A stretch of 64,000 nucleotides of DNA, taken from positions 10,240,974-10,304,973 of the forward strand of contig NC_135259.1 of assembly GCF_964204865.1 (NCBI RefSeq), in the 5' to 3' direction. Positions 1 through 64,000 of this stretch are shown here, piece after piece. Positions within the stretch are counted from its first letter, which is position 1. Every line of letters begins with the position of its first letter. The position numbers were made by a program, and so were the translations under genes. The notes beneath the pieces are model-generated. The model searched no databases, was not told the origin of the DNA, and saw only the letters and a program-made list of their open reading frames with translations. This DNA is from Styela clava. Its lineage: Eukaryota; Chordata; Ascidiacea; Stolidobranchia; Styelidae.

Positions 1-757
1 CAGCTCGACCAACACCAGCTACGCTGGCACGAGCTTTTCCGTCCGAGGAATCCATGGTTTTCCCAAGGAATTCCTTTTATGTTAGCTATAACTGAACAGA
101 GAAAGATAAAATATTATGCTACAGTGCTATGTTAGATAACGTAGGAAGGTAAATCAGAAAAATGCAGCATAGAATCAATCAAACACTTCACAGGTATAAA
201 TCATGGAGACAATTTTCTTCATATTATATATGACACATTTATATGCCTACTACTCCATACTCTGAACTTTGAAGGCTTTGCAAAAGCATTATTAATGCAG
301 GATGATTATTACATCGCTGAAATAAGCAGAGACATTCAAAGTGCGGTACAAACCAGAAAAGAATTATATTGGTTGTAACTTAGGATAGGATTTACATATT
401 TATCCCGGAGGAGAGGAAAGTCGATAAGACCATTCCAAGTCGGGTATGGGATTAGTTAACTTTTTGTCAAACACTGATATGATTTAGCTTCCTTACTGAC
501 TTTGCATCCTATTCTACATCTACTGATACTTTTAGTGCAAATTGACAGCTATGAACTTGAACCAGTATCATAATATTTTTACAAGTTTCTAAAACAAAAT
601 TGGCTTCAATGTGTGTGTTTTTACATTCATTATATTAAAATTAAGAGGTTAGAATCATGTGACAAAAATTAATGTGATGTCACCAAACATGAAACATAAT
701 AAGTTGAAAACACAATTATACAAAAAATTCCAACCGTTTTTATTTGAGTAATATTTA
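1..757. other. Intergenic, no gene seen
   Basis: I see no coding region here. The only recognisable piece is a fragment at about 381-455 that matches the reverse complement of the 3' part of the tRNA-derived SINE at 21712-22063, including the TTTATCCCGG-GAGAGGAAAG block, with an internal deletion. Confidence 0.5.
381..455 (-). repeat. tRNA-derived SINE, 3' fragment
   Basis: This stretch reads as the reverse complement of the tail half of the SINE at 21712-22063. It shares the GGATAGGATTTACATATTTA start and the AAGTCGGGTATGGGATTAGT end. The middle part present in the full copy is missing, so this is an internally deleted, 5'-truncated copy. Confidence 0.7.
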
Positions 758-1158
758 GGGTCTTGTGTAGTTTCGTACCTTATGTACTTCTAGTGGGCGT
801 AGCATAACAATTTTTTGATATGTCAGTCCCAACCCCCATCTGACTACGCCATCCAAAAATTACGTCACTACGACATCACAATCACGTCATAGAGCTTGCC
901 AAATATATGTACAATCGCCCGAAATGGCATTGGCGCCGACGATAAAGAACTGACTGTTCGATTTCGGGTGCTCGTTTGCGCGTCCTGGATGGCAGTTCGT
1001 ATAGTTTGAAGGGCTCTATTACATCACTGTGACGTCGTGTTGACGTAATTTTTGAATGGTGTAGTCAGGTCAGCAGGTGGGGGTTAGGATTGATACGTGA
1101 AAAAATTGTCATGCTACGCCCACTAGAAGTATGTTAGGTACGAAACTACATGAGACCC
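758..1158. mobile_element. Non-autonomous inverted-repeat DNA element (GGGTCT family), copy 1
   Basis: The two ends are long imperfect inverted repeats of roughly 110 bp, starting GGGTCTTGTGTAGTTTCGTA and ending with its near reverse complement. The element is flanked on both sides by AATATTTA (750-757 and 1159-1166), a perfect 8-bp target-site duplication. There is no coding capacity. An 8-bp duplication is typical of hAT and P superfamily elements, but the GGGTCT end is not a standard hAT terminus, so the superfamily is open. A second, longer copy lies at 22352-23267. Confidence 0.85.
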
Positions 1159-1166
1159 AATATTTA

Positions 1167-1664
1167 GTACTAACGTTTTAATATAATAAAACATTCAATA
1201 TATATATATATATACAGTGGATCAGGGACAAAAATTATGGCTAAATCATTGCCACCATCCAAATGGAACAGAATTTTATCCGAATAATTTGCGCATATAG
1301 ACTATTACAGTCTGCTGGTCAGACAAATCAGTCACACAGATATAGGATGATTTATACACCTGGTAACAATATCTGGATATACGGTTTAATTAAGACAACA
1401 AGATTAGATTAGTCTACTTCAGTACCGGTAAGTGGGAAAAACTTAGATGTAAATCATCACTTATATTACATCACTTATCATTATAACTTATACTTGAGAA
1501 CTCTAAACATAATTTTGGTTGATTGAATATTAAAACTTTGTTATTGCATCAATGTTTCAATATCTGATATTGAAAAACACTTAATCACAGTTTTAGCTAT
1601 GTATATTCATCAAGGGAGGCGGACAACTCGACTACACGGATAACTCACCAGAGACAACTCGACT
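1167..1664. other. Intergenic, no gene seen
   Basis: No open frame or known motif is visible. There is a (TA)n stretch near 1199-1213. The last 50 bases form half of an inverted repeat (GACAACTCGACTAC) whose partner lies at about 2178-2196, the two halves being separated by a later hAT MITE. Confidence 0.4.
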
Positions 1665-1672
1665 ACCTAGAG

Positions 1673-2169
1673 CAGTGTTCTTCAACTTTTTTTATCGAAG
1701 TATACCTTTTACAGTTTCTCAAGAACTTTGTATACCTTACAAAAACCAATGTTTATTTAAGGCTCAAATAAACAATAAATTTTAGTCACATATTGTACTG
1801 CAATATCATCATGCAATCTAATAGGCTAGTGACCGCAAGTTATAAATTTGACTGACTGCCTTAGCGTCGACGGGAACAATGTTTGACATAAATCAAACAA
1901 AGTGCATGCACTGCATGGCATCCGAAATCACCAACCCAGACGCATGCCCGTATTATCTATATAATTTGTGATGTAACAACGTGCTCACGTCGGTTCTTAG
2001 CGTTAATAACATTTCACATTTCATGTGCGCCGCGTTTGCATTGTTGTATCCAATTGCATATTTTATAGGCTGTACACCTTTCGTATACCGGTACCCTTTA
2101 TCAGTTGTATACCCAACTTATGGTCTGGTATACACTTGGGTACACCGTATACCCGGTTGAAGAGCACTG
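1673..2169. mobile_element. hAT-type MITE with 8-bp duplication
   Basis: The element begins CAGTGTTCTTCAAC and ends with the reverse complement of CAGTGCTCTTCAAC. It is flanked by a perfect 8-bp duplication ACCTAGAG (1665-1672 and 2170-2177). CAGTG-type ends and 8-bp duplications are hallmarks of hAT transposons. It has no coding capacity and is 497 bp long. It splits an older inverted-repeat sequence. Confidence 0.9.
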
Positions 2170-2208
2170 ACCTAGAGGCCTGGTGAGTTGTCCGTCTTTT
2201 GGCATTTT

Positions 2209-4206
2209 TTTTTTTTTTTTTTTTGATAAATTAATAATATAAATCATTACATACAGATGAGACAGTATAAATTCCATAACAAATATTGATCATTTGTATC
2301 CATATTGTAGCATATCCGTTGTAAATCCCATTTGTTGTCATCATCAATTATATGTTCCATGATGCCATTTACCATTATTTTAATTAATGCATGAAAAAGA
2401 AAATTTTAAGAATTAGTTCAACTTCATTACGATATATACTTCTAGTCATATTTATATATATCTGCATAATAAATCAAGTTCTTCACAATAATTAGGTAAA
2501 TTTCTCAGTCGTTCTATATTTCTCCTACACTTTATTGAATTTCTTATATTATTGACTACATTATTCACTCTTGGCATTACATTTTCAAAAATCACTGCAT
2601 TTCTTTGCAGCCAAATTTTATATCTTGCAGTACATATCAATAAAATAATAGCATTTTTTTCTATATTGGTCAAATGTACATAATTGTTGTGTCTTAAATC
2701 TAATAATATACACAGTTCATAATTTATTAAGTTGCCACTGTTAGTTATTTTCATGATAATAGAAAAAACATAATCATACAATTGTTTCACAAACGAGCAA
2801 TTCCAGAATAAATGTGTTATAAATTCAGCTTCTTTGTCACAAAATACACATAGGTCATCCCCAGCAATATATTTAATTCTTGACATTGTTTTAAGCGGTA
2901 AAGCGAGAATTTTATTATGAATATTCAAACATGCTGTTCGAATATCCCCATTGTTTAGAAATACAATTCTTTCACTTTTCAAAGTAGCAACAATTTTATC
3001 ATATAAAGTTCTATGATTCCCCTGCCTTACATCATTTATAGTGATATTATGCACTCTTATGAACTCTAGAATACATTTATAATGCCTATTAGGTTGAATA
3101 GAATGATATACACTATTATTTACAGGTAAATTATAACGAACACTTAGATGTTGACCTATATTGAATTCAATTAAATTAAAAACAGTTGTATAGCTTATAT
3201 TATTACTATTATTTTGTCTCCAATTACAGTATTGAACTGCGCACATTGCATACAGACAGTTAACGAAAATGGGTATGTTTATTATGTCATAACCCCCTGT
3301 ATTCTTTGCTTTACATAACGTCTCGATTTTTATTCTTGATGGTCCATCAAAAATAAATTTTTCAATCATTTCATTGATTCTCTTTCCAATCTTTGTGGGC
3401 ATTGGAAACACTCTAGCTAGATATACTGATATAAGCACAAAGGTAGTAATTTCATTTTTACTATTAAGCATTTACCTTCCAACGTCAGAGGTACAGTTTT
3501 AGATAATTCTTCTGTCATTGACTTTACTTTCCTAGCACATATGTCCCAGTTATGTTCACTAGTATCTTTATTGGCAAAAATAACATTCAATACTTGCAAC
3601 TCATCTACTACTCTTACATTTTGATGAAAATTAGCATATCTCCATATCCCAATACGTAGTATTTTTGTTTTCTTTAAGTTGAGTTTCATCCCTGTAGCTA
3701 TTTCGAATCTTTTTATTATTTCCAGGGCTTTATATAGTGAAGTCTTGTTCCTTAGCGTCAAAGTGATGTCATCTGCATATCCAACATTTTTGATTTCCTC
3801 ATTTCTTGGTATTTGTATTCCCTGAATTTCTTTATGTGAATTGATATATATTACCATGGGTTCTATAGCTATTATAAACATGTACATGCTCAGTGGGTCT
3901 CCTTGTCTAATGCCTCGTTCAAGTTGAATTGCTTCACTCAGGTATCCATTTAATAAAATTGTTGTTTCTGATGTGCTATATATAGATTTAAGTATACTAA
4001 TTAATTTATTCTTCATTCCAAATTGTTCAAGTGTTCTATACAGGAAATCCTGGTCAATAGTATCAAATGCTTTATTAAAATCCAATGATAGATATAGAGA
4101 TTCACCAGTTTTATTTTGCTCCTGTACACATATATCCCTTAGTATTGTCAAAACATCAGAAATTCTTCTTTCAGGAAGTGCAGCTTGATTTTTATCTATA
4201 ATTTTT
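2209..4206 (-). mobile_element. 5'-truncated L1/Tx1-like LINE with poly(A) tail
   Basis: On the minus strand this copy starts inside the reverse transcriptase and runs to a poly(A) tail (about 20 T on the plus strand, 2205-2224). It is flanked by a 12-bp direct repeat TTTTGGCATTTT (2197-2208 and 4207-4218), the expected target-site duplication of target-primed insertion. The endonuclease and ORF1 are absent. The flanking sequence continues across the insertion, so the empty site can be reconstructed. It lies 28 bp from the hAT MITE at 1673-2169 in the same older repeat. Confidence 0.88.
2452..4205 (-). pseudogene. LINE ORF2 remnant: reverse transcriptase and C-terminal domain
   Basis: Reading on the minus strand, the frame ending at 3417 encodes the fingers-palm part of a non-LTR reverse transcriptase: DFNKAFDTI (motif A), RGIRQGDPLS (motif B) and the catalytic VGYADD (motif C). 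The following frame, 3471 down to 2452, carries the C-terminal region with the CVFC-x15-H-x4-C cysteine/histidine motif (HLFWNC) typical of the L1/Tx1 type. The two frames overlap by 55 bp and the join lies at an AAAAATGAAA run, so a one-base frameshift separates parts that were one protein. The N-terminus is lost by 5' truncation at about 4205. It cannot make a functional ORF2 protein. Confidence 0.85.
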
Positions 4207-4340
4207 TTTTGGCATTTTCTACCGTGGTGTTTTAGGTCTATAGAAATGCGTTTTTGAAAATTTAATGGTAAATATGCCGACTGGAATTAAAGCCTGAAAT
4301 CTCGTGAAATGGGGTATTACCTATAGTGGTGGTAGCATAA

Positions 4341-5170
4341 AAGTCATATTGGGGATGGCAAAATACGATCGAAAGGTGGCAGATTAGGGATGACAAAATA
4401 GGGTCGAAAAGTCAAATTGGGGATGGCAAAATGCGGTCGAAGCGTGGCAGATTAGGGATGGCGAAATGCGGTCGAATGGTGGTAGATTAGGGATGGCAAA
4501 ATGCGGTCAAAATGCGGTCGAAGCGTAGTGGCGGATTAGGGATGGCAAAATGCGGTCGAAGCGTGGTGGCAGATTAGGGATGGCAAAATGCGGTCGATGG
4601 GTGTCAGTTTTTGCCAAATCGACTGTCATAATGCACTGTATAGTATACAGATAACAATTAACAATTGCCTCAAAATTACAAAGAAATATGGCCAAAGTGT
4701 TTAGATTTGGGACTGATGAAATGGATTAGTACCTGTCAAATTCGGGCTGGCAAAACACAGTCGATGGGTGTCAAAATGGGATGGCGAAATGGGGTCGAAG
4801 CGTGGCAGATTAGGGATGGCGAAATGCGGTCGAAGCGTGGCAGATTAGTGATGGCAAAATGCGGTCGAAGCGTGGTGGCAGATTAGGGATGGCAAAATGC
4901 GGTCGAAGCGTGGTGGCAGATTAGGGATGGCGAAATACGGTCGAGAAGCGTGGCAGGTTAGGGATGGCAAAATACGGTCGAAGCGTGGCAGATTAGGGAT
5001 GGCGAAATGCGGACGAAGCGTGTCAAATTGGGGGTGGCGAAATATGGTCGATTCCTGTCAGGTTGGAGATGATGAAATATGGTCGATGCGTGTCAGATTA
5101 GGGAGGGCGAAATAGGGCAGTGGGTTGACGGGTGTCATGTCAAGGATGGCGAAATGCGTGTCAGATTTGG
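4341..5170. repeat. Minisatellite, about 35-bp unit
   Basis: A unit of about 33-37 bp with the core GGATGGCRAAATRCGGTCGA is repeated more than fifteen times, with units differing by a few bases and small indels. A non-repeat stretch at about 4605-4735 interrupts the array. Short open frames through the array are products of the periodicity and not genes. Confidence 0.9.
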
Positions 5171-5413
5171 AAACGAACATTGTCAAATTTAAGGAACTAA
5201 TCTGATCAGTGTTTCACATTTTAAAATTCATTTAAAAGGTATTGTCCGATTTTACATTTGTCTTATTTTATGATTAATTTTAATGTTTTATATATTATTA
5301 CATTTTTCGCATCAAGTCTTGAACATTTTTTTTATATTTTTCTGATTAATAATTTTAATACAATCTTTTAATGTTTGATATATTATTACGTTTTTCTCAT
5401 CAAGTTTTGGGTA

Positions 5414-5515
5414 CTCCTGAAGTATGCGCACCAAGATGTCGCACAACCTGAACCCTAACCTGGTACACAACCTGAGTTCAGGTGGTACGCCATCTTGTTG
5501 CGCATATTTCAAGAG
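5414..5515. mobile_element. Short palindromic MITE (CTCCTGAAGTATGCG family), copy 1
   Basis: The stretch begins CTCCTGAAGTATGCGCACCA and ends with a near reverse complement (TTGCGCATATTTCAAGAG). It is 102 bp and almost wholly palindromic. A copy of the same 102-bp length lies at 30549-30650; a longer relative is at 41868-42097 and a one-sided copy begins at 63811. It directly abuts the left inverted repeat of the nuclease element. Confidence 0.8.
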
Positions 5516-5520
5516 GTCTG

Positions 5521-5596
5521 CATTGGCTGTAGGCCGCGAGCCGAGGCCCTGAAAAACGCCTAGAAAGTGAGTTTCGTAGCGCACATCTGGTAACTA
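5521..5596 (+). repeat. Left inverted repeat bracketing the nuclease/CXC gene
   Basis: This block contains AGGCCGCGAGCCGAGGCC followed by GTTTCGTAGCGCACAT and GGTAACTA. The same three blocks occur in reverse complement at 12904-12976, with one 10-bp length difference between them. The two copies face each other across the 1600-residue nuclease gene, with no other gene between them. They are candidate terminal inverted repeats, although I could not identify a clear target-site duplication. Confidence 0.65.
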
Positions 5597-6206
5597 TATT
5601 TATTCTTCAGTTTTGTATCAAAATGAACATACTGAACGCATTACAGCTTGTTCCCACTAACGGAAGTTGCACATTTTCTGTAAATCAGCCTTCAAAAATC
5701 GTGATGCAAAAGTTGGATATCAAGGGGATTCCCCGAAAATCAATGATCATAGGCTTAAAACGACAGAGCATGGAATGTCGCTTTCATTTCATATATGCCA
5801 TCGAACGCATCAATTTTTTATGCGATAAGATCACAAATTATCTCCTTAAGCACAAAAACACAAGTTAATCGGTTAAAACCCTGGTGCTAAATTCGATATA
5901 AGGTGGTTCCCAGAAAATCAATAACCATAGGTTTACAATACAGCAAAAGAACTATGCAATTCAAGAGCCCAGCTGCATTTAACACTAATGTATTTCTGCA
6001 GCGTTTTGTCTGACCAAAATCAGCCTCCCTCGCACAAGCAACAAAGAACGGTATAAGATGTTGCATTTATTTTATAAAAGCCATCAAGCGCATTTATTTT
6101 TATGCAATGAAGTCACAAAAACACTAATAATGAAAAAAGAGAAATTGACACTGAAAAGTCAAGAAAATTGAATGAATGAATGACACTATCACATATCTGT
6201 AAGAAT
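5597..6206. repeat. Diverged internal tandem repeat downstream of the nuclease gene
   Basis: Two diverged direct copies are visible. The first spans about 5700-5840 (GATATCAAGGGGATTCC to AAGATCACAAA); the second spans about 5890-6120 (GATATAAGGTGGTTCC to GAAGTCACAAA). The second holds an extra stretch of about 100 bp. On the minus strand an AATAAA at 6071-6066 lies about 135 bases past the nuclease gene stop and could be its polyadenylation signal. No gene of its own is supported here. Confidence 0.5.
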
Positions 6207-9200
6207 CTAATAAATTATAATTTCAATATCTAATTCATTTTCATCTGTCTCGGTTTCGAAAATCGACTTTTCCTCTATTAGTTCACACTGGTTTTGGCAG
6301 TCAACACAAAAACAAAATTCTGTACAATTGAGGTTGTTTTTGGCACATGTGCATAAATTAGTTTGGCACCTATTCTTCTTGCACTTGCAGTTTGCCAACT
6401 CAAGAACTGATTTGGGGGCTGGAAGTAGATCCATCCATTTAACTTGCAAAACGCCATCATCAAGAACCCATCCATGGCCAATAGGTGAAGGAATAATTGG
6501 CTTTGGTTCTAGGCAAAGGTGATGAATTGCTGCCTGGTAATTTGCCCTCAGAACATGCTCCTTTAGTGAATCACTGTTGGGTGGAAGGGTGTGATCCATG
6601 TGTTTGCCTGTTTTGAAAAGACGTGCCCTGGCATCGTTTACATTTTTCATATTCTCTCCATACAGCGAGCAAACAAATTCCTCAGCTCTATTCATTGATG
6701 CCTCGTTAACGTCAAAAGATCTTCCTAGTTGAGCAAAAAACTCAATGAATTTTGACTCCTCCAACACCAGTTTGATGGGCTTCACTTTTCCTTTTCCATA
6801 AAAGGAGGACACGCTATCACAGCCAGTGAATGCATGTGCTCCTACCATAGCCATTGGAGCCGATGGGTGGATTTGGCTCAGATAACAATGTATGGCACCA
6901 ACATCAATAACCCGTCTACCTTTGGCAACGCCAGTTTCAAACCAAAGAGAACAACCCAAATTGTCATATTTTGCAATGCACAGTATGAGCACGTCCGTGT
7001 CTGGTGACTGGATTACTATAGAGTTGCAAGAGTTAGCGGCAAACTTAGCGTGAAGCATTAGACGGGTGTCAGCCTCTTCATGAGAGCATTCCAATTCATC
7101 TACTGTTGCAATTGTTGGAGTATGCGATGTACTAGCAAAGCAAATTTTCAGATAAGATTCCGCATAGCCGATAAACAGTGTGAAGTCAAGACTTTGGACA
7201 TTCTGACTCCAAGATTTAATAAAAAATTCCATCAGGAGCTCCTTGTTTTTTCCGCAGGATAAGTACTTTTTCCACTGGAGTGGTATCCTCTGGCTCTCTG
7301 AATAAATTTCATTTTCTCTTGTTTGGCAAACAGCTTGATGCTTAGCCCTCCGATGTCTTTCTGCGTTCTTAATGCTTATTGAGGGGTATCTATCCATTAC
7401 AAGATGCACAACCTTTGCACAACTTTCCTGGGCAATTTTCACCAACTTCAAAAGGTATAGTGCGGCAAGATCTCCAAATGTTTTGGGAATATTCCTGTGG
7501 TTGATGCTTTGTAGAACAGCCATTGCATCTAGTATCCAAACTGATTCGGTTGGTAATCCTTTCGCAATAGAAGATGGTATACTTTCGCAGAGGTAATGCA
7601 TCAGTTTTGCTTTGGATGTCCTCATTAGGCCTCCGTCTGTGTATGCCAACGACAAGGGCAAAGGGCCAAGAGAGTATTTGAGCAAATCCTCAATCTTGAT
7701 ACCTCTCTCTCTTCCTATGATTGCAAGACGCGCCATCAGATTTCTTTCAGACTTTAAATCCATCTCCTTTTGACTGCATTTGGTCTTAATTATTTTTCCA
7801 ACACTTGAAAACGATTTTAATTTCAAATTACTTATAGTATCATGAAAACTTTTCTTGTTTGATAAAAGCCGATCTTTGCAGAACTGAGTGAAGCAGAATC
7901 TTCCTCTCTCTTCAGCAGTCATAATATCACTGGCAATTACTTTGGGAACTACGACTCCTGAAACAATATGTATAAGATCCTCATATTCACGTGAAAAGGG
8001 GTTTATAAAACCTTCCATACACTCAATAATGCGACAAATGGCTGATTCTTCTCGTACGGAATGAGGTTTATCAAGATCTTTCCTATCACGCCCTTGCGAG
8101 TCTCTCCCAGCATACCCAAAGCATGCCTTTGTTATTTGTGCCCTTTCTGGGTGTGATAATATCCACCTCTGAGAAGCACCTTTGTTGAGGGTGAATCCTA
8201 CCATTCCACCTTTCGTTTTTGTATCTCTGTTGCACGTTTGCTCTATTGCCATATCGCATGCAACTTGTGAAAATCCATAGCGTGCTTGTCTCTGAACCAC
8301 AAATTCTCCATTTACAAACATGTTATGAACATCTGGGTGGGTCTCTTGAAGAGACATCATCTCAAGATAATATATTGGTAAGTATCGGGCATATTTGTTG
8401 CGGTTAGTGATGAACATCCATGGACACATGGCACGGACAGCAGACAAATGCAATGCCCAGTTCCCTTCTTTTGTGGCACGCAGAAAAAGAAGAAGAATTT
8501 CAATCATCTCAAGGTAAGAAGACCAGAACCTGAAAGTTGGGCATTTTGATTTTGACTTGATAAATCCAACATATTTCTGGTACACAGTGTTGTACTCAGG
8601 TGAGACAGCAACTTCTGCATACATATGCGAAGCGAAATGTTCTTTCAAGTCAGATATGACTTTTTTCACAAGATTGTAATCAGTTTCTGAAATTTCCTCT
8701 AGGAAAGACTGCCATCTAAGACGATGAAGAGCTTCATAAATCAGCTTGTGGCACCTTACGCTTCGATTATAATGATGTCCACTTAGCACTCCAGTGAGAG
8801 AACCTTTTGCACAAAGTTCTGCTTCGATGATTATATCACGAAGGCCTGCATCGCCAAACCACTTACCTATGCAAGCTAAGTAAGTCATAGCAGTGTGAAA
8901 TTCACCAAGTCGAAGAACGGTTCTGTTTTTAAATAGTTCCGTCTGCCACCGTATTGTCTGAGCCTTAGAGTAAATAGCCTGATCGAAAACAATTACTATT
9001 GTCTGCAACTTGAGTTTATCTGCAATCTGAACACTTCGTTCCAGGACAGTCAAGACTGTGTCCATTTCTGTAGGGCTTGCATCAATTACAGGCAAATATC
9101 CTACAGATGATAAAAGGGGAACATTTTGCACCAGCTTTGTATTAAATCCTGTCCATGTAGGAAAAAAAGATTCTTCGCTGTCCCCTGGAATCCTTGTGAG

Positions 9201-12200
9201 AATATAGGCCTGGTCAAGCTTTCGGGCATATTCCTGTACCACAAAACTGCATCTAGTTGTCACTACGCTCTCATCAATCTGTTGCGGTGCGGCTTTCTTT
9301 TGTCCACGATATGCAACTAGACCAGAAGATGAAGGCTGAAATGAGCGTTTTCTATCACGTGAAAGTCCTGCTGTAGGTTCCAAATACCCAGATACTTGTT
9401 CACATTCAGGAATAGTTCTCTGTACTATTATACCATTAGTATTATGAGTGGTGCCCTTTCCAGTAGATGTCTCTTCCCCAAAATCGTTATTATCCCACAC
9501 AAGCGTCACAGGCCGATTTGATTTGATACATGATGGAATAGAGATGGGACCCTTCAGCTCTTGTAAGGTGGCCAGAGCAGTGTCGTATTCTAAAACAAGA
9601 GTATTGGACACACAGTGCCCCAGACCGTTGAGGAGGGTAATCAACGAGGCTGATCCAGTCAAATGACGGACTGCCATAGCAAGTGACATGTGCATTCTTC
9701 CGCCCTTGGATAGGTAAACAATATCCTGGCAGATGGAGTAGATTTTTTTTGACATTCTTTCTCCTACTTCTACAAAAAAAGGATCAGAGATTAACCCAGT
9801 AATCCAACTAATAAATTGAACCAGCAACTTTGGTACAGATTTTTTCACTGCATTATCATCGAAGTGCTCTGAAGTGGGAGGCCAGTGTTGAAAAGAAGGG
9901 TCATGGTCATTAATAACATTTCTGAGATACATCGCAGAAGCAAATATTTGCTGTGGATTAGTTGCAGGAGGCGCGGATGGTTGCGAACATGTTGGTTGCT
10001 CATTCTCAGAATCGTCTTCCATTTCTGCCTCCGAAACAGTGTATGTGACAGTATGATCGGCAGTGTTTTCTTTTTCTTCAATGACATCAACAACTGAAAT
10101 GGTATCCACGAACACCAGATCACTGCACGTCTGCTCTTTGGACCGTATAAATGCAAGTTGTGGAAATTTTTTTTTTAAACGCTCTTTCAAGTTGGAGGTA
10201 CGATAACCAGGAGAATCAAAAAGCTCAAACTGTTCGATGTATCTCTTGAAGAGGGTGTTTAAGAATGTTAACCGAAATATCTCCTTGTTCACAATTATCC
10301 TCGGTACAATAAATTCTTCACAAAACATTTTGAATGCAGTAGCATACCGCGTATCCACAGACCCTGACTGTTCTATCTTTCTTCTCATGAAGCGAGTATA
10401 GGTTTGGTAGCAACTTGAATGGTACCGGACTTCGGATGCAACCGGATCAACATCCCGTAGTTGGAGTAGTAAAATCTGAAATTGATACAATCAACATGAG
10501 CTAACGAGGAATATAAAAGCTTATCAATGAAACATTATCCTGGTGACTAGGGCTGTTCAAAATCGAATACTTTTTTGATTCGAATCAAACCGAATATTTT
10601 TCTCGAATCGAACCGAATATTATTGTGCAATCCTAAATTTGTCTCTATTGCACAATAAAAACTTCCTCTTCGATATTGTGATAACGTATGTGCAGTTACA
10701 TTCAAATTATTGGTAATATATTGCATAACTATGTTTCCAGAGTTATAAAAGGAGATCACAAGCCTTATTGAACTGGTAAAAAAAATAGGGGTTCGAATAC
10801 TATCAAGTTTTAAGAGTTTGAAATTGCACGAACTCTCACCATTACGGTATTTACTCACTTTTAATGGATTCAGTTTCAATAGGGCATGCAAATCCTGTTA
10901 TCATTGGTATTACTAACTCAAGATTTTTTGTGTAATTTTCAGCAAAATGATAAACAACTAAAAAACGTCATCTTCAAATCTTTGTTTTCGATAACTTTTC
11001 ATTTATGGCCATGCATGAAATGGATAATTACATGTTACCGGGCAATAGGAGAGACATCTTTTTACAGCAAAGAAAGCGATAGAAATAGGTTTTTGCTTGC
11101 TCCGTGAAAAACGCCGTGCAAAGGTGGTCGTGAGGCGCATTATGTACCATATTTTAGTGATTCGCAAATTGGCCGAAAAACGCTTCGAATAGTATGCAAT
11201 TCTATTCGATTTCGAATAATTGATTCACTTGGACAGCCCTACTGGTGACTACACCACAATCATAACTGATGGATGTAAAGGTTGATATTTCAAACTCACC
11301 TCATCTTTTTTTCGCTTTGCTGCTTCGAGAAGGCATCCTGCTTCCAATGTCTGACACCGAGTCAGTTTCTCTAATACTCTCTTCCCAGTCACCTTATTGC
11401 GTTTAAATCTCGTAATTCCACATATAGTACACTTTACGGAAAAAATATGCGGTCGTTCAATCGTTCTCAAACCCTTTGTTGGTATAGAAGAGCGTAGCAT
11501 CTTTTTAGGCAGTGCGAGTGTGTCAGGATCAAGCTCCTCGGCTAAAACAAATTATTCATTTTCAATTACCAAATTGTCCGCTACTCACGGTCTGTCATCA
11601 CATTTTAGTGTAAGTATAAGTTCATTTCGACTCCATAATCACCAGACTGGCAATAAAATGATTTGTAAAAACGAATAAATAAAAACTGGTCTTGAAATCA
11701 GGGGAGCAAACAAAACCTCAGACAAGATTTAGCGGTACCGGTAGCTAAACTGATGCAATTGTTATGATTCTCATATACCTTTACGCTTTTCCTTGTGACT
11801 TTTTCTTCGACCCATTTTATTTTTACATGTATAGCGCTGATAGCAGCAGCGATGGTAGCCTGCATTAGGTGGAATGGGTGGAACATTGCCACTTTCTTCT
11901 GAAGTGAAGTATCTAAAATGAGGAAGAAACGCATATTCTGAACAATATGAGTGTTTTTCGACAAATAAAAATACCACTAAACACTGACTAAAACCACTCA
12001 TACATAATGCATTTTTTCTCATGTACGGTACTACAGTCATGTAGTGTTTGCATAAAAGATTATGTGTACACTGAATCTCGTTAAATCACACAGTCCCTGC
12101 CCTGCATACATATATATTTTAAAACATTAACTGTCATTGTATAAGTCAATACAGTGATACATGAATTCTCACCTTTCAATCACTTCCAACGCTACATCTT

Positions 12201-12330
12201 TTTCAACTCCTGCATGACTTATCTTTGCTGCCCAGGTCTTTGTCGACTCTATAAATTTAGACCAACTGACATCAGTAAAATTGGTCACTTTCCCCTCGTT
12301 CTTACAAACATGCATCACACAAACGGCCAT
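6207..12330 (-). CDS. XPG/FEN1-like nuclease with CXC zinc motif, probably transposon-encoded
   Basis: Four exons join in phase: 12330-12173, 11912-11779, 11541-11300 and 10475-6207, each with GT-AG borders (for example GAG|GTGAGT and TTTCAG|ATT). The product is 1600 residues with no internal stop. The N-terminus has two Cys/His modules, each ending in a YHxxCYxxYT motif (YHRCCYQRYT, YHSSCYQTYT). The central part is unrecognised. Residues about 1155-1400 look like a FEN1/XPG-type PIN nuclease: ILDA (D1161), VMDRY (D1206), EEAD (E1312, D1314), SPDTD (D1337, D1339) and TGCD (D1398), in the order and approximate spacing of the seven acidic residues of FEN1. Residues 1541-1571 form a tesmin/TSO1-type CXC motif, a DNA-binding zinc structure. 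Family members occur as multicopy genes in invertebrates, from memory. Flanking inverted repeats suggest a mobile element. Nuclease function and mobility are inferred. Confidence 0.8.
10548..11241. mobile_element. hAT-type MITE inside the last intron of the nuclease gene
   Basis: The element begins TAGGGCTGTTCAAAATCGAA and ends TTGGACAGCCCTA, its imperfect inverse. It is flanked by a perfect 8-bp duplication CTGGTGAC (10540-10547 and 11242-11249). At 694 bp it occupies most of the 824-bp intron 10476-11299, which would otherwise be about 120 bp. The ends and duplication length indicate a hAT-derived element. A related TAGGGCTG element sits at 28403-28818. Confidence 0.9.
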
Positions 12331-12903
12331 TATTTTTCATTCAAATATACTGTAGTCTATATTAAAGGGTCTGCTGAATACTCAAGAATCGTCAATAAAT
12401 TAATTCTAAACCTTCCATACAAGCATGGAAATATCTTTGTTTGTTTGTGATGCCGTAACTTTATATCTTTCTAGGTCTAGTCCTCCTTCAGTCCTTGAAG
12501 TTGCCCTACAAGCCTATTTAACAACTAAAATTGCTATCCATGGTAAGAATCTACGAGTGTATAACACCTTACTTATACTTTTTAACACCGTCTTAGCATA
12601 ACTCAATTAATAATAACAAAAAAAACGATGGAAAGGCAACCGCACCCAACCTAACACAAGACTGAGCGATAAAACTGAGATTCATCCGCACGCGAACAGC
12701 TGATTGAAAGTTATGTGTTACGTCACGCAGAAGTCTGCGTTCATTGGCCAATGTTGCCGGAAGAGCAGAGAATATAGGACAGATGATAGCACATATTTCT
12801 TGTAGTGAAAGTGTTTTTTCCGTTAAATGTGCAACTTTTGGAAATGGGAACAAGGCATTATTTGTTACTGAATTTCTAAGGAACATTTTAAAATCATTTT
12901 CGG
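12331..12903. other. Upstream region of the nuclease gene
   Basis: This is the interval between the nuclease gene start codon (12330, minus strand) and the right inverted repeat. It would hold the promoter if the unit is autonomous. Short open frames exist on both strands (for example plus strand from 12744) but none resembles a known protein and none continues the nuclease reading frame. I see no clear TATA box. Confidence 0.4.
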
Positions 12904-12976
12904 TTAGTTACCTTATGTGCGCCACGAAACTGAAAGATAAATGGCCTCGGCTCGCGGCCTACTGGCATAGCATTGT
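12904..12976 (-). repeat. Right inverted repeat bracketing the nuclease/CXC gene
   Basis: Reverse complement of the 5521-5596 block: TAGTTACC, ATGTGCGCCACGAAAC and GGCCTCGGCTCGCGGCCT appear in order. About 20 bp at the outer side match exactly, and the inner 28 bp match with few differences. The distance between the outer ends is about 7.45 kb. Confidence 0.65.
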
Positions 12977-13549
12977 GGATCGTGCCATCATTTATGAGGT
13001 CATATGTTTTATCTCTTTCGTCATGGAAATTTCAATTTTTCCCTGGTATAATTGTCGCTACAATTTTTTCGCCACCCCGAAGCCTGCGATATTTCTATTC
13101 CAAATACTGTTATTAAACAATTCTTTCCAATTACAACTATTTTAAATTGCTCAAGTATTTATGTAGAAGAATCCTGTTTTGCTTTAAAATATTTTTGGCA
13201 TAATTCACGATCACACTGCATGAAGAGTTCATTCTCCGTGTTTCGTTAATTTCAATTCTCAAAATTTCTTTCGAAGTTAATTGGTTTTATAATTTGAATA
13301 TAACCTTTTGATGTAAAGATGTGTTCGGTATATTATGCTATAAAATGATTTTTATGATATTGGGTGAATTCCTATCTAGAGGAGAGTCTTTGAATAGGAA
13401 TATACGTTGTAGTATTACTCACTTTTGTATAATATTATTCATGAAAACGCGACAAACTATTTGAACTGCGTAAAAATGAAAATGCGACTTTTGTATAAAA
13501 CTGGCAATGAATCTACAAAAGGCAAGGTAATTAAACATAGGGATTTTGG
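12977..13549. other. Intergenic, no gene seen
   Basis: AT-rich sequence between the nuclease element and the hAT transposon. No open frame of note and no repeat that I recognise. Confidence 0.4.
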
Positions 13550-16348
13550 CAGTAGCGGCGCGTGGTCATTTTGACAACCGGGGCAAGCTACTGCGGGACC
13601 AAGTCACCCCCATCTACGGGGACAGGATGAGCGCTGTAAGTTCTCCCATCATTTTATGAGTATAAAAACCATTCCATCGGTAACAACCAATCGGCAAAAG
13701 CGACAATTTTTAACGATAAGAAAGTGTCTTTAAAACCGGTCCAAGTCAAGGGATTAATAAATATAGACATAGTTTATCTTGAAACCTCTTTCAAAAGGAA
13801 AGGCAATATTTACCCAGATAAATACAATGACATATTAACAGAAACTTCGGGAAAGCAGACAAAACCTAAAATAAGGTTTAAAACGTTACTATGAAGAAAG
13901 GAAAGGTAATGCAAAGATAAGGACATGCGTCGCTCACTCATAGATATATATGCTGCTAGACTTCTACTGCTTGAACATATATGCAACACGCCGCGGTTTC
14001 TTGGAAGCAAAATGCTCAATAACGCGCTGATTAAAGTCATGCATCCCAGAAATAACGTCTCTGTGAATGGATAAAACAGCCAAGGAATTTAATCTATCTT
14101 GCTTCATTGTGTTTCTGAGATACGTTTTAATACGCTTCAGCGTGCTGAATGTTCGCTCTGCGTCGGCGGAAGAAATAGGCGTCGTCAAAATGATGTCCAG
14201 AAATTTTGCCGCAAAGGTAGTTACTAGAGTGTTATCTATGAGGAACCCATAGAGCGCGCAAGTTGTGTGATGTTCAAAAAAGTTTGATTGGTGTATATAC
14301 ATCGCAATTCATTTTCCAATTTACCCACGTTTATCATGGGGTAAAATTTGAAGACAGTAGCCAACAAATGGATGGGAAATTGACATGCAAATTTTGAAAA
14401 ATTTTTGTGGTTCATCAAAGAGAACGCGGCAAGGTGTTCAGTGCGCAGACGATCGCCTATTTGATTCACCAGAATGTCACAGCATTCCTTTGCAGACAAA
14501 ATCAAACGCTGCGTTGTTTGCCCGCGGCGTAAAGAAGCACTCCACGTGTCGTCGTATTTTATTGTTTCCCGGATACGAGATACAGCATCGCAGAAGTCTG
14601 AAATACACGACTGCACAGACGCTTCATCCATTAGCCTTGACTGCAATGCGCCGTATAATACATCCACGTGATAGAATATTGTGGAGAAAAAATGAAAACT
14701 CACCATCTTCTAGCAGACGCTTTAGACCTGACGCCTCCCTCACAGAGTGTTCGTCCCAAACCGAAGAGCTCTGAATGCCATTGAAACACTCAATGAGCTC
14801 AGACCTAATTTCGGACACGCCCTGCACCACGCGTGATTGGAAGTTCCAACGTGTTGGTGCACAAGTTGGGAGACGGCGGCTACATATCTGGCGAAGGAGG
14901 TCAGAGCGCTTCGGCGAAACGGAAAAAAATGAAGAAAACCCCGAAACATTTGCAAAAAATATACGGACGAGAGGGGTATCAAGACACATATTTTTAATAA
15001 CGAGGTTAAATTGGTGTGCATAACAATTTAAAAAATGCGCATGAGGAAAATCTTCTTTTATATAAACTTGAACACCATGTTTCGACCCACTCATGACTGC
15101 CGCGCCATCATAAGTTTGAGCTATCAATTTTGACTTCGCGTTGTAAGGCTGTAACACTTCCTTCAGTACAGCAGATGTCCCTTTCGAAACAGTTGCGGCA
15201 TCAAGATGATCTCTCAATACTGTATCTAGGGATGCGGTGTATTCCACCATATCCAAAAATACCCCTCTATTAGAAGAGCCAGCCCGTTCATCGTGCCCAC
15301 GGAGGGACAGCTCGTGACAACCAATGAACTTCAAAACATCTATCAATCGACCGAGAACATGGCGGTTTTTCTCGACGTTTTGGTTGTGCCGACGAATAGG
15401 AACCGCGCGTCCTTCATCCAACTGTGTCGCAATATTAACATTTCCGAATGTTCGGTATTTTACTGCATTGTCCAGATGCTCCATAGAAGATTGATGATCC
15501 CTGGCACGCTCGGAAAAATTCTTAAGATCTCTAAAACCAAATTTACACCAACGTGAGTCACGGGCGGTAGCAAAAAGTAGGCAATAAAAACAAAAAAGTG
15601 CATTTTTGTCCTCGCTGTAACACAACCATTCGTGTTTTTTAAACCAAGTTTCTGCGCAGAATGTACGCCGACGCTTTCCTCCGTCATGGGATTGTTCCAG
15701 TGAACAATTTTTTGGTTGATAAGGCCCAAGACGTTGTACCTCTAATTTTTGTTCGAGCGGCAGCTGCGAAAACGGAGTGCGAAGTAGTGCATCAACCTTA
15801 TTCATTATGAGGTCTAAGGCTAAGAAATGCGAAGCCGGAAAGAAGTGAGGAGCTCTAAAGGAATGTGGAAAATCGAAAGCAAATGGACTAAAGGTCTCTA
15901 ACTGATTCAAATAGCGAAACAAGCGACAAAAACGAAGGCGAGGAAACTATCAACTCTTCAAGTAACCAACGAACGAGAAGGAATGCGTGAATATGTCAAC
16001 ACGTTGTTGTAAGAAACGTCGGCATTGTGTCGTCATAATTTCGGGGCTAGCACCGATCGGCCCCGATGGATTTAGTAAAAAAAAAACAGAAAACAAACGA
16101 GACAAACGCGGCGAGTGGAAGATAAAAGAGAGAATACGATATACAATGAGCAACCGGGGCAAAATCGGCGTCGCCTCGTCGACGTTCGACGAAGGCTTTG
16201 CGAGCGAAAAATGAACCATGTCGGGAGAATATGGCTAGTGTAGACAGTCTGTGCAACCGATATTGAGGTATTTTTCGAATATTTTTTATTATACCGGAAA
16301 TACAACCGGGGCATTGCCCCGGTTGGCCCTATTGACGCGCCGCCACTG
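13550..16348 (-). mobile_element. hAT transposon with inverted repeats and broken transposase
   Basis: The left end reads CAGTAGCGGCGCGT and the right end is the reverse complement of CAGTGGCGGCGCGT. Just inside, both ends carry a CAACCGGGGCA block. The 2.8-kb interior encodes a hAT transposase on the minus strand. The 8-bp flanks (GATTTTGG and TCAAATTG) do not match, so the target duplication has decayed or the insertion was rearranged. Confidence 0.88.
13964..15805 (-). pseudogene. hAT transposase (TTF zinc finger / ZMYM1-like), two frameshifts
   Basis: Reading on the minus strand from ATG at 15805 (MNKVDALLRTPF), the order is: a TTF-type zinc finger (TWFKKHEWL, ALFCFYCLLF), the DUF4371 region (RHNQNVEKNRHVLGRL), the RNase H-like catalytic part (AQTYDGAAVMSG, CYAHQFNLVIKNM), and the C-terminal dimerisation domain (ADAERTFSTLKRIKTYLRNT). 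The frame changes twice. The first change is at an A6 run on the plus strand, 14687-14692, inside LLEDGEFSFF; the second is at an A6 run at 14276-14281. Apart from these two sites the reading frame is open to the stop near 13964. The copy is therefore young but inactive, unless the homopolymer lengths are sequencing errors. Confidence 0.88.
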
Positions 16349-16850
16349 TCAAATTGTCTTTGAAGACATGTATACTGGTTCCGAGTTGCTTCCGAAGTAA
16401 ATAGGCCATTCTATTCGTCATAATTAACCATTTGACAATGGCGTTCCTTATGACGTCACAGATGAAAAGTATTATTTATTCGTCGAAATTAGCGGCCGAC
16501 CCAACTTTGCTTCAATGGCCGTTTCTATTTTGACAATGACATTGTAGAATTGTTGCGGAGACATTTTACTGCCTCAAATTAGCGTATCACTATAAAATCT
16601 TTGAAAAAATGACCAAAAATGGTTCTACGCTGTGTTTGGTGTCAAATTTAACGCATTATATAGTTTTTTATTATTAATTGCGTTATATATTTAGATAGCA
16701 TATATCCCAAGTTCAAAATCCACCCTTCAGTTTCATTCTAGCCCCTATAACAGCGGACTTATTCGATTCGGTACAACAACACGACGAAAATTTCCCATAA
16801 TACTCCATTGTTTCGCGTTTCCCAAATATGGCACAAGATGGCGTCCATGA
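16349..16850. other. Intergenic, no gene seen
   Basis: Unassigned sequence between the hAT transposon and the CCCAGATAGCACA element. No supported coding region. Confidence 0.4.
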
Positions 16851-16854
16851 ACCT

Positions 16855-17170
16855 GCCCAGATAGCACAACTACGTCGAAACAACCATGGCCGAACGTTGT
16901 TCGAACCACCGGCCCAATAATGGCGAACAACCATGTTCCAGCGAAGATTTGGCCGCTGGGCCAACGTCGGTCCTTTCGCTGTAATGCAACCGTGGCAAAC
17001 GGTCGGGCCAACCTAGGCGATACGTTGTAACACAATCGTGAAATATGGCCGGTCCAACGTGGGCGATACGTTGTAACACAATCATGACATATGGCCGGGC
17101 CTACGTAGGTGACACGTTGTAATACAATCGTGGCATATGGTCGGGCCAAGTTAGGCGATGTGTTGTACAG
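16855..17170. mobile_element. Element with CCCAGATAGCACA end and internal 46-bp tandem repeats
   Basis: The left end reads CCCAGATAGCACAACTACG. The right end, as reverse complement, reads ACCCAGTCTGTACAACACAT, a similar terminus. The same terminal sequence occurs in the other orientation at about 22219-22238 (CGTAGTTGTGCTATCTGGGT), so it is a dispersed family. The interior holds about four and a half units of a 46-bp tandem repeat; the GCGATACGTTGTAACACAAT block recurs at 17017, 17063, 17109 and 17155. Open frames through it follow the repeat and are not genes. Confidence 0.6.
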
Positions 17171-18980
17171 ACTGGGTATGGATCTATACTACATAGAAAT
17201 TTTCCACTAATCTGACATTATTTATATAATAAAAAACAAAAGATAACAAAATGTCTTTATTTTACAAATATGTATACATGTAATAAAATTAATGGAGTTC
17301 GTTGCCAGATCATCCAGAGCTGAAAAATATAAAAATTCTGTGTTAAATTGCAGTTTAGCAAATTACAGCACCAGAGTTCAAAGCCTAGTCTGAATGACTG
17401 CATCCCAACAAATTTTCAGAGTAGGAATCTTAAGCCAAGTTTCTGCAGTCGCAAATGTGTGAGTGAAGCTTACATTGACAAGACAATAATAATTGAGAAA
17501 TACAGAAATTCTTGATTCCGCAAGGGGGGCGTAGACAATGTTTTGAGGGGAATATTTGTTGGAGGGAATAATGATGATTTGAGATTTTATCTGACTAAAA
17601 TGTCCTCAAATATTCCTTGTTGAAATTCATCTATCTTATTAGAAACATCATGCACCATGATTAGTCTATTTGTTTAATTGATTTACAATAAATTTATTTG
17701 TAACTTCATCATTTGCTGTTGTGCTAGGGGGAGATGATAATGTAAAAAGTACTGTAAGGGAGCGATGATACAAATAAGTTCGAAAACCACTGTTCGCCAT
17801 TATGCACCAAACTCTGACAACATTGGATTGGCAATTTGGCACTTGACTCTAACCATAATCAGCTTGGCGATATCTCCTTAATAAATATTTTTCTATACTG
17901 TTCACTTTTGTATACAAAATCTACATTCAATTTCTTTACTGTTCACAGTTGTTTACAGAATCACTATTCAATTTGACAATCATAATGATAAGAATGAATT
18001 GTGTGCAACTGGCAAGTACATTTTGTTTACTACCCAACTTATCTAAATTTTCTCGCCTGTTTTTATTTTATTATATCTCTGTTGTTGTTGTGTGTGTGTA
18101 ACTTAATTTAATTCATGAACACGATACCTGCATCTTTTTGGCAAAACCTTATATTCTTTACGCTTCTATCTTAATTAAGGTTTTGTTTTCACTCCAGATT
18201 GTCAGATTCTATTTAATCAATTTTTGTTCATTTCCCGTATGAATTATCTTAAGCTGATTTGGAGTCAAAATAATCTTATACTTATAAAATAGAAGAGGGT
18301 AGAGCAGAGAAAGATGGTGGTACAATATGATAAACATATTACATACCGGTACCTTGAATAGCAGAAACTAAGGGCGTCCCACTCACTCCTTCTTATCCAC
18401 CGCGTCCTGCACAGTTAAAAGACCAGGAGAGTAAATTTTTTAAAACTGAGCTCATGATTCTCCAATCCAGTCTTTCTTGGAGCAACCTCCGAGACTTGAC
18501 AAATATCTTATCTGGAATGAGTAAATAAGCACAATTATAAGAATACATCTAATGAAAAGGTTTCCATCCGTTGCAAAAGCTGTATGTTAATTATCGCGAG
18601 TATCTACTCTAAAATATACACACATGTGTTTTGTCCACATCCCATTCGTATAAAAGTGAACAATTTTAATATTGCAATCGGATCGTATTTAGACATTTAA
18701 ATAATCTTCCTTGAACACGAAGCGAAAATATGGGGCATATTGTATTTCATACATAAATTCGAAGCGCTTCATGCAGTCAAAAACAAAACGACAAAAAATA
18801 AAAGGCACTCAATAAGATGAGACCCAGCAAAGGTATTTTCACCTATTTTACTTTCATGTTCTATTTAGCTTTCGAATTAATTATGGAGTAATCTGCAATA
18901 TTTTAACATTGTACTAAAACTAAACAAATATTCTGAATCTCAGAGATTTTTACATCGGGGTCTTCATACGATGGCATGTG
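17171..18980. other. Intergenic, no gene seen
   Basis: About 1.8 kb of AT-rich sequence without a supported gene. A GTTCGAAAACCACTG sequence at about 17778-17792 resembles the right terminus of the CAGTGGTTCCCAAAC hAT-MITE family. There is a short (TG)n stretch near 18087-18100. Confidence 0.4.
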
Positions 18981-18999
18981 TTACCGGTCAGCGAACTCT

Positions 19000-19245
19000 T
19001 TTAAATTTTTGCTTGCCCGCTGGCCGCTGGGGTAAAAAGGTTGGGAACCACTGAACTAAACAGTTAAGTACAACCACGTTACACCAACGCCCCGCAAACT
19101 TACAGTCGATTTTCATCAGGATGATTAAATAGAATAAATTGATTTTTAATGTTTTCTTGTTGGGGGGTCGCAAGTATCTGTAGTCTGTGATTTTACAAAA
19201 ATTGGGGTCGCGGAAAAAAAAAGTTTGGGAATCACCGCCGTAAAG
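19000..19245. repeat. Two hAT-MITE right termini (CAGTGGTTCCCAAAC family)
   Basis: AAAAAGGTTGGGAACCACTG ends at about 19052 and AAAAAGTTTGGGAATCACCG ends at about 19238. Both match the terminus of a widespread hAT MITE type whose end reads CAGTGGTTCCCAAAC in the other orientation. I could not pair them with left ends, so these are probably truncated copies. Confidence 0.5.
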
Positions 19246-19586
19246 TGTATGTAATCAGCCTATAAAAGTATTCAACTTACGAGCCATTTTTTCATCCTTG
19301 AATGTATTCTGGATCAAAATGTAATCAGACAATGAATTTCATCAATTCCTGTATGTCCGAGTCCACACTATAATCAGTGGAAAGTTGCAGATGCCGTAGC
19401 TTGTAGCATAAGAGTTTCTACCGCCTGTCCCAATAATTTTCCATGGACCGAATTGGAGCATGGCTTGATCTCTGAAATCAAGTTAGTGTTACACAATATA
19501 TAGTACATGATTGTCTTTCAGATGATAAACGTGAACGAATGGCCTATACTAATTACCAGAATATAAATTTTTCATTAATATTAATT

Positions 19587-20062
19587 ACCGTATTTTCCGG
19601 CGAATAAGTCTACCCGGCGAATAAGACGAGGCCTGTTTTTAAGCCTGAAAAATGGGTTTTTGCATATAACCAGCCAATAAGTAGGGGTAGTAAAATCGCA
19701 TCAACGTCGGGAATCTCAAATTACCACGCAATGCCTTTCGACCGGTCGCCGCGTTTGCGCATTGGTTAAAATAGCCTATGACTTTTTTTTGTAGCGTAAT
19801 ATTCAATCCATATATGATAATGCGAATATGATAATCACAGCATTGAAATTTCAGATTCACAGCACGAGAATGTCGATTTATTTAAACTAACCTGATGAGG
19901 ACGTGGGGGATGCTATCGCCGAAGGTATTTTATTGTCCGATTCAATAATAAGGCGACAAAAAAATGAAAATGATCATACTCGCCGAAAAAGACGACCCCC
20001 CCCCCAAAATCAGGTCGAAAATTTGGGTCTAGAAAAGCGACTTATTCGCCGGAAAATACGGT
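19587..20062. mobile_element. MITE with ACCGTATTTTCCGGCGAATA termini
   Basis: The left end ACCGTATTTTCCGGCGAATA is repeated in exact reverse complement at the right end (TATTCGCCGGAAAATACGGT). Inside are further partial copies of the CCGGCGAATAAG motif and a run of C residues near 19999-20007. It is 476 bp long and non-coding. Elements with CCGTATTTTCCGG ends are common in many animal genomes. The flanks are rich in TTA, so I cannot define the target duplication. Confidence 0.85.
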
Positions 20063-21150
20063 ATTAACCACATGATGTTGTACTAGGTAATTATTCAACC
20101 GATATATCTAGCTATTGTGCAATATTTTATGGCACAGATATGCAAGGAGCTACTATCAAACTATAAAACAAAAACACCTGTTTTGGGCATTGTCCGCATT
20201 GAAACATTGAGATGCTTGAAATGACACAGTGTATGATTGCGTGAAAGAGGGAATTGAAGCAGGTGAATTTTCCAGTCAATTGTCATCGGGCCTATTATAA
20301 AAATGGTATATATCATTAAACATACAATGGTAATATTGACACTTGACAGAATATCTAATCGGTAATAATTATTTAGAATAACCGGAAAAAAATGGATATT
20401 ACACAAAATATGTCCAAATATTTGTAAAGGATGTGTCGTACAATACTTCATGCTTTTAGAGTCGCTGGGCATTGCACAGTTGCATGCACATTTGGCAGTC
20501 ATTGTACAGAGATGGGCTTCCCCCCAATCGCCGGACCCTTTTTTGCTAGCGGTCTACTTTCCAATTCACTTTAAAATATAATAACACTTAATTAAGGTTG
20601 ATTGCGTAAGCTTACATAGCATACATACTGAAAATAAATCATATTAATATATATGATTACCCAATATAATTCTATTGAATTTTAAAACAAAATAGATATT
20701 ATTCAAAAATCAGTAATTTATTTCTCAACAAAGCTGAAAATATGAACTAGAGCAGGGTTGGGCAAAGTTCTGGGACCACGTGCAAAAATTTTGCGCACCT
20801 AGACTGGCGGGCCATGGTGCATCTCGCATGTGTGGCGTAAAAAGTTATACTTCAGAAACAAAATTTTATTTAAAGTGTTACAAAAACAAAAAGGGAAAAC
20901 AATAATCCTTGAGCTATTTTTTACCCAAAAACATCAAATTTTAGTTTCAGTTTGATTGTGGCAATTGTTAAAACATATTTTAGATTTCAGCCAATTGAGA
21001 TCTGTATTTAGATTTGTTGAAATTCATCAGACAGAAGGTTCACAAATGTACAACTATTCAGATTACTGGATTAAGTCGTTCAACGGGTTGGATTTGGGCT
21101 GCGGAAATGTTCGCACTTAGACAAATAAAGTAATTATGAAAAATCATATC
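20063..21150. other. Intergenic, with a possible hAT terminus
   Basis: No gene seen. CAGGGTTGGGCAAAGTTCTG at about 20754 resembles the start of a hAT MITE of the CAGGGxTGGxCAA type also found at 53120, but I found no matching right end. Confidence 0.4.
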
Positions 21151-21540
21151 CAGGGATGAAGGACCAATACCGGTATCGGTACTCGATAACGAATACTGGT
21201 AAATAAGAGATGGCAACCTCAGAAAGTTTAACAAAAAAATGCCAAAAGACCAAGTACGATAACGTACCTCATCTCGTTCTGTCGTTACCGGTACCTCTGG
21301 TGTCCAGGGATAAATATGTAACTTTAACGGTATCTACCATAGGTACCAGTACTCGATAACGAATACTGGTTAATGAGAGATGGCAACCTAAGAAAGTTTA
21401 ACAAAATAATGTCAAAAGACCAAGTACGGTACCGGTACCGTACCTCTTCCCGTTCTGTCGTTACCGGTACCTACGGTGTCCAGGGATAAATATGTACCTA
21501 ACTTTTACCGGTACCGGTATGGTACCCTATCACCCTTATG
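21151..21540. repeat. 170-bp tandem duplication within an inverted-repeat element
   Basis: The ACTCGATAACGAATACTGGT block occurs at 21181 and again at 21351. The sequence that follows each copy (GAGATGGCAACCT, AAAGACCAAGTACG, GTTCTGTCGTTACCGGTACC, GTGTCCAGGGATAAATATGT) is repeated in the same order. The whole is rich in CCGGTACC palindromes. Its outer ends (CAGGGATGAAGGACCAATAC, and the reverse complement of the TACCCTATCACCCTTAT side) are weakly inverted, suggesting a MITE. Confidence 0.55.
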
Positions 21541-21711
21541 AACCGTGACCTGACAACGCACTTAGGGTATCGGTACCATGAGATAAACTTACACGGTTAC
21601 AACTAGGCTATCTCTTCTTTTGCCATTCTACTATGAAAGCATTAAAAGTTCAATGTCACTGTCCCATCCACGGCAACAACCTCGTAACAGACTATCGATT
21701 ACGAGTACCGC

Positions 21712-22063
21712 CGGCGCGGCGGTGTGGCTCAACGGGCTAAGCGTTAGGAATACGCTCGCCACCGCACCTCTAGTCACTCTGCATGGGTTCGCAGGTTCGA
21801 ATCCCATGCAGGGATGGTTATGTGCGAGAGGATTGCTGGACTCCTCGCCGTCGTTGGGTGGTTCACGTAACCGCTGGTCGGTTACGGCTTCCTCCACCAC
21901 CAAGTCCATGCTTCCGAAAACAAACAATACAGTAAAAACTAATCCCATACCCGACTTGGAATGGTAACCGGACGAGAGGCCGTGGTTCGCCATATGGATA
22001 AGCCGTCTTATCGGCTTTCCTCTCCCCCGGGATAAATATGTAAATCCTATCCTATCCTATCCT
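21712..22063 (+). mobile_element. tRNA-derived SINE, full-length copy
   Basis: The head carries a pol III A box (TGGCTCAACGGGC, 21725-21737) and B box (GGTTCGAATCC, 21794-21804) with a stem around the B box like a tRNA T arm. The body is unrelated to tRNA, and the 3' end is a CCTAT tandem tail (about 22045-22063). It is not a functional tRNA gene because the acceptor stem and anticodon arm do not form properly. Partial copies of the same family occur at 381-455, 26190-26350, 37985-38185, about 38800-38942 and 38943-39290, mostly in the opposite orientation. Confidence 0.85.
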
Positions 22064-22351
22064 AAAATGAATGGCGACCTCATGTGCTATATTCGAATCG
22101 CGCGCCCATTTCTTCGCATAATGGCGTGTTTCGTTGAAGGCCAATCATGGCCTTACCATGGTAAATGGTTGTAAAACTGCGTACAACGGTTGCCGGCGGA
22201 TTATAACGTTGGCCCAACGTAGTTGTGCTATCTGGGTGTTTACCATTAGGCAAGTTGGTTGCCGGCCGTTGAGGTAAACAAGGAAGTCGATGCTCGGGAA
22301 AAGGTCCATAGCTGTAGCTGGACGACTACTGTTTGTATAACAGGTTTAATG
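22064..22351. repeat. Fragment of the CCCAGATAGCACA element
   Basis: About 22130-22238 carries short GGCC-flanked repeats (GGCCAATCATGGCCTTACCA) and ends in CGTAGTTGTGCTATCTGGGT, the inverse of the terminus at 16855. It is probably one end of the same family. Confidence 0.5.
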
Positions 22352-23267
22352 GGGTCTAGTATGATTTAGTACCACAAGTACTTCCAGTGGGCGTAGCATA
22401 ACGAATTTTGCATATGTTATTCCTAACCCCAACCTGACTATGCTATCAAAAAATTACGTCACTACGACGTCACCAACACGTCATAGGATTGCAAAAGTGT
22501 AATTACGATCGCCCGAAATGGCATCTGCGCCGCCGATAACGAGTCGCTAACGCCGACGATCTCTCTCCGATCGTGATTGTTGTGACGAGAAAACGAGAGA
22601 AATAGCTTGCTCGATTTCGGAGGCGCAGTTCTTACCACTTCATGGCAGCTCCTGCCACGAACGAACCGCGGCAGCTCTTGCCATGGTTTTATAGCGCTAT
22701 TCAGTAATCAGTATTAACGGTATATTAACAAATTAATGTACCAGATTTTAATTGATCATGTGGAATTATATGTACTTAAACCCTAACCCCAAATCCACCA
22801 AAACTGTATCCATAAGAAAAGCGTTCCAACTTACCCAATATTTGTCACCATAAGGGACAGCCCTGTCTTTACGGCCCACCTGCCGCGGTTACGGCAGAAA
22901 AATTTTACCTGTCATTGGTTTTCAATTTGCTGCCGCGGTAACGGCAGCTCGACATTGGTCTGTGGCAGCTAAAATGTCAGTCGCCATAGGTTTGGCCGTA
23001 GCGGCCATGGTATGGAAATACCGCCATGGTTTTGTGGCAGCTGTAGACGCCACAGAATACTTAGAACTGCACTTGCGATTTCGGGTAACCGTCTGCGCGA
23101 TTTGTACGATCATCCGCATACTTTGATGGGCCTTATTACGCCACTGTGACGTCGAAATGACGTAATTTTCTGGTGACGTAGTCAGGTGGGGGTTAGGATT
23201 GACATATGCAAAAATTGTTGAGCCAGGCCAACTAGAAGTGCATGTGGTACTAAACTATACCAGACCC
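22352..23267. mobile_element. Non-autonomous inverted-repeat DNA element (GGGTCT family), copy 2
   Basis: Ends match the element at 758-1158: GGGTCTAGTATGATTTAGTA at the left, and the reverse-complement form with GGTGGGGGTTAGGATTGACA inside the right. It is flanked by GTTTAATG (22344-22351) and GATTAATG (23268-23275), an 8-bp duplication with one mismatch. At 916 bp it is longer than copy 1. The extra centre carries palindromes such as CTGCCGCGGTTACGGCAG near 22869. Confidence 0.85.
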
Positions 23268-23430
23268 GATTAATGTTAAATCATCCATGAGAGCTGACCA
23301 GCTTATCGGATATATATTACAGTAGTCTACGGTAATTTCATGATTTTCTGAATTGCTTGTCAATTTGTTTCAGATTGGATAGGGTCTGAGGGTTTCGTTT
23401 GTCAAATCAGTAAATTGTAAACACATCTTG

Positions 23431-24321
23431 ATGGATAATTATAGGTTGCATGATGCTATCGTTAAGGATCTTCTTCTTGAAGTAATAGAAGAAGAAATCT
23501 TAGGTTTGTTAGAGAATTCCATCATTGAAGATGAACATCCTATTGATCCCAGAGCCAAAGAGAAAAATATGCAAAAACTTACACAATATTTCGCTGATGA
23601 TATTTTGAACAAAGTTCTTGCAGAAGAGTTTGTTTCAATAAGCACAGAATTCTTCGATATGATCATTAAAAACCATCGCACGGATGTAACTGCAGTTCAA
23701 CGATTAAATGATGTCTTGCGAGATACTACAAAAGAAATAACAGAGGAAATTGTTCTGGAACTTATGGAAGAAAAGAATGCAAAATCACAATGCGAAAAAA
23801 TTGTGGATGACATCATTACAGAAGTTCTAGCTGAAGAATTCAACATAATGTCAAGCAAAACTTTGGATCATTATAGAGCTAGAGTTGCCCTTCTTCAGTA
23901 CAGGCAAATGCAAAGTTCTGCTTCAGGGGTCCTTCTCGATAAAGTTATTTTAAACGCACTACTTTCCCCTTATAATGATGAAACCGAAGAAAGTGACATT
24001 ACTTTACAAAATAACGAAAAAGACAATATTATGAATAAAATTATATTTGAACTTGTTTTGTCACAATCACTTGCATTACATGCATGTTTTCCTAAAAACA
24101 CTCCAATGAAAAATGGTAAGGATTTGTCTTTATCAAAGCTTCCACCAACTGAGTGTATTCCTCTTAATTGGTATAAGAAAAAAGTTACTTCAGCTATTGC
24201 TGAGGATGTCGCTGTCACAATGTTGTGCGATAGACTGGATGAGTCTATGCAATTTGCAGCTGAAGAACAAATGAAAAATCAGGCAGTTTCATTATTCAGT
24301 CAATTTATCAATGCTTCTTAA
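23431..24321 (+). CDS. Helical protein of unknown function, single exon
   Basis: A 296-residue open frame from ATG at 23431 to a TAA at 24321. I do not recognise the family. The sequence is acidic, cysteine-poor and predicted to be almost wholly helical. Similar amphipathic segments recur, for example KDLLLEVIEEEILGLLE, KITEEIVLELMEE-like stretches and DDIITEVLAEEF next to DDILNKVLAEEF, which suggests an internally repeated helical unit. There is no signal peptide, membrane segment or catalytic motif. A splice acceptor-like TTTGTTTCAG ends about 58 bases before the ATG with no coding exon visible upstream; this could be the end of a 5' UTR intron or a trans-splice site. Codon choice resembles MCRS1, which starts 600 bp downstream on the same strand. 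Confidence 0.75.
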   Translation: MDNYRLHDAIVKDLLLEVIEEEILGLLENSIIEDEHPIDPRAKEKNMQKLTQYFADDILNKVLAEEFVSISTEFFDMIIKNHRTDVTAVQRLNDVLRDTTKEITEEIVLELMEEKNAKSQCEKIVDDIITEVLAEEFNIMSSKTLDHYRARVALLQYRQMQSSASGVLLDKVILNALLSPYNDETEESDITLQNNEKDNIMNKIIFELVLSQSLALHACFPKNTPMKNGKDLSLSKLPPTECIPLNWYKKKVTSAIAEDVAVTMLCDRLDESMQFAAEEQMKNQAVSLFSQFINAS

Positions 24322-24922
24322 TTACTGATCTTAAATATGGATATCTCAATATTCGATATATTATTACTGTATGATAAATTTTGTAATTACTGAAAAAATG
24401 TAGATGAACAATTATAGAATTGTGTGTTTTCACTAAAATCCATTCTTCCATTGGCATAAGTAATGGGAAACATTTTTATGGCGAGTGTATTGATTAGAGA
24501 ATTTTTTAAGAACCTGATTTCTCAGCAGTTAATTTTTGTTCTTTTTTATCCATTCAGAATGTTTTTTTTCACTTTTCGGCAATAGAAATTCATGTCCAAT
24601 TTTTCAACTATGCTTAGTATGCAGTAAATTGAGTTTTTTTTGTTAATATTTTTGAAAATGTTTTTGTTTCAAAATTCATTTAAATTACTTTTCCTGTCCT
24701 TTCTAGCATAACCTTTTGCGAGCACTGTAATATTTACTTCACTGATTTTAATTAGTCATGCGTTAGGCTTATTCTTCTTCTATATTAGACTGTTTGTATG
24801 GTCTTCTTATAATTTATTATTTCTTAGTAAAATTTAATCCCATAGTATTATATTATAATTCATAGGGTGCTCTTTATTTTTATAGCATTTTGCATCTATT
24901 TTATACTCTCACGATAATCAGT
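24322..24922. other. Spacer between the helical-protein gene and MCRS1
   Basis: AT-rich, with no open frame. It probably holds the 3' UTR of the upstream gene and the 5' end of MCRS1. A splice acceptor-like AATCAG sits directly before the MCRS1 ATG, so an untranslated first exon may also lie here or further upstream. Confidence 0.4.
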
Positions 24923-27900
24923 ATGTCTATAATTAGAAGTATATCTAGTAATTCTGATGTTATTTACACAACTGCTGTCACCTCAAGTCAATCTCTACCA
25001 GAAACACCAGCAACTTCATACTCCAGTAAAAGAACTGATAGAAGACGTCATTCACTACGTTCAATTAAAAGACGGAAATTCGACGATGAAATTGTTGAGA
25101 GTAGTTTAGCTTCTAAAGGACTCAGAAGATCTCTAGATGGAAGTAATCCTGATGAACATCATGATGAAGTAGTTTCTCCAACATTAAGTGTAGTGAGTAT
25201 TCATTCTTGGTCATGAAGCTATGAATGTTTTTATTTTAATATTTGTTGTTGGTCTTGTTAATACAGTTGTTTTGGTCATAATACGTCTTTTTCTTCAATT
25301 ATTAGACGATTAGAGTAAATTAGTTTGAAAAGTTAAATTAGAAAACATTTTTTCTCGGATCATTTGATTTGTTATTACCTTATACTTTTGTGAAACATTA
25401 CTGATCCATCCAAATTTTGCGTTGATTTATTTTGGAGGCAGGGACTATCTAGTATTAGCTAGATCTGGACTGACAGTGTATTGAAACTGTGACTACAGAT
25501 CAGAGCTCTTAATTTTTTCACCCAAAATTATAGCCATTGATATTAATGATTTGACCACTACTATGAAACACATCAGCCCAAATGTAGTTTTGTGGAAACA
25601 GCATTCGAAACTATGATATAAGGGTTTCAAGTTTTGAAATTAAGATTCAAACATTTAAATAAATAAATTTTAAAAATTAAAAGCAGAAATTGTATTTGTA
25701 AAAAGTATTGGTAAATTAAAAATGTGAATGAATAATTGGATGGACAAAAGTTGGGCCACTCAAATTTCTGGAAGCTGCGTTTCCAGCTCCATTTATTATG
25801 GTAACCTTGGCTCCGGCTCCATATGTATTTCTTTGTACAATACAGCCTTATAAGCGAATACAGGATAAAGTTAAAAATTCTGTATCATAATCAACTATTC
25901 TGTAGTTTGATCACCTGCATTTTACTTTTTTCAGACCGCTACCTCTCCAACAGAATCATCTGCTAACAATGACTTTTCATCTTCTTCCAAAACTGGTCAT
26001 ATTACAAAATTGACAGCTTCACAATCAAACAATACTGGAGTAATGGTTCAAGACAGAAAAGGTATATTTATGTCAGATTATTAGAAATACCAATTACTGA
26101 AAGTTCTATATAAAATTATTTAATTGTCACATAGTAAATTGCTTAGTGTGAAAGTGTGTTTAAACAAACAGTATCTACATATTTACCCCAGGCGAAAGGA
26201 CTGACCAGCGGGTACGAGAACTATCCTACGGCGGCAAGGAGTCCAACAATCCTCTCGCACATCAATAACCCTGTATGGGAATCAAACTCGCGAACCCACG
26301 TAGGATAATCAGAGATGTGGTGGCGAGTGTGTTTTCAACGCACAACGCGCAGCTGAATTGTTTTTATATCTACTCTTAGATTTCTTAGTCAGGGTATAAC
26401 TAAAAGGATTGTTGAATCGAGCTAAGCATTAGAAACAAATTTGTCATCACTCCTCTGACTTTCTTTTTGTGACTTCACAGCTCTTCAATGGGGATTGATT
26501 ACTGGTATATTCAAGAAGTTTACTGAGCTTAATAGATTGCTGATTGTAGGGTCGATATCCACCATCATCCGCTCTCTTTCTGTCATCTGTCACATTAGTT
26601 TTAAAGACAAATTTGTTATCTTCAGACAAAAAGAAAATAGCTTCGCATCAAAGAAAGAGATTAAAGAAAACACAAAAAGCGTTTGCTGCGGTCAAAGATA
26701 TGGGTATAAATAATCTATAACCTATTATCTCAATTTGACTTAGAATTTTTTCATGAGTTCGGCAACAATATTTTTATCAGTTAAGAAAAAATAACTTGAA
26801 CATAGAGCTAGAATAAATAAAAATATTAATTTATATATCTTGTTTTTAAAGGTCGTTGGAAGCCAACAGATGACATTTTGTTAATCGATGCAATTGAACA
26901 ACTCGGTGATTTGTCTCTGGTGCATCTTGGTGTCAAATTTTCTTGTCATTTCACAATTGAAGAAGTACAAGAAAGATGGTGAATATACTGGAATTTTTTT
27001 TTTGAAATTTGTTAAATTTTACAACATACAGTGACAATTGAAAAAAAATCTCGGACATGGGGTAAAAACAATGATTCAGTATAAAAATGTTGATTTTACA
27101 ATAAATTCAAAAATATGGGAATATAGTCGCTAATTTTTTAAATTGACTGAATCTATGACGAATTACTTTCATTGAAATGCTTCTATGTAGCACAGTTACC
27201 TTCTTCTATTGTAGTTTTGTGCAGATATTGGAATGTAAGTGATAGTTTGAAATTCAAAATAAATTATAATTCTGAGCAAATTTTAAGAACATATTGACTG
27301 TTCTAAATTTTTTACTTTTACTCCTTGTAATTTCTTTGGTTTGATTTTTCATACAGGTACGCCCTGTTATATGATCCTGTCATATCATCTCTTGCACGTC
27401 AAGCAATGAAAGCAATACCAAGAGAAATTGTTACTGCTACACATGCAAAGGTTTGATATTTATTTCTTGTGTAATTAATTTTAAAACACTTATACCATAA
27501 TTTGAATGTGCAATTTTGTTTGGTATTTTGTCATTACAGCTCTGATATTTTTTCTTTTTTCTATGGTATTAATGAAGTCAGATGTCGGATGTTTTCCATA
27601 TTATATATATTGTTTATGACTTATTATTGTATTGTGATGAACACCTTTATTTTTTGTCATAAAACTTGTTAATACAACAAGTAATTTTATTTTCAAATTT
27701 ATTCTAAAAAGTGACTTACTTTTTATATTTTCAATTTCATGTTAGATTTTCAAATCTTATATGTTTCAAATCTTATGACATTGTTGACTGTGTAATAATT
27801 TATTTGATCTTGTACAACCATATCAGGCTGAAGATGATCTTTGGGCTTGTATTGCGCTGAATTGAACATTCATTATTCTTTGCTTGGGTGTAGTATTTGT

Positions 27901-30900
27901 TGCAAGTCAAGAGGAAGAAAACGTATTTCCTAATATCTTGGTCATTTTTCACATAGGTTATTTGGAAAAAATTGAAATTAAAAAGTAAAATCAATAAATA
28001 TATTTTATTTTAGGCACCTTTCAGTAAAGTAGAAGAATCTCATTTATGCAAAATTCATTCCACGAACCCTCCATCGTTAGAAGATCTACAATCTTTACTC
28101 GATGAAAACATTGACTCATTTCATCCGAATCGAACTGCACAATCAATGTTAAACCACTGGAACCTACTTCATCAATATCATTTACTTGACGACCAAGCTG
28201 TTCAACAATTGCCAAAGGGAGATCATGTGCTCAATTTTTCTGATGCAGAGGACCTTTTAGAAGACAATGGTAAGATTTTAATAACTGAATTGAATAATTA
28301 TCACTTTTATCATTGATTTTAATTATACAAATTTCGGATGAAAATTCTTACTGAATCAATTCAAGTCCATGCTTTCAGGAAATATGGGTTTATATGGGCA
28401 TGTAGGGCTGAGCATTTTGAATAGAGTATTAAAATTGAATTGTATATAATTCGAATCGGTACGGATGAGTATTTTGAATCTTCGCCTTCTTGTTTTTTTG
28501 TCTGCCTGCAGGTCAAGATGAATCCCTCATTTTTTTTATTCATGTCAAATTTTTAAAATGCAATTCTAACATATGACTTTTTCCTTCCGAGTGCGATATT
28601 GATGGAACATGTTCCCTATTGTTTGTGAACACCCAGCGAACTGTCTGAATGATAGATTATGTGATTCACTAATTTATGTGTCTGATGCACCCATTACAAT
28701 GAAACAGTCAATACAACTACATATCTTCCGTTCCCAAGTATTCAAGATTTGATTTGATTTGAAAAATATAGTCAATTCGATCTGAAAACATCAAAAATAC
28801 GAAAATGCCCAGCCCCCAGTTGCATGTAGTAACAACTCCTTCAATCAAATATACTTTTTTTAATGCCTTTTGTTAAGATGACTGATTTATCTTTTTTTAG
28901 CACCAACTGGGCCTTATGATCAAGTGCTTGGAGCAGAACTAAATCTAGCTGATCGTAGACAGAAGAGAGAGATTAAGCAACTTGAAGAAGAAAATGAAAA
29001 ATGGAAGGTCAGTCGAGGGTTACCACACAACGTGGATAAATTTATATATAAGTTATTTATGTTGTTATGTTGACTTGTAATATTCGGTCATTAGTGTTGA
29101 ACTGTCGATGTTCATATCCAAATAATGTGGTGTTTTGTATATGTCCTTGGCGCAGGGCGTAGCCAGGAACTTTTAAAGGAGAGGGCCTGAAATTTCTAAT
29201 TGCTAATTCAGACCGTAACAGCTAGCATGTCCCACGGGAGGTCAGAAAGCGTGGGTCTAAAAAGTATTTTAAGCTATGAAGAATTGCTATGCAGGATCAT
29301 GATACAGGAATATGCTTTTTTCACTTTTCAAAAGGAGGAGGTTCCGACCTTTTTTTTTTTTTTTTGTATTATTAGTTGCCGAATTAGATCAAGATTATTA
29401 TTCATTTTTTTAGAATTTTGAATATCATGGTTTTAATTACCACCATTTCAATAAGTCATATTGTATATACGAATTATAAAATCATACAATACCAATTTAT
29501 CGATCACATATATATACATATTACATCCATTTGAAGTTCAGTATAGTTGATCCGTGTCATTTTATTAATTTATAATTATATTACCATCAGTAATTAATTT
29601 GCATGGAAAAATAAAAGTTTTCAATAACTTAATTTATTATTATTATAATTATTATTATTAATTAATTCCGACCTTAAACCCCCTAGCTACACTGATTCCT
29701 TGGCGTACTATGTTGGTGCCTATGTTTATGGATCCCAGGTTTTGACCCCATACCCACCGATTCATTCACCCAGAGTGCAATTATTCTGGAATATATTGTT
29801 AACCTTTTTTGAAATTTGACTTATCGGAAGACAAATATTTCTATCAGTACTTTTTATTGGACGATATAAGCAAATCTGTTTTGACTCTGCTACACTTTAT
29901 TGTGTTGTGGCTCTTATTTCTCCTATTTCCAATTTTTTGCAGTAGCCTCGTATAGAAACTGTTGTCTCTTTACAGGTTTTAGTTTCAAACGTTGCAGAAA
30001 CACAACCAACTTCACAGTTTGATGAACAAACATTGGGAGTTCTTCAAGGACGATTGGTCAGATATCTAATGCGATCTAAAGAAATCACTCTGGGTAGAAA
30101 AACTGTAGACACCAATGTGGATGTCGATTTGTCATTGGAAGGTCCCGCTTCGAAGGTAGATTGTTAAGATGCTTTAAATATTTTGTCTTTACTTTTTTAC
30201 AAGTTATACTAAAATGTGTGCCTCCTCTGCATGGTTGATATAGTTCAACCATCCGCGTCTTATATTTGATGAATATTGTTGCACTCATGTCAAACATTTG
30301 TTGTCCCAAAATTCTTCCTTATTCGTACAGCACTCCAGGGTAAAACTTATTGGGCACACAAGAGGCTAAAGTCTAACCATAATTCTGTTTCTTAGAATTC
30401 TTAAACAATCAATCGTTTTCAAACTTTTTAAGCTACGTCCCCTTTTTTCAAAATATATCAAGTCTTGCGTCGAACCTAAAAATAACTAGCTAAAAATAAA
30501 GCTACAAATAACAGATAGGTAGTAAGGAGTATGTATGTTTTTTTGGACCTCCTGAAGTATGCGCACCAAGATGGCGCACAACCTCTACTCAGGTTGTGTA
30601 CCAGGTTAGGGTTCAGGTTATGCGACGTCTAGGTGCGCATACTTCAGGAGCACCTGTTTTTTTTTTTCTAAAACACATTGAAAATACGTGGATGCAATCT
30701 TCAAACAATGAGGAAATGTAAATAACCAAAATAAGGCGGGCAAGATCAAATCTAACAAATATTTTTAATTAGCTTCACGTCTCCTCAAATAATTGTCTAC
30801 AACCCCCTTGTGGGCCAAGCAACACTAATTTTCCCACAATAAAATGGTTAGATATTTTGAATGCCATAATACCTCATTAGATTTTTTACTGCTGTAAACA

Positions 30901-31341
30901 TTTTGTTTTAGATAGTCTCAGAACCAGTTTTATTGATAGCTCCATTAATTTGAATAGTTTCCTTGAAAATTCATTTTGGATTCATTTTTTTCTTTATGTT
31001 GAATAATTATTAATTAAATTATTTGTTTATTTACGTTATTATGATTGCATTCCAGTTTTCATTAAAGAAAAAATACTAAATATGTAAGAGTTTAATTTCA
31101 ATTATTGTTTTCTTAGGTTTCACGTAAACAAGGAACAATAAAATTGAAGAAAAATGGTGAATTTGTTTTAATAAACACTGGAAAAAGACCAATCGTTATG
31201 GATGGGAGACCGATATTGAGTGGCAATAGAATGAGACTTTGTAATGATTCAGTCATTGAACTGGGTTTGCTAAGATTCGTTTTCATCATAAATGAAGATT
31301 TGGTAAAAACTACCATTCAGAAGAAACCTGTGGTTCGCTAA
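24923..31341 (+). CDS. MCRS1: Microspherule protein 1 (MCRS1), eight coding exons
   Basis: Coding exons are 24923-25192, 25935-26061, 26852-26978, 27357-27450, 28014-28269, 28901-29007, 29976-30155 and 31117-31341. All have GT-AG borders and the phases agree, giving 461 residues; human MCRS1 has 462 from memory. The N-terminal KRRKFDDEIVESSLA matches the conserved basic region. The middle MCRS_N domain contains GRWKPTDDILLIDAI, VHLGVKFSCHF and EVQERWYALLYDP. A coiled coil follows at NLADRRQKREIKQLEEE. The C-terminal forkhead-associated (FHA) domain spans the last two exons, with GRLVRYLMRSKEITLGR, VDVDLSLEGP and SRKQGTIKL. Family members act in the INO80 and NSL chromatin complexes and at spindle microtubule minus ends. 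The start is the first ATG after an acceptor-like site, so an upstream non-coding exon is possible. AATAAA is at 31424. Confidence 0.95.
26190..26350 (-). repeat. tRNA-derived SINE head fragment in an MCRS1 intron
   Basis: On the minus strand this matches the tRNA-like head and adjoining body of the SINE at 21712, including a decayed B box, and lacks the 3' tail. It lies in the second MCRS1 intron (26062-26851). Confidence 0.65.
28403..28818. mobile_element. hAT-type MITE in an MCRS1 intron
   Basis: Starts TAGGGCTGAGCATTTTGAAT and ends CGAAAATGCCCAGCCCCCA, imperfect inverted repeats. The flanks TGGGCATG and GTTGCATG share their last five bases, consistent with a decayed 8-bp duplication. It lies in the intron 28270-28900 and resembles the TAGGGCTG element at 10548-11241. 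Confidence 0.7.
30409..30850. repeat. Decayed hAT-like element carrying a nested palindromic MITE
   Basis: CGTTTTCAAACTTTTTAAGC at about 30414 resembles the left end of the CAGTGGTTCCCAAAC hAT family, and CAACCCCCTTGTGGGCC near 30800 resembles its interior. A 102-bp palindromic MITE (30549-30650) lies inside. All are within the last MCRS1 intron (30156-31116). Confidence 0.45.
30549..30650. mobile_element. Short palindromic MITE (CTCCTGAAGTATGCG family), copy 2
   Basis: Begins CTCCTGAAGTATGCGCACCA and ends TGCGCATACTTCAGGAG, an almost perfect inverse. It is 102 bp, the same length as the copy at 5414-5515. Confidence 0.85.
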
Positions 31342-33641
31342 TCATGGTTTCATGCTAGAGACATCAATCATGGATTCTTTGAAGCACTGCCACATTATTT
31401 GTCAACTTGTTTTCTGTTTTTGTAATAAATAAATGCTACTTTGGGCACATGTTTACATGCATAGGATAGAAATTGTTGCACCAGTGCATTTTGGTTAAGC
31501 CAATTTCAAAAAAAATTCTTCCACAGAACAGAAAATACCCTTTGCTGTAAAAGAGAGCTGTGTTTCAAGAAATTACCGCGGAATTTCAACCTTCGAAATT
31601 ACAGATTTCCAGCCCTCGTTTTTCTATGCCATTTCGAAAAAACGAAGTAGGTAATATCACTGCAAGAACTGGGATTGCATGAAAGCTTGGGTGTACCTAC
31701 TTCTATCTAAAAACAATCCTTCCATTACGATGCTTTTATTCAATGCTCTCTAATCAGTGGTCTGCGATCTACGAAAATTTTTGCGGCGATCGTACAACTT
31801 CACTTTTAATGCATAAAAACATGTGTCAGAAATGTATGTCGTAACAGCTGCTTCACGGTGTAATAATTAGCGAAAGCACACGACGGCCGCACGTCGATTT
31901 CTTGCTGAACTCGTCCAGTGTCAGTTTAATCATTCATTGTTTAACGTACAAAGAAATCGGAGAGGTCAGCTCCCCCATATTCACTATTTTAATTACGTAT
32001 ACCGGTATAAGATTAACAGTTAGTAAAAAGGAGTTGCGAGTGCGTCATGGTTTCAAGTTTGATGTGGCCTACACACTACTCCTAATGTAGATATTCGGTA
32101 GCACCAGTTTTTCCGACCACTGTGTTGAGTGGAAGTTCTTGGACCACAAGTTACGGGTCATCCGAGTCTCGAAAGTTCGAAGTCAGTCGATCACTGAGTA
32201 AGGTCTTACTGGCGGTTACTTAACTACGAATCCGAGTCGTTTGATTAAAGCGACTTGGATCACTTCGAGTCTTTGGCAACTTTTCTTTTGATGAACGGTG
32301 ATTGGAACCCACGAATAACTACAACGCCACCAAAACCAGATGGCGCTGTTCGCATCGGGTGGTTCTTTCTTTTTGTCGGTTTACCGAATGACTATTTTTG
32401 GCCTTTTGTGTTTCGTAATGAAGCTAATATGATACTACGCGCGATTGCGCCACCGTGGTTGCTGTGTTTGTATTACGGTGACGTTAAACATTAATTTTTG
32501 TATCTGTATAGGTGGGTTCCGGAATTTCATCACCGCTAACGGTACCGTATATATGTAGGTCGGTGAAACAATGAACACAGATCGATAGACTGTGGTCTTA
32601 CCGGTACAGTCTTAAATTACCTAATATATGTTCACAAAGAGCAAATTCAGACATACCGATACCGTACGCTGGCCCTAGGCGAAAAGAAAATGAAGATTTA
32701 GGTGCACTACTGCGACCGTTAGAGAATTATATTCTATAGCTTTATACAGTTGTATGTTATTTAACTTTATTCAGCTTTCAGGCTTATAAAAGCAATCATG
32801 TTTTGCTTCTTTCTGTCCTATGTCCAGCTAAGATTTTGGCCTGTTTTCAGAGAAAGCCTAATTCTAGTTCCTATTTGCATATTGTTGTATCCAATTACAT
32901 AATTGGCCTAAGTACCGGTACTGAAGTAAGGGGCCATTTGCCAATTGTTTATTGTATCGTTATCTCCAGACCTCTCAGTCGTACCGAAAGCTTTTGTTTC
33001 ACTTATTTTGTTATTTTCACAGTATTATATTTTATATTAAGCCTATGTGTTTTCTGGTTGCCGAAATGATAAATTCTCTCTCTATATCCTGTTATCATGA
33101 AAATACCAAGGAATAGAAGAATTTCAAATATGAAATTGAGATCTATGGCAGTACAGCAATATGGCTATTCCCATTTTTAGGTTAGCATTGTATAATTGAA
33201 ATTATATTCAGCATAGATATTGCCAGGTTTTTGAAGTGTAGGGAACAAAACAGATCTTATCAACTGTTTCAATGATATAAAAATTGTAAATTAAATCTTT
33301 TTAATAGTGAAGAAATTAACTCCTAAAGCTGCTGGTTTCATACAAATACCAACACGTATTTATTCACATTGTAACGTGTTATTCATCGATTTATCTCGAC
33401 CAATAGAAACATTTTATATAGTATTTCAATCTATCACAACAGTCTATATCTCGCATTGAATTCAATGTGTGAAAGTTGCAAAATTTTTGTATTATTGTGG
33501 CTTTGGTTCCAATATTTAAAATTTTTAAATTAAATTTTTTCTTTATAGCACTAAACATTTCCTATTTTTTCAGAAATTTTATTTTTTTCTGCTATAAATT
33601 AATCAAAAACGAAAGTTGAACAAGCAATTGGCTGATGTGTA
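31342..33641. other. MCRS1 3' UTR, spacer and NFX1 5' region
   Basis: The MCRS1 3' UTR ends soon after AATAAA at 31424. CAGTGGTCTGCGATCTACGA at 31755 resembles a hAT terminus and TTTCCGACCACTG at about 32110-32122 is a possible partner, but the flanks share only four of eight bases. Just before NFX1, TATTTTTTCAG ends at about 33574, 68 bases upstream of the ATG: an acceptor for a 5' UTR intron or a trans-splice site. No gene is supported. Confidence 0.4.
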
Positions 33642-36600
33642 ATGAGTAGGCGTACCGGTTTTTACGGAGGCTCACCTGGCCCACCTATCGACGAAAGATC
33701 ATTAACGCATCATGTACCACAGTTGTATGGTCAGATTACACCAGGAGGTAACCATGTCTATGGTGGTCCTGGTATACCATATGATCCTCCACCCCAAGAG
33801 ATGAATGGAAATGATTCTGTTTATTATACCCATCATGTAGGGGGAAATGTAATGCCCAGTAATTATGCTGATTTCAGAAGTGTTCATATGAATACTTATC
33901 CATATGTCCCGAGAATGGGTCAATTTTATTATGGGGGTGGCCCGGCCCCTTATTATTATACAGCCCCTCCTCAATTTGTTGATGACAATTTTGCGCACGG
34001 CCAACAGTACACAGAATGGTCTTCCAATGATTTTTCGACTCCAAACGACATGTCGCCACCAGAATCTACCACTGTGGAAGACAACGCTACTGCTGCTGAA
34101 GCTCGGTCATCTAGTAACGAAAGCGCTGGAAAATCGCGACGATTTAGCAGACAACGCAATGTTAAAGATGGTGATGGAAATAGACCCCGTAGTGCGTCAA
34201 ATAAAACACAATTCAAAAATGTACCTAAACATGAAATAAGATTTAGTCATCAGAAACGACAATTAGACACTGCTCCAATATCCGAACAAAAGTCTGTTAT
34301 AAAAATTGATGACAATGACAGTGCTGAGGCTTCCAATACAGAAGATTCAAGATTTTCTATAATTCGAAGTATTGGCAAGAGAGAGATTGACACTGGTTAT
34401 GATGAACCACAAAAACCGAATAGAGGACCAAGACAAAACAATAAAAAAGAGAAGCCGAGAATCATAAAGAAGAAAATTGACAAGCCTGTGGTAATTGAAT
34501 CATCAGAATCTCAACTTAATCTTTTATTGGACCAACTTACATGCGGAACTTATGAATGCATGGTCTGTTGCGATCGTGTCAAACAACAACACGCAATATG
34601 GAATTGCAGTAAATGTTATCATGTTTTTCATATGGGGTGCATCAAAAAATGGGCCCGGTCCCCCTCCGCTCATGTTGAAGGTGAAGGGTGGCGATGCCCA
34701 GGTTGCCAAAACATTACCAAGAAATTCCCAAGCACCTATAACTGCTATTGTGGAAAAGTAAAAGAACCAGAGTGGAATCGCAGAGAAACTCCTCACTCAT
34801 GTGGAGAAGTTTGTGGCAAAAAGCGAAGCAACAATGATACATGTACTCATCCATGTAACATACTCTGCCATCCAGGACCGTGTCCTCCATGTCCAGCCAG
34901 TGTAATTAAGCCCTGTTTATGTGGGAAGATGACAAGAAAAGTAAGGTGCAGTCAACAAAAGCCATTGACATGTACAGATGAATGCGGGAAATTGAAAAAT
35001 TGTGACATTCACAAATGTGATGTTATATGTCATGCTGGTGACTGCAATGACTGTGACGTACTTGTGGAACAAGAATGCTTTTGTAGTAAAAATAAAAGGG
35101 AAGTTTTGTGTGGTTCCGATCAGTTCAAAATTACTCGTACCAAAGGCAGAAAGCAGGTTTACTCTTGTGAAGGTATATGTGAGAAAATACTTTTGTGTGG
35201 TCATCATAATTGTGCTGAAGTTTGCCACGAAGGAGACTGCAAGCTGTGTCCTCTACGTCCTAGTGCTGTAACAACGTGTCCATGCACTCAAACAAAGATT
35301 TCTGATTTAGTTGATGAAGATGGTAATAAAGCTGTTCGAACGCAGTGTATTGATCCTATTCCTCTATGCGATAAAACATGTAATAAACCACTGCGATGTG
35401 GTGGTGACAGCATTCATACATGTAAACTTAAATGTCACACTGGTCCGTGTTCTCCATGTACGGACGATATATCTGCCATTCATTGTCGATGTGGGAAATC
35501 AGAAGATGAAGTACCATGTTCTGAAATACCAGAAAAATTGTATATTTGTGATCGACGATGTAATAAAAAACGCAAATGTGGTCGACATAAGTGCGGAAAA
35601 ACTTGTTGTATCGATACAGAACACTTGTGTACACAGATATGTGGAAGAAAACTTGAATGTAAATTACATCGATGTGAGGAACCTTGTCACAGAGGGAATT
35701 GCCACACCTGTTATAATGTTAGTTTTGAAGATTTGAGTTGTCATTGCGGAGCTGAAGTCATGTTTGCGCCAATTCCCTGTGGCACGAAACCACCTGAATG
35801 CTTGAGGGAATGCATGAGAGTTCATTCTTGTTTTCATCCTGTTAAACACAATTGTCACAATGAAGAAAAATGTCCACCTTGTGTTGTTTTGGTCAAGAAA
35901 CCTTGTAATTGTGGAAGGATAATTCGAAGTAACATTCCATGTCACCAAGAGAATGTCTCATGTGGTGCACCTTGCAAAAAAGTACTCCCTTGTGGTCATC
36001 ACTGCCTGAAACCATGCCATCAAGGCCCATGTATGGAGGAAAATGACAAATGTACTCAACCTTGTAGCATTATGCGTGTTGAATGCATTCATCCCTGTGC
36101 AATGTTTTGTCACCAAGGTCAGCCTTGTCCTCCTTCACAATGTAAGGCTATGGTCACTCTTAAATGCAGCTGCGGAAATCGCGAAATGCAGGTAGAATGC
36201 TCAGAGGGAGGAGCGACTTATCAACGGATATCATCAGAGGCATTCGCAAGGCAACAACAAATGAGCAAAGGCACTGTTGACATTAGCAATCTCTTTAACA
36301 GCGGAGGAAAGCAGAAAGTCCTTCCGTGTAATGAACAATGCAGTGCTATCGAACGAAACCGTAGATTAGCAGAAGCCCTGAATATTGATGAACAGGCTTC
36401 AGCTGTAGCGGAACAACATATCTATTCATCTTTTCTACAGATGTGGGCCAAACAAGATCCAATGTTTGTTCAAGGCATAGAACAAGAGTTAACAAATATC
36501 ATTGAGGCCGTAGCTTGGTTGGATAAAACTAAACGTTCTCACACATTTCCATCTATGAGAAGAGAGAAACGACAAGTTATTCACGAACTTGCTGAAGCTT

Positions 36601-37154
36601 TTGATTGTAAATCTGTCAGCATTGATGAAGAGCCAAATCGCAGCGTTCTTGTTACCGCTGTTCGAGGTGTGAGCAAAATTCCACGTCTTCTCTTGAGTGA
36701 CAGCGTGAAAAAAAAAGAACCTGAACCAGCATTTCGAAGGCAAACTGAGAGTCAAAGTAAGACAAGTAATACTGTTGATGGAAAGAAAAGACTTCTGAGC
36801 TCCATGAAACTCGTGTCTTTGACATCTGCATCCCCTTCATCAGACGATAAAACAAGTGATTCCAGTCATCACATGAAAAGACCAGCTTCCATTCCTCGTA
36901 TGCCGAGTTATACTTCATCAGTGGCCAAACAGTCTACTACCAGCGTTTCTGGAAAATTCTCAGCTGAACACAATGCTAGAGGTGGTTATTCAGATGGAAA
37001 ATTGTCGAATACTACTCCATCCAACAGTCGGGGCAATGCATATAGACCAGCAAGCTACGCTCGGACCAGCCAATCAACAAGAACGCCATCTGGGTCGGCA
37101 GCATCTGGAGGCAAAAATGAACCAGAAATTGACTATTTTGATATGACTGGTTAA
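33642..37154 (+). CDS. NFX1: NFX1 transcriptional regulator, single coding exon
   Basis: An uninterrupted frame of 1170 residues. The N-terminal 300 residues are low-complexity, rich in Gly, Pro and Tyr, then basic. A RING/PHD-like finger starts at C306 (CMVCC, CYHVFHMGCIKKWARSP, WRCPGCQ). A long array of NF-X1 zinc fingers covers about residues 370-890, with repeated CGHH-x-C-x3-CH-x-G-x-C units such as CGHHNCAEVCHEGDC and RCEEPCHRGNCHTC. An R3H-type region follows at about 930-1012 (SMRREKRQVIHELAEAF, NRSVLVTAVRG). A serine-rich tail ends in EIDYFDMTG, matching the conserved C-terminus of animal NFX1. In animals NFX1 represses MHC class II and other promoters and binds poly(A)-binding proteins; I did not find the usual PAM2-like motif at the N-terminus. 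Vertebrate NFX1 is split into many exons, so one coding exon here is notable. AATAAA lies at 37637. Confidence 0.95.
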   Translation: MSRRTGFYGGSPGPPIDERSLTHHVPQLYGQITPGGNHVYGGPGIPYDPPPQEMNGNDSVYYTHHVGGNVMPSNYADFRSVHMNTYPYVPRMGQFYYGGGPAPYYYTAPPQFVDDNFAHGQQYTEWSSNDFSTPNDMSPPESTTVEDNATAAEARSSSNESAGKSRRFSRQRNVKDGDGNRPRSASNKTQFKNVPKHEIRFSHQKRQLDTAPISEQKSVIKIDDNDSAEASNTEDSRFSIIRSIGKREIDTGYDEPQKPNRGPRQNNKKEKPRIIKKKIDKPVVIESSESQLNLLLDQLTCGTYECMVCCDRVKQQHAIWNCSKCYHVFHMGCIKKWARSPSAHVEGEGWRCPGCQNITKKFPSTYNCYCGKVKEPEWNRRETPHSCGEVCGKKRSNNDTCTHPCNILCHPGPCPPCPASVIKPCLCGKMTRKVRCSQQKPLTCTDECGKLKNCDIHKCDVICHAGDCNDCDVLVEQECFCSKNKREVLCGSDQFKITRTKGRKQVYSCEGICEKILLCGHHNCAEVCHEGDCKLCPLRPSAVTTCPCTQTKISDLVDEDGNKAVRTQCIDPIPLCDKTCNKPLRCGGDSIHTCKLKCHTGPCSPCTDDISAIHCRCGKSEDEVPCSEIPEKLYICDRRCNKKRKCGRHKCGKTCCIDTEHLCTQICGRKLECKLHRCEEPCHRGNCHTCYNVSFEDLSCHCGAEVMFAPIPCGTKPPECLRECMRVHSCFHPVKHNCHNEEKCPPCVVLVKKPCNCGRIIRSNIPCHQENVSCGAPCKKVLPCGHHCLKPCHQGPCMEENDKCTQPCSIMRVECIHPCAMFCHQGQPCPPSQCKAMVTLKCSCGNREMQVECSEGGATYQRISSEAFARQQQMSKGTVDISNLFNSGGKQKVLPCNEQCSAIERNRRLAEALNIDEQASAVAEQHIYSSFLQMWAKQDPMFVQGIEQELTNIIEAVAWLDKTKRSHTFPSMRREKRQVIHELAEAFDCKSVSIDEEPNRSVLVTAVRGVSKIPRLLLSDSVKKKEPEPAFRRQTESQSKTSNTVDGKKRLLSSMKLVSLTSASPSSDDKTSDSSHHMKRPASIPRMPSYTSSVAKQSTTSVSGKFSAEHNARGGYSDGKLSNTTPSNSRGNAYRPASYARTSQSTRTPSGSAASGGKNEPEIDYFDMTG

Positions 37155-37984
37155 AATCGATCTACAAGATTATTTGTGGATTGCTGTTTTTTTTTATCGT
37201 TAGGGGGCTAAAGACTGAGGTGCAGTTGGCCAAGTTTAGATATGAATTATTATGACTTTATTGATTATACTTACCGTAGAATTCTTGTTGTTGAAATGTG
37301 CTAAGAAGCAGTTCGTGTTGATATAAATGAACCAATTTATGCATTAAAAATAAATATTGTAACTCGTGAAATAGGCTATTTTCATGTGTAATTGATCATA
37401 TTAGATCGTTTTTTGATTGTCAGCCAGAAATTTCAAAATTTCATGTACATGAGCATAAGTTAATTTGTTAAAACGTACAGCATCTTACTCAGATGGTGCT
37501 TGAAATTCTAGTTTGTGTATTAATAATCCTGTATATTGTTTAAGTTTTATCATTGGTTGGTTATGGAATTTTGTTGAAACGAGCTTTTCTTTTTCGTGAA
37601 GTGAGTTTAACTAAGCAGTGTGTAAAATATGCTTGGAATAAATGATTTGAATTGTTGCATTTGTGTTTTTTTATTGTATCATATTACTAGAGATTGAATA
37701 TTCGAAAGTCTGTTAAAATTATATCTTTTATTAAGTTCTCCGCAATGGTTCCAAAAGAAAATGACTCGCAGCCTAGAGAAACGTCAGAATCCCTTTAGTT
37801 TAAAGCAATAAGTTTTAGTAATCAGTTCGCATAACTTGTCATAGTCTTGAGATAGCAAAATACTTGGTTGGAAACGACTTACCAAATAATACGATTCACA
37901 AATTTTCTGCTTTAGTCGTAAAATTAAGAATACGCAAGCTTGTTTAACAAAAAATCGAAATTGGGCCCTTTAGATGCCTTGGCG
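37155..37984 (+). other. NFX1 3' UTR and spacer
   Basis: Contains AATAAA signals at about 37346 and 37637; the second is followed within 30 bases by a T-rich stretch. No further gene. Confidence 0.5.
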
Positions 37985-38185
37985 GATTTGGATTGGATTT
38001 GCATATTTATCCCGGGGGATAGGAAAGCCTATAAGACGGCGAACCAAGGCCTCTCGTCCGGTTGAGGGTTCATGTCTGGTATGAGTCTGAGATTAGTTAG
38101 CCAGTTATTTGTTTTCGGAAGCATGGACTTGAAGGTGGAGGAAGCGTAACCGACCAGCCGTTACGTGAACCACCTTTCGCAGATA
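37985..38185 (-). repeat. tRNA-derived SINE, 3' part
   Basis: On the minus strand this matches the body and tail of the SINE at 21712, including CCGGGGGATAGGAAAG and GGCCTCTCGTCCGGTT on the plus strand. The tRNA-like head is missing. Confidence 0.75.
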
Positions 38186-38799
38186 TATATATATGTGATT
38201 GAATACTGTTTTTTTTTGAGTAACTTTGGTTTAATGACAGATGGAAATTCTCTTGTCAATGTGACTCGTATTTATCCATTTTATTGATGTTTGTGAAATC
38301 TGCTATGACTCTTCAACTCGAAATAGCATGTAACGTGACTTGGGACTACCCTGTACGTATGATTGCTCTTTAATATAATCTCTGGAACGATGTTGGTTGC
38401 CCAAATCACCTAAGCCGTACTCGCAAAATAAGACATTTCTGATCAGGTGAGATACCCTCCTTGTCTTGAATTTTTTATTTCCCATTTTCAATAGTATCCG
38501 ATGCTTCAACTTCAAGGGTTATGTTATGGTCTTGCCAGTTAACGTCGATCTAAAGATCGGTAAGTATGTTGATAGGTATTTGTCTGTATGTATGTCTGTT
38601 TGTTTGAATGATAGATGAACGCGATGTCTCACGGAGGCGAAGTTCAATCTGCTCCAAATTTTGCATGTGCATTCATCATATCTCGGACCAGAAGCCTATT
38701 GCCTATTGAATAAATTATAACGTTTAATTAGCGAGTTATCAATTAATTAGTGATGGGACACGCGGTGTCACTATAGAGTCATGAATCAAAACCGCAGTT

Positions 38800-38942
38800 G
38801 CGATCAATAAGTCTTCGGTCTCCGCCCGACATTCTCGTTTATTTGTTTCTGATGTGTGGACTTGATGGTGGCGGAAGCCGTAGTGGTCTGTGACGTAATC
38901 CATCTTGCGGCGCAATGGAGTCTAGCAATCCTTTCGTACATA
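38800..38942 (-). repeat. tRNA-derived SINE, decayed fragment
   Basis: Contains diverged forms of the SINE body (GGACTTGATGGTGGCGGAAG, GAGTCTAGCAATCCT on the plus strand). It directly precedes the better preserved copy at 38943. Confidence 0.5.
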
Positions 38943-39290
38943 GGATTTAGGCCTACATATATATATCCTGGGGGAGAGGAAAGGGTTCAGGCTGCTTAAA
39001 CATGTGGCGAATCACGGCCTCTCGTTCGGTTGTCAATTCATGTCGGATACCTGCATAAGATTAGTTATAGCCTGTTCTTTTATTTTCAGAATCATGTACT
39101 TGATTGTGGAGGAAGTCGTATCCGAACAGAGGTTACGCGAACCACCCTACGGCGCGAGGAGTCCAGCAATCCTCTCACACATAATTATCCCCCACGGGAT
39201 TCAAACCTGTGAATCCACGCAGGGTAATCAGAGGTGCTGTGGCAATCGTATTCCTAACACTTAGCACAATGCGCTGCATAAATATATATT
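38943..39290 (-). repeat. tRNA-derived SINE, nearly full length
   Basis: Same order as the reverse complement of the 21712 copy: tail side CTGGGGGAGAGGAAAGG, body GGCCTCTCGTTCGGTTG and GAGGAGTCCAGCAATCCTCT, then the tRNA-like head with a decayed B box (GGGATTCAAACCTGTGAATC). Short frames here are repeat-derived. Confidence 0.75.
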
Positions 39291-41867
39291 CAGTACCGCT
39301 ACGTCATGATTTCAACACAACGAGGCAAAGTCGGTGGACTATTAGAACTGTCCCATGTATAATTTTTCAAACAAATATTATAAATCAGGCACACTATTTA
39401 TTGTAATATTGGAAGAACGGAAGCATTTTAACGCTGCTAATATATTCGGGACTTTTACTGTATGATCTACTTTTATAATTTTTTTTGTTATTGCTATTAT
39501 ATTATGGAATACTATTCTAATTTAACTTGCTGAAGCAACTATCCACAACCCCCTGGTTCATACCGGCACCGGTCTGTGAATCAATTTGCGAGCTACGCAC
39601 AATCTATTGGTAGGTGATTTGGGCGTTAAATTTTATATAGTAGAAATAAAAATTATAATATTCCTTTTTCAAAGTATTCTTACTGAACATGGCGTGCTCA
39701 GTGAATAGAAAAATGCTTAATCTTCACAAAATACGGAATCTGCCTACTTCGATTCGCACCGTAAAATCAATGGGATCATCGTTCTATATGCAGATGGACA
39801 AGACCTGTAATTTTTTTTGACAAGTCGTTGAAAATTACACTGAAATTTTTAAATCGCTCCATCATTTTTTTGAACGAGCGGTTATAACCATCAAAGAGAA
39901 TATCGTCGCGTATATGTTTCTCGAAACCACCCGTTTATTAACTTCCCCGATAAATTAAGGAATACCTAATCCGGAACCACTTTTATTCTTTTAATTTTTT
40001 TCCGGTGTTCCGGTTTGTTAATATTAAAAATCTGACTCCGACTAACGGCAGTCAATTTGCATGCCATCAATAATTCATGTATTCAAGCATTTACATGTGT
40101 ACTTCTTCTGAAAAACATTAAACGATCACACTTGCCATTTAGGTGCCAATCTTTGGAAGTACAAAATATTTCCAAGTCAAGTTTATACATGATATAAATT
40201 TAATCAAATATGATATAATTTATAATTCATCGAATCTAAAAGCATTGTTTCCCAACTTGACCTCGTTGTAATATTTTGTTTCAATCAGCATACGGATCAT
40301 TGATTTGAAAGGCGGGTAGGCGATCCCTAATGGGTTTCAAAATATTTTTCTAAAATATACCTTTTTTTTATATAATCCAAGAATGACACTACAATCGATA
40401 CTATATAATTAATTTTTTGGCCTGATATAAAGATGCCAATAAACGACTGGCAATACACAGCAAGAGAAGGCAGGAAAGAGGTTGTTTGGGTTACCGCCTT
40501 ACATTACGGAACACGTTTTTAATAAGTTTTCAATGCTATGAGCAAACCGTTATCTATAGGCTTAATGGCAATCCTAATATATAATCATAATTCACTAAAA
40601 TGTTAATGAACCGAGGGAGATCGATGGACGAAATACAATGTAGTGCTATGAAGTGGAATACTGTATATACGAAAACTACATTTCAAAATTATTGTAATAC
40701 TCTTACAATGTCCATTGGTATATTGGATTCGTCGTCTTTCCGTGCGTATCTAGTGACTTTGTAGTCGTGGCAAATCTTTCTGATAGATTTTTCCAACAAG
40801 TTCCAAATTTTTCAATACTTAGAAAGAAACCTCAACTGATCGAACAATCGCCAAGAAAAAATCAAAGTCAGGCGAGAGACATATTCGTTACTTTGCATAA
40901 AAGCAATCGGAATGCGTCGATATCCCAGCGCCTCTGAATTGAACTTGGTATGTTAGGGTATATGTACCATTAGGGCAAGACGCTGCAGTATATCCAAGGA
41001 AGGACAAAAAGAGCATAAAATAAAGTTACATTAGAATTGGTACGAGGTTATTTCTCGATTGTTTTTTTTTCGATGTTTCGTTTCAAATTCGGTAACGGTG
41101 GAGCAAAATAACGGTTTGGATGAAGCCAGATACGGGGGTTAATTAGTTTAACAAAATACCCCCAGAAGAGATTTTCTACTTTGGCAATGAACTTTCGCAT
41201 TTAGTTTGTTTGATTTCAATGAAAAAGAAGTCCAATTTTATTTCCGAAAAAAAGTTTAAAATTATAGTTAGTATATAGTTAGCATATTAGTATTACTGAT
41301 ATGCCAAAATTGAGCATTTATACTCTGATATGAAATACTGGTATGAGAAAACTCGCTGAAAACTAGAGACACATTGAAGCATGAGAAATTATACGCAAAT
41401 ATTCCATCGTTAACAGTACTGGTGTAGATGTCTTGAGTAACTGTTAACTGGCACAGATATGCAATATTCTTAAGTTATATAAAGAACCTGTTTATTCTGA
41501 AAATTGAAACAATACACTTTATCTGATCAATACGTTCCATTTAGTTTAGGAAGTAAATTCAATCAAGTCAATATTGCACTGTGAAGTAAAGTTTCAAATT
41601 CCAACGAGTAATCTTATTATCCCTTTATTTTCGTAGCATTTGAACTCAAGCTTAATAAAGCAGTGTTATCTCATCATTTATTTATTGCACTGGTTCAATA
41701 GTTAGAGGTATTAACTTACACTTTACATTGATGTTTGCAACTTTAGTAATCTGACAGAGACTTGCTTGGTTTAGATCATCCTACAATACTGCAGCAGTAA
41801 TCAACTTAACTTCGTTAATATATATTTATTGAGTCTTGCGAGTGTGGCGCGGCTCCATTTCTTTTTT
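39291..41867. other. Intergenic, no gene seen
   Basis: About 2.6 kb of AT-rich sequence. I find no coding region, no structured repeat and no terminal repeat that I can support. Confidence 0.4.
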
Positions 41868-42097
41868 GGTACTCCCGGAGTATGTGAACCAAGATGGCGG
41901 ACACCGGAACGTAGTATGTGTACCAGGTTAGTGTTAGGTTATAATTTTATTCCGATTTTCCTTATTTTAGTTCTATTACGAGTTCGGGGACTAGCCAAGT
42001 GACTGCCGCAGTATTTGTACCTGAAATTATGGCCTAACTTGGTACACATACTACGTTCCGGTGTTCGCCATCTTGGTTCACATACTTCGGGAATACC
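41868..42097. mobile_element. Longer palindromic MITE related to the CTCCTGAAGTATG family
   Basis: Left arm from GGTACTCCCGGAGTATGTGA through CCAAGATGGCGG to GTACCAGGTTA, right arm its near-perfect reverse complement ending TTCGGGAATACC. Each arm is about 62 bp. The core CCAAGATGGCG and the GTACCAGGTTAG stretch are shared with the 102-bp copies, but the centre is different and longer. Confidence 0.8.
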
Positions 42098-45000
42098 CTT
42101 TATTCTTGATTGACAAGTTACTGATTTGATCAACTTTATTTTCTGTAGGATGAAGTTGAATTTACTTATTCTTTTTGGAAGTATTTAGGCTATGATTAGT
42201 TTAATGAAGTATCGATCACTTGAATAAGAATATCACAAGTAAAATGCGTCTATATTACGTAATAAAGCTTAGTGTGGTTCAAATCTAAAGTTGGTGAAAG
42301 CAATCTGGTTTGTACGTAATAAATTGATTTTTGTTCTCTGTACGTGGCTATACTTATTTTTACGTAGCCCCAACTAAAGCCTCAACTCGCCACATTAGTG
42401 ACATTTTCATCATCGAAATACTGAATTCCCAACGTCTTACTAATTCTCATTCATCTTTTATGAGATGATAAGGTTTAATGATAATTTTAGTGGCGATTTT
42501 ATCATAATGTCATACTGAACGGATGTTTTACTTCGTATTCGTCTCCCACGAAAGTGGAATTAATTTATAAGTGATATCAATTTATCTGGTTGACTGACAA
42601 CACAAATGCAATTGTGATTTCAGACTAGACACTGAGGATTCTTGTTTGTTAATAATATTTTAATGGAATTGTAGAATATTTTATCACATGAACTGATGTG
42701 CCGATTGAAAGTAGAAACTTTTCAAGAAACAGAATTTTTAAAATTTTTCAGTTTCTATTCAAATCCAATCCAACCCGTTACATAGATTATTGGCTGTATA
42801 TGGCCATTCATTTAGTGATTTAACATATAGAACAAAACCACCGTATCTGGGTGGAATTGGCCTTTGATCCGTGACGTCTTGCAGGAAGCAGGAAATGATC
42901 ACGATGTAAATATAATTAGTATCACCGGCAAAATATAGATGTGCTGAATTCATGATGTATCGTAGAGTCTTTTTTGCTCATTAATTGCCTTCAATTATTA
43001 CCAGAGCCTATATTCTATATTCTGTGACTATAGTAAAATCTCCGTGTATATAACCAATAAGATATTTAATTATTTTTTTATTGTGAAGTGATAGTGAATT
43101 TTTCTCAAAATCTCATTTTTGTGGGTTAGCATGTTAAATATTATGATACATTCCTAAGTTTGAATTTCTGATCATTTCTGCCAAAACATATCAGTAAATT
43201 GTCGTGTGCATCCATGCATCAAGAAATAAGAACTTTATTCGAATGGGTCGCATAACGGGATTTTAAAGTTAATATCGATTATAGGCTTTGGTTGCCTTTA
43301 AGAAGCATTCAGAATTCGTGGGATTCAAATTTACGGATTCAAAGTGAAAATGTGTTATCACAGTGATCGTAAGCGTGTAGATTCACCTGGTGTAGCGATA
43401 TGACATATTGGTGTTGTAGATGAGACCCCACACAATTGTAATTTTGGGATTCTTATATATATATAGAGTACTGAAGTATGCGTTAGATTACTTGTCGAGA
43501 AGAGTTTCAAAATTTCAATCAACAAAAACAAGTTTTTAGATCGATACTATTATAGCCAAGAGTTCCAACCTAAAACATATACATAATGCATTTATTGGAA
43601 GCTTGACAAGTCAGCAATGTAAAGCATTCTTCCTCTTCTCTATCGTTGCCTCACCATCGACTTCATTTATTTGACGTCAGCATAAGCTCACGTATGCTTT
43701 TTCTTCCATACAGTTGGAATTGTTACGAGTAACCAAAACCAACATTCATACAAACGCATGGAAGCCCGGAAGCAAAATATCTGCTAGCTGGCTATTGCAT
43801 TATGTATTTGGAACTAGCTGATTTGGCATTGTTTTTGACCTGAATGCGTGAGGTTGTAGCTGTCATCAACGGTGTATCTGTGCTTTTGTTTTTTGCCAAT
43901 GTGAATGTTAGGCTAACGTGTAGGCTACAGTGACAATTTTCTTATTCTAAAATGTTCAAATTGAGGCAGGTTAATTCTTGATGGTGTAAGGTTTGCTTTT
44001 TCATTTTTTTACTCAACAAAACACCATAAAAATATTTATTAATGCATTTATATTCAGTTGAGATTCCGGATAATATTACTGACTCCGAATCGAACATAAC
44101 AAGATCTTGTTGGGCAAGCAGATTCATTTACGTCCGAACTTTGTTTAGCTGTCTGATTTTATCGGAAGAAGGAAACAGTGACCCTTTTATAAGCTTGTTA
44201 TTCAACTATAATATTGGGGTCAACAATGACGTAATCTGTCACGATGACGTCATAGCCTAATATTGTCGATCATAATCACTGGAAGATACGCAACTGGGAA
44301 GCCGTACCAAATAGGCAAATACAACGAACTCGATGCCGAAGAAAGGCCAAAAGCCTATTCGCGTAAATTCTCATGAAACTGCTAAGAGAGTGGAGAAATG
44401 TCCAAGACAATCACCATAGATGTACTATACTCTATATATATATCTTTGATTTCATTTCTTGATTGATAGATGATTTACATTTTGTGAGTTGTTAGTGGGT
44501 TCCATTTAGGATGCACCGTGTGATTAGATTGTAGGAACTATCATTTAAGTCTTGCTAACTATTTAACTTGATGTGGATTACGAATTATGAATGTTTGCTC
44601 TTATAAAGATCGTGAGCCCCCAATTATAAACTGAGAGTGTAGGCCGTAAAATGATAGGTTTATCTTTACGACGGAGGTTTAATGGTTTGCCGTAGATGCA
44701 AGACTTGAAACGCTGTACAGTACGTATAGTACAGGAATTTGATGCAGTGTTAAAAGTATTTCGTTTCAGATTTATGTGTTAAAATTCAGATGTACCGTAC
44801 CTTAATCTGCAAGTGAACTGGTTATTAATAGTCTGTAGTCGGCTCGACCCAAAAATAGCCTCTCTGCAGAACATATTTCTTTATTCATTGACCATCAGGA
44901 TGAAATTAATCTTATGCTTATACATTATTTAAAAAACAAGATTTTGTTGGCAACTCCTCATGTATGTAAAACTGAACTACCCACAGCCTAACAATTTCTA

Positions 45001-46777
45001 CACCAACCGATGCGATGCCACATGCTTTATACGCTACATTTAACTGCGTTACGCGATTTAAAAAAAGTTTTGAATAGAAAATTCTTGCAAAAATGTTTAA
45101 ATTATTAGCAGAAATATTCAATAAACTACAAATTATTTTAGTTCATTCAAATTTATGAAACATTCCTAGGACAAAATCTATTTTGTTCTAGATGCTTCGT
45201 AAACCTCCATAAACGCTAAATTTTTCGTCGCCATATGCTCACGGTATAACCCAAGTAATGATAATAATAATATAAAAATTGGTTAACAACTCGACAAATA
45301 TTAGATGAATTTGTACCGTTTATTTCTTCACTTCTGAACGCTCTGTTTTATCGACGCCATGCACAGTTGGTGTTTATTTTACCTCGTCGTCATGTAATTA
45401 GCTTTTGCGTAAGTCCCTGGGTGCAAATTTGTAAATCGGATTCGGTCTCTCGCTGCGAATATCCCGAAAATCAATAACACGAGGGTGATAATTGTCTGAA
45501 ACGCGTGTTTTGAAGCGTATAGCATGTAGCAAAATCTGCCTGATGGATGTGTATTGGTGTTGTATTTATAGAATCCGATCATGCTTAAAGAAGTATCAAC
45601 CAAGAATGAGTGGTACTTTTATTAAACGGCCCATCTTTGGTGTATATTTTTCTGAGACATTTTGAGAAATGAGAAATTTTGATATGGTGTGAAATACTAG
45701 ATCTGCGCTCATGCGTGTTTCTTTAAAAGCCATTAACGCTTACTGATATAAATGTCTTTCTGGAAATAAAATGCAATTAATTTCTCGTGATTAGTAATGC
45801 AGAAAATTCTTAGTATATGAAGCGTATGAAAAATCATATTTCTTGATTCTGTCGATGCACAATAAAAAGAATATGTATAGCCAGCCAGTAGCGATAAAAA
45901 TATTGCCAAAGAGCACGAGGTAAACAGGAAGGCCAATAGTTAAAACGTTCATAATCAGAGTGTATGATAAAGCATGCGTGATTTCAAGAATATTCAAATT
46001 ATAATGTTGTTAGATTCAGCCGCTCAGATATACTCGAAAGAGTACATAAAAAGATTGCATCAAGTCATGTGGTTGGTGTTTATGACATATGATAAGAAGC
46101 ATCAGGTTAACCATATTCATCGCTCGATGATTTTTTAAATTGTCAGGTCTAAATAAAGAATGGATTGCAACGGACTTTGTTTATCAATAACTAATGCGAT
46201 TCGGAATACAGATAGAATGCCGTTGTTTCCGTTCCTGTATGGATACCAGACATAATTTGATTGTCCAGTTTTTTAATAGTATTTTCCTAAATCGCATTAC
46301 ATATTTGCTTATTCATTTTCATGCATTCAACAAGTTCTTAGCTAACATTCGAAGTTCTTTGCGACGTATAGTACTTCTGACGTTATAACCAATCCCGTTC
46401 CATCGGCTGTTATGTTTTTTACGTGTTATATTCCCCGCGAATGTGGATTACATGTCCGATCATTGAGTAGAATATTAAGGTGTTTGTACAGAGACCCAAG
46501 TGATCTCAATAGCTTTCAGTAAGTCAGTGGAGTGGACTCTCGAGTCGATAGAATGTATTGCTTTGTAAGAATCACGTACAAGACATTTCACAATCATTTT
46601 TGATAGAGCTGTTTAGACCTGACCCTATTTAGGCAATAGCTCGATTAAATACCATCTACATAAATTTTGTTTTAGGTCTAGCAAATAGTTCATATACACG
46701 TCGTCATAATAGAAAAACAATGTCGCAGTCTTGATGTAGTATTTTCCGACAGGATTCATTGGATTATATTAAAAAGA
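42098..46777. other. Intergenic, no gene supported
   Basis: About 4.7 kb. Two minus-strand frames (45997-45791 and 45603-45379) would encode hydrophobic peptides, but they have no family match I recognise and no joining splice sites. There is a short TA-rich stretch near 43457-43466. Upstream regulatory sequence of the GT31 gene is probably in the last part. Confidence 0.4.
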
Positions 46778-49002
46778 ATGGCTAGGATTTGCCAGTTATG
46801 GAGGGCATTGATCTTTATTTCCTGCGGATTATTCATTTCATTCGATGTCTGGTATCATTATTCTGCGCATCAATCTTTGTCGGAAATTACAATGAAATTG
46901 TTTCCGAGGACACTAAATGAAAAAGGTAAGTGTATAAATAAATATTACCACACGACTATATTCTTTGAAACATATTTACTGATGCTTCTTTCATAACCAT
47001 AGGCTACCGCTGTTTGTCAGTATAAAATTGCTAACATTCAATAGTTGAAGCTTTCGGGGCATTTTGCAGTAGCGGAATTGCAAAAAAGGGATGTCGAAAG
47101 TCCTATTGTTCATATCTATACAATTTGAAGACCTTTACGAATTACCTGATATTTTATGGGAGACCACTCAATTACACTATTCAAACCGTTCATACTGCGT
47201 ATTCCTGGGTACAACAGACTTCGTGTTTAATCTTTTTCATTTTAAATGAAATAATTATTGCTGTAATACAATTAAGCGCCAGGTTTGAAATTCACTACGG
47301 GGTAGCTCTTGGCCTTAATCCGTTTAAAGCTAATAGTTTTTCTATCAGTGTAAGGTTTATCGTTAGTGACGTTCATTGAATAATCCTATAATCACGTTAC
47401 ATTATTTTTATCGTGTCTAGCAGTTACCTACGTCGCAGTTTTTTTCTTTATGGGATGAATTTGTAGATGTATTTTTTAGATAGCATATTCCCTGCAATCC
47501 GAAAAATACAACACAATCGTTATTTCATTATTTCGTTAATTTTATTTTAAAAAATTAAGCTAAAACTAGAACAACGTAGTATGGCTTCTGCGTATCTCTC
47601 TATTGATTTCTTTCATGCAGGAAATTATTTTTGTCTGCTTTACACTGTTAAGACAATCTACTTCCTGTATAAAATAAATCCGTTATGTCCCTGCTTATGT
47701 GTAAAAACAATCTTTTATTGTGATACTTCTACAGCGACCATGCTACCAAATTATTTTACACTGTTGTGTTCCTGTAAATTGAAGTTTCTTGTCTCTTCGG
47801 TATGTGTAGTAAAGCTGGTCGTAAGGGCGAGTCACACCCAAAATTGTTGAATACATTTTGTTGGATCCTGAAACCCATATTTGTTTTATGTTTCAGCAAA
47901 AGTTGCATCAATAAAGAGACAAGTATATAAAGATAATTTTGATACAAAAGTGCTCTATTCTACTACCAGACTACCTACGAAAGCTTCACTACCCAAAACT
48001 GCATTTCATCCTCAAGATACATTGCCTGGATTAATAAGTATGGATCATGCATTAATGCTGCCTGCATTACCACCACAACAGAGCAAAAACAATAAAGATA
48101 ATCATATTTTTTTCTATTCGCAAAAACGAGATCACAATTTCATTATTTCACACAACGATACTTGTATAGGGAATACCAAGAATTCCGAATCTAAAAAAGA
48201 TATATTTCTACTAATGGCCATAAAATCAATGTGCAAATCCAGAGATCGAAGAAAGGCTATCCGAAGGACTTGGGGGAATGAGACCTATAGTAGTGAAGTA
48301 TTAGGAGTAAAAGTAAAATTGATCTTCTTGCTCGGAGCTTGTGAAAATGTGAAATCACAAAAAGAACTTTTTGGAGAAGATCGACAACATTTTGATATTC
48401 TTCAATGGGATTTCATTGATACATTTCGGAATTTAACGTTGAAGGACTGTCTTTATCTTCAATGGTTTGCTAAAAACTGTAGACACGTGCCTTACATCTT
48501 CAAAGGTGATGATGATATTTTTGTGAACATTGGAAATATTTTAAAATTTTTGAAAGACTTGCCTGTTGAAAAATCGGACACTATTTTCATTGGGTCAAAA
48601 CTAGAAGGAAGTCCTCGTATCGTTGAACCCAAATCAAAATATTTTGTAAGTTCAAATTTATTTTCCAAAAACTATTATCCAGCTTATTTATCAGGCGGTG
48701 GATTTATACTCAGCGGCAAATTGGCAGTTGAATTTTTTCTTCAAACATTGAAAACTCGTATCATACCTATAGATGATGCTTTTTTAGGAATCTTAGCGGA
48801 ATCATTAGGTATTGAACCGAAGAATGATAGAGGATTCAAAAGTTGGGGTATGAGAAAAGTCGATCCTTGTCGTCTTTCAAAGATTAAAACATATCACAGA
48901 GCATCGCCTAAGTATTTAGTTAAATTATGGGATGATTTATTAACTGTCAACATGGAAAAATGTGGCGAGGAGACAAATGATGTTTTTATACGTCAAAATT
49001 GA
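46778..49002 (+). CDS. GT31 beta-1,3-glycosyltransferase, type II membrane protein
   Basis: Two exons, 46778-46925 and 47897-49002, joined at AAAAG|GTAAGT and TTTCAG|CA in matching phase, give 417 residues. Exon 1 starts at an ATG and encodes a short basic tail and a hydrophobic anchor (LWRALIFISCGLFISF, about residues 7-22), the usual Golgi type II signal anchor. Exon 2 holds a stem and the catalytic domain with the family motifs: RRKAIRRTWGNE, LIFLLGA, DFIDTFRNLTLKDC, the metal-binding FKGDDDIFVN (D254-D256), YPAYLSGGGFILSG and IDDAFLG (D342-D343). These are the conserved blocks of beta-1,3-galactosyl- and N-acetylglucosaminyltransferases, which act on glycans in the Golgi. Which donor and acceptor it uses cannot be told from motifs, so no gene symbol is given. 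The second exon alone lacks the anchor. Confidence 0.9.
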
Positions 49003-50602
49003 TTAATCCAGAAAATGTCTTTAGTGAAACAGTGTCCTTTTCTCATTCAAATTTTGTTGGAATACTGGTAAGCACCTGCTGTGCAATTAACACAATCAAC
49101 AGCTATTTTACAGCATCTTCCAGTACTGCACTCGCATGGATACTTTTATTCAAATTAGGTTCACGTTTATATTGAAATTCACTCAGAGAAGAACCTAGCA
49201 ATTTGGTTTAAAATTAATAGACTTATTCAAATGAATAAGACAAAAGCCCTAGAATCTACATTGAGTTGGAATAACCCGTGTGCCGCATTCAACCCACTTA
49301 TTATTAGTACTGCATATTTTTATATATGAAACTAAGAAGAATTGAAAATTCATTATCGTACTATTTGGAAAAAAAATCACGTGCTTGTTTATTAAAGTGT
49401 ACAAAAATATTAAAAATGAACTCCATATTCGAACTCGGCAAGAAATAATAATCCATATATATATATTTATATTTTTACCAATGTCTGCAGAACTATATCC
49501 TGTCATACCATATTTTCTGGTTTGTAATTGATATAAGTGACGAAATGCATTTTTGGGACGTGATACTCTAACATGTCCTTTGACACATAATTTTATATAA
49601 CAAAAGTCTCAAAATTTTCTTATGATATTTCCATCCATTTTTGAATGCAAAGCGAAATGCAAAATATAAAAGTGCAATAAAAATCTTCTGCTTTGTTGTG
49701 ATTGTCGCCATATACGGAAGACTAGAAAAGTCAGCTTTTTGAAATAAGGAACAGGAGTAACTATATGAAGAACACTATATCTAATCTATGATGTTTCCAC
49801 ATTACAGAAATTATACCAGTAATATGCAATTTACTGAAGAGAGGTTTGAAATAAAGATCCAGCATTCGAAAATTCCGGGTGTTTATATATCATAAGGAAG
49901 AGCAAAACTATCCATTTTCATATAATAAATGCAGCGAAGCAGCATTTCGCCAATGCAGTTCTGGCGTTAATTGCAGGCCAATGATATTAAATATCAATTC
50001 AAAGCAGTCTAGCAGTTGCAGTATATATTCATTGGAGCAACAGCTTCTGTGAAAAGATATCTCAGTGATTGGCACAAGTAAATCTTTTAGATAATTTTAC
50101 TGCAATTTTTTCTAACTAGATTCGTTCAGAGTTCATTCGTTCATTTTCAGAGCCAAAAAGTCACTTTCATCGAAAATATCTTATTGGCTTAGAGATCACT
50201 TCGATGACCATGGAACAATTATAATCTCAATCATGAAAAGTGATATTACTTGCAACTAATTATCCGAAATGAAAATTGTAGACATTCTTGCTGAGTGATA
50301 TATTGTAGATAATAATTAAAGTAGCGTTAATTAAAATTCCTACGGCTTCTCCAGTTTATGGAGTATCGAGACGGAATACAATTTTTCCTCAAGATTATGC
50401 CTATATTCTTCTGCGGAAGGTAGCATTCTTGGAATTTCAGTTTTTGACTTGGTTGACGAGAAAATGGCGATAAATTGTAAAAAAATGGAAATTCCATAAC
50501 CACAGGCGCGATTTTTGTTGTTACTATGGAAACAAAATATTCATCCCGACTCTCTATAAAACGCACATTACTAGGGTGACAGGACTAACCCACGTTAAAA
50601 AT
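49003..50602. other. Intergenic, no gene seen
   Basis: AT-rich. A possible polyadenylation signal AATAAA for the glycosyltransferase lies at about 49677. No coding region supported. Confidence 0.4.
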
Positions 50603-51226
50603 TTCAGCCAGATTGATCCAGCGAAATTGGGTAAATTTGTATAAATAATTATTGCCATAAATAAGTGGTATTTTCATATTGGATTCTTAGAGTAGACAGA
50701 TTTACCGGTACCTAAAACTAAATTATTGGCCAATTATTTATGCATGTAATTTCATATATTTGGTACAATTTAATTAACGCATGGAGATGAGAATAAGCTC
50801 ACTTATGATCATGAATACCCAATGATGGAAAAACAGGTAACTCATCAAAAACAACTTTTTATTAATTTTGTTATTCATCTTTATTTTAATTAGTAATTAT
50901 GGAATCTTATTCACACAAGATAAAGCCGATATTGCAAATAGTAAGATGGAAATATTTTAGGTTGATCTGGTAATTGACTTCTAGTAATCGTAAATATCCT
51001 TTGTTCCAATATGCTATTTTAAAAAAAAAATTGATTTCCGGAACTTCCTACGTTACTTCCCCGAACGTTTCAATATTTCCCTTTCGAGTTTTTTTTTATC
51101 ACAGCATATGGGACATATAGTTCTATAGAAAATACTGTAGATCGGAATATCGAGAAAGAATAATACAGAGTGAATATGAATCTTCTAATTACTTCAAGAC
51201 CACTGAGGTAATTTTTTACTTGCCGT

Positions 51227-52106
51227 ATGTTTTCTTCTTCAAATTCTGTTCAACCATCAGAAAAAATAAATGATTGGATGGGTCAAGAAGCAGCCAATAT
51301 TTATAATAGTAATCTCAAATATTCACAACATATAGCAGAATTTGTAATGGACCGCCTTATGAAAATAAAGGGGGATGGAGACAGCAAAAGATTCGATCTT
51401 GTCTTGGACGCTGGATGTGGTAACGGCAAATCTTTATCAGATTTTTTGTCCTTTTCTTGAAGAGCCATCGTATTTGATGCAAACGAACATCAAATTATCA
51501 AAGCAAAAGAAAGAAGAATAAATTCTGACACAGCAACATTTTTAGTCGGTAGAGAGAACGCGATGCCGGTCGAGGATAATTCTGTAGATTCACTGCTTAA
51601 CGTTGGCGCTTGGCATTATATGGAACTGAATGAGTTTATAAACTAGTGTAATCGAGTTTTGTAGAATACTGGACTTTGTGCAGTTTACGATTCTTCATGT
51701 TCGAAACTGCAAGTACATTATCCTGGAAAAAATATAACTCAAAGAACGGTCGACGGAAGTAACCTTATCGAAACTTACCGAACAACTTTGCATGAGCATT
51801 TCAGTGAAATCGAGCACCCTGCTGCAGAATGGTTCAATCAATACCACAACATTTATGATCAAGTTCAACAGGGAGAGAATCGATGACCTAACTGTTCATT
51901 TTGACATGACATTAGCAGAATTGAAAAATTACTTTCTGTCTTTCCCAACATTCAGAAATCATCATAATTTATTTGAGAAAGAATTTGCTCCATTGAATGT
52001 GATGGGAGGTGATTCAAAAAAACTTGTAGATGCTGAAGGAATTGATGACGAAAAATTGCAACTACGTTTCACATTGTCAATGTTCTTAATATTTTTATAT
52101 AAATAA
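51227..52106 (+). pseudogene. Class I SAM methyltransferase pseudogene, copy A
   Basis: From ATG at 51227 the frame encodes a short helical N-terminus, then the SAM-binding motif I VLDAGCGNGKSL. It is stopped by TGA at 51458 (CGA in copy B), TAG at 51644 (GAG in copy B) and TAG at 51662. A deletion of about 8 bases near 51866 shifts the frame before the C-terminal part (RIDDLTVHFDMTLAELKNYF), which is otherwise open to 52106. The fold is that of a Methyltransf_11-type enzyme; the natural substrate is unknown. There are no introns. The upstream sequence is shared with copy B over more than 600 bp. Confidence 0.85.
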
Positions 52107-52320
52107 AAATTTCTTTAACTTATACTCATAACTTTCAATTCACGATGGAATGTCCTAGCGCAGAATGGTGGATTGAAATCTTCGTAGTATATTTATGACG
52201 TCATCATGAATGCTTTATTTATGTCGCTTGATGTCAATGTCGAGCTCTCTTTCTCTCTCTTGCGCACTGCATGTTTCTTAGTGCTATGATTTATGACGTC
52301 TATGTTATATCCTAATATAC

Positions 52321-52668
52321 TCAAGCATCCTGAACAGTTGTTTGTTTACCCACAAACAAACAGACTTTTAATGAAACCTGTAAGTAGGCTGGTGGTTGTC
52401 GTGGTTTGGAATTACACAAGTTGGACCAAATTTGTGGCTTTGAAAAATGTCTATCAATTAGTGATTGAGTAATAATAAATATGTCTAGGTTGCCACTCCT
52501 TACTACAATCCTAACAGCAAGAATATGAAGCTTTGTTGTATTCGGGTAAGTGAACGATCTGAGACGGATAATTTGCAGGCACGATCTTCTGGTGAGTTCA
52601 ACATGAGTTGCGTTGAACAAATGGCAGCCATGTAAAAGTTTGTTGCAGTTGTATTTATTAAACAACAT
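52321..52668 (-). other. Minus-strand 115-codon open frame in the duplicated segment
   Basis: An ATG-started frame on the minus strand, in copy A, of 115 codons. In copy B the same frame is open on both sides of the LINE insertion (minus strand 58540-58430 and 56070-55848). I recognise no domain. Because the two copies are very similar, shared openness is weak evidence for coding, so I do not call it a gene. Confidence 0.25.
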
Positions 52669-53119
52669 ACCAACCTGGGAGTTTTACAGAGTAGAATAAT
52701 ATGGTAATTTGCCGGAAGCTTTTGGAACATCCAAAAAAAAGTAAGAAATCAGGGGCTGTGCATCGAGTCTGACATATATTTGGTATGTTTATTGATGTTA
52801 ATGTTGTTGGGACAAGATTCGGTTTTATCTCCCTACTACTACTACTACCCTACTTCAGTTGTTACATATTGAGGTGTCCATTAGGAATATATTGATCCAG
52901 TTTTTATCAAAATTTCTCTCGGCTTATAGTGACTTTTCAAGTATTGCATATTATGAATAAAATGCGCCACCATGTGCCGAATATGAAAAAAAAATCACCG
53001 TGTCCATTTTCGAGAAAAAATCATTAAACGCAAACATCTGTGTAAAGTAAATAGCAATTTTAAAAACAAATTGGTGAATGGACCTCCTAATTTGTTATTT
53101 GATTGGCGAGACACTAGAG

Positions 53120-53464
53120 CAGGGCTGGACAATTAGTGTTGCTATCGGGTCACTTTGAATATTCAAAATGCAGTGGCGGACCGGACTAAGTAAAGCCAAT
53201 TGTGCGTTTTTAATGCATTTCATTACACATTTAAATAAAACCAAGTACTATTGTACTCCGTTATTTTTATTTAAAGCACAGGTAATAAAACTAGTTTAAA
53301 ACATAAATATCGCGATTTCGAGAGAATACATAGGTTCACAGTTAAAGTATATTATATATGTAAATAAAATAAAAAGTGTCCAAATCTAGAAACTTGCTCG
53401 CGGGCCGGATGAAACGTTGCCGCGGGCCGGATGTGGACCGCGGGCCGCAACTTGCCCAGGCCTG
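53120..53464. mobile_element. hAT-type MITE present only in duplication copy A
   Basis: Starts CAGGGCTGGACAATTAG and ends GCAACTTGCCCAGGCCTG, the CAGGGxTGGxCAA type common in animal genomes. Flanks CACTAGAG (53112-53119) and CGCTAGAG (53465-53472) form an 8-bp duplication with one mismatch. Copy B keeps the uninterrupted site GACACTAGAGCGTGAAATG at about 58973. Confidence 0.9.
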
Positions 53465-53600
53465 CGCTAGAGCGTGAAATGGTGCCACTTTTTGTCCGTC
53501 CAGGGGTCGTACAATCAGCCATAATCTGAAAATAGCGTTATAGTGTGATCACAATAACGTCGGTTTAGAAAGGAAATACATGCTTATTAATCAAACAGTT

Positions 53601-54029
53601 TCAAATATGGTAACCCTATACTAGACTCAGTGAAACTAGAGCGTAGATCCAGCATTTGAAGTGTAGTCTGTTATGCTTTCATGCTCTATGAAAGCGACAA
53701 ACTGTTGAACATAACAAATATTAGGGAAGTCGGGAAGCGTTGCCCAGCTTGACGGCTGTAGCACTAGTGACAATCAAGCTTGTCTTCTGTATCATCGTAT
53801 TCTTAGTTACAGATTTGACTTCGTTATGTCGATCGGACTTCTAAAATGATTCAATCAGAAACTCAGTCTGTGAATATCATGCGAGATATTTTGTTAATGA
53901 AATATATTCAGAGTATTTTAACAGGATGTTTTGTCTAAATGTTTTTTCTTCTCGAACCAAACACTGTTGACTGCTGGTCTCACATATATATAATTTGTCC
54001 AAGTTCCCACTTTTTGCTTTGTGTATCTC
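53601..54029. other. Spacer between the two duplication copies
   Basis: About 430 bp without a gene. Not matched to the duplicated unit by eye. Confidence 0.4.
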
Positions 54030-54688
54030 TCCAGCTCAACCTGTTTAACCGAAATTGAGTGAATTTGTTAGATAGATATTGTCGAATTCGTTATAAAACT
54101 TAGGCCATAAATAGGCGGTATTTTCATATTGGATTCTTAGAGTAGACAGATTTACCGGTACCTAAAACTAAATTATTGGCCAATTATTTATGTATGTAAT
54201 TTTATATATTTGGTACAATTTCATTAACGCATGGAGATGAGAATAAGCTCACTTATGATCCTAAATACCTCGTGATGGAATAACAGGTAAATCATCAAAA
54301 ACAACTTTTTATTAAATTTGTTATTCATCATTATTAGAATCAGTAATTATGAAATCTTATTCACACAAGATAAAGCCGATATTGCAAATATTAAGATAGA
54401 AATATTTTAAGTCAATCTGGTAATTGACTTCCAGTAATCGTAAATAAGGATATTTACATATCCTTTGTTCCAATATGCTATTTAAAAAAAATTGATTTCC
54501 GGAACTTCCTACGTTACTTCTCCGAACGTTTCAATATTTCCCTTTCAAGTTTTTTTTTTATCACAGCATATGGGACATATAAGTCTATAGGAAAATACTG
54601 TAGATCGGAATATCGGGAAAGAATAATACAGAGTGAATATGAATCTCTTGATTGCTTCAAGACCACTAAAGAAATTTTTACTTGCCGT

Positions 54689-55575
54689 ATGTTTTCTTCT
54701 TTAAATTCTGTTCAAACATCAGAAAAAATGAATGATTGGATGGGTCAAGAAGCGGCCAATATTTATACTAGTATTCTCAAATATCCACAACATATAGCAG
54801 AATTTGTAATGGACCGCCTTAGGAAAATAAAGGGCAATGAAGACAGCAAAAGATTCGATCTTGTCTTGGACGCTGGATGTGGTAACGGAAAATCTTTATT
54901 AGATTTTTTGTCCCTTTTTCGAAGAGCCATCGGATTTGATGCAAACGAACATCAAATTATCAAAGCAAAAGAAAGAAGAATAAAATCTGACACAGCAACA
55001 TTTTTAGTCGGGAGAGAGAACGCGATGCCGGTCGAGGATAACTCTGTAGATTTACTGCTTAACGTTGGCGCTTGGCATTATATGGAACTGAATGAGTTTT
55101 TAAACGAGTGTAATCGAGTTTAAAGAATACTGGACTTTGTGCAGTTTACGATTCTTCATTTTCGAAACTGCAAGTACATTATCCTGGAAAAAATGTAATT
55201 CAAAGGACGGTCGACGGAAGTAACCTTATCGAAACTTACCGAACAACTTTGCATAAGCATTTCAGTAAAGTTGAGCACCCTGCTGAAGAATGGTTCAGCC
55301 GATACCACAACATTTATGATCAAGTTACTGGATTCAACAAGGAGAGAATCGATGACCTAAGTGTTCATTTTGACATGACACTAGCAGAATTGAAAAATTA
55401 CTTTTTGTCTTTCCCAACATTCAGAAATCATCATAATTTATTTGAGAAAGAATTTGCTCCATTGAATGTGATGGGAAGTGATTCAAAAAAACTTGTAGAT
55501 GCTGAAGGAATTGATGACGAAAAATTGCAACTACGTTTCACATTGTCAATGTTCTTAATATTTTTATATAAATAA
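54689..55575 (+). pseudogene. Class I SAM methyltransferase pseudogene, copy B, single frameshift
   Basis: From ATG at 54689 the frame is open through motif I (VLDAGCGNGKSL), an acidic loop after beta2 (FDANEHQIIKAKERR), ENAMPVEDNSVDLLLNVGAWHY and NECNRV. It then hits TAA at 55121 because one base is missing in GTTTAAAGAAT (copy A has GTTTTGTAGAAT). The other frame carries on with the C-terminal part (EHPAEEWFSRYHNIYDQV, DMTLAELKNYFLSFPTF) and ends at 55575. Only this lesion disables copy B. Whether the frameshift is real or an assembly error matters. A functional version would be about 290 residues. No introns are present. The fold is a Methyltransf_11-type enzyme; I cannot name the substrate. 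Confidence 0.85.
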
Positions 55576-56150
55576 ATGTTTCTTTAACTTATACTCATAA
55601 CTTTCAGTTCACGATGAAATGTCCTGTCAAAGTTTCTTCTATTATTGACACGATGTTAACCAGCATCACTTATTTCTATCTAGCACAGAATGGTGGATTG
55701 AAATCTTTGTAGTATATTGATGACGTCATGAGGAATGCTTTATTTATGTCGCTTGATGTCAATGTCGAGCTCTCTTTCTCTCTCTCTTGCGCACTGCATG
55801 TTCCTTAGTGCTATGATTTATGCTGTCTATGTTATATCCTAATATACTCAGGCATTCTGAACAGTTGTTTGTTTACCCACAAACAAGCAGACTTTTAATG
55901 AAACCTGTAAGTAGGCTGGTGGTTGTCGTGGTAAGGAATTACACAAGTTGGACCAAATTTGTGGCTTTGAAAAATGTCTATCAATTAGTGATTGAGTAAT
56001 AATAAATATGTCTAGGTTGCCACTCCTTACTACAATCCTAACAGCAAAAATATAAAGCTTTGTTGTATTCGGGTAAGTGAAGAACCTGACAGATAAGTGA
56101 GTGAGAAACTGACAGATAAAAACAAGAACTTGTTTTATCAAGCAAAAGTT

Positions 56151-56273
56151 ATGAAAAGACGATGTGGCTATGCCTTTTTATGGACATCAAATGGAAAGGT
56201 ATTAATAAAGAAAAACAAAGACACAAACACTTTACCTATAACAGATGAGGAAGACTTGGACAAAATAAGATAA
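56151..56273 (+). pseudogene. LINE ORF1 C-terminal remnant
   Basis: The frame through MKRRCGYAFLWTSNGKVLI and TDEEDLDKIR resembles the C-terminal end of ORF1 proteins of CR1-like LINEs, which read similarly (WxxNGxI, then a DL-x-K/R tail). It ends at a TAA shortly after. The rest of ORF1 is missing. Confidence 0.5.
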
Positions 56274-56579
56274 GTTCCATCTCTTTTAATCCTACTACTA
56301 ATAAATCATCCCTTATAGTGATATGACAGACTTAAAAAACGTCTTGACAAATTCATATAATGTGATCCTTGCCTATTTTTGTGTCTCATGTCAATATAAC
56401 TAAACCCACCCCAGTGTGTGTAAACTCTACTTTTATCTCTCCAAGCAAATTATTATCTTGCAATTCTATAAGTCCTAGAGCTATCTGCCAAGCCTAACTT
56501 AAATTGGGAATCACTTAGTTTCCATCCCCACGTAACATCATTCCCTAGTCAATACCTCGAAATACAAGATATCGATAAT

Positions 56580-58405
56580 GTGTCCTCTAGTTTTCTTCTC
56601 TCAGAGCTTATTGCAATACATTTCAATATTAGGTCCCTAGCGAAATATTACGATGATTTAGTTCATCTGATCTCTAATTTTCATATACTGCCACATATAA
56701 TTGCCCTGAGCGAGACCAGAATTAAAAGCAATACCGCTGTTCTCAATTTTGATATTCCGGGATACACTTTTCTCCATGTTCCCTCCTTAACTCAAGCGGG
56801 TGGTGTGGGTTTTTATATCAGGAACAACATAAACTTCCAAGTTAATAATGAATTCAACCTATCGTTTCCGAATTTTGAGGACTTATGGATTGAGATCAAC
56901 TATTCTCAACCAAATTCCAAAACCCAAAGCCTTATTATCGGAGCAATGTATAGGCACCCAAAAAACAACATTCCATTATTTACGGGAGCAATGGGTTACT
57001 TATTCGAAAAGCTGACAATGGCAAGAAAGCAATTCCTGATTCTAGGTGATTTTAATATTAACCTTTTTGATAGCCGTGACAATTCCACATCCAAGTATTT
57101 GGACTTGCTTGCGTCAAATTTTGTATTCCCAATTATTACACGACCGACAAGAGTCACCCTGTCCTCACAAACCCTAATAGACCATATTTATACTAGTAAC
57201 ATAAAATCTTGTTCATCATCATTTATTCTCCTTAGTGATCTTACCGATCACTTTCCAATAATGTGTACAATTTCAACTACTGGTATTAGTATCAAGTCAA
57301 AAACTCGCTTAAAACGCGACATGAGAAAATTTTCTGAGGACTTATTTAGATTAGAGGCTGAGTCAATATGTAAAAATTATACCAGTCCCACTTTAGGTAT
57401 AGATAATTTCAATAATTCGTTTGACCTCTTTCTCAGTCAATTAAAATTGCTGATTGATAAACATGCACCATTACGACCTCGTTCTCGAAGAGAAAATAAA
57501 TTATATTCCAAACCTTGGTTTACCAAGGGAATTCGTAAGTCCATCAAACCTAAAAACAGCATGTTCAAAAAAAATTTTTGAAGGGCAATGCATCTCAGCG
57601 TCTTTACTTTACAAAATACAAAAATATTCTGTTACATTTACTGAGAAAATCCAAGCAACAGTATTACCATAATATCTTTGATAACAACAGAGGGGACGTT
57701 AAACGAACTTGGAGGACTATCAATGAGATTATCAAAGTTAAGTCCAGTGATAATTCCACCATCCAATAACTGAAACTTGAGAATGGTTCCATTGTTAAAG
57801 ACCCCGTAATAATGGCCTCAGAGTTCAATAAGTTCTTTTCCACTGTAGGCAAGAAGCTTGCGGATAAAATCCCACATAGCTCTAAGTCACCCACTGACTT
57901 CTTGGGCGCTCCTCTACAAAATTCTTTTTTTCTCGAGCAAACGACACCTCCCGAAGTTCATCAAATAATCTTGAACCTGAAAAAAGGCAAAGCAGTTGGT
58001 CCAGATGGTATTCCAACCTATTTTCTTAAAATAATCGCTGATATTGTATCTCCAGCTCTAAGTCATTTCTTCAATTTATCATTTAGTTTAGGCATTTTCC
58101 CTTCCTCATTAAAAATAGCTAGGGTAATTCCAATTTTCAAAAATGGCAACAAAAATAACCCGTCCAATTATCGGCCAATTTCCATCCTCCCCACCATAGG
58201 CATTGTTCTAGAAAAAATAATAAAAGAAAGAATGCTGAATTATTGCTCTAAATTTAATCTTATCAACAAATGTCAATTTGGATTCCAAACGAGTCATTCT
58301 ACCAGCCATGCCCTCCACCCTCCACCCTCCACTCTGAAATGCTATTCTTCTTTTATTTTATTCTGTATATGTAGCTTGCGTATTTTCAAATGGTGGAAAA
58401 AATAA
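56580..58405 (+). pseudogene. LINE ORF2 remnant: endonuclease plus partial reverse transcriptase
   Basis: The first frame (from about 56580 to 57581) is an apurinic-like endonuclease with the conserved HFNIRSL, IALSETRI, GGVGFYIR, GAMYRHP, LGDFNINL and SDLTDHFPI blocks. A frameshift in an A-rich run near 57570 leads to the second frame (57578-57769), which ends at TAA. The third frame (57812-58405) starts the reverse transcriptase: KGKAVGPDGIP, ARVIPIFKNGNKNNPSNYRPIS and FGFQTSHST. It then jumps directly from the STSHAL position to 3' UTR-like sequence, so the catalytic YxDD palm and the thumb are deleted. It is inactive. Confidence 0.88.
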
Positions 58406-59110
58406 ATTACTGATACTGATACTGAACGATCTCAGACGGATAATTTGCAGGCACGATCTTTTGGTGAATTCAACATGAGTTGCGTTAAACAAACGGCATC
58501 CATGTATAAGTTTGTTGCAGTTGTATTTATTAAACAACATATCAAGCTGGGAGTTTCACAGAGTGGAATAATATGATAATTTGCCGGAAGCTTCTGGAAC
58601 ATCCAAAAAAAGGTGAGAAATCAGGGGCTGTGCATCGAGTCTCACATATATTTGGTATGCTTATTGATGTTAATGTTGTTGGGATTCGGTTTTATCTCCC
58701 TACTACTACTACCCTAGTTCAGTTGTCACATATTGAGGTGTCCATTAGGAATATATTGCTCCAGTTTTTATCAAAATTTCTCTGGGCTTATAGAGACTTT
58801 TCAAGTATTGCATATTATGAACAAAATGCGCCACCATGTGTCGAATATGAAAAAGAAATCAGCGTGTACATTTTCGAGAAAAAATCAGTAAACGCAAATC
58901 TGTGTAATGTAAATAGCAAATTTTGAAAACAAATTGGTGAATGGACCTCCTAATTTGGTATTTGATTGCCGAGACACTAGAGCGTGAAATGTTGCCACTT
59001 TTTGTCCGTCCAGGTAACGTACAATCGGCCATAATCTGAAAATAGCGTTATAGTGTGATCACAATAATGTCGGTTTAGGAAAGAAATACATGCTTATTAA
59101 TCAAACAGTT

Positions 59111-62100
59111 CTGTCCATGAAATGAAAAGATGGGTTTACCAAGTATACTTGGTATAAAACTATTTTCACGGGGGAATAGGGTACAGGACAACTGTTTACA
59201 TTTTGTTAGTTGTAAACATATTGTGTATCTGACTTGAAACGCGGTGCTACAACAGAACGTTACAATAATGACATTCAAATCAAGATCAGGCCATATCCAT
59301 ACTCTTGTCTCTAACAATTTTCTTCAACGCAGAAATTTCCCATGTATAGGACTACGAAAGAAGTCGCATATTTTACTCGGGGTATTCATTAATGTGGAGG
59401 CCGAGAATACACAGATACCAAGCTATATACTACAGTATTTTCGGGGGAAAACACACCTTTGAATAGTCTTACCGCATAACAGCTTCGAATTAGAAACTTC
59501 GAATAAGAAACATAAAAATCCACCAACAAATACTATAGATATATAGAAAAGGTGACATGCAGAAAAGTATTAAGATACACGATAACCTTTCATTGCGTAT
59601 TCATATATCTTAGTTCATCTCTCAAATAGCTTATGCTATCGTCTCAGTTATTTCGAAATGATCGAATTATATTCCAAATTAATTAATAGTTGTTATTGAG
59701 TATACATTTTTTTTCTGAATTCTGATGTTTAAAATAATTTACATGACGACACGTTCACAGTCAATGACATTACCATATATTCTCTTTTATCTTGTTCTCT
59801 CTTTTGGCAAAAACATTTTGTTGTAATTCTCATGCAATTCTCGGGTACTTTTGTAACTTGGTAGCCCTTTTGTAGCATCTAAATATGCTTGAAGGCGGAG
59901 TTTTTATTTGATTTTTCCAGCGTATCTATCTGATTTTCTTTATTGTGTTTTCGTTTTTACCATTGTCCCGATTTTTTAGTATCAAAAAAGAGTCCTGATT
60001 TTAAGCGATCAACGCCACCGGGAATAACAATGTCACGAGGAAACAAGAGAGCTATGCTCAAATATATGGACACGTAGAGTCACATAATTTTGATTACGTC
60101 ATAGCGAAAAAAAAAAGTAATAGCCTTCTGGAGAAAATTTTTATCTTTAACCACTGAAAATTTCAAAGCAATTGGTCCAGTATTTGAAGAGAAAAGTGAC
60201 TTGTTAAAAACGTGTCAAAGAACAACAACAACAACAACATAATATTGAAACGATCGTTATGTCCACTACGTGTCCAATAAGAGACAAATCAACTATGAAG
60301 AGAACGTGGTACAGCGACGAGCGCGTTTTTTAGCGCTGCCGTTAGTCACGTGGTATAACGGAAGTGATTAAAATTCGCATTCACGGGGAGAAGGTTCATT
60401 CATTCCTATTTATATTTTAGATTATTGTGGTATTTTCTCTTATAGTTGTATGAGGGGAATATAAGATTGGCATCGAAATTTTATAACTCCCAATATTCCA
60501 GGGCTTTGTGAGTACTTTCTCGCAGATTTTTTTGTCATTAATCATTGATCTCGGAGATATTCAACCATGATCGACTGGTAACAAACCATATGCTTGTTTG
60601 GCCGAAATTGAGGAGAACTTTACAGGTGTATCGTTCGAAACCTGGCTCAGATTATTAGGCAGGCTAATGCCATATCAAACGCCATGGTCGAGCGTGGTTA
60701 ATTCTATTTCTTCAAACAAAAAATTCATATTACACTAAATATACGCAACTGCAGAGAATAATGGCTGACTGCGATAACATATCGCTTGAAAAATGTGCAG
60801 ATAAGACTAAAACCAGTCGATATATAACCGAATAGTTTTTATTACATCAAATTTTTAAAACATCGTTGAAAAGACAATTTTTATTATATATATACAATAT
60901 AACTTCATCCAAATATGAGATCACTTTGTTGGGTCTACTTCATCCACGTCTACGAAGATGAGGAAACCAGGAACGACTTCGTCTACCTGTAGCGCAAAAG
61001 TTAAAATAATCAATGCTATTATCAAACTTAGTATAAATGAACAATTACAAATGTTATACATCTTTCACGTTGACAGGATTGGCTAAAAATGCCATTCTCC
61101 TTGTAAATACATGACACAATCAAAATGTCGCCAGGATTTATTTTATATTTTATTGTTATATATGAATTAAGATTAACACATATATGTTATATCGGATTCA
61201 AAAAAATCCTTACACACAATAAAAAAATATGTATGTGTTTGTTAATTCAATCAGATATTTTATTATAAAAAAAGTTAAGTTTAGTCGTAATATTTACTTC
61301 TACGGATAACGGAACATTTATTGTGGTACATTTTACAGGACGTAGTACATTTATTTCCTGTGATCGGTGGAGGATAATATTGTACGTCATGCTTAATTAA
61401 AAACGAGCTATATTAACTGATAATTTGGTACCTTCGATCGATGCAATCCATAGCATCAGCAATATGAAAACGACGATTTTTCTCCAGATAGGACCCATTT
61501 CTATTGTGATAGTACCAATCAGTTTTTGTCTAACCAAAAAACTAAAAAAGACATAATATACATGAGTTAGTCAGAATACATCTGGCACATGGGTGAGCTA
61601 AAGGAGGTTTTCAACTAATTAACTAATTTTAAGTTATACACGGTCAAATTTTTTTATCTATCGAAAATATAGAATGAAGTCCTGAACAGTTGATTGGGGA
61701 AACTATGTATATAATCTTTCCGCGAGCTACTTTTCCAATCGTGTGACTTCGACCAACTTGTAAGTAACAACATGGTAGACTTTAGCTGATAATATTGACA
61801 TCTCAAATTTTCTTACTAATATGGTTTTTCAATATGCTTTCTATGCTTGGTCCACTGTCTACCACCTAAAAAGGGCTAGGATTTCTAATGCATCGCAGTA
61901 AATCACACTCAGATGTTCGTTCGAATTAGATATATGGAGTTTCAGACTTCAATTCAAAAGAAAGACGAAGTGATGAACTATGCTGATTTAGCCTATTTCA
62001 GCGACTCAAATTCGTTTCGTTGACATTTGATGAGGAAATACCCAAGTCAGCTGTATCCAGAAAGTTGGCATGCCATGATTTATTCGGATGTTTACGACGC

Positions 62101-62445
62101 CGCTTTCTTTTCCCGACAGTTTATTACCATCTTTCGTTTTTTTGGCGCGAAACTTATCAATAAACAGTTAGAAAAACATCGTGCATCTTATGTCTCATGT
62201 GCTGTTGTACTATATGTCTATTACTTTTGGTTTGACAACCTCTCAGCATACACCAGAATGATGTATACCTTATATTGATTTTTTTCCATTTTTATTACTT
62301 TTTCATGCATAAAATTACCTTCAGAACCCAGCCTCTTTAGAGACCCACGAGTGTATATCTATAACATCATTTAGCTTCTGAATCAATTAAAATTGGTGAT
62401 ATCTACCTAGATCTACACAAATGCGGTGCCGCGCCAAAAGAAAAA
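59111..62445. other. Intergenic, retroelement-like 3' end near 60200
   Basis: No gene supported. About 60040-60238 resembles an RTE-type 3' end: TTTCAAAGCAATTGGTCCAG then a CAA tandem tail (AACAACAACAACAACAAC). About 60315-60420 shares a block with 63051-63165 (GCGTTTTTTAGC, CCGTTAGT, GTGATT). Confidence 0.45.
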
Positions 62446-62784
62446 CAGTAGTAGGGTACCTTGGTTGGGTATTCAATGACCCGCGGTTTCCATGGTTACC
62501 CAGGCCTGTGGTGTCTGGAGCCGTCTTCTTCTTTTTACTAGGGTGATAACAGGTCGCTCAAATGTGTCTCAAACTCTGGCCTTTGTTAGGATTTTACGTT
62601 TGACTTCTTTCTCAGTATGATTTAATGTTAAATTTACTCCTTCGTAGGTGACGCTGCTAGATAACCTTACTGGTTTATCGGGTCTCCTTTCACACTCAAA
62701 TTCATATTTATTTATTTTTCCTAATTTTGTTTGTTCATAATGTACTCTCAGTTTGTGATAAAATAAACTACTGACTGACTGAAT
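62446..62784 (+). repeat. LINE 3' end fragment with ACTG tail
   Basis: The stretch ends AAATAAACTACTGACTGACTG, an AATAAA-like motif plus short tandem tail, like the TGATAC tail of the CR1-like LINE at 58390-58422. The upstream sequence is probably a LINE 3' UTR. No open frame. Confidence 0.45.
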
Positions 62785-63234
62785 ACTACAAAGTAAGGCA
62801 CGTTAACAATTCTTGCTCAATAAAAACCTAATCAAAGACGATTTCAATATCTCACTCCACGTTGAAAATTTGAATTTTCAGACTTTCAGTCTATTCTGTT
62901 TATCGATTCTCGCATGCATTGGTTGGCTTATTGTAGTAAAAATCTTGTGGCAAAACTCAAAGTGTCTTGATTGGTGTGCATGGAGTAGGCTATGCGTGTG
63001 CATTCTGATTAGGAATCTGGACTTAACGAATTAATGACTTATTTAGTAGAGAGTAGTGCGTTTTTTTAGCCTCACCGTTAGTACAGTGGTGTACTGTAAA
63101 GGATGTGATTGGTTATAGGCATAATCTAAGAGCGAGTACATGATGAAGAATGAAGATACGATTTAATTCATTCCCAAGTTCTTCCAATATTTTTACGAGT
63201 TTTAAATCAGAGAAAAAAATTCAATGTCAAATGA
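62785..63234. other. Intergenic, contains a dispersed repeat block
   Basis: About 63051-63165 is a diverged direct repeat of about 60315-60420. No gene seen. Confidence 0.35.
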
Positions 63235-63504
63235 ATGCGTAAGTTTAAGGTATCGAATGATGTAGAAGAAAAAAAATTGTCCCTACCTTCCCCTATCTGG
63301 AAAACGCAATTCCACAAGGACTTTAACAATTTAATATTTGAAATTCATGGTAAAGTTTCTCTTCTGACAATTATTAAATCATCCAATTCAAATGACCAGA
63401 AAAACGATGCATCTTCAGGTCCACAATGGGTCGTGTCTGACAATATGCATGCCTTGAAATATCTAATTAATCTGGTTATGAAACACGAGTATTGTCAAAC
63501 ATAG
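63235..63504 (+). CDS. Weak small open frame, hypothetical
   Basis: An ATG-started frame of 89 codons with a mixed polar composition (FKVSNDVEEKKLSLPSP, PQWVVSDNMHALKYLINLV) that looks more protein-like than the neighbouring chance frames. I recognise no family, no signal and no intron border. It could be an exon of a gene continuing beyond the window, or chance. Confidence 0.2.
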   Translation: MRKFKVSNDVEEKKLSLPSPIWKTQFHKDFNNLIFEIHGKVSLLTIIKSSNSNDQKNDASSGPQWVVSDNMHALKYLINLVMKHEYCQT

Positions 63505-63810
63505 TGTGATCCAGGCTGGCACTTTTAGGATCACCGCCCAAAGAATAAAGTAGCATTTTGCGCCTATATTCAGTTATAGCAAACCCATAGTACAACTTGG
63601 ACAAGTCGCATTTACTACGCGCATCATTTTATATTTGGGCGTCTAGGTGGCAATTACTTATAACCAAATAAGCAATATTTTTTTTGAGATTGGTTATGTG
63701 TTATTATCATTACATACATCCGCCCAAGTGGGTGTTCACCCACTATAGGGAGTGTATGGAAATTACCGTTCATGTTTGTTAAAATCACGGAACTTTAATG
63801 TTGTATCGAT

Positions 63811-63960
63811 GCTCCCGAAGTATGTGTATCAAGATGGCGCATAACCTGAACATATTATGTGTATCAAGTTAGGGTCCAGGGCATCCCGAGTGGGTCGCCA
63901 TAAGCTGTGGTAATAAATAGTGGGTCCAAACTCTGAAAAGTTTGGGAACCACTGCTTCAG
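63811..63960. repeat. One-sided copy of the palindromic MITE and a hAT right terminus
   Basis: GCTCCCGAAGTATGTGTATC and AAGATGGCGCATAACCTGAA match the left arm of the CTCCTGAAGTATG family, but no right arm follows. AAAAGTTTGGGAACCACTG at about 63936-63954 is another right end of the CAGTGGTTCCCAAAC hAT-MITE family. Confidence 0.6.
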
Positions 63961-64000
63961 ATAATATGATTGTCATCGCAAATTTACTTACTTATATAGT

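Follow-up and report, generated by a model that had tools for sequence, protein, structure and literature searches.

Academ is counted among the 20 superfamilies in Repbase whose transposase is of the DDD/E type (PMC9587614). AcademX elements are described with target-site duplications (TSDs) of 3 or 4 bp and AcademH elements with TSDs of 9 or 10 bp, a difference in length that the author ties to the encoded nuclease or helicase, respectively (PMC10045372). Academ transposons are reported as abundant in bivalves, in which the curated Academ elements have a mean length of 5,565 bp (PMC10294476), and a review describes the poxvirus G5 protein as FEN1-like (PMC9415595). The window analyzed here, i.e., the whole 64-kb stretch of DNA from the ascidian Styela clava, contains a DNA transposon (Table 1), the protein of which appears to combine a candidate DDE transposase core with a FEN1/XPG-like nuclease region and cysteine-rich modules. 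The nuclease of AcademX transposons is named XPG.

Table 1. Features of the transposon and its gene, in positions of the window (a point in the strand column means that no strand is given).
Feature	Position	Strand	Basis or detail
Complete DNA transposon, 7432 bp	5530..12961	-	Ends common to copies; 3-bp TSD
Left TSD, CTG	5527..5529	.	Flank comparison
Right TSD, CTG	12962..12964	.	Flank comparison
Left terminal inverted repeat (TIR), TAGGCCGCGAGCCGAGGCC	5530..5548	+	Patchy similarity for ~150 bp inward
Right TIR	12943..12961	-	19-bp perfect match to left TIR
Exon 1	12173..12330	-	Open frame, start codon at 12330, GT-AG intron
Exon 2	11779..11912	-	Cys/His-rich, GYHRCCYQRYT
Exon 3	11300..11541	-	CTICG...
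hAT-type MITE	10548..11241	.	In intron 3; ends TAGGGCTGT..., 8-bp TSD CTGGTGAC
Exon 4	6207..10475	-	Residues 179-1600, then stop
Candidate RNase H-type DDE core	8691..9500	-	D506 (VWDNND), D676 (VIVFDQAIY), H705 (LGEFHT), E729 (IIIEAEL)
FEN1/XPG-like nuclease region	6501..7535	-	D1161, D1206, E1312, D1314, D1337, D1339, D1398, then SSFYGKGK (H2TH-like)
CXC (tesmin/LIN54-like) cysteine motif	6297..6389	-	Invariant cysteines; LIN54 profile match

Transposon Ends, Target Sites and Copies

Similarity to other copies has abrupt limits, at 5530 and at 12961. Six fetched copies (L031, L032, L033, L034, L035 and L036) have the left end in common, and the right end is common to L031, L032 and L033, with L034-L036 being truncated or extending beyond the fetched stretch. 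A search with the TIR 19-mer, allowing up to two mismatches, revealed 331 + 333 = 664 sites in the 376.6-Mb genome, against 0 sites for the reversed 19-mer in the same search. TSDs were read at 21 fetched insertions, which comprise facing TIR sites with element-like spacing, taken from those of the 664 sites that were listed, plus the ends of the window element and of L032; this sample is a subset of the facing pairs listed, none of its pairs was dropped, and the nested pair described below lies outside it. An exact 3-bp TSD was the longest match in 20 of the 21 insertions when lengths of 1 to 8 were tried, no 4-bp TSD was found among the 21 pairs, and the remaining pair (L080/L081) is without any TSD. 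The earlier note on this DNA had suspected a mobile element and had proposed a search for multicopy relatives and an inspection of their boundaries. The perfect 19-bp TIRs, the 3-bp TSDs and the excess of TIR sites over the control strongly bear out that suspicion. That note mentions neither the TIR ends nor the 3-bp TSD, nor the further candidate catalytic region of the protein.

Among the TIR matches listed, many pairs are spaced by approximately 2.9 kb. One such element (L065, ~2.9 kb), read whole, is an internally deleted relative with the same ends, which by eye retains scraps of the coding end. Another insertion (L090/L091), with GTG duplicated, has gone into DNA that is similar to the gene of the element itself, around window position 6615. 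In the nested pair (L031 1333-10000 and L033 1778-9225), copy A abuts the inverted left part of copy B, and TTT (window positions 6502-6504) flanks both sides; to judge from its sequence, this arrangement looks like an insertion of A into B with an inversion afterwards. Elsewhere in the genome, at C1:23026224-23026259, two elements meet in a tandem junction in which the right end of one and the left end of the other share two bases, with no TSD in between.

The copies closest to the window element are 99.48% (L031A), 99.34% (L032), 99.43% (L033B) and 98.84% (L034) identical to it, and L031A and L033B, which form the nested pair, are 100% identical over 6,473 aligned columns; further relatives with 31-47% identity are found within the same genome. 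Relative to the window gene, the N:S ratio of codon differences is 11:7 for L031A, 11:8 for L032 and 26:15 for L034, against 3.58:1 expected without selection, so that silent changes exceed the neutral expectation in all three, in small numbers. From the near-identical copies and these ratios, it follows that the family is young and has recently been active. A domesticated host gene, or a nuclease region persisting as a dead relic, would agree with the many copies that are truncated or stop-bearing, including L036 (N:S 31:10, one stop) and L035 (144:22, nine stops, a rough comparison since it crosses an insertion). Such a reading is nevertheless barely credible in view of the N:S ratios of the three longer copies, the exact TIRs and TSD that surround the gene, and the long frame that stays open in at least three near-identical copies (L001, L002 and L003).

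The hAT-type MITE in intron 3 is also present in L031, L032, L034 and L035, being ~200 bp shorter in L032. As it recurs in several copies, it is therefore carried along by the transposon, as a passenger outside the transposition machinery. The surroundings of the element contain further repeats. A minisatellite with units of 35-38 bp (4500-5160) adjoins it, and the left flank (5424-5515) has its own inverted repeat, GTATGCGCACCAAGATG ... CATCTTGTTGCGCATA, recognized by eye and possibly belonging to another small mobile element. Fragments of LINE-type reverse transcriptase/endonuclease are located at 2452-4151 and 56580-58405, and DUF4371/hAT-like transposase fragments, with DUF4371 below its cut-off, at 14236-15922. 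Two stretches, 33642-37154 and 47881-49002, carry host-type genes, one for a product with R3H and NF-X1 zinc fingers and the other of galactosyltransferase type.

Gene Structure and Candidate DDE Core

Joining the four exons on the minus strand (12330..6207) yields a spliced frame of exactly 1600 codons followed by a single terminal stop, with GT-AG at all three introns, in agreement with the protein length claimed previously. The start codon and the splice-site words of the window gene are also held by copies L031A and L032. Several database searches provided little orientation: phmmer with the whole ORF returned 0 matches in the PDB up to E 10, the NCBIfam scan gave no useful match, and the PHROGs scan gave weak matches to families of unknowns.

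A three-family alignment of the window protein with L045 and L037, two relatives that are ~40% identical, has 314 invariant columns among 1141 shared ones. L045 (2112-6449) encodes an uninterrupted relative of 1445 aa with the full layout kept, and its contig is assigned to a Planctomycetota MAG; because this 6.5-kb contig carries a single 1445-aa frame, it is likely to be eukaryotic DNA in the wrong bin. L048, a partial relative with parts of the nuclease and CXC regions, comes from a contig in the assembly of a Bathymodiolus symbiont. An EEADTR-type pattern occurs in 22 stretches of the genome contigs searched, two of which (L045 and L048) match the protein by tblastn with E up to 1; one of the other 20, L043, is an unrelated short frame. 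Viral contigs gave neither a confirmed relative of the protein nor an EEADTR-type pattern match.

Among the stretches compared, conservation is highest in the middle region, with a fraction of 0.351 invariant columns versus 0.256 in the nuclease region. D506, D509, D676, H705 and E729 are invariant across the window protein, L045 and L037, and the strand-D/strand-D/helix-E appearance of the region looks like that of an RNase H-type transposase, which makes it a candidate. Pfam DUF6589 is matched weakly in all three fragment members in a scan to E 10 (best E 3.1e-5; window, E 0.0052), as well as in whole L045 (E 0.0029) and L037 (E 1.2e-4). DUF6589 was not listed when the whole ORF of the window protein was scanned against Pfam, and a literature search found no paper linking DUF6589 with transposons.

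The earlier note had envisaged a non-DDE element; in such a reading, the FEN1-like nuclease would make the cuts for transposition, and the middle region would be a structural part. Conservation is no less strict for the nuclease carboxylates than for the DDE candidates; moreover, a PDB search up to E 10 with the profile of the DDE part gave no match, and the AlphaFold model of that part (alignment of 2 rows) has a mean pLDDT of 31.9. The invariant D506/D676/E729 set within the same protein and the higher conservation of the middle core, however, point the other way. FEN1-type enzymes hydrolyse, but are not known to join strands. In addition, Academ is classed as DDD/E (PMC9587614). The non-DDE route is accordingly considered improbable, and a candidate DDE core is retained for the discussion below.

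FEN1/XPG-Like Nuclease Region

In the translated join, each of the seven acidic positions named in the earlier note is found at exactly the residue number given there and in the corresponding context, i.e., ILDA for D1161, VMDRY for D1206, EEAD for E1312/D1314, SPDTD for D1337/D1339 and TGCD for D1398. All seven are invariant in the window protein, L045 and L037, so that the predicted conservation across relatives holds for seven of seven residues in three families. Forty-two acidic residues of the nuclease region have letters in all three rows of the alignment; 12 of them are invariant, and these include the complete predicted set, which had been chosen without an alignment (hypergeometric 2.9e-5). 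The carboxylates of host FEN1 (D35, D87, E159, E161, D180, D182 and D234) come in the same order with roughly similar spacing, including the E-x-D and D-x-D pairs and a GCD followed by an H2TH-like stretch. In contrast, the second and third carboxylates are 106 residues apart in the window protein and 72 in FEN1, and the window nuclease shares its chain with a CXC motif and a candidate transposase region.

Profile comparisons were carried out with several families. Searching the PDB with the nuclease profile gave six matches up to E 10, of which the top ones are four Exonuclease 1 (EXO1) sequences with E 0.1 to 0.12. The EXO1 alignment covers the last carboxylate and the H2TH element, placing GCD-SSFYGKGK on GCD-SSLRGIG with a weak score, and the H2TH stretch after the last carboxylate also aligned to FEN1, again weakly. 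Pox_G5 matched the window nuclease from D1206 to D1339 with E 0.0011, a likeness seen in one of five members and scoring 18.5 bits, below the Pfam cut-off of 27; unrelated families also surface at E near 0.01. Pfam XPG_I was unlisted for all five members in a scan whose filters drop weak matches. A FEN1 profile was built from host FEN1 plus 23 sequences of Haloferax and other members of its phylum, including a partial one; viral FEN1 relatives were sought to widen it, and none was confirmed. Comparison by hhalign with this profile placed SPDTD on TEDMD and TGCD on LGCD, with a score of 27.08, a probability of 3.4% and a P of 0.013. The first 10 column shuffles reached at most 19.7, and three of 200 further shuffles reached the real score (maximum 29.1), while the DDE region and the reversed control scored 16.9 and 18.0, respectively.

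AlphaFold models, for which relatives in the alignments were limited to the window protein, L045 and L048, gave a mean pLDDT of 41.6 for the nuclease part (alignment of 4 rows). Fold searches with the low-pLDDT models returned no meaningful structural match, the rows of one search spanning only a helical stretch (model residues 49-96). Each of the nuclease matches is weak alone, yet they converge on the same family (FEN1/EXO1/poxvirus-G5-type) and the same register. The FEN1/XPG-like core proposed in the earlier note is thus upheld at the level of sequence, by the invariant carboxylates together with the EXO1 and Pox_G5 matches and the hhalign register to FEN1.

CXC Motif and Putative N-Terminal Zinc Modules

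Nine cysteines of the CXC motif, at 1368-1398 in ORF numbering or 1541-1571 of the whole protein, are invariant in the three families, and the tenth (1402) is not. A PDB search with the family profile brought up the CXC domain of LIN54 with E 0.0077. The scores of Pfam TCR are 15.7 bits for the window protein, 18.7 for L037 and 8.7 for L045, below its cut-off of 23.5. The motif claimed previously therefore stands as a cysteine pattern, with a putative role in choosing DNA sites, and as a Pfam TCR domain it falls under the cut-off. The pattern is similar to that of tesmin/LIN54, differing in being a single motif, whereas two stretches are matched in the LIN54 chain. At the N-terminus, exon 3 (CTICG...) with RYHSSCYQTYT of exon 4 may, by eye, form a second zinc module; the putative modules gave no Pfam match above cut-off. 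KDZ transposons are likewise rich in CxC modules. Pfam models of KDZ were not listed for the window protein, L045, L037 or the fragments, in scans whose filters drop weak matches.

Classification and Possible Mechanism

The window element shares with AcademX the nature of a eukaryotic TIR transposon, a 3-bp TSD and a nuclease, recognized from sequence here. AcademX belongs to the DDD/E class, and the window protein has candidate DDE residues (D506/D676/E729) in a region of weak matches. The bivalve link of Academ has a counterpart in the partial relative on the Bathymodiolus symbiont contig. Differences are found in the TSDs, which are exclusively of 3 bp in the window family (20 of 21) and of 3 or 4 bp in AcademX (PMC10045372), and in size, the window element being 7.4 kb as opposed to the mean of the curated bivalve Academ elements given above. 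AcademH is part of the same superfamily, but is described with a helicase instead of a nuclease and with longer TSDs. Pfam matches of exon 4 (E up to 10) and of the N-terminal part (E up to 5) include no helicase family, and its TSDs speak against 9 or 10 bp, 3 bp being the longest match in 20 insertions and none being present in one, with lengths of 1 to 8 tried.

Placed by its architecture and TSD length, the element is best read as a new AcademX-type family. AcademX is described as belonging to the DDD/E elements, as encoding a nuclease in addition and as making 3- to 4-bp TSDs, and the window element agrees with it in its TIRs, in the length of its TSDs and in the nuclease. The earlier note, which knew of no described transposon class with this combination, is therefore most likely wrong on this point. 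Taken as a whole, the locus probably represents an autonomous, recently active AcademX-type transposon encoding one protein with a DDE core, zinc modules and a FEN1-like nuclease, for which the ends, the TSDs, the count of end sequences, the internally deleted relative, the nested insertion, the intact gene and the conservation of both acidic sets are directly observed.

In such a transposon, binding of the ends would fall to the Cys/His modules at the N-terminus, to the CXC motif at the C-terminus, or to both. The RNase H-type core would cut and join strands through D506/D676/E729, leaving the 3-bp duplications, as the conserved residues and the Academ literature suggest. The FEN1-like nuclease in the same chain would process flaps or branched DNA, whether at the transposon ends or within the gapped target, acting either in second-strand removal at the donor ends or in flap and gap trimming after joining.

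A more specific division of labour, compatible with this explanation, is conceivable, although we regard it as rather unlikely: the DDE core would cut and join the 3′ ends and the FEN1-like nuclease would remove the 5′ strands. Families that are ~40% identical retain both acidic sets within a single protein, and the sister group AcademH has a helicase instead, its TSDs differing in length in connection with the enzymes according to the author (PMC10045372); a role in donor or target repair, however, fits the same observations equally well. The protein would then have two different active sites, a DDE site for one strand and a FEN1-type site for the other, and the nuclease might help set the 3-bp duplication; in the boldest form of this doubtful proposal the FEN1-type site would be the main cutter. 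In Tn7, TnsA acts beside TnsB, and by this parallel the two-site chain could, with the same reserve, be viewed as a eukaryotic single-protein counterpart of TnsA/TnsB.

With its intact and nearly identical copies, its clean ends and its numerous end pairs spaced like those of an internally deleted relative, this young family is good material for studying the role of the accessory nuclease of AcademX. If the FEN1-like site indeed cuts the second strand, it would represent a new route to double-strand breaks for a eukaryotic transposase.
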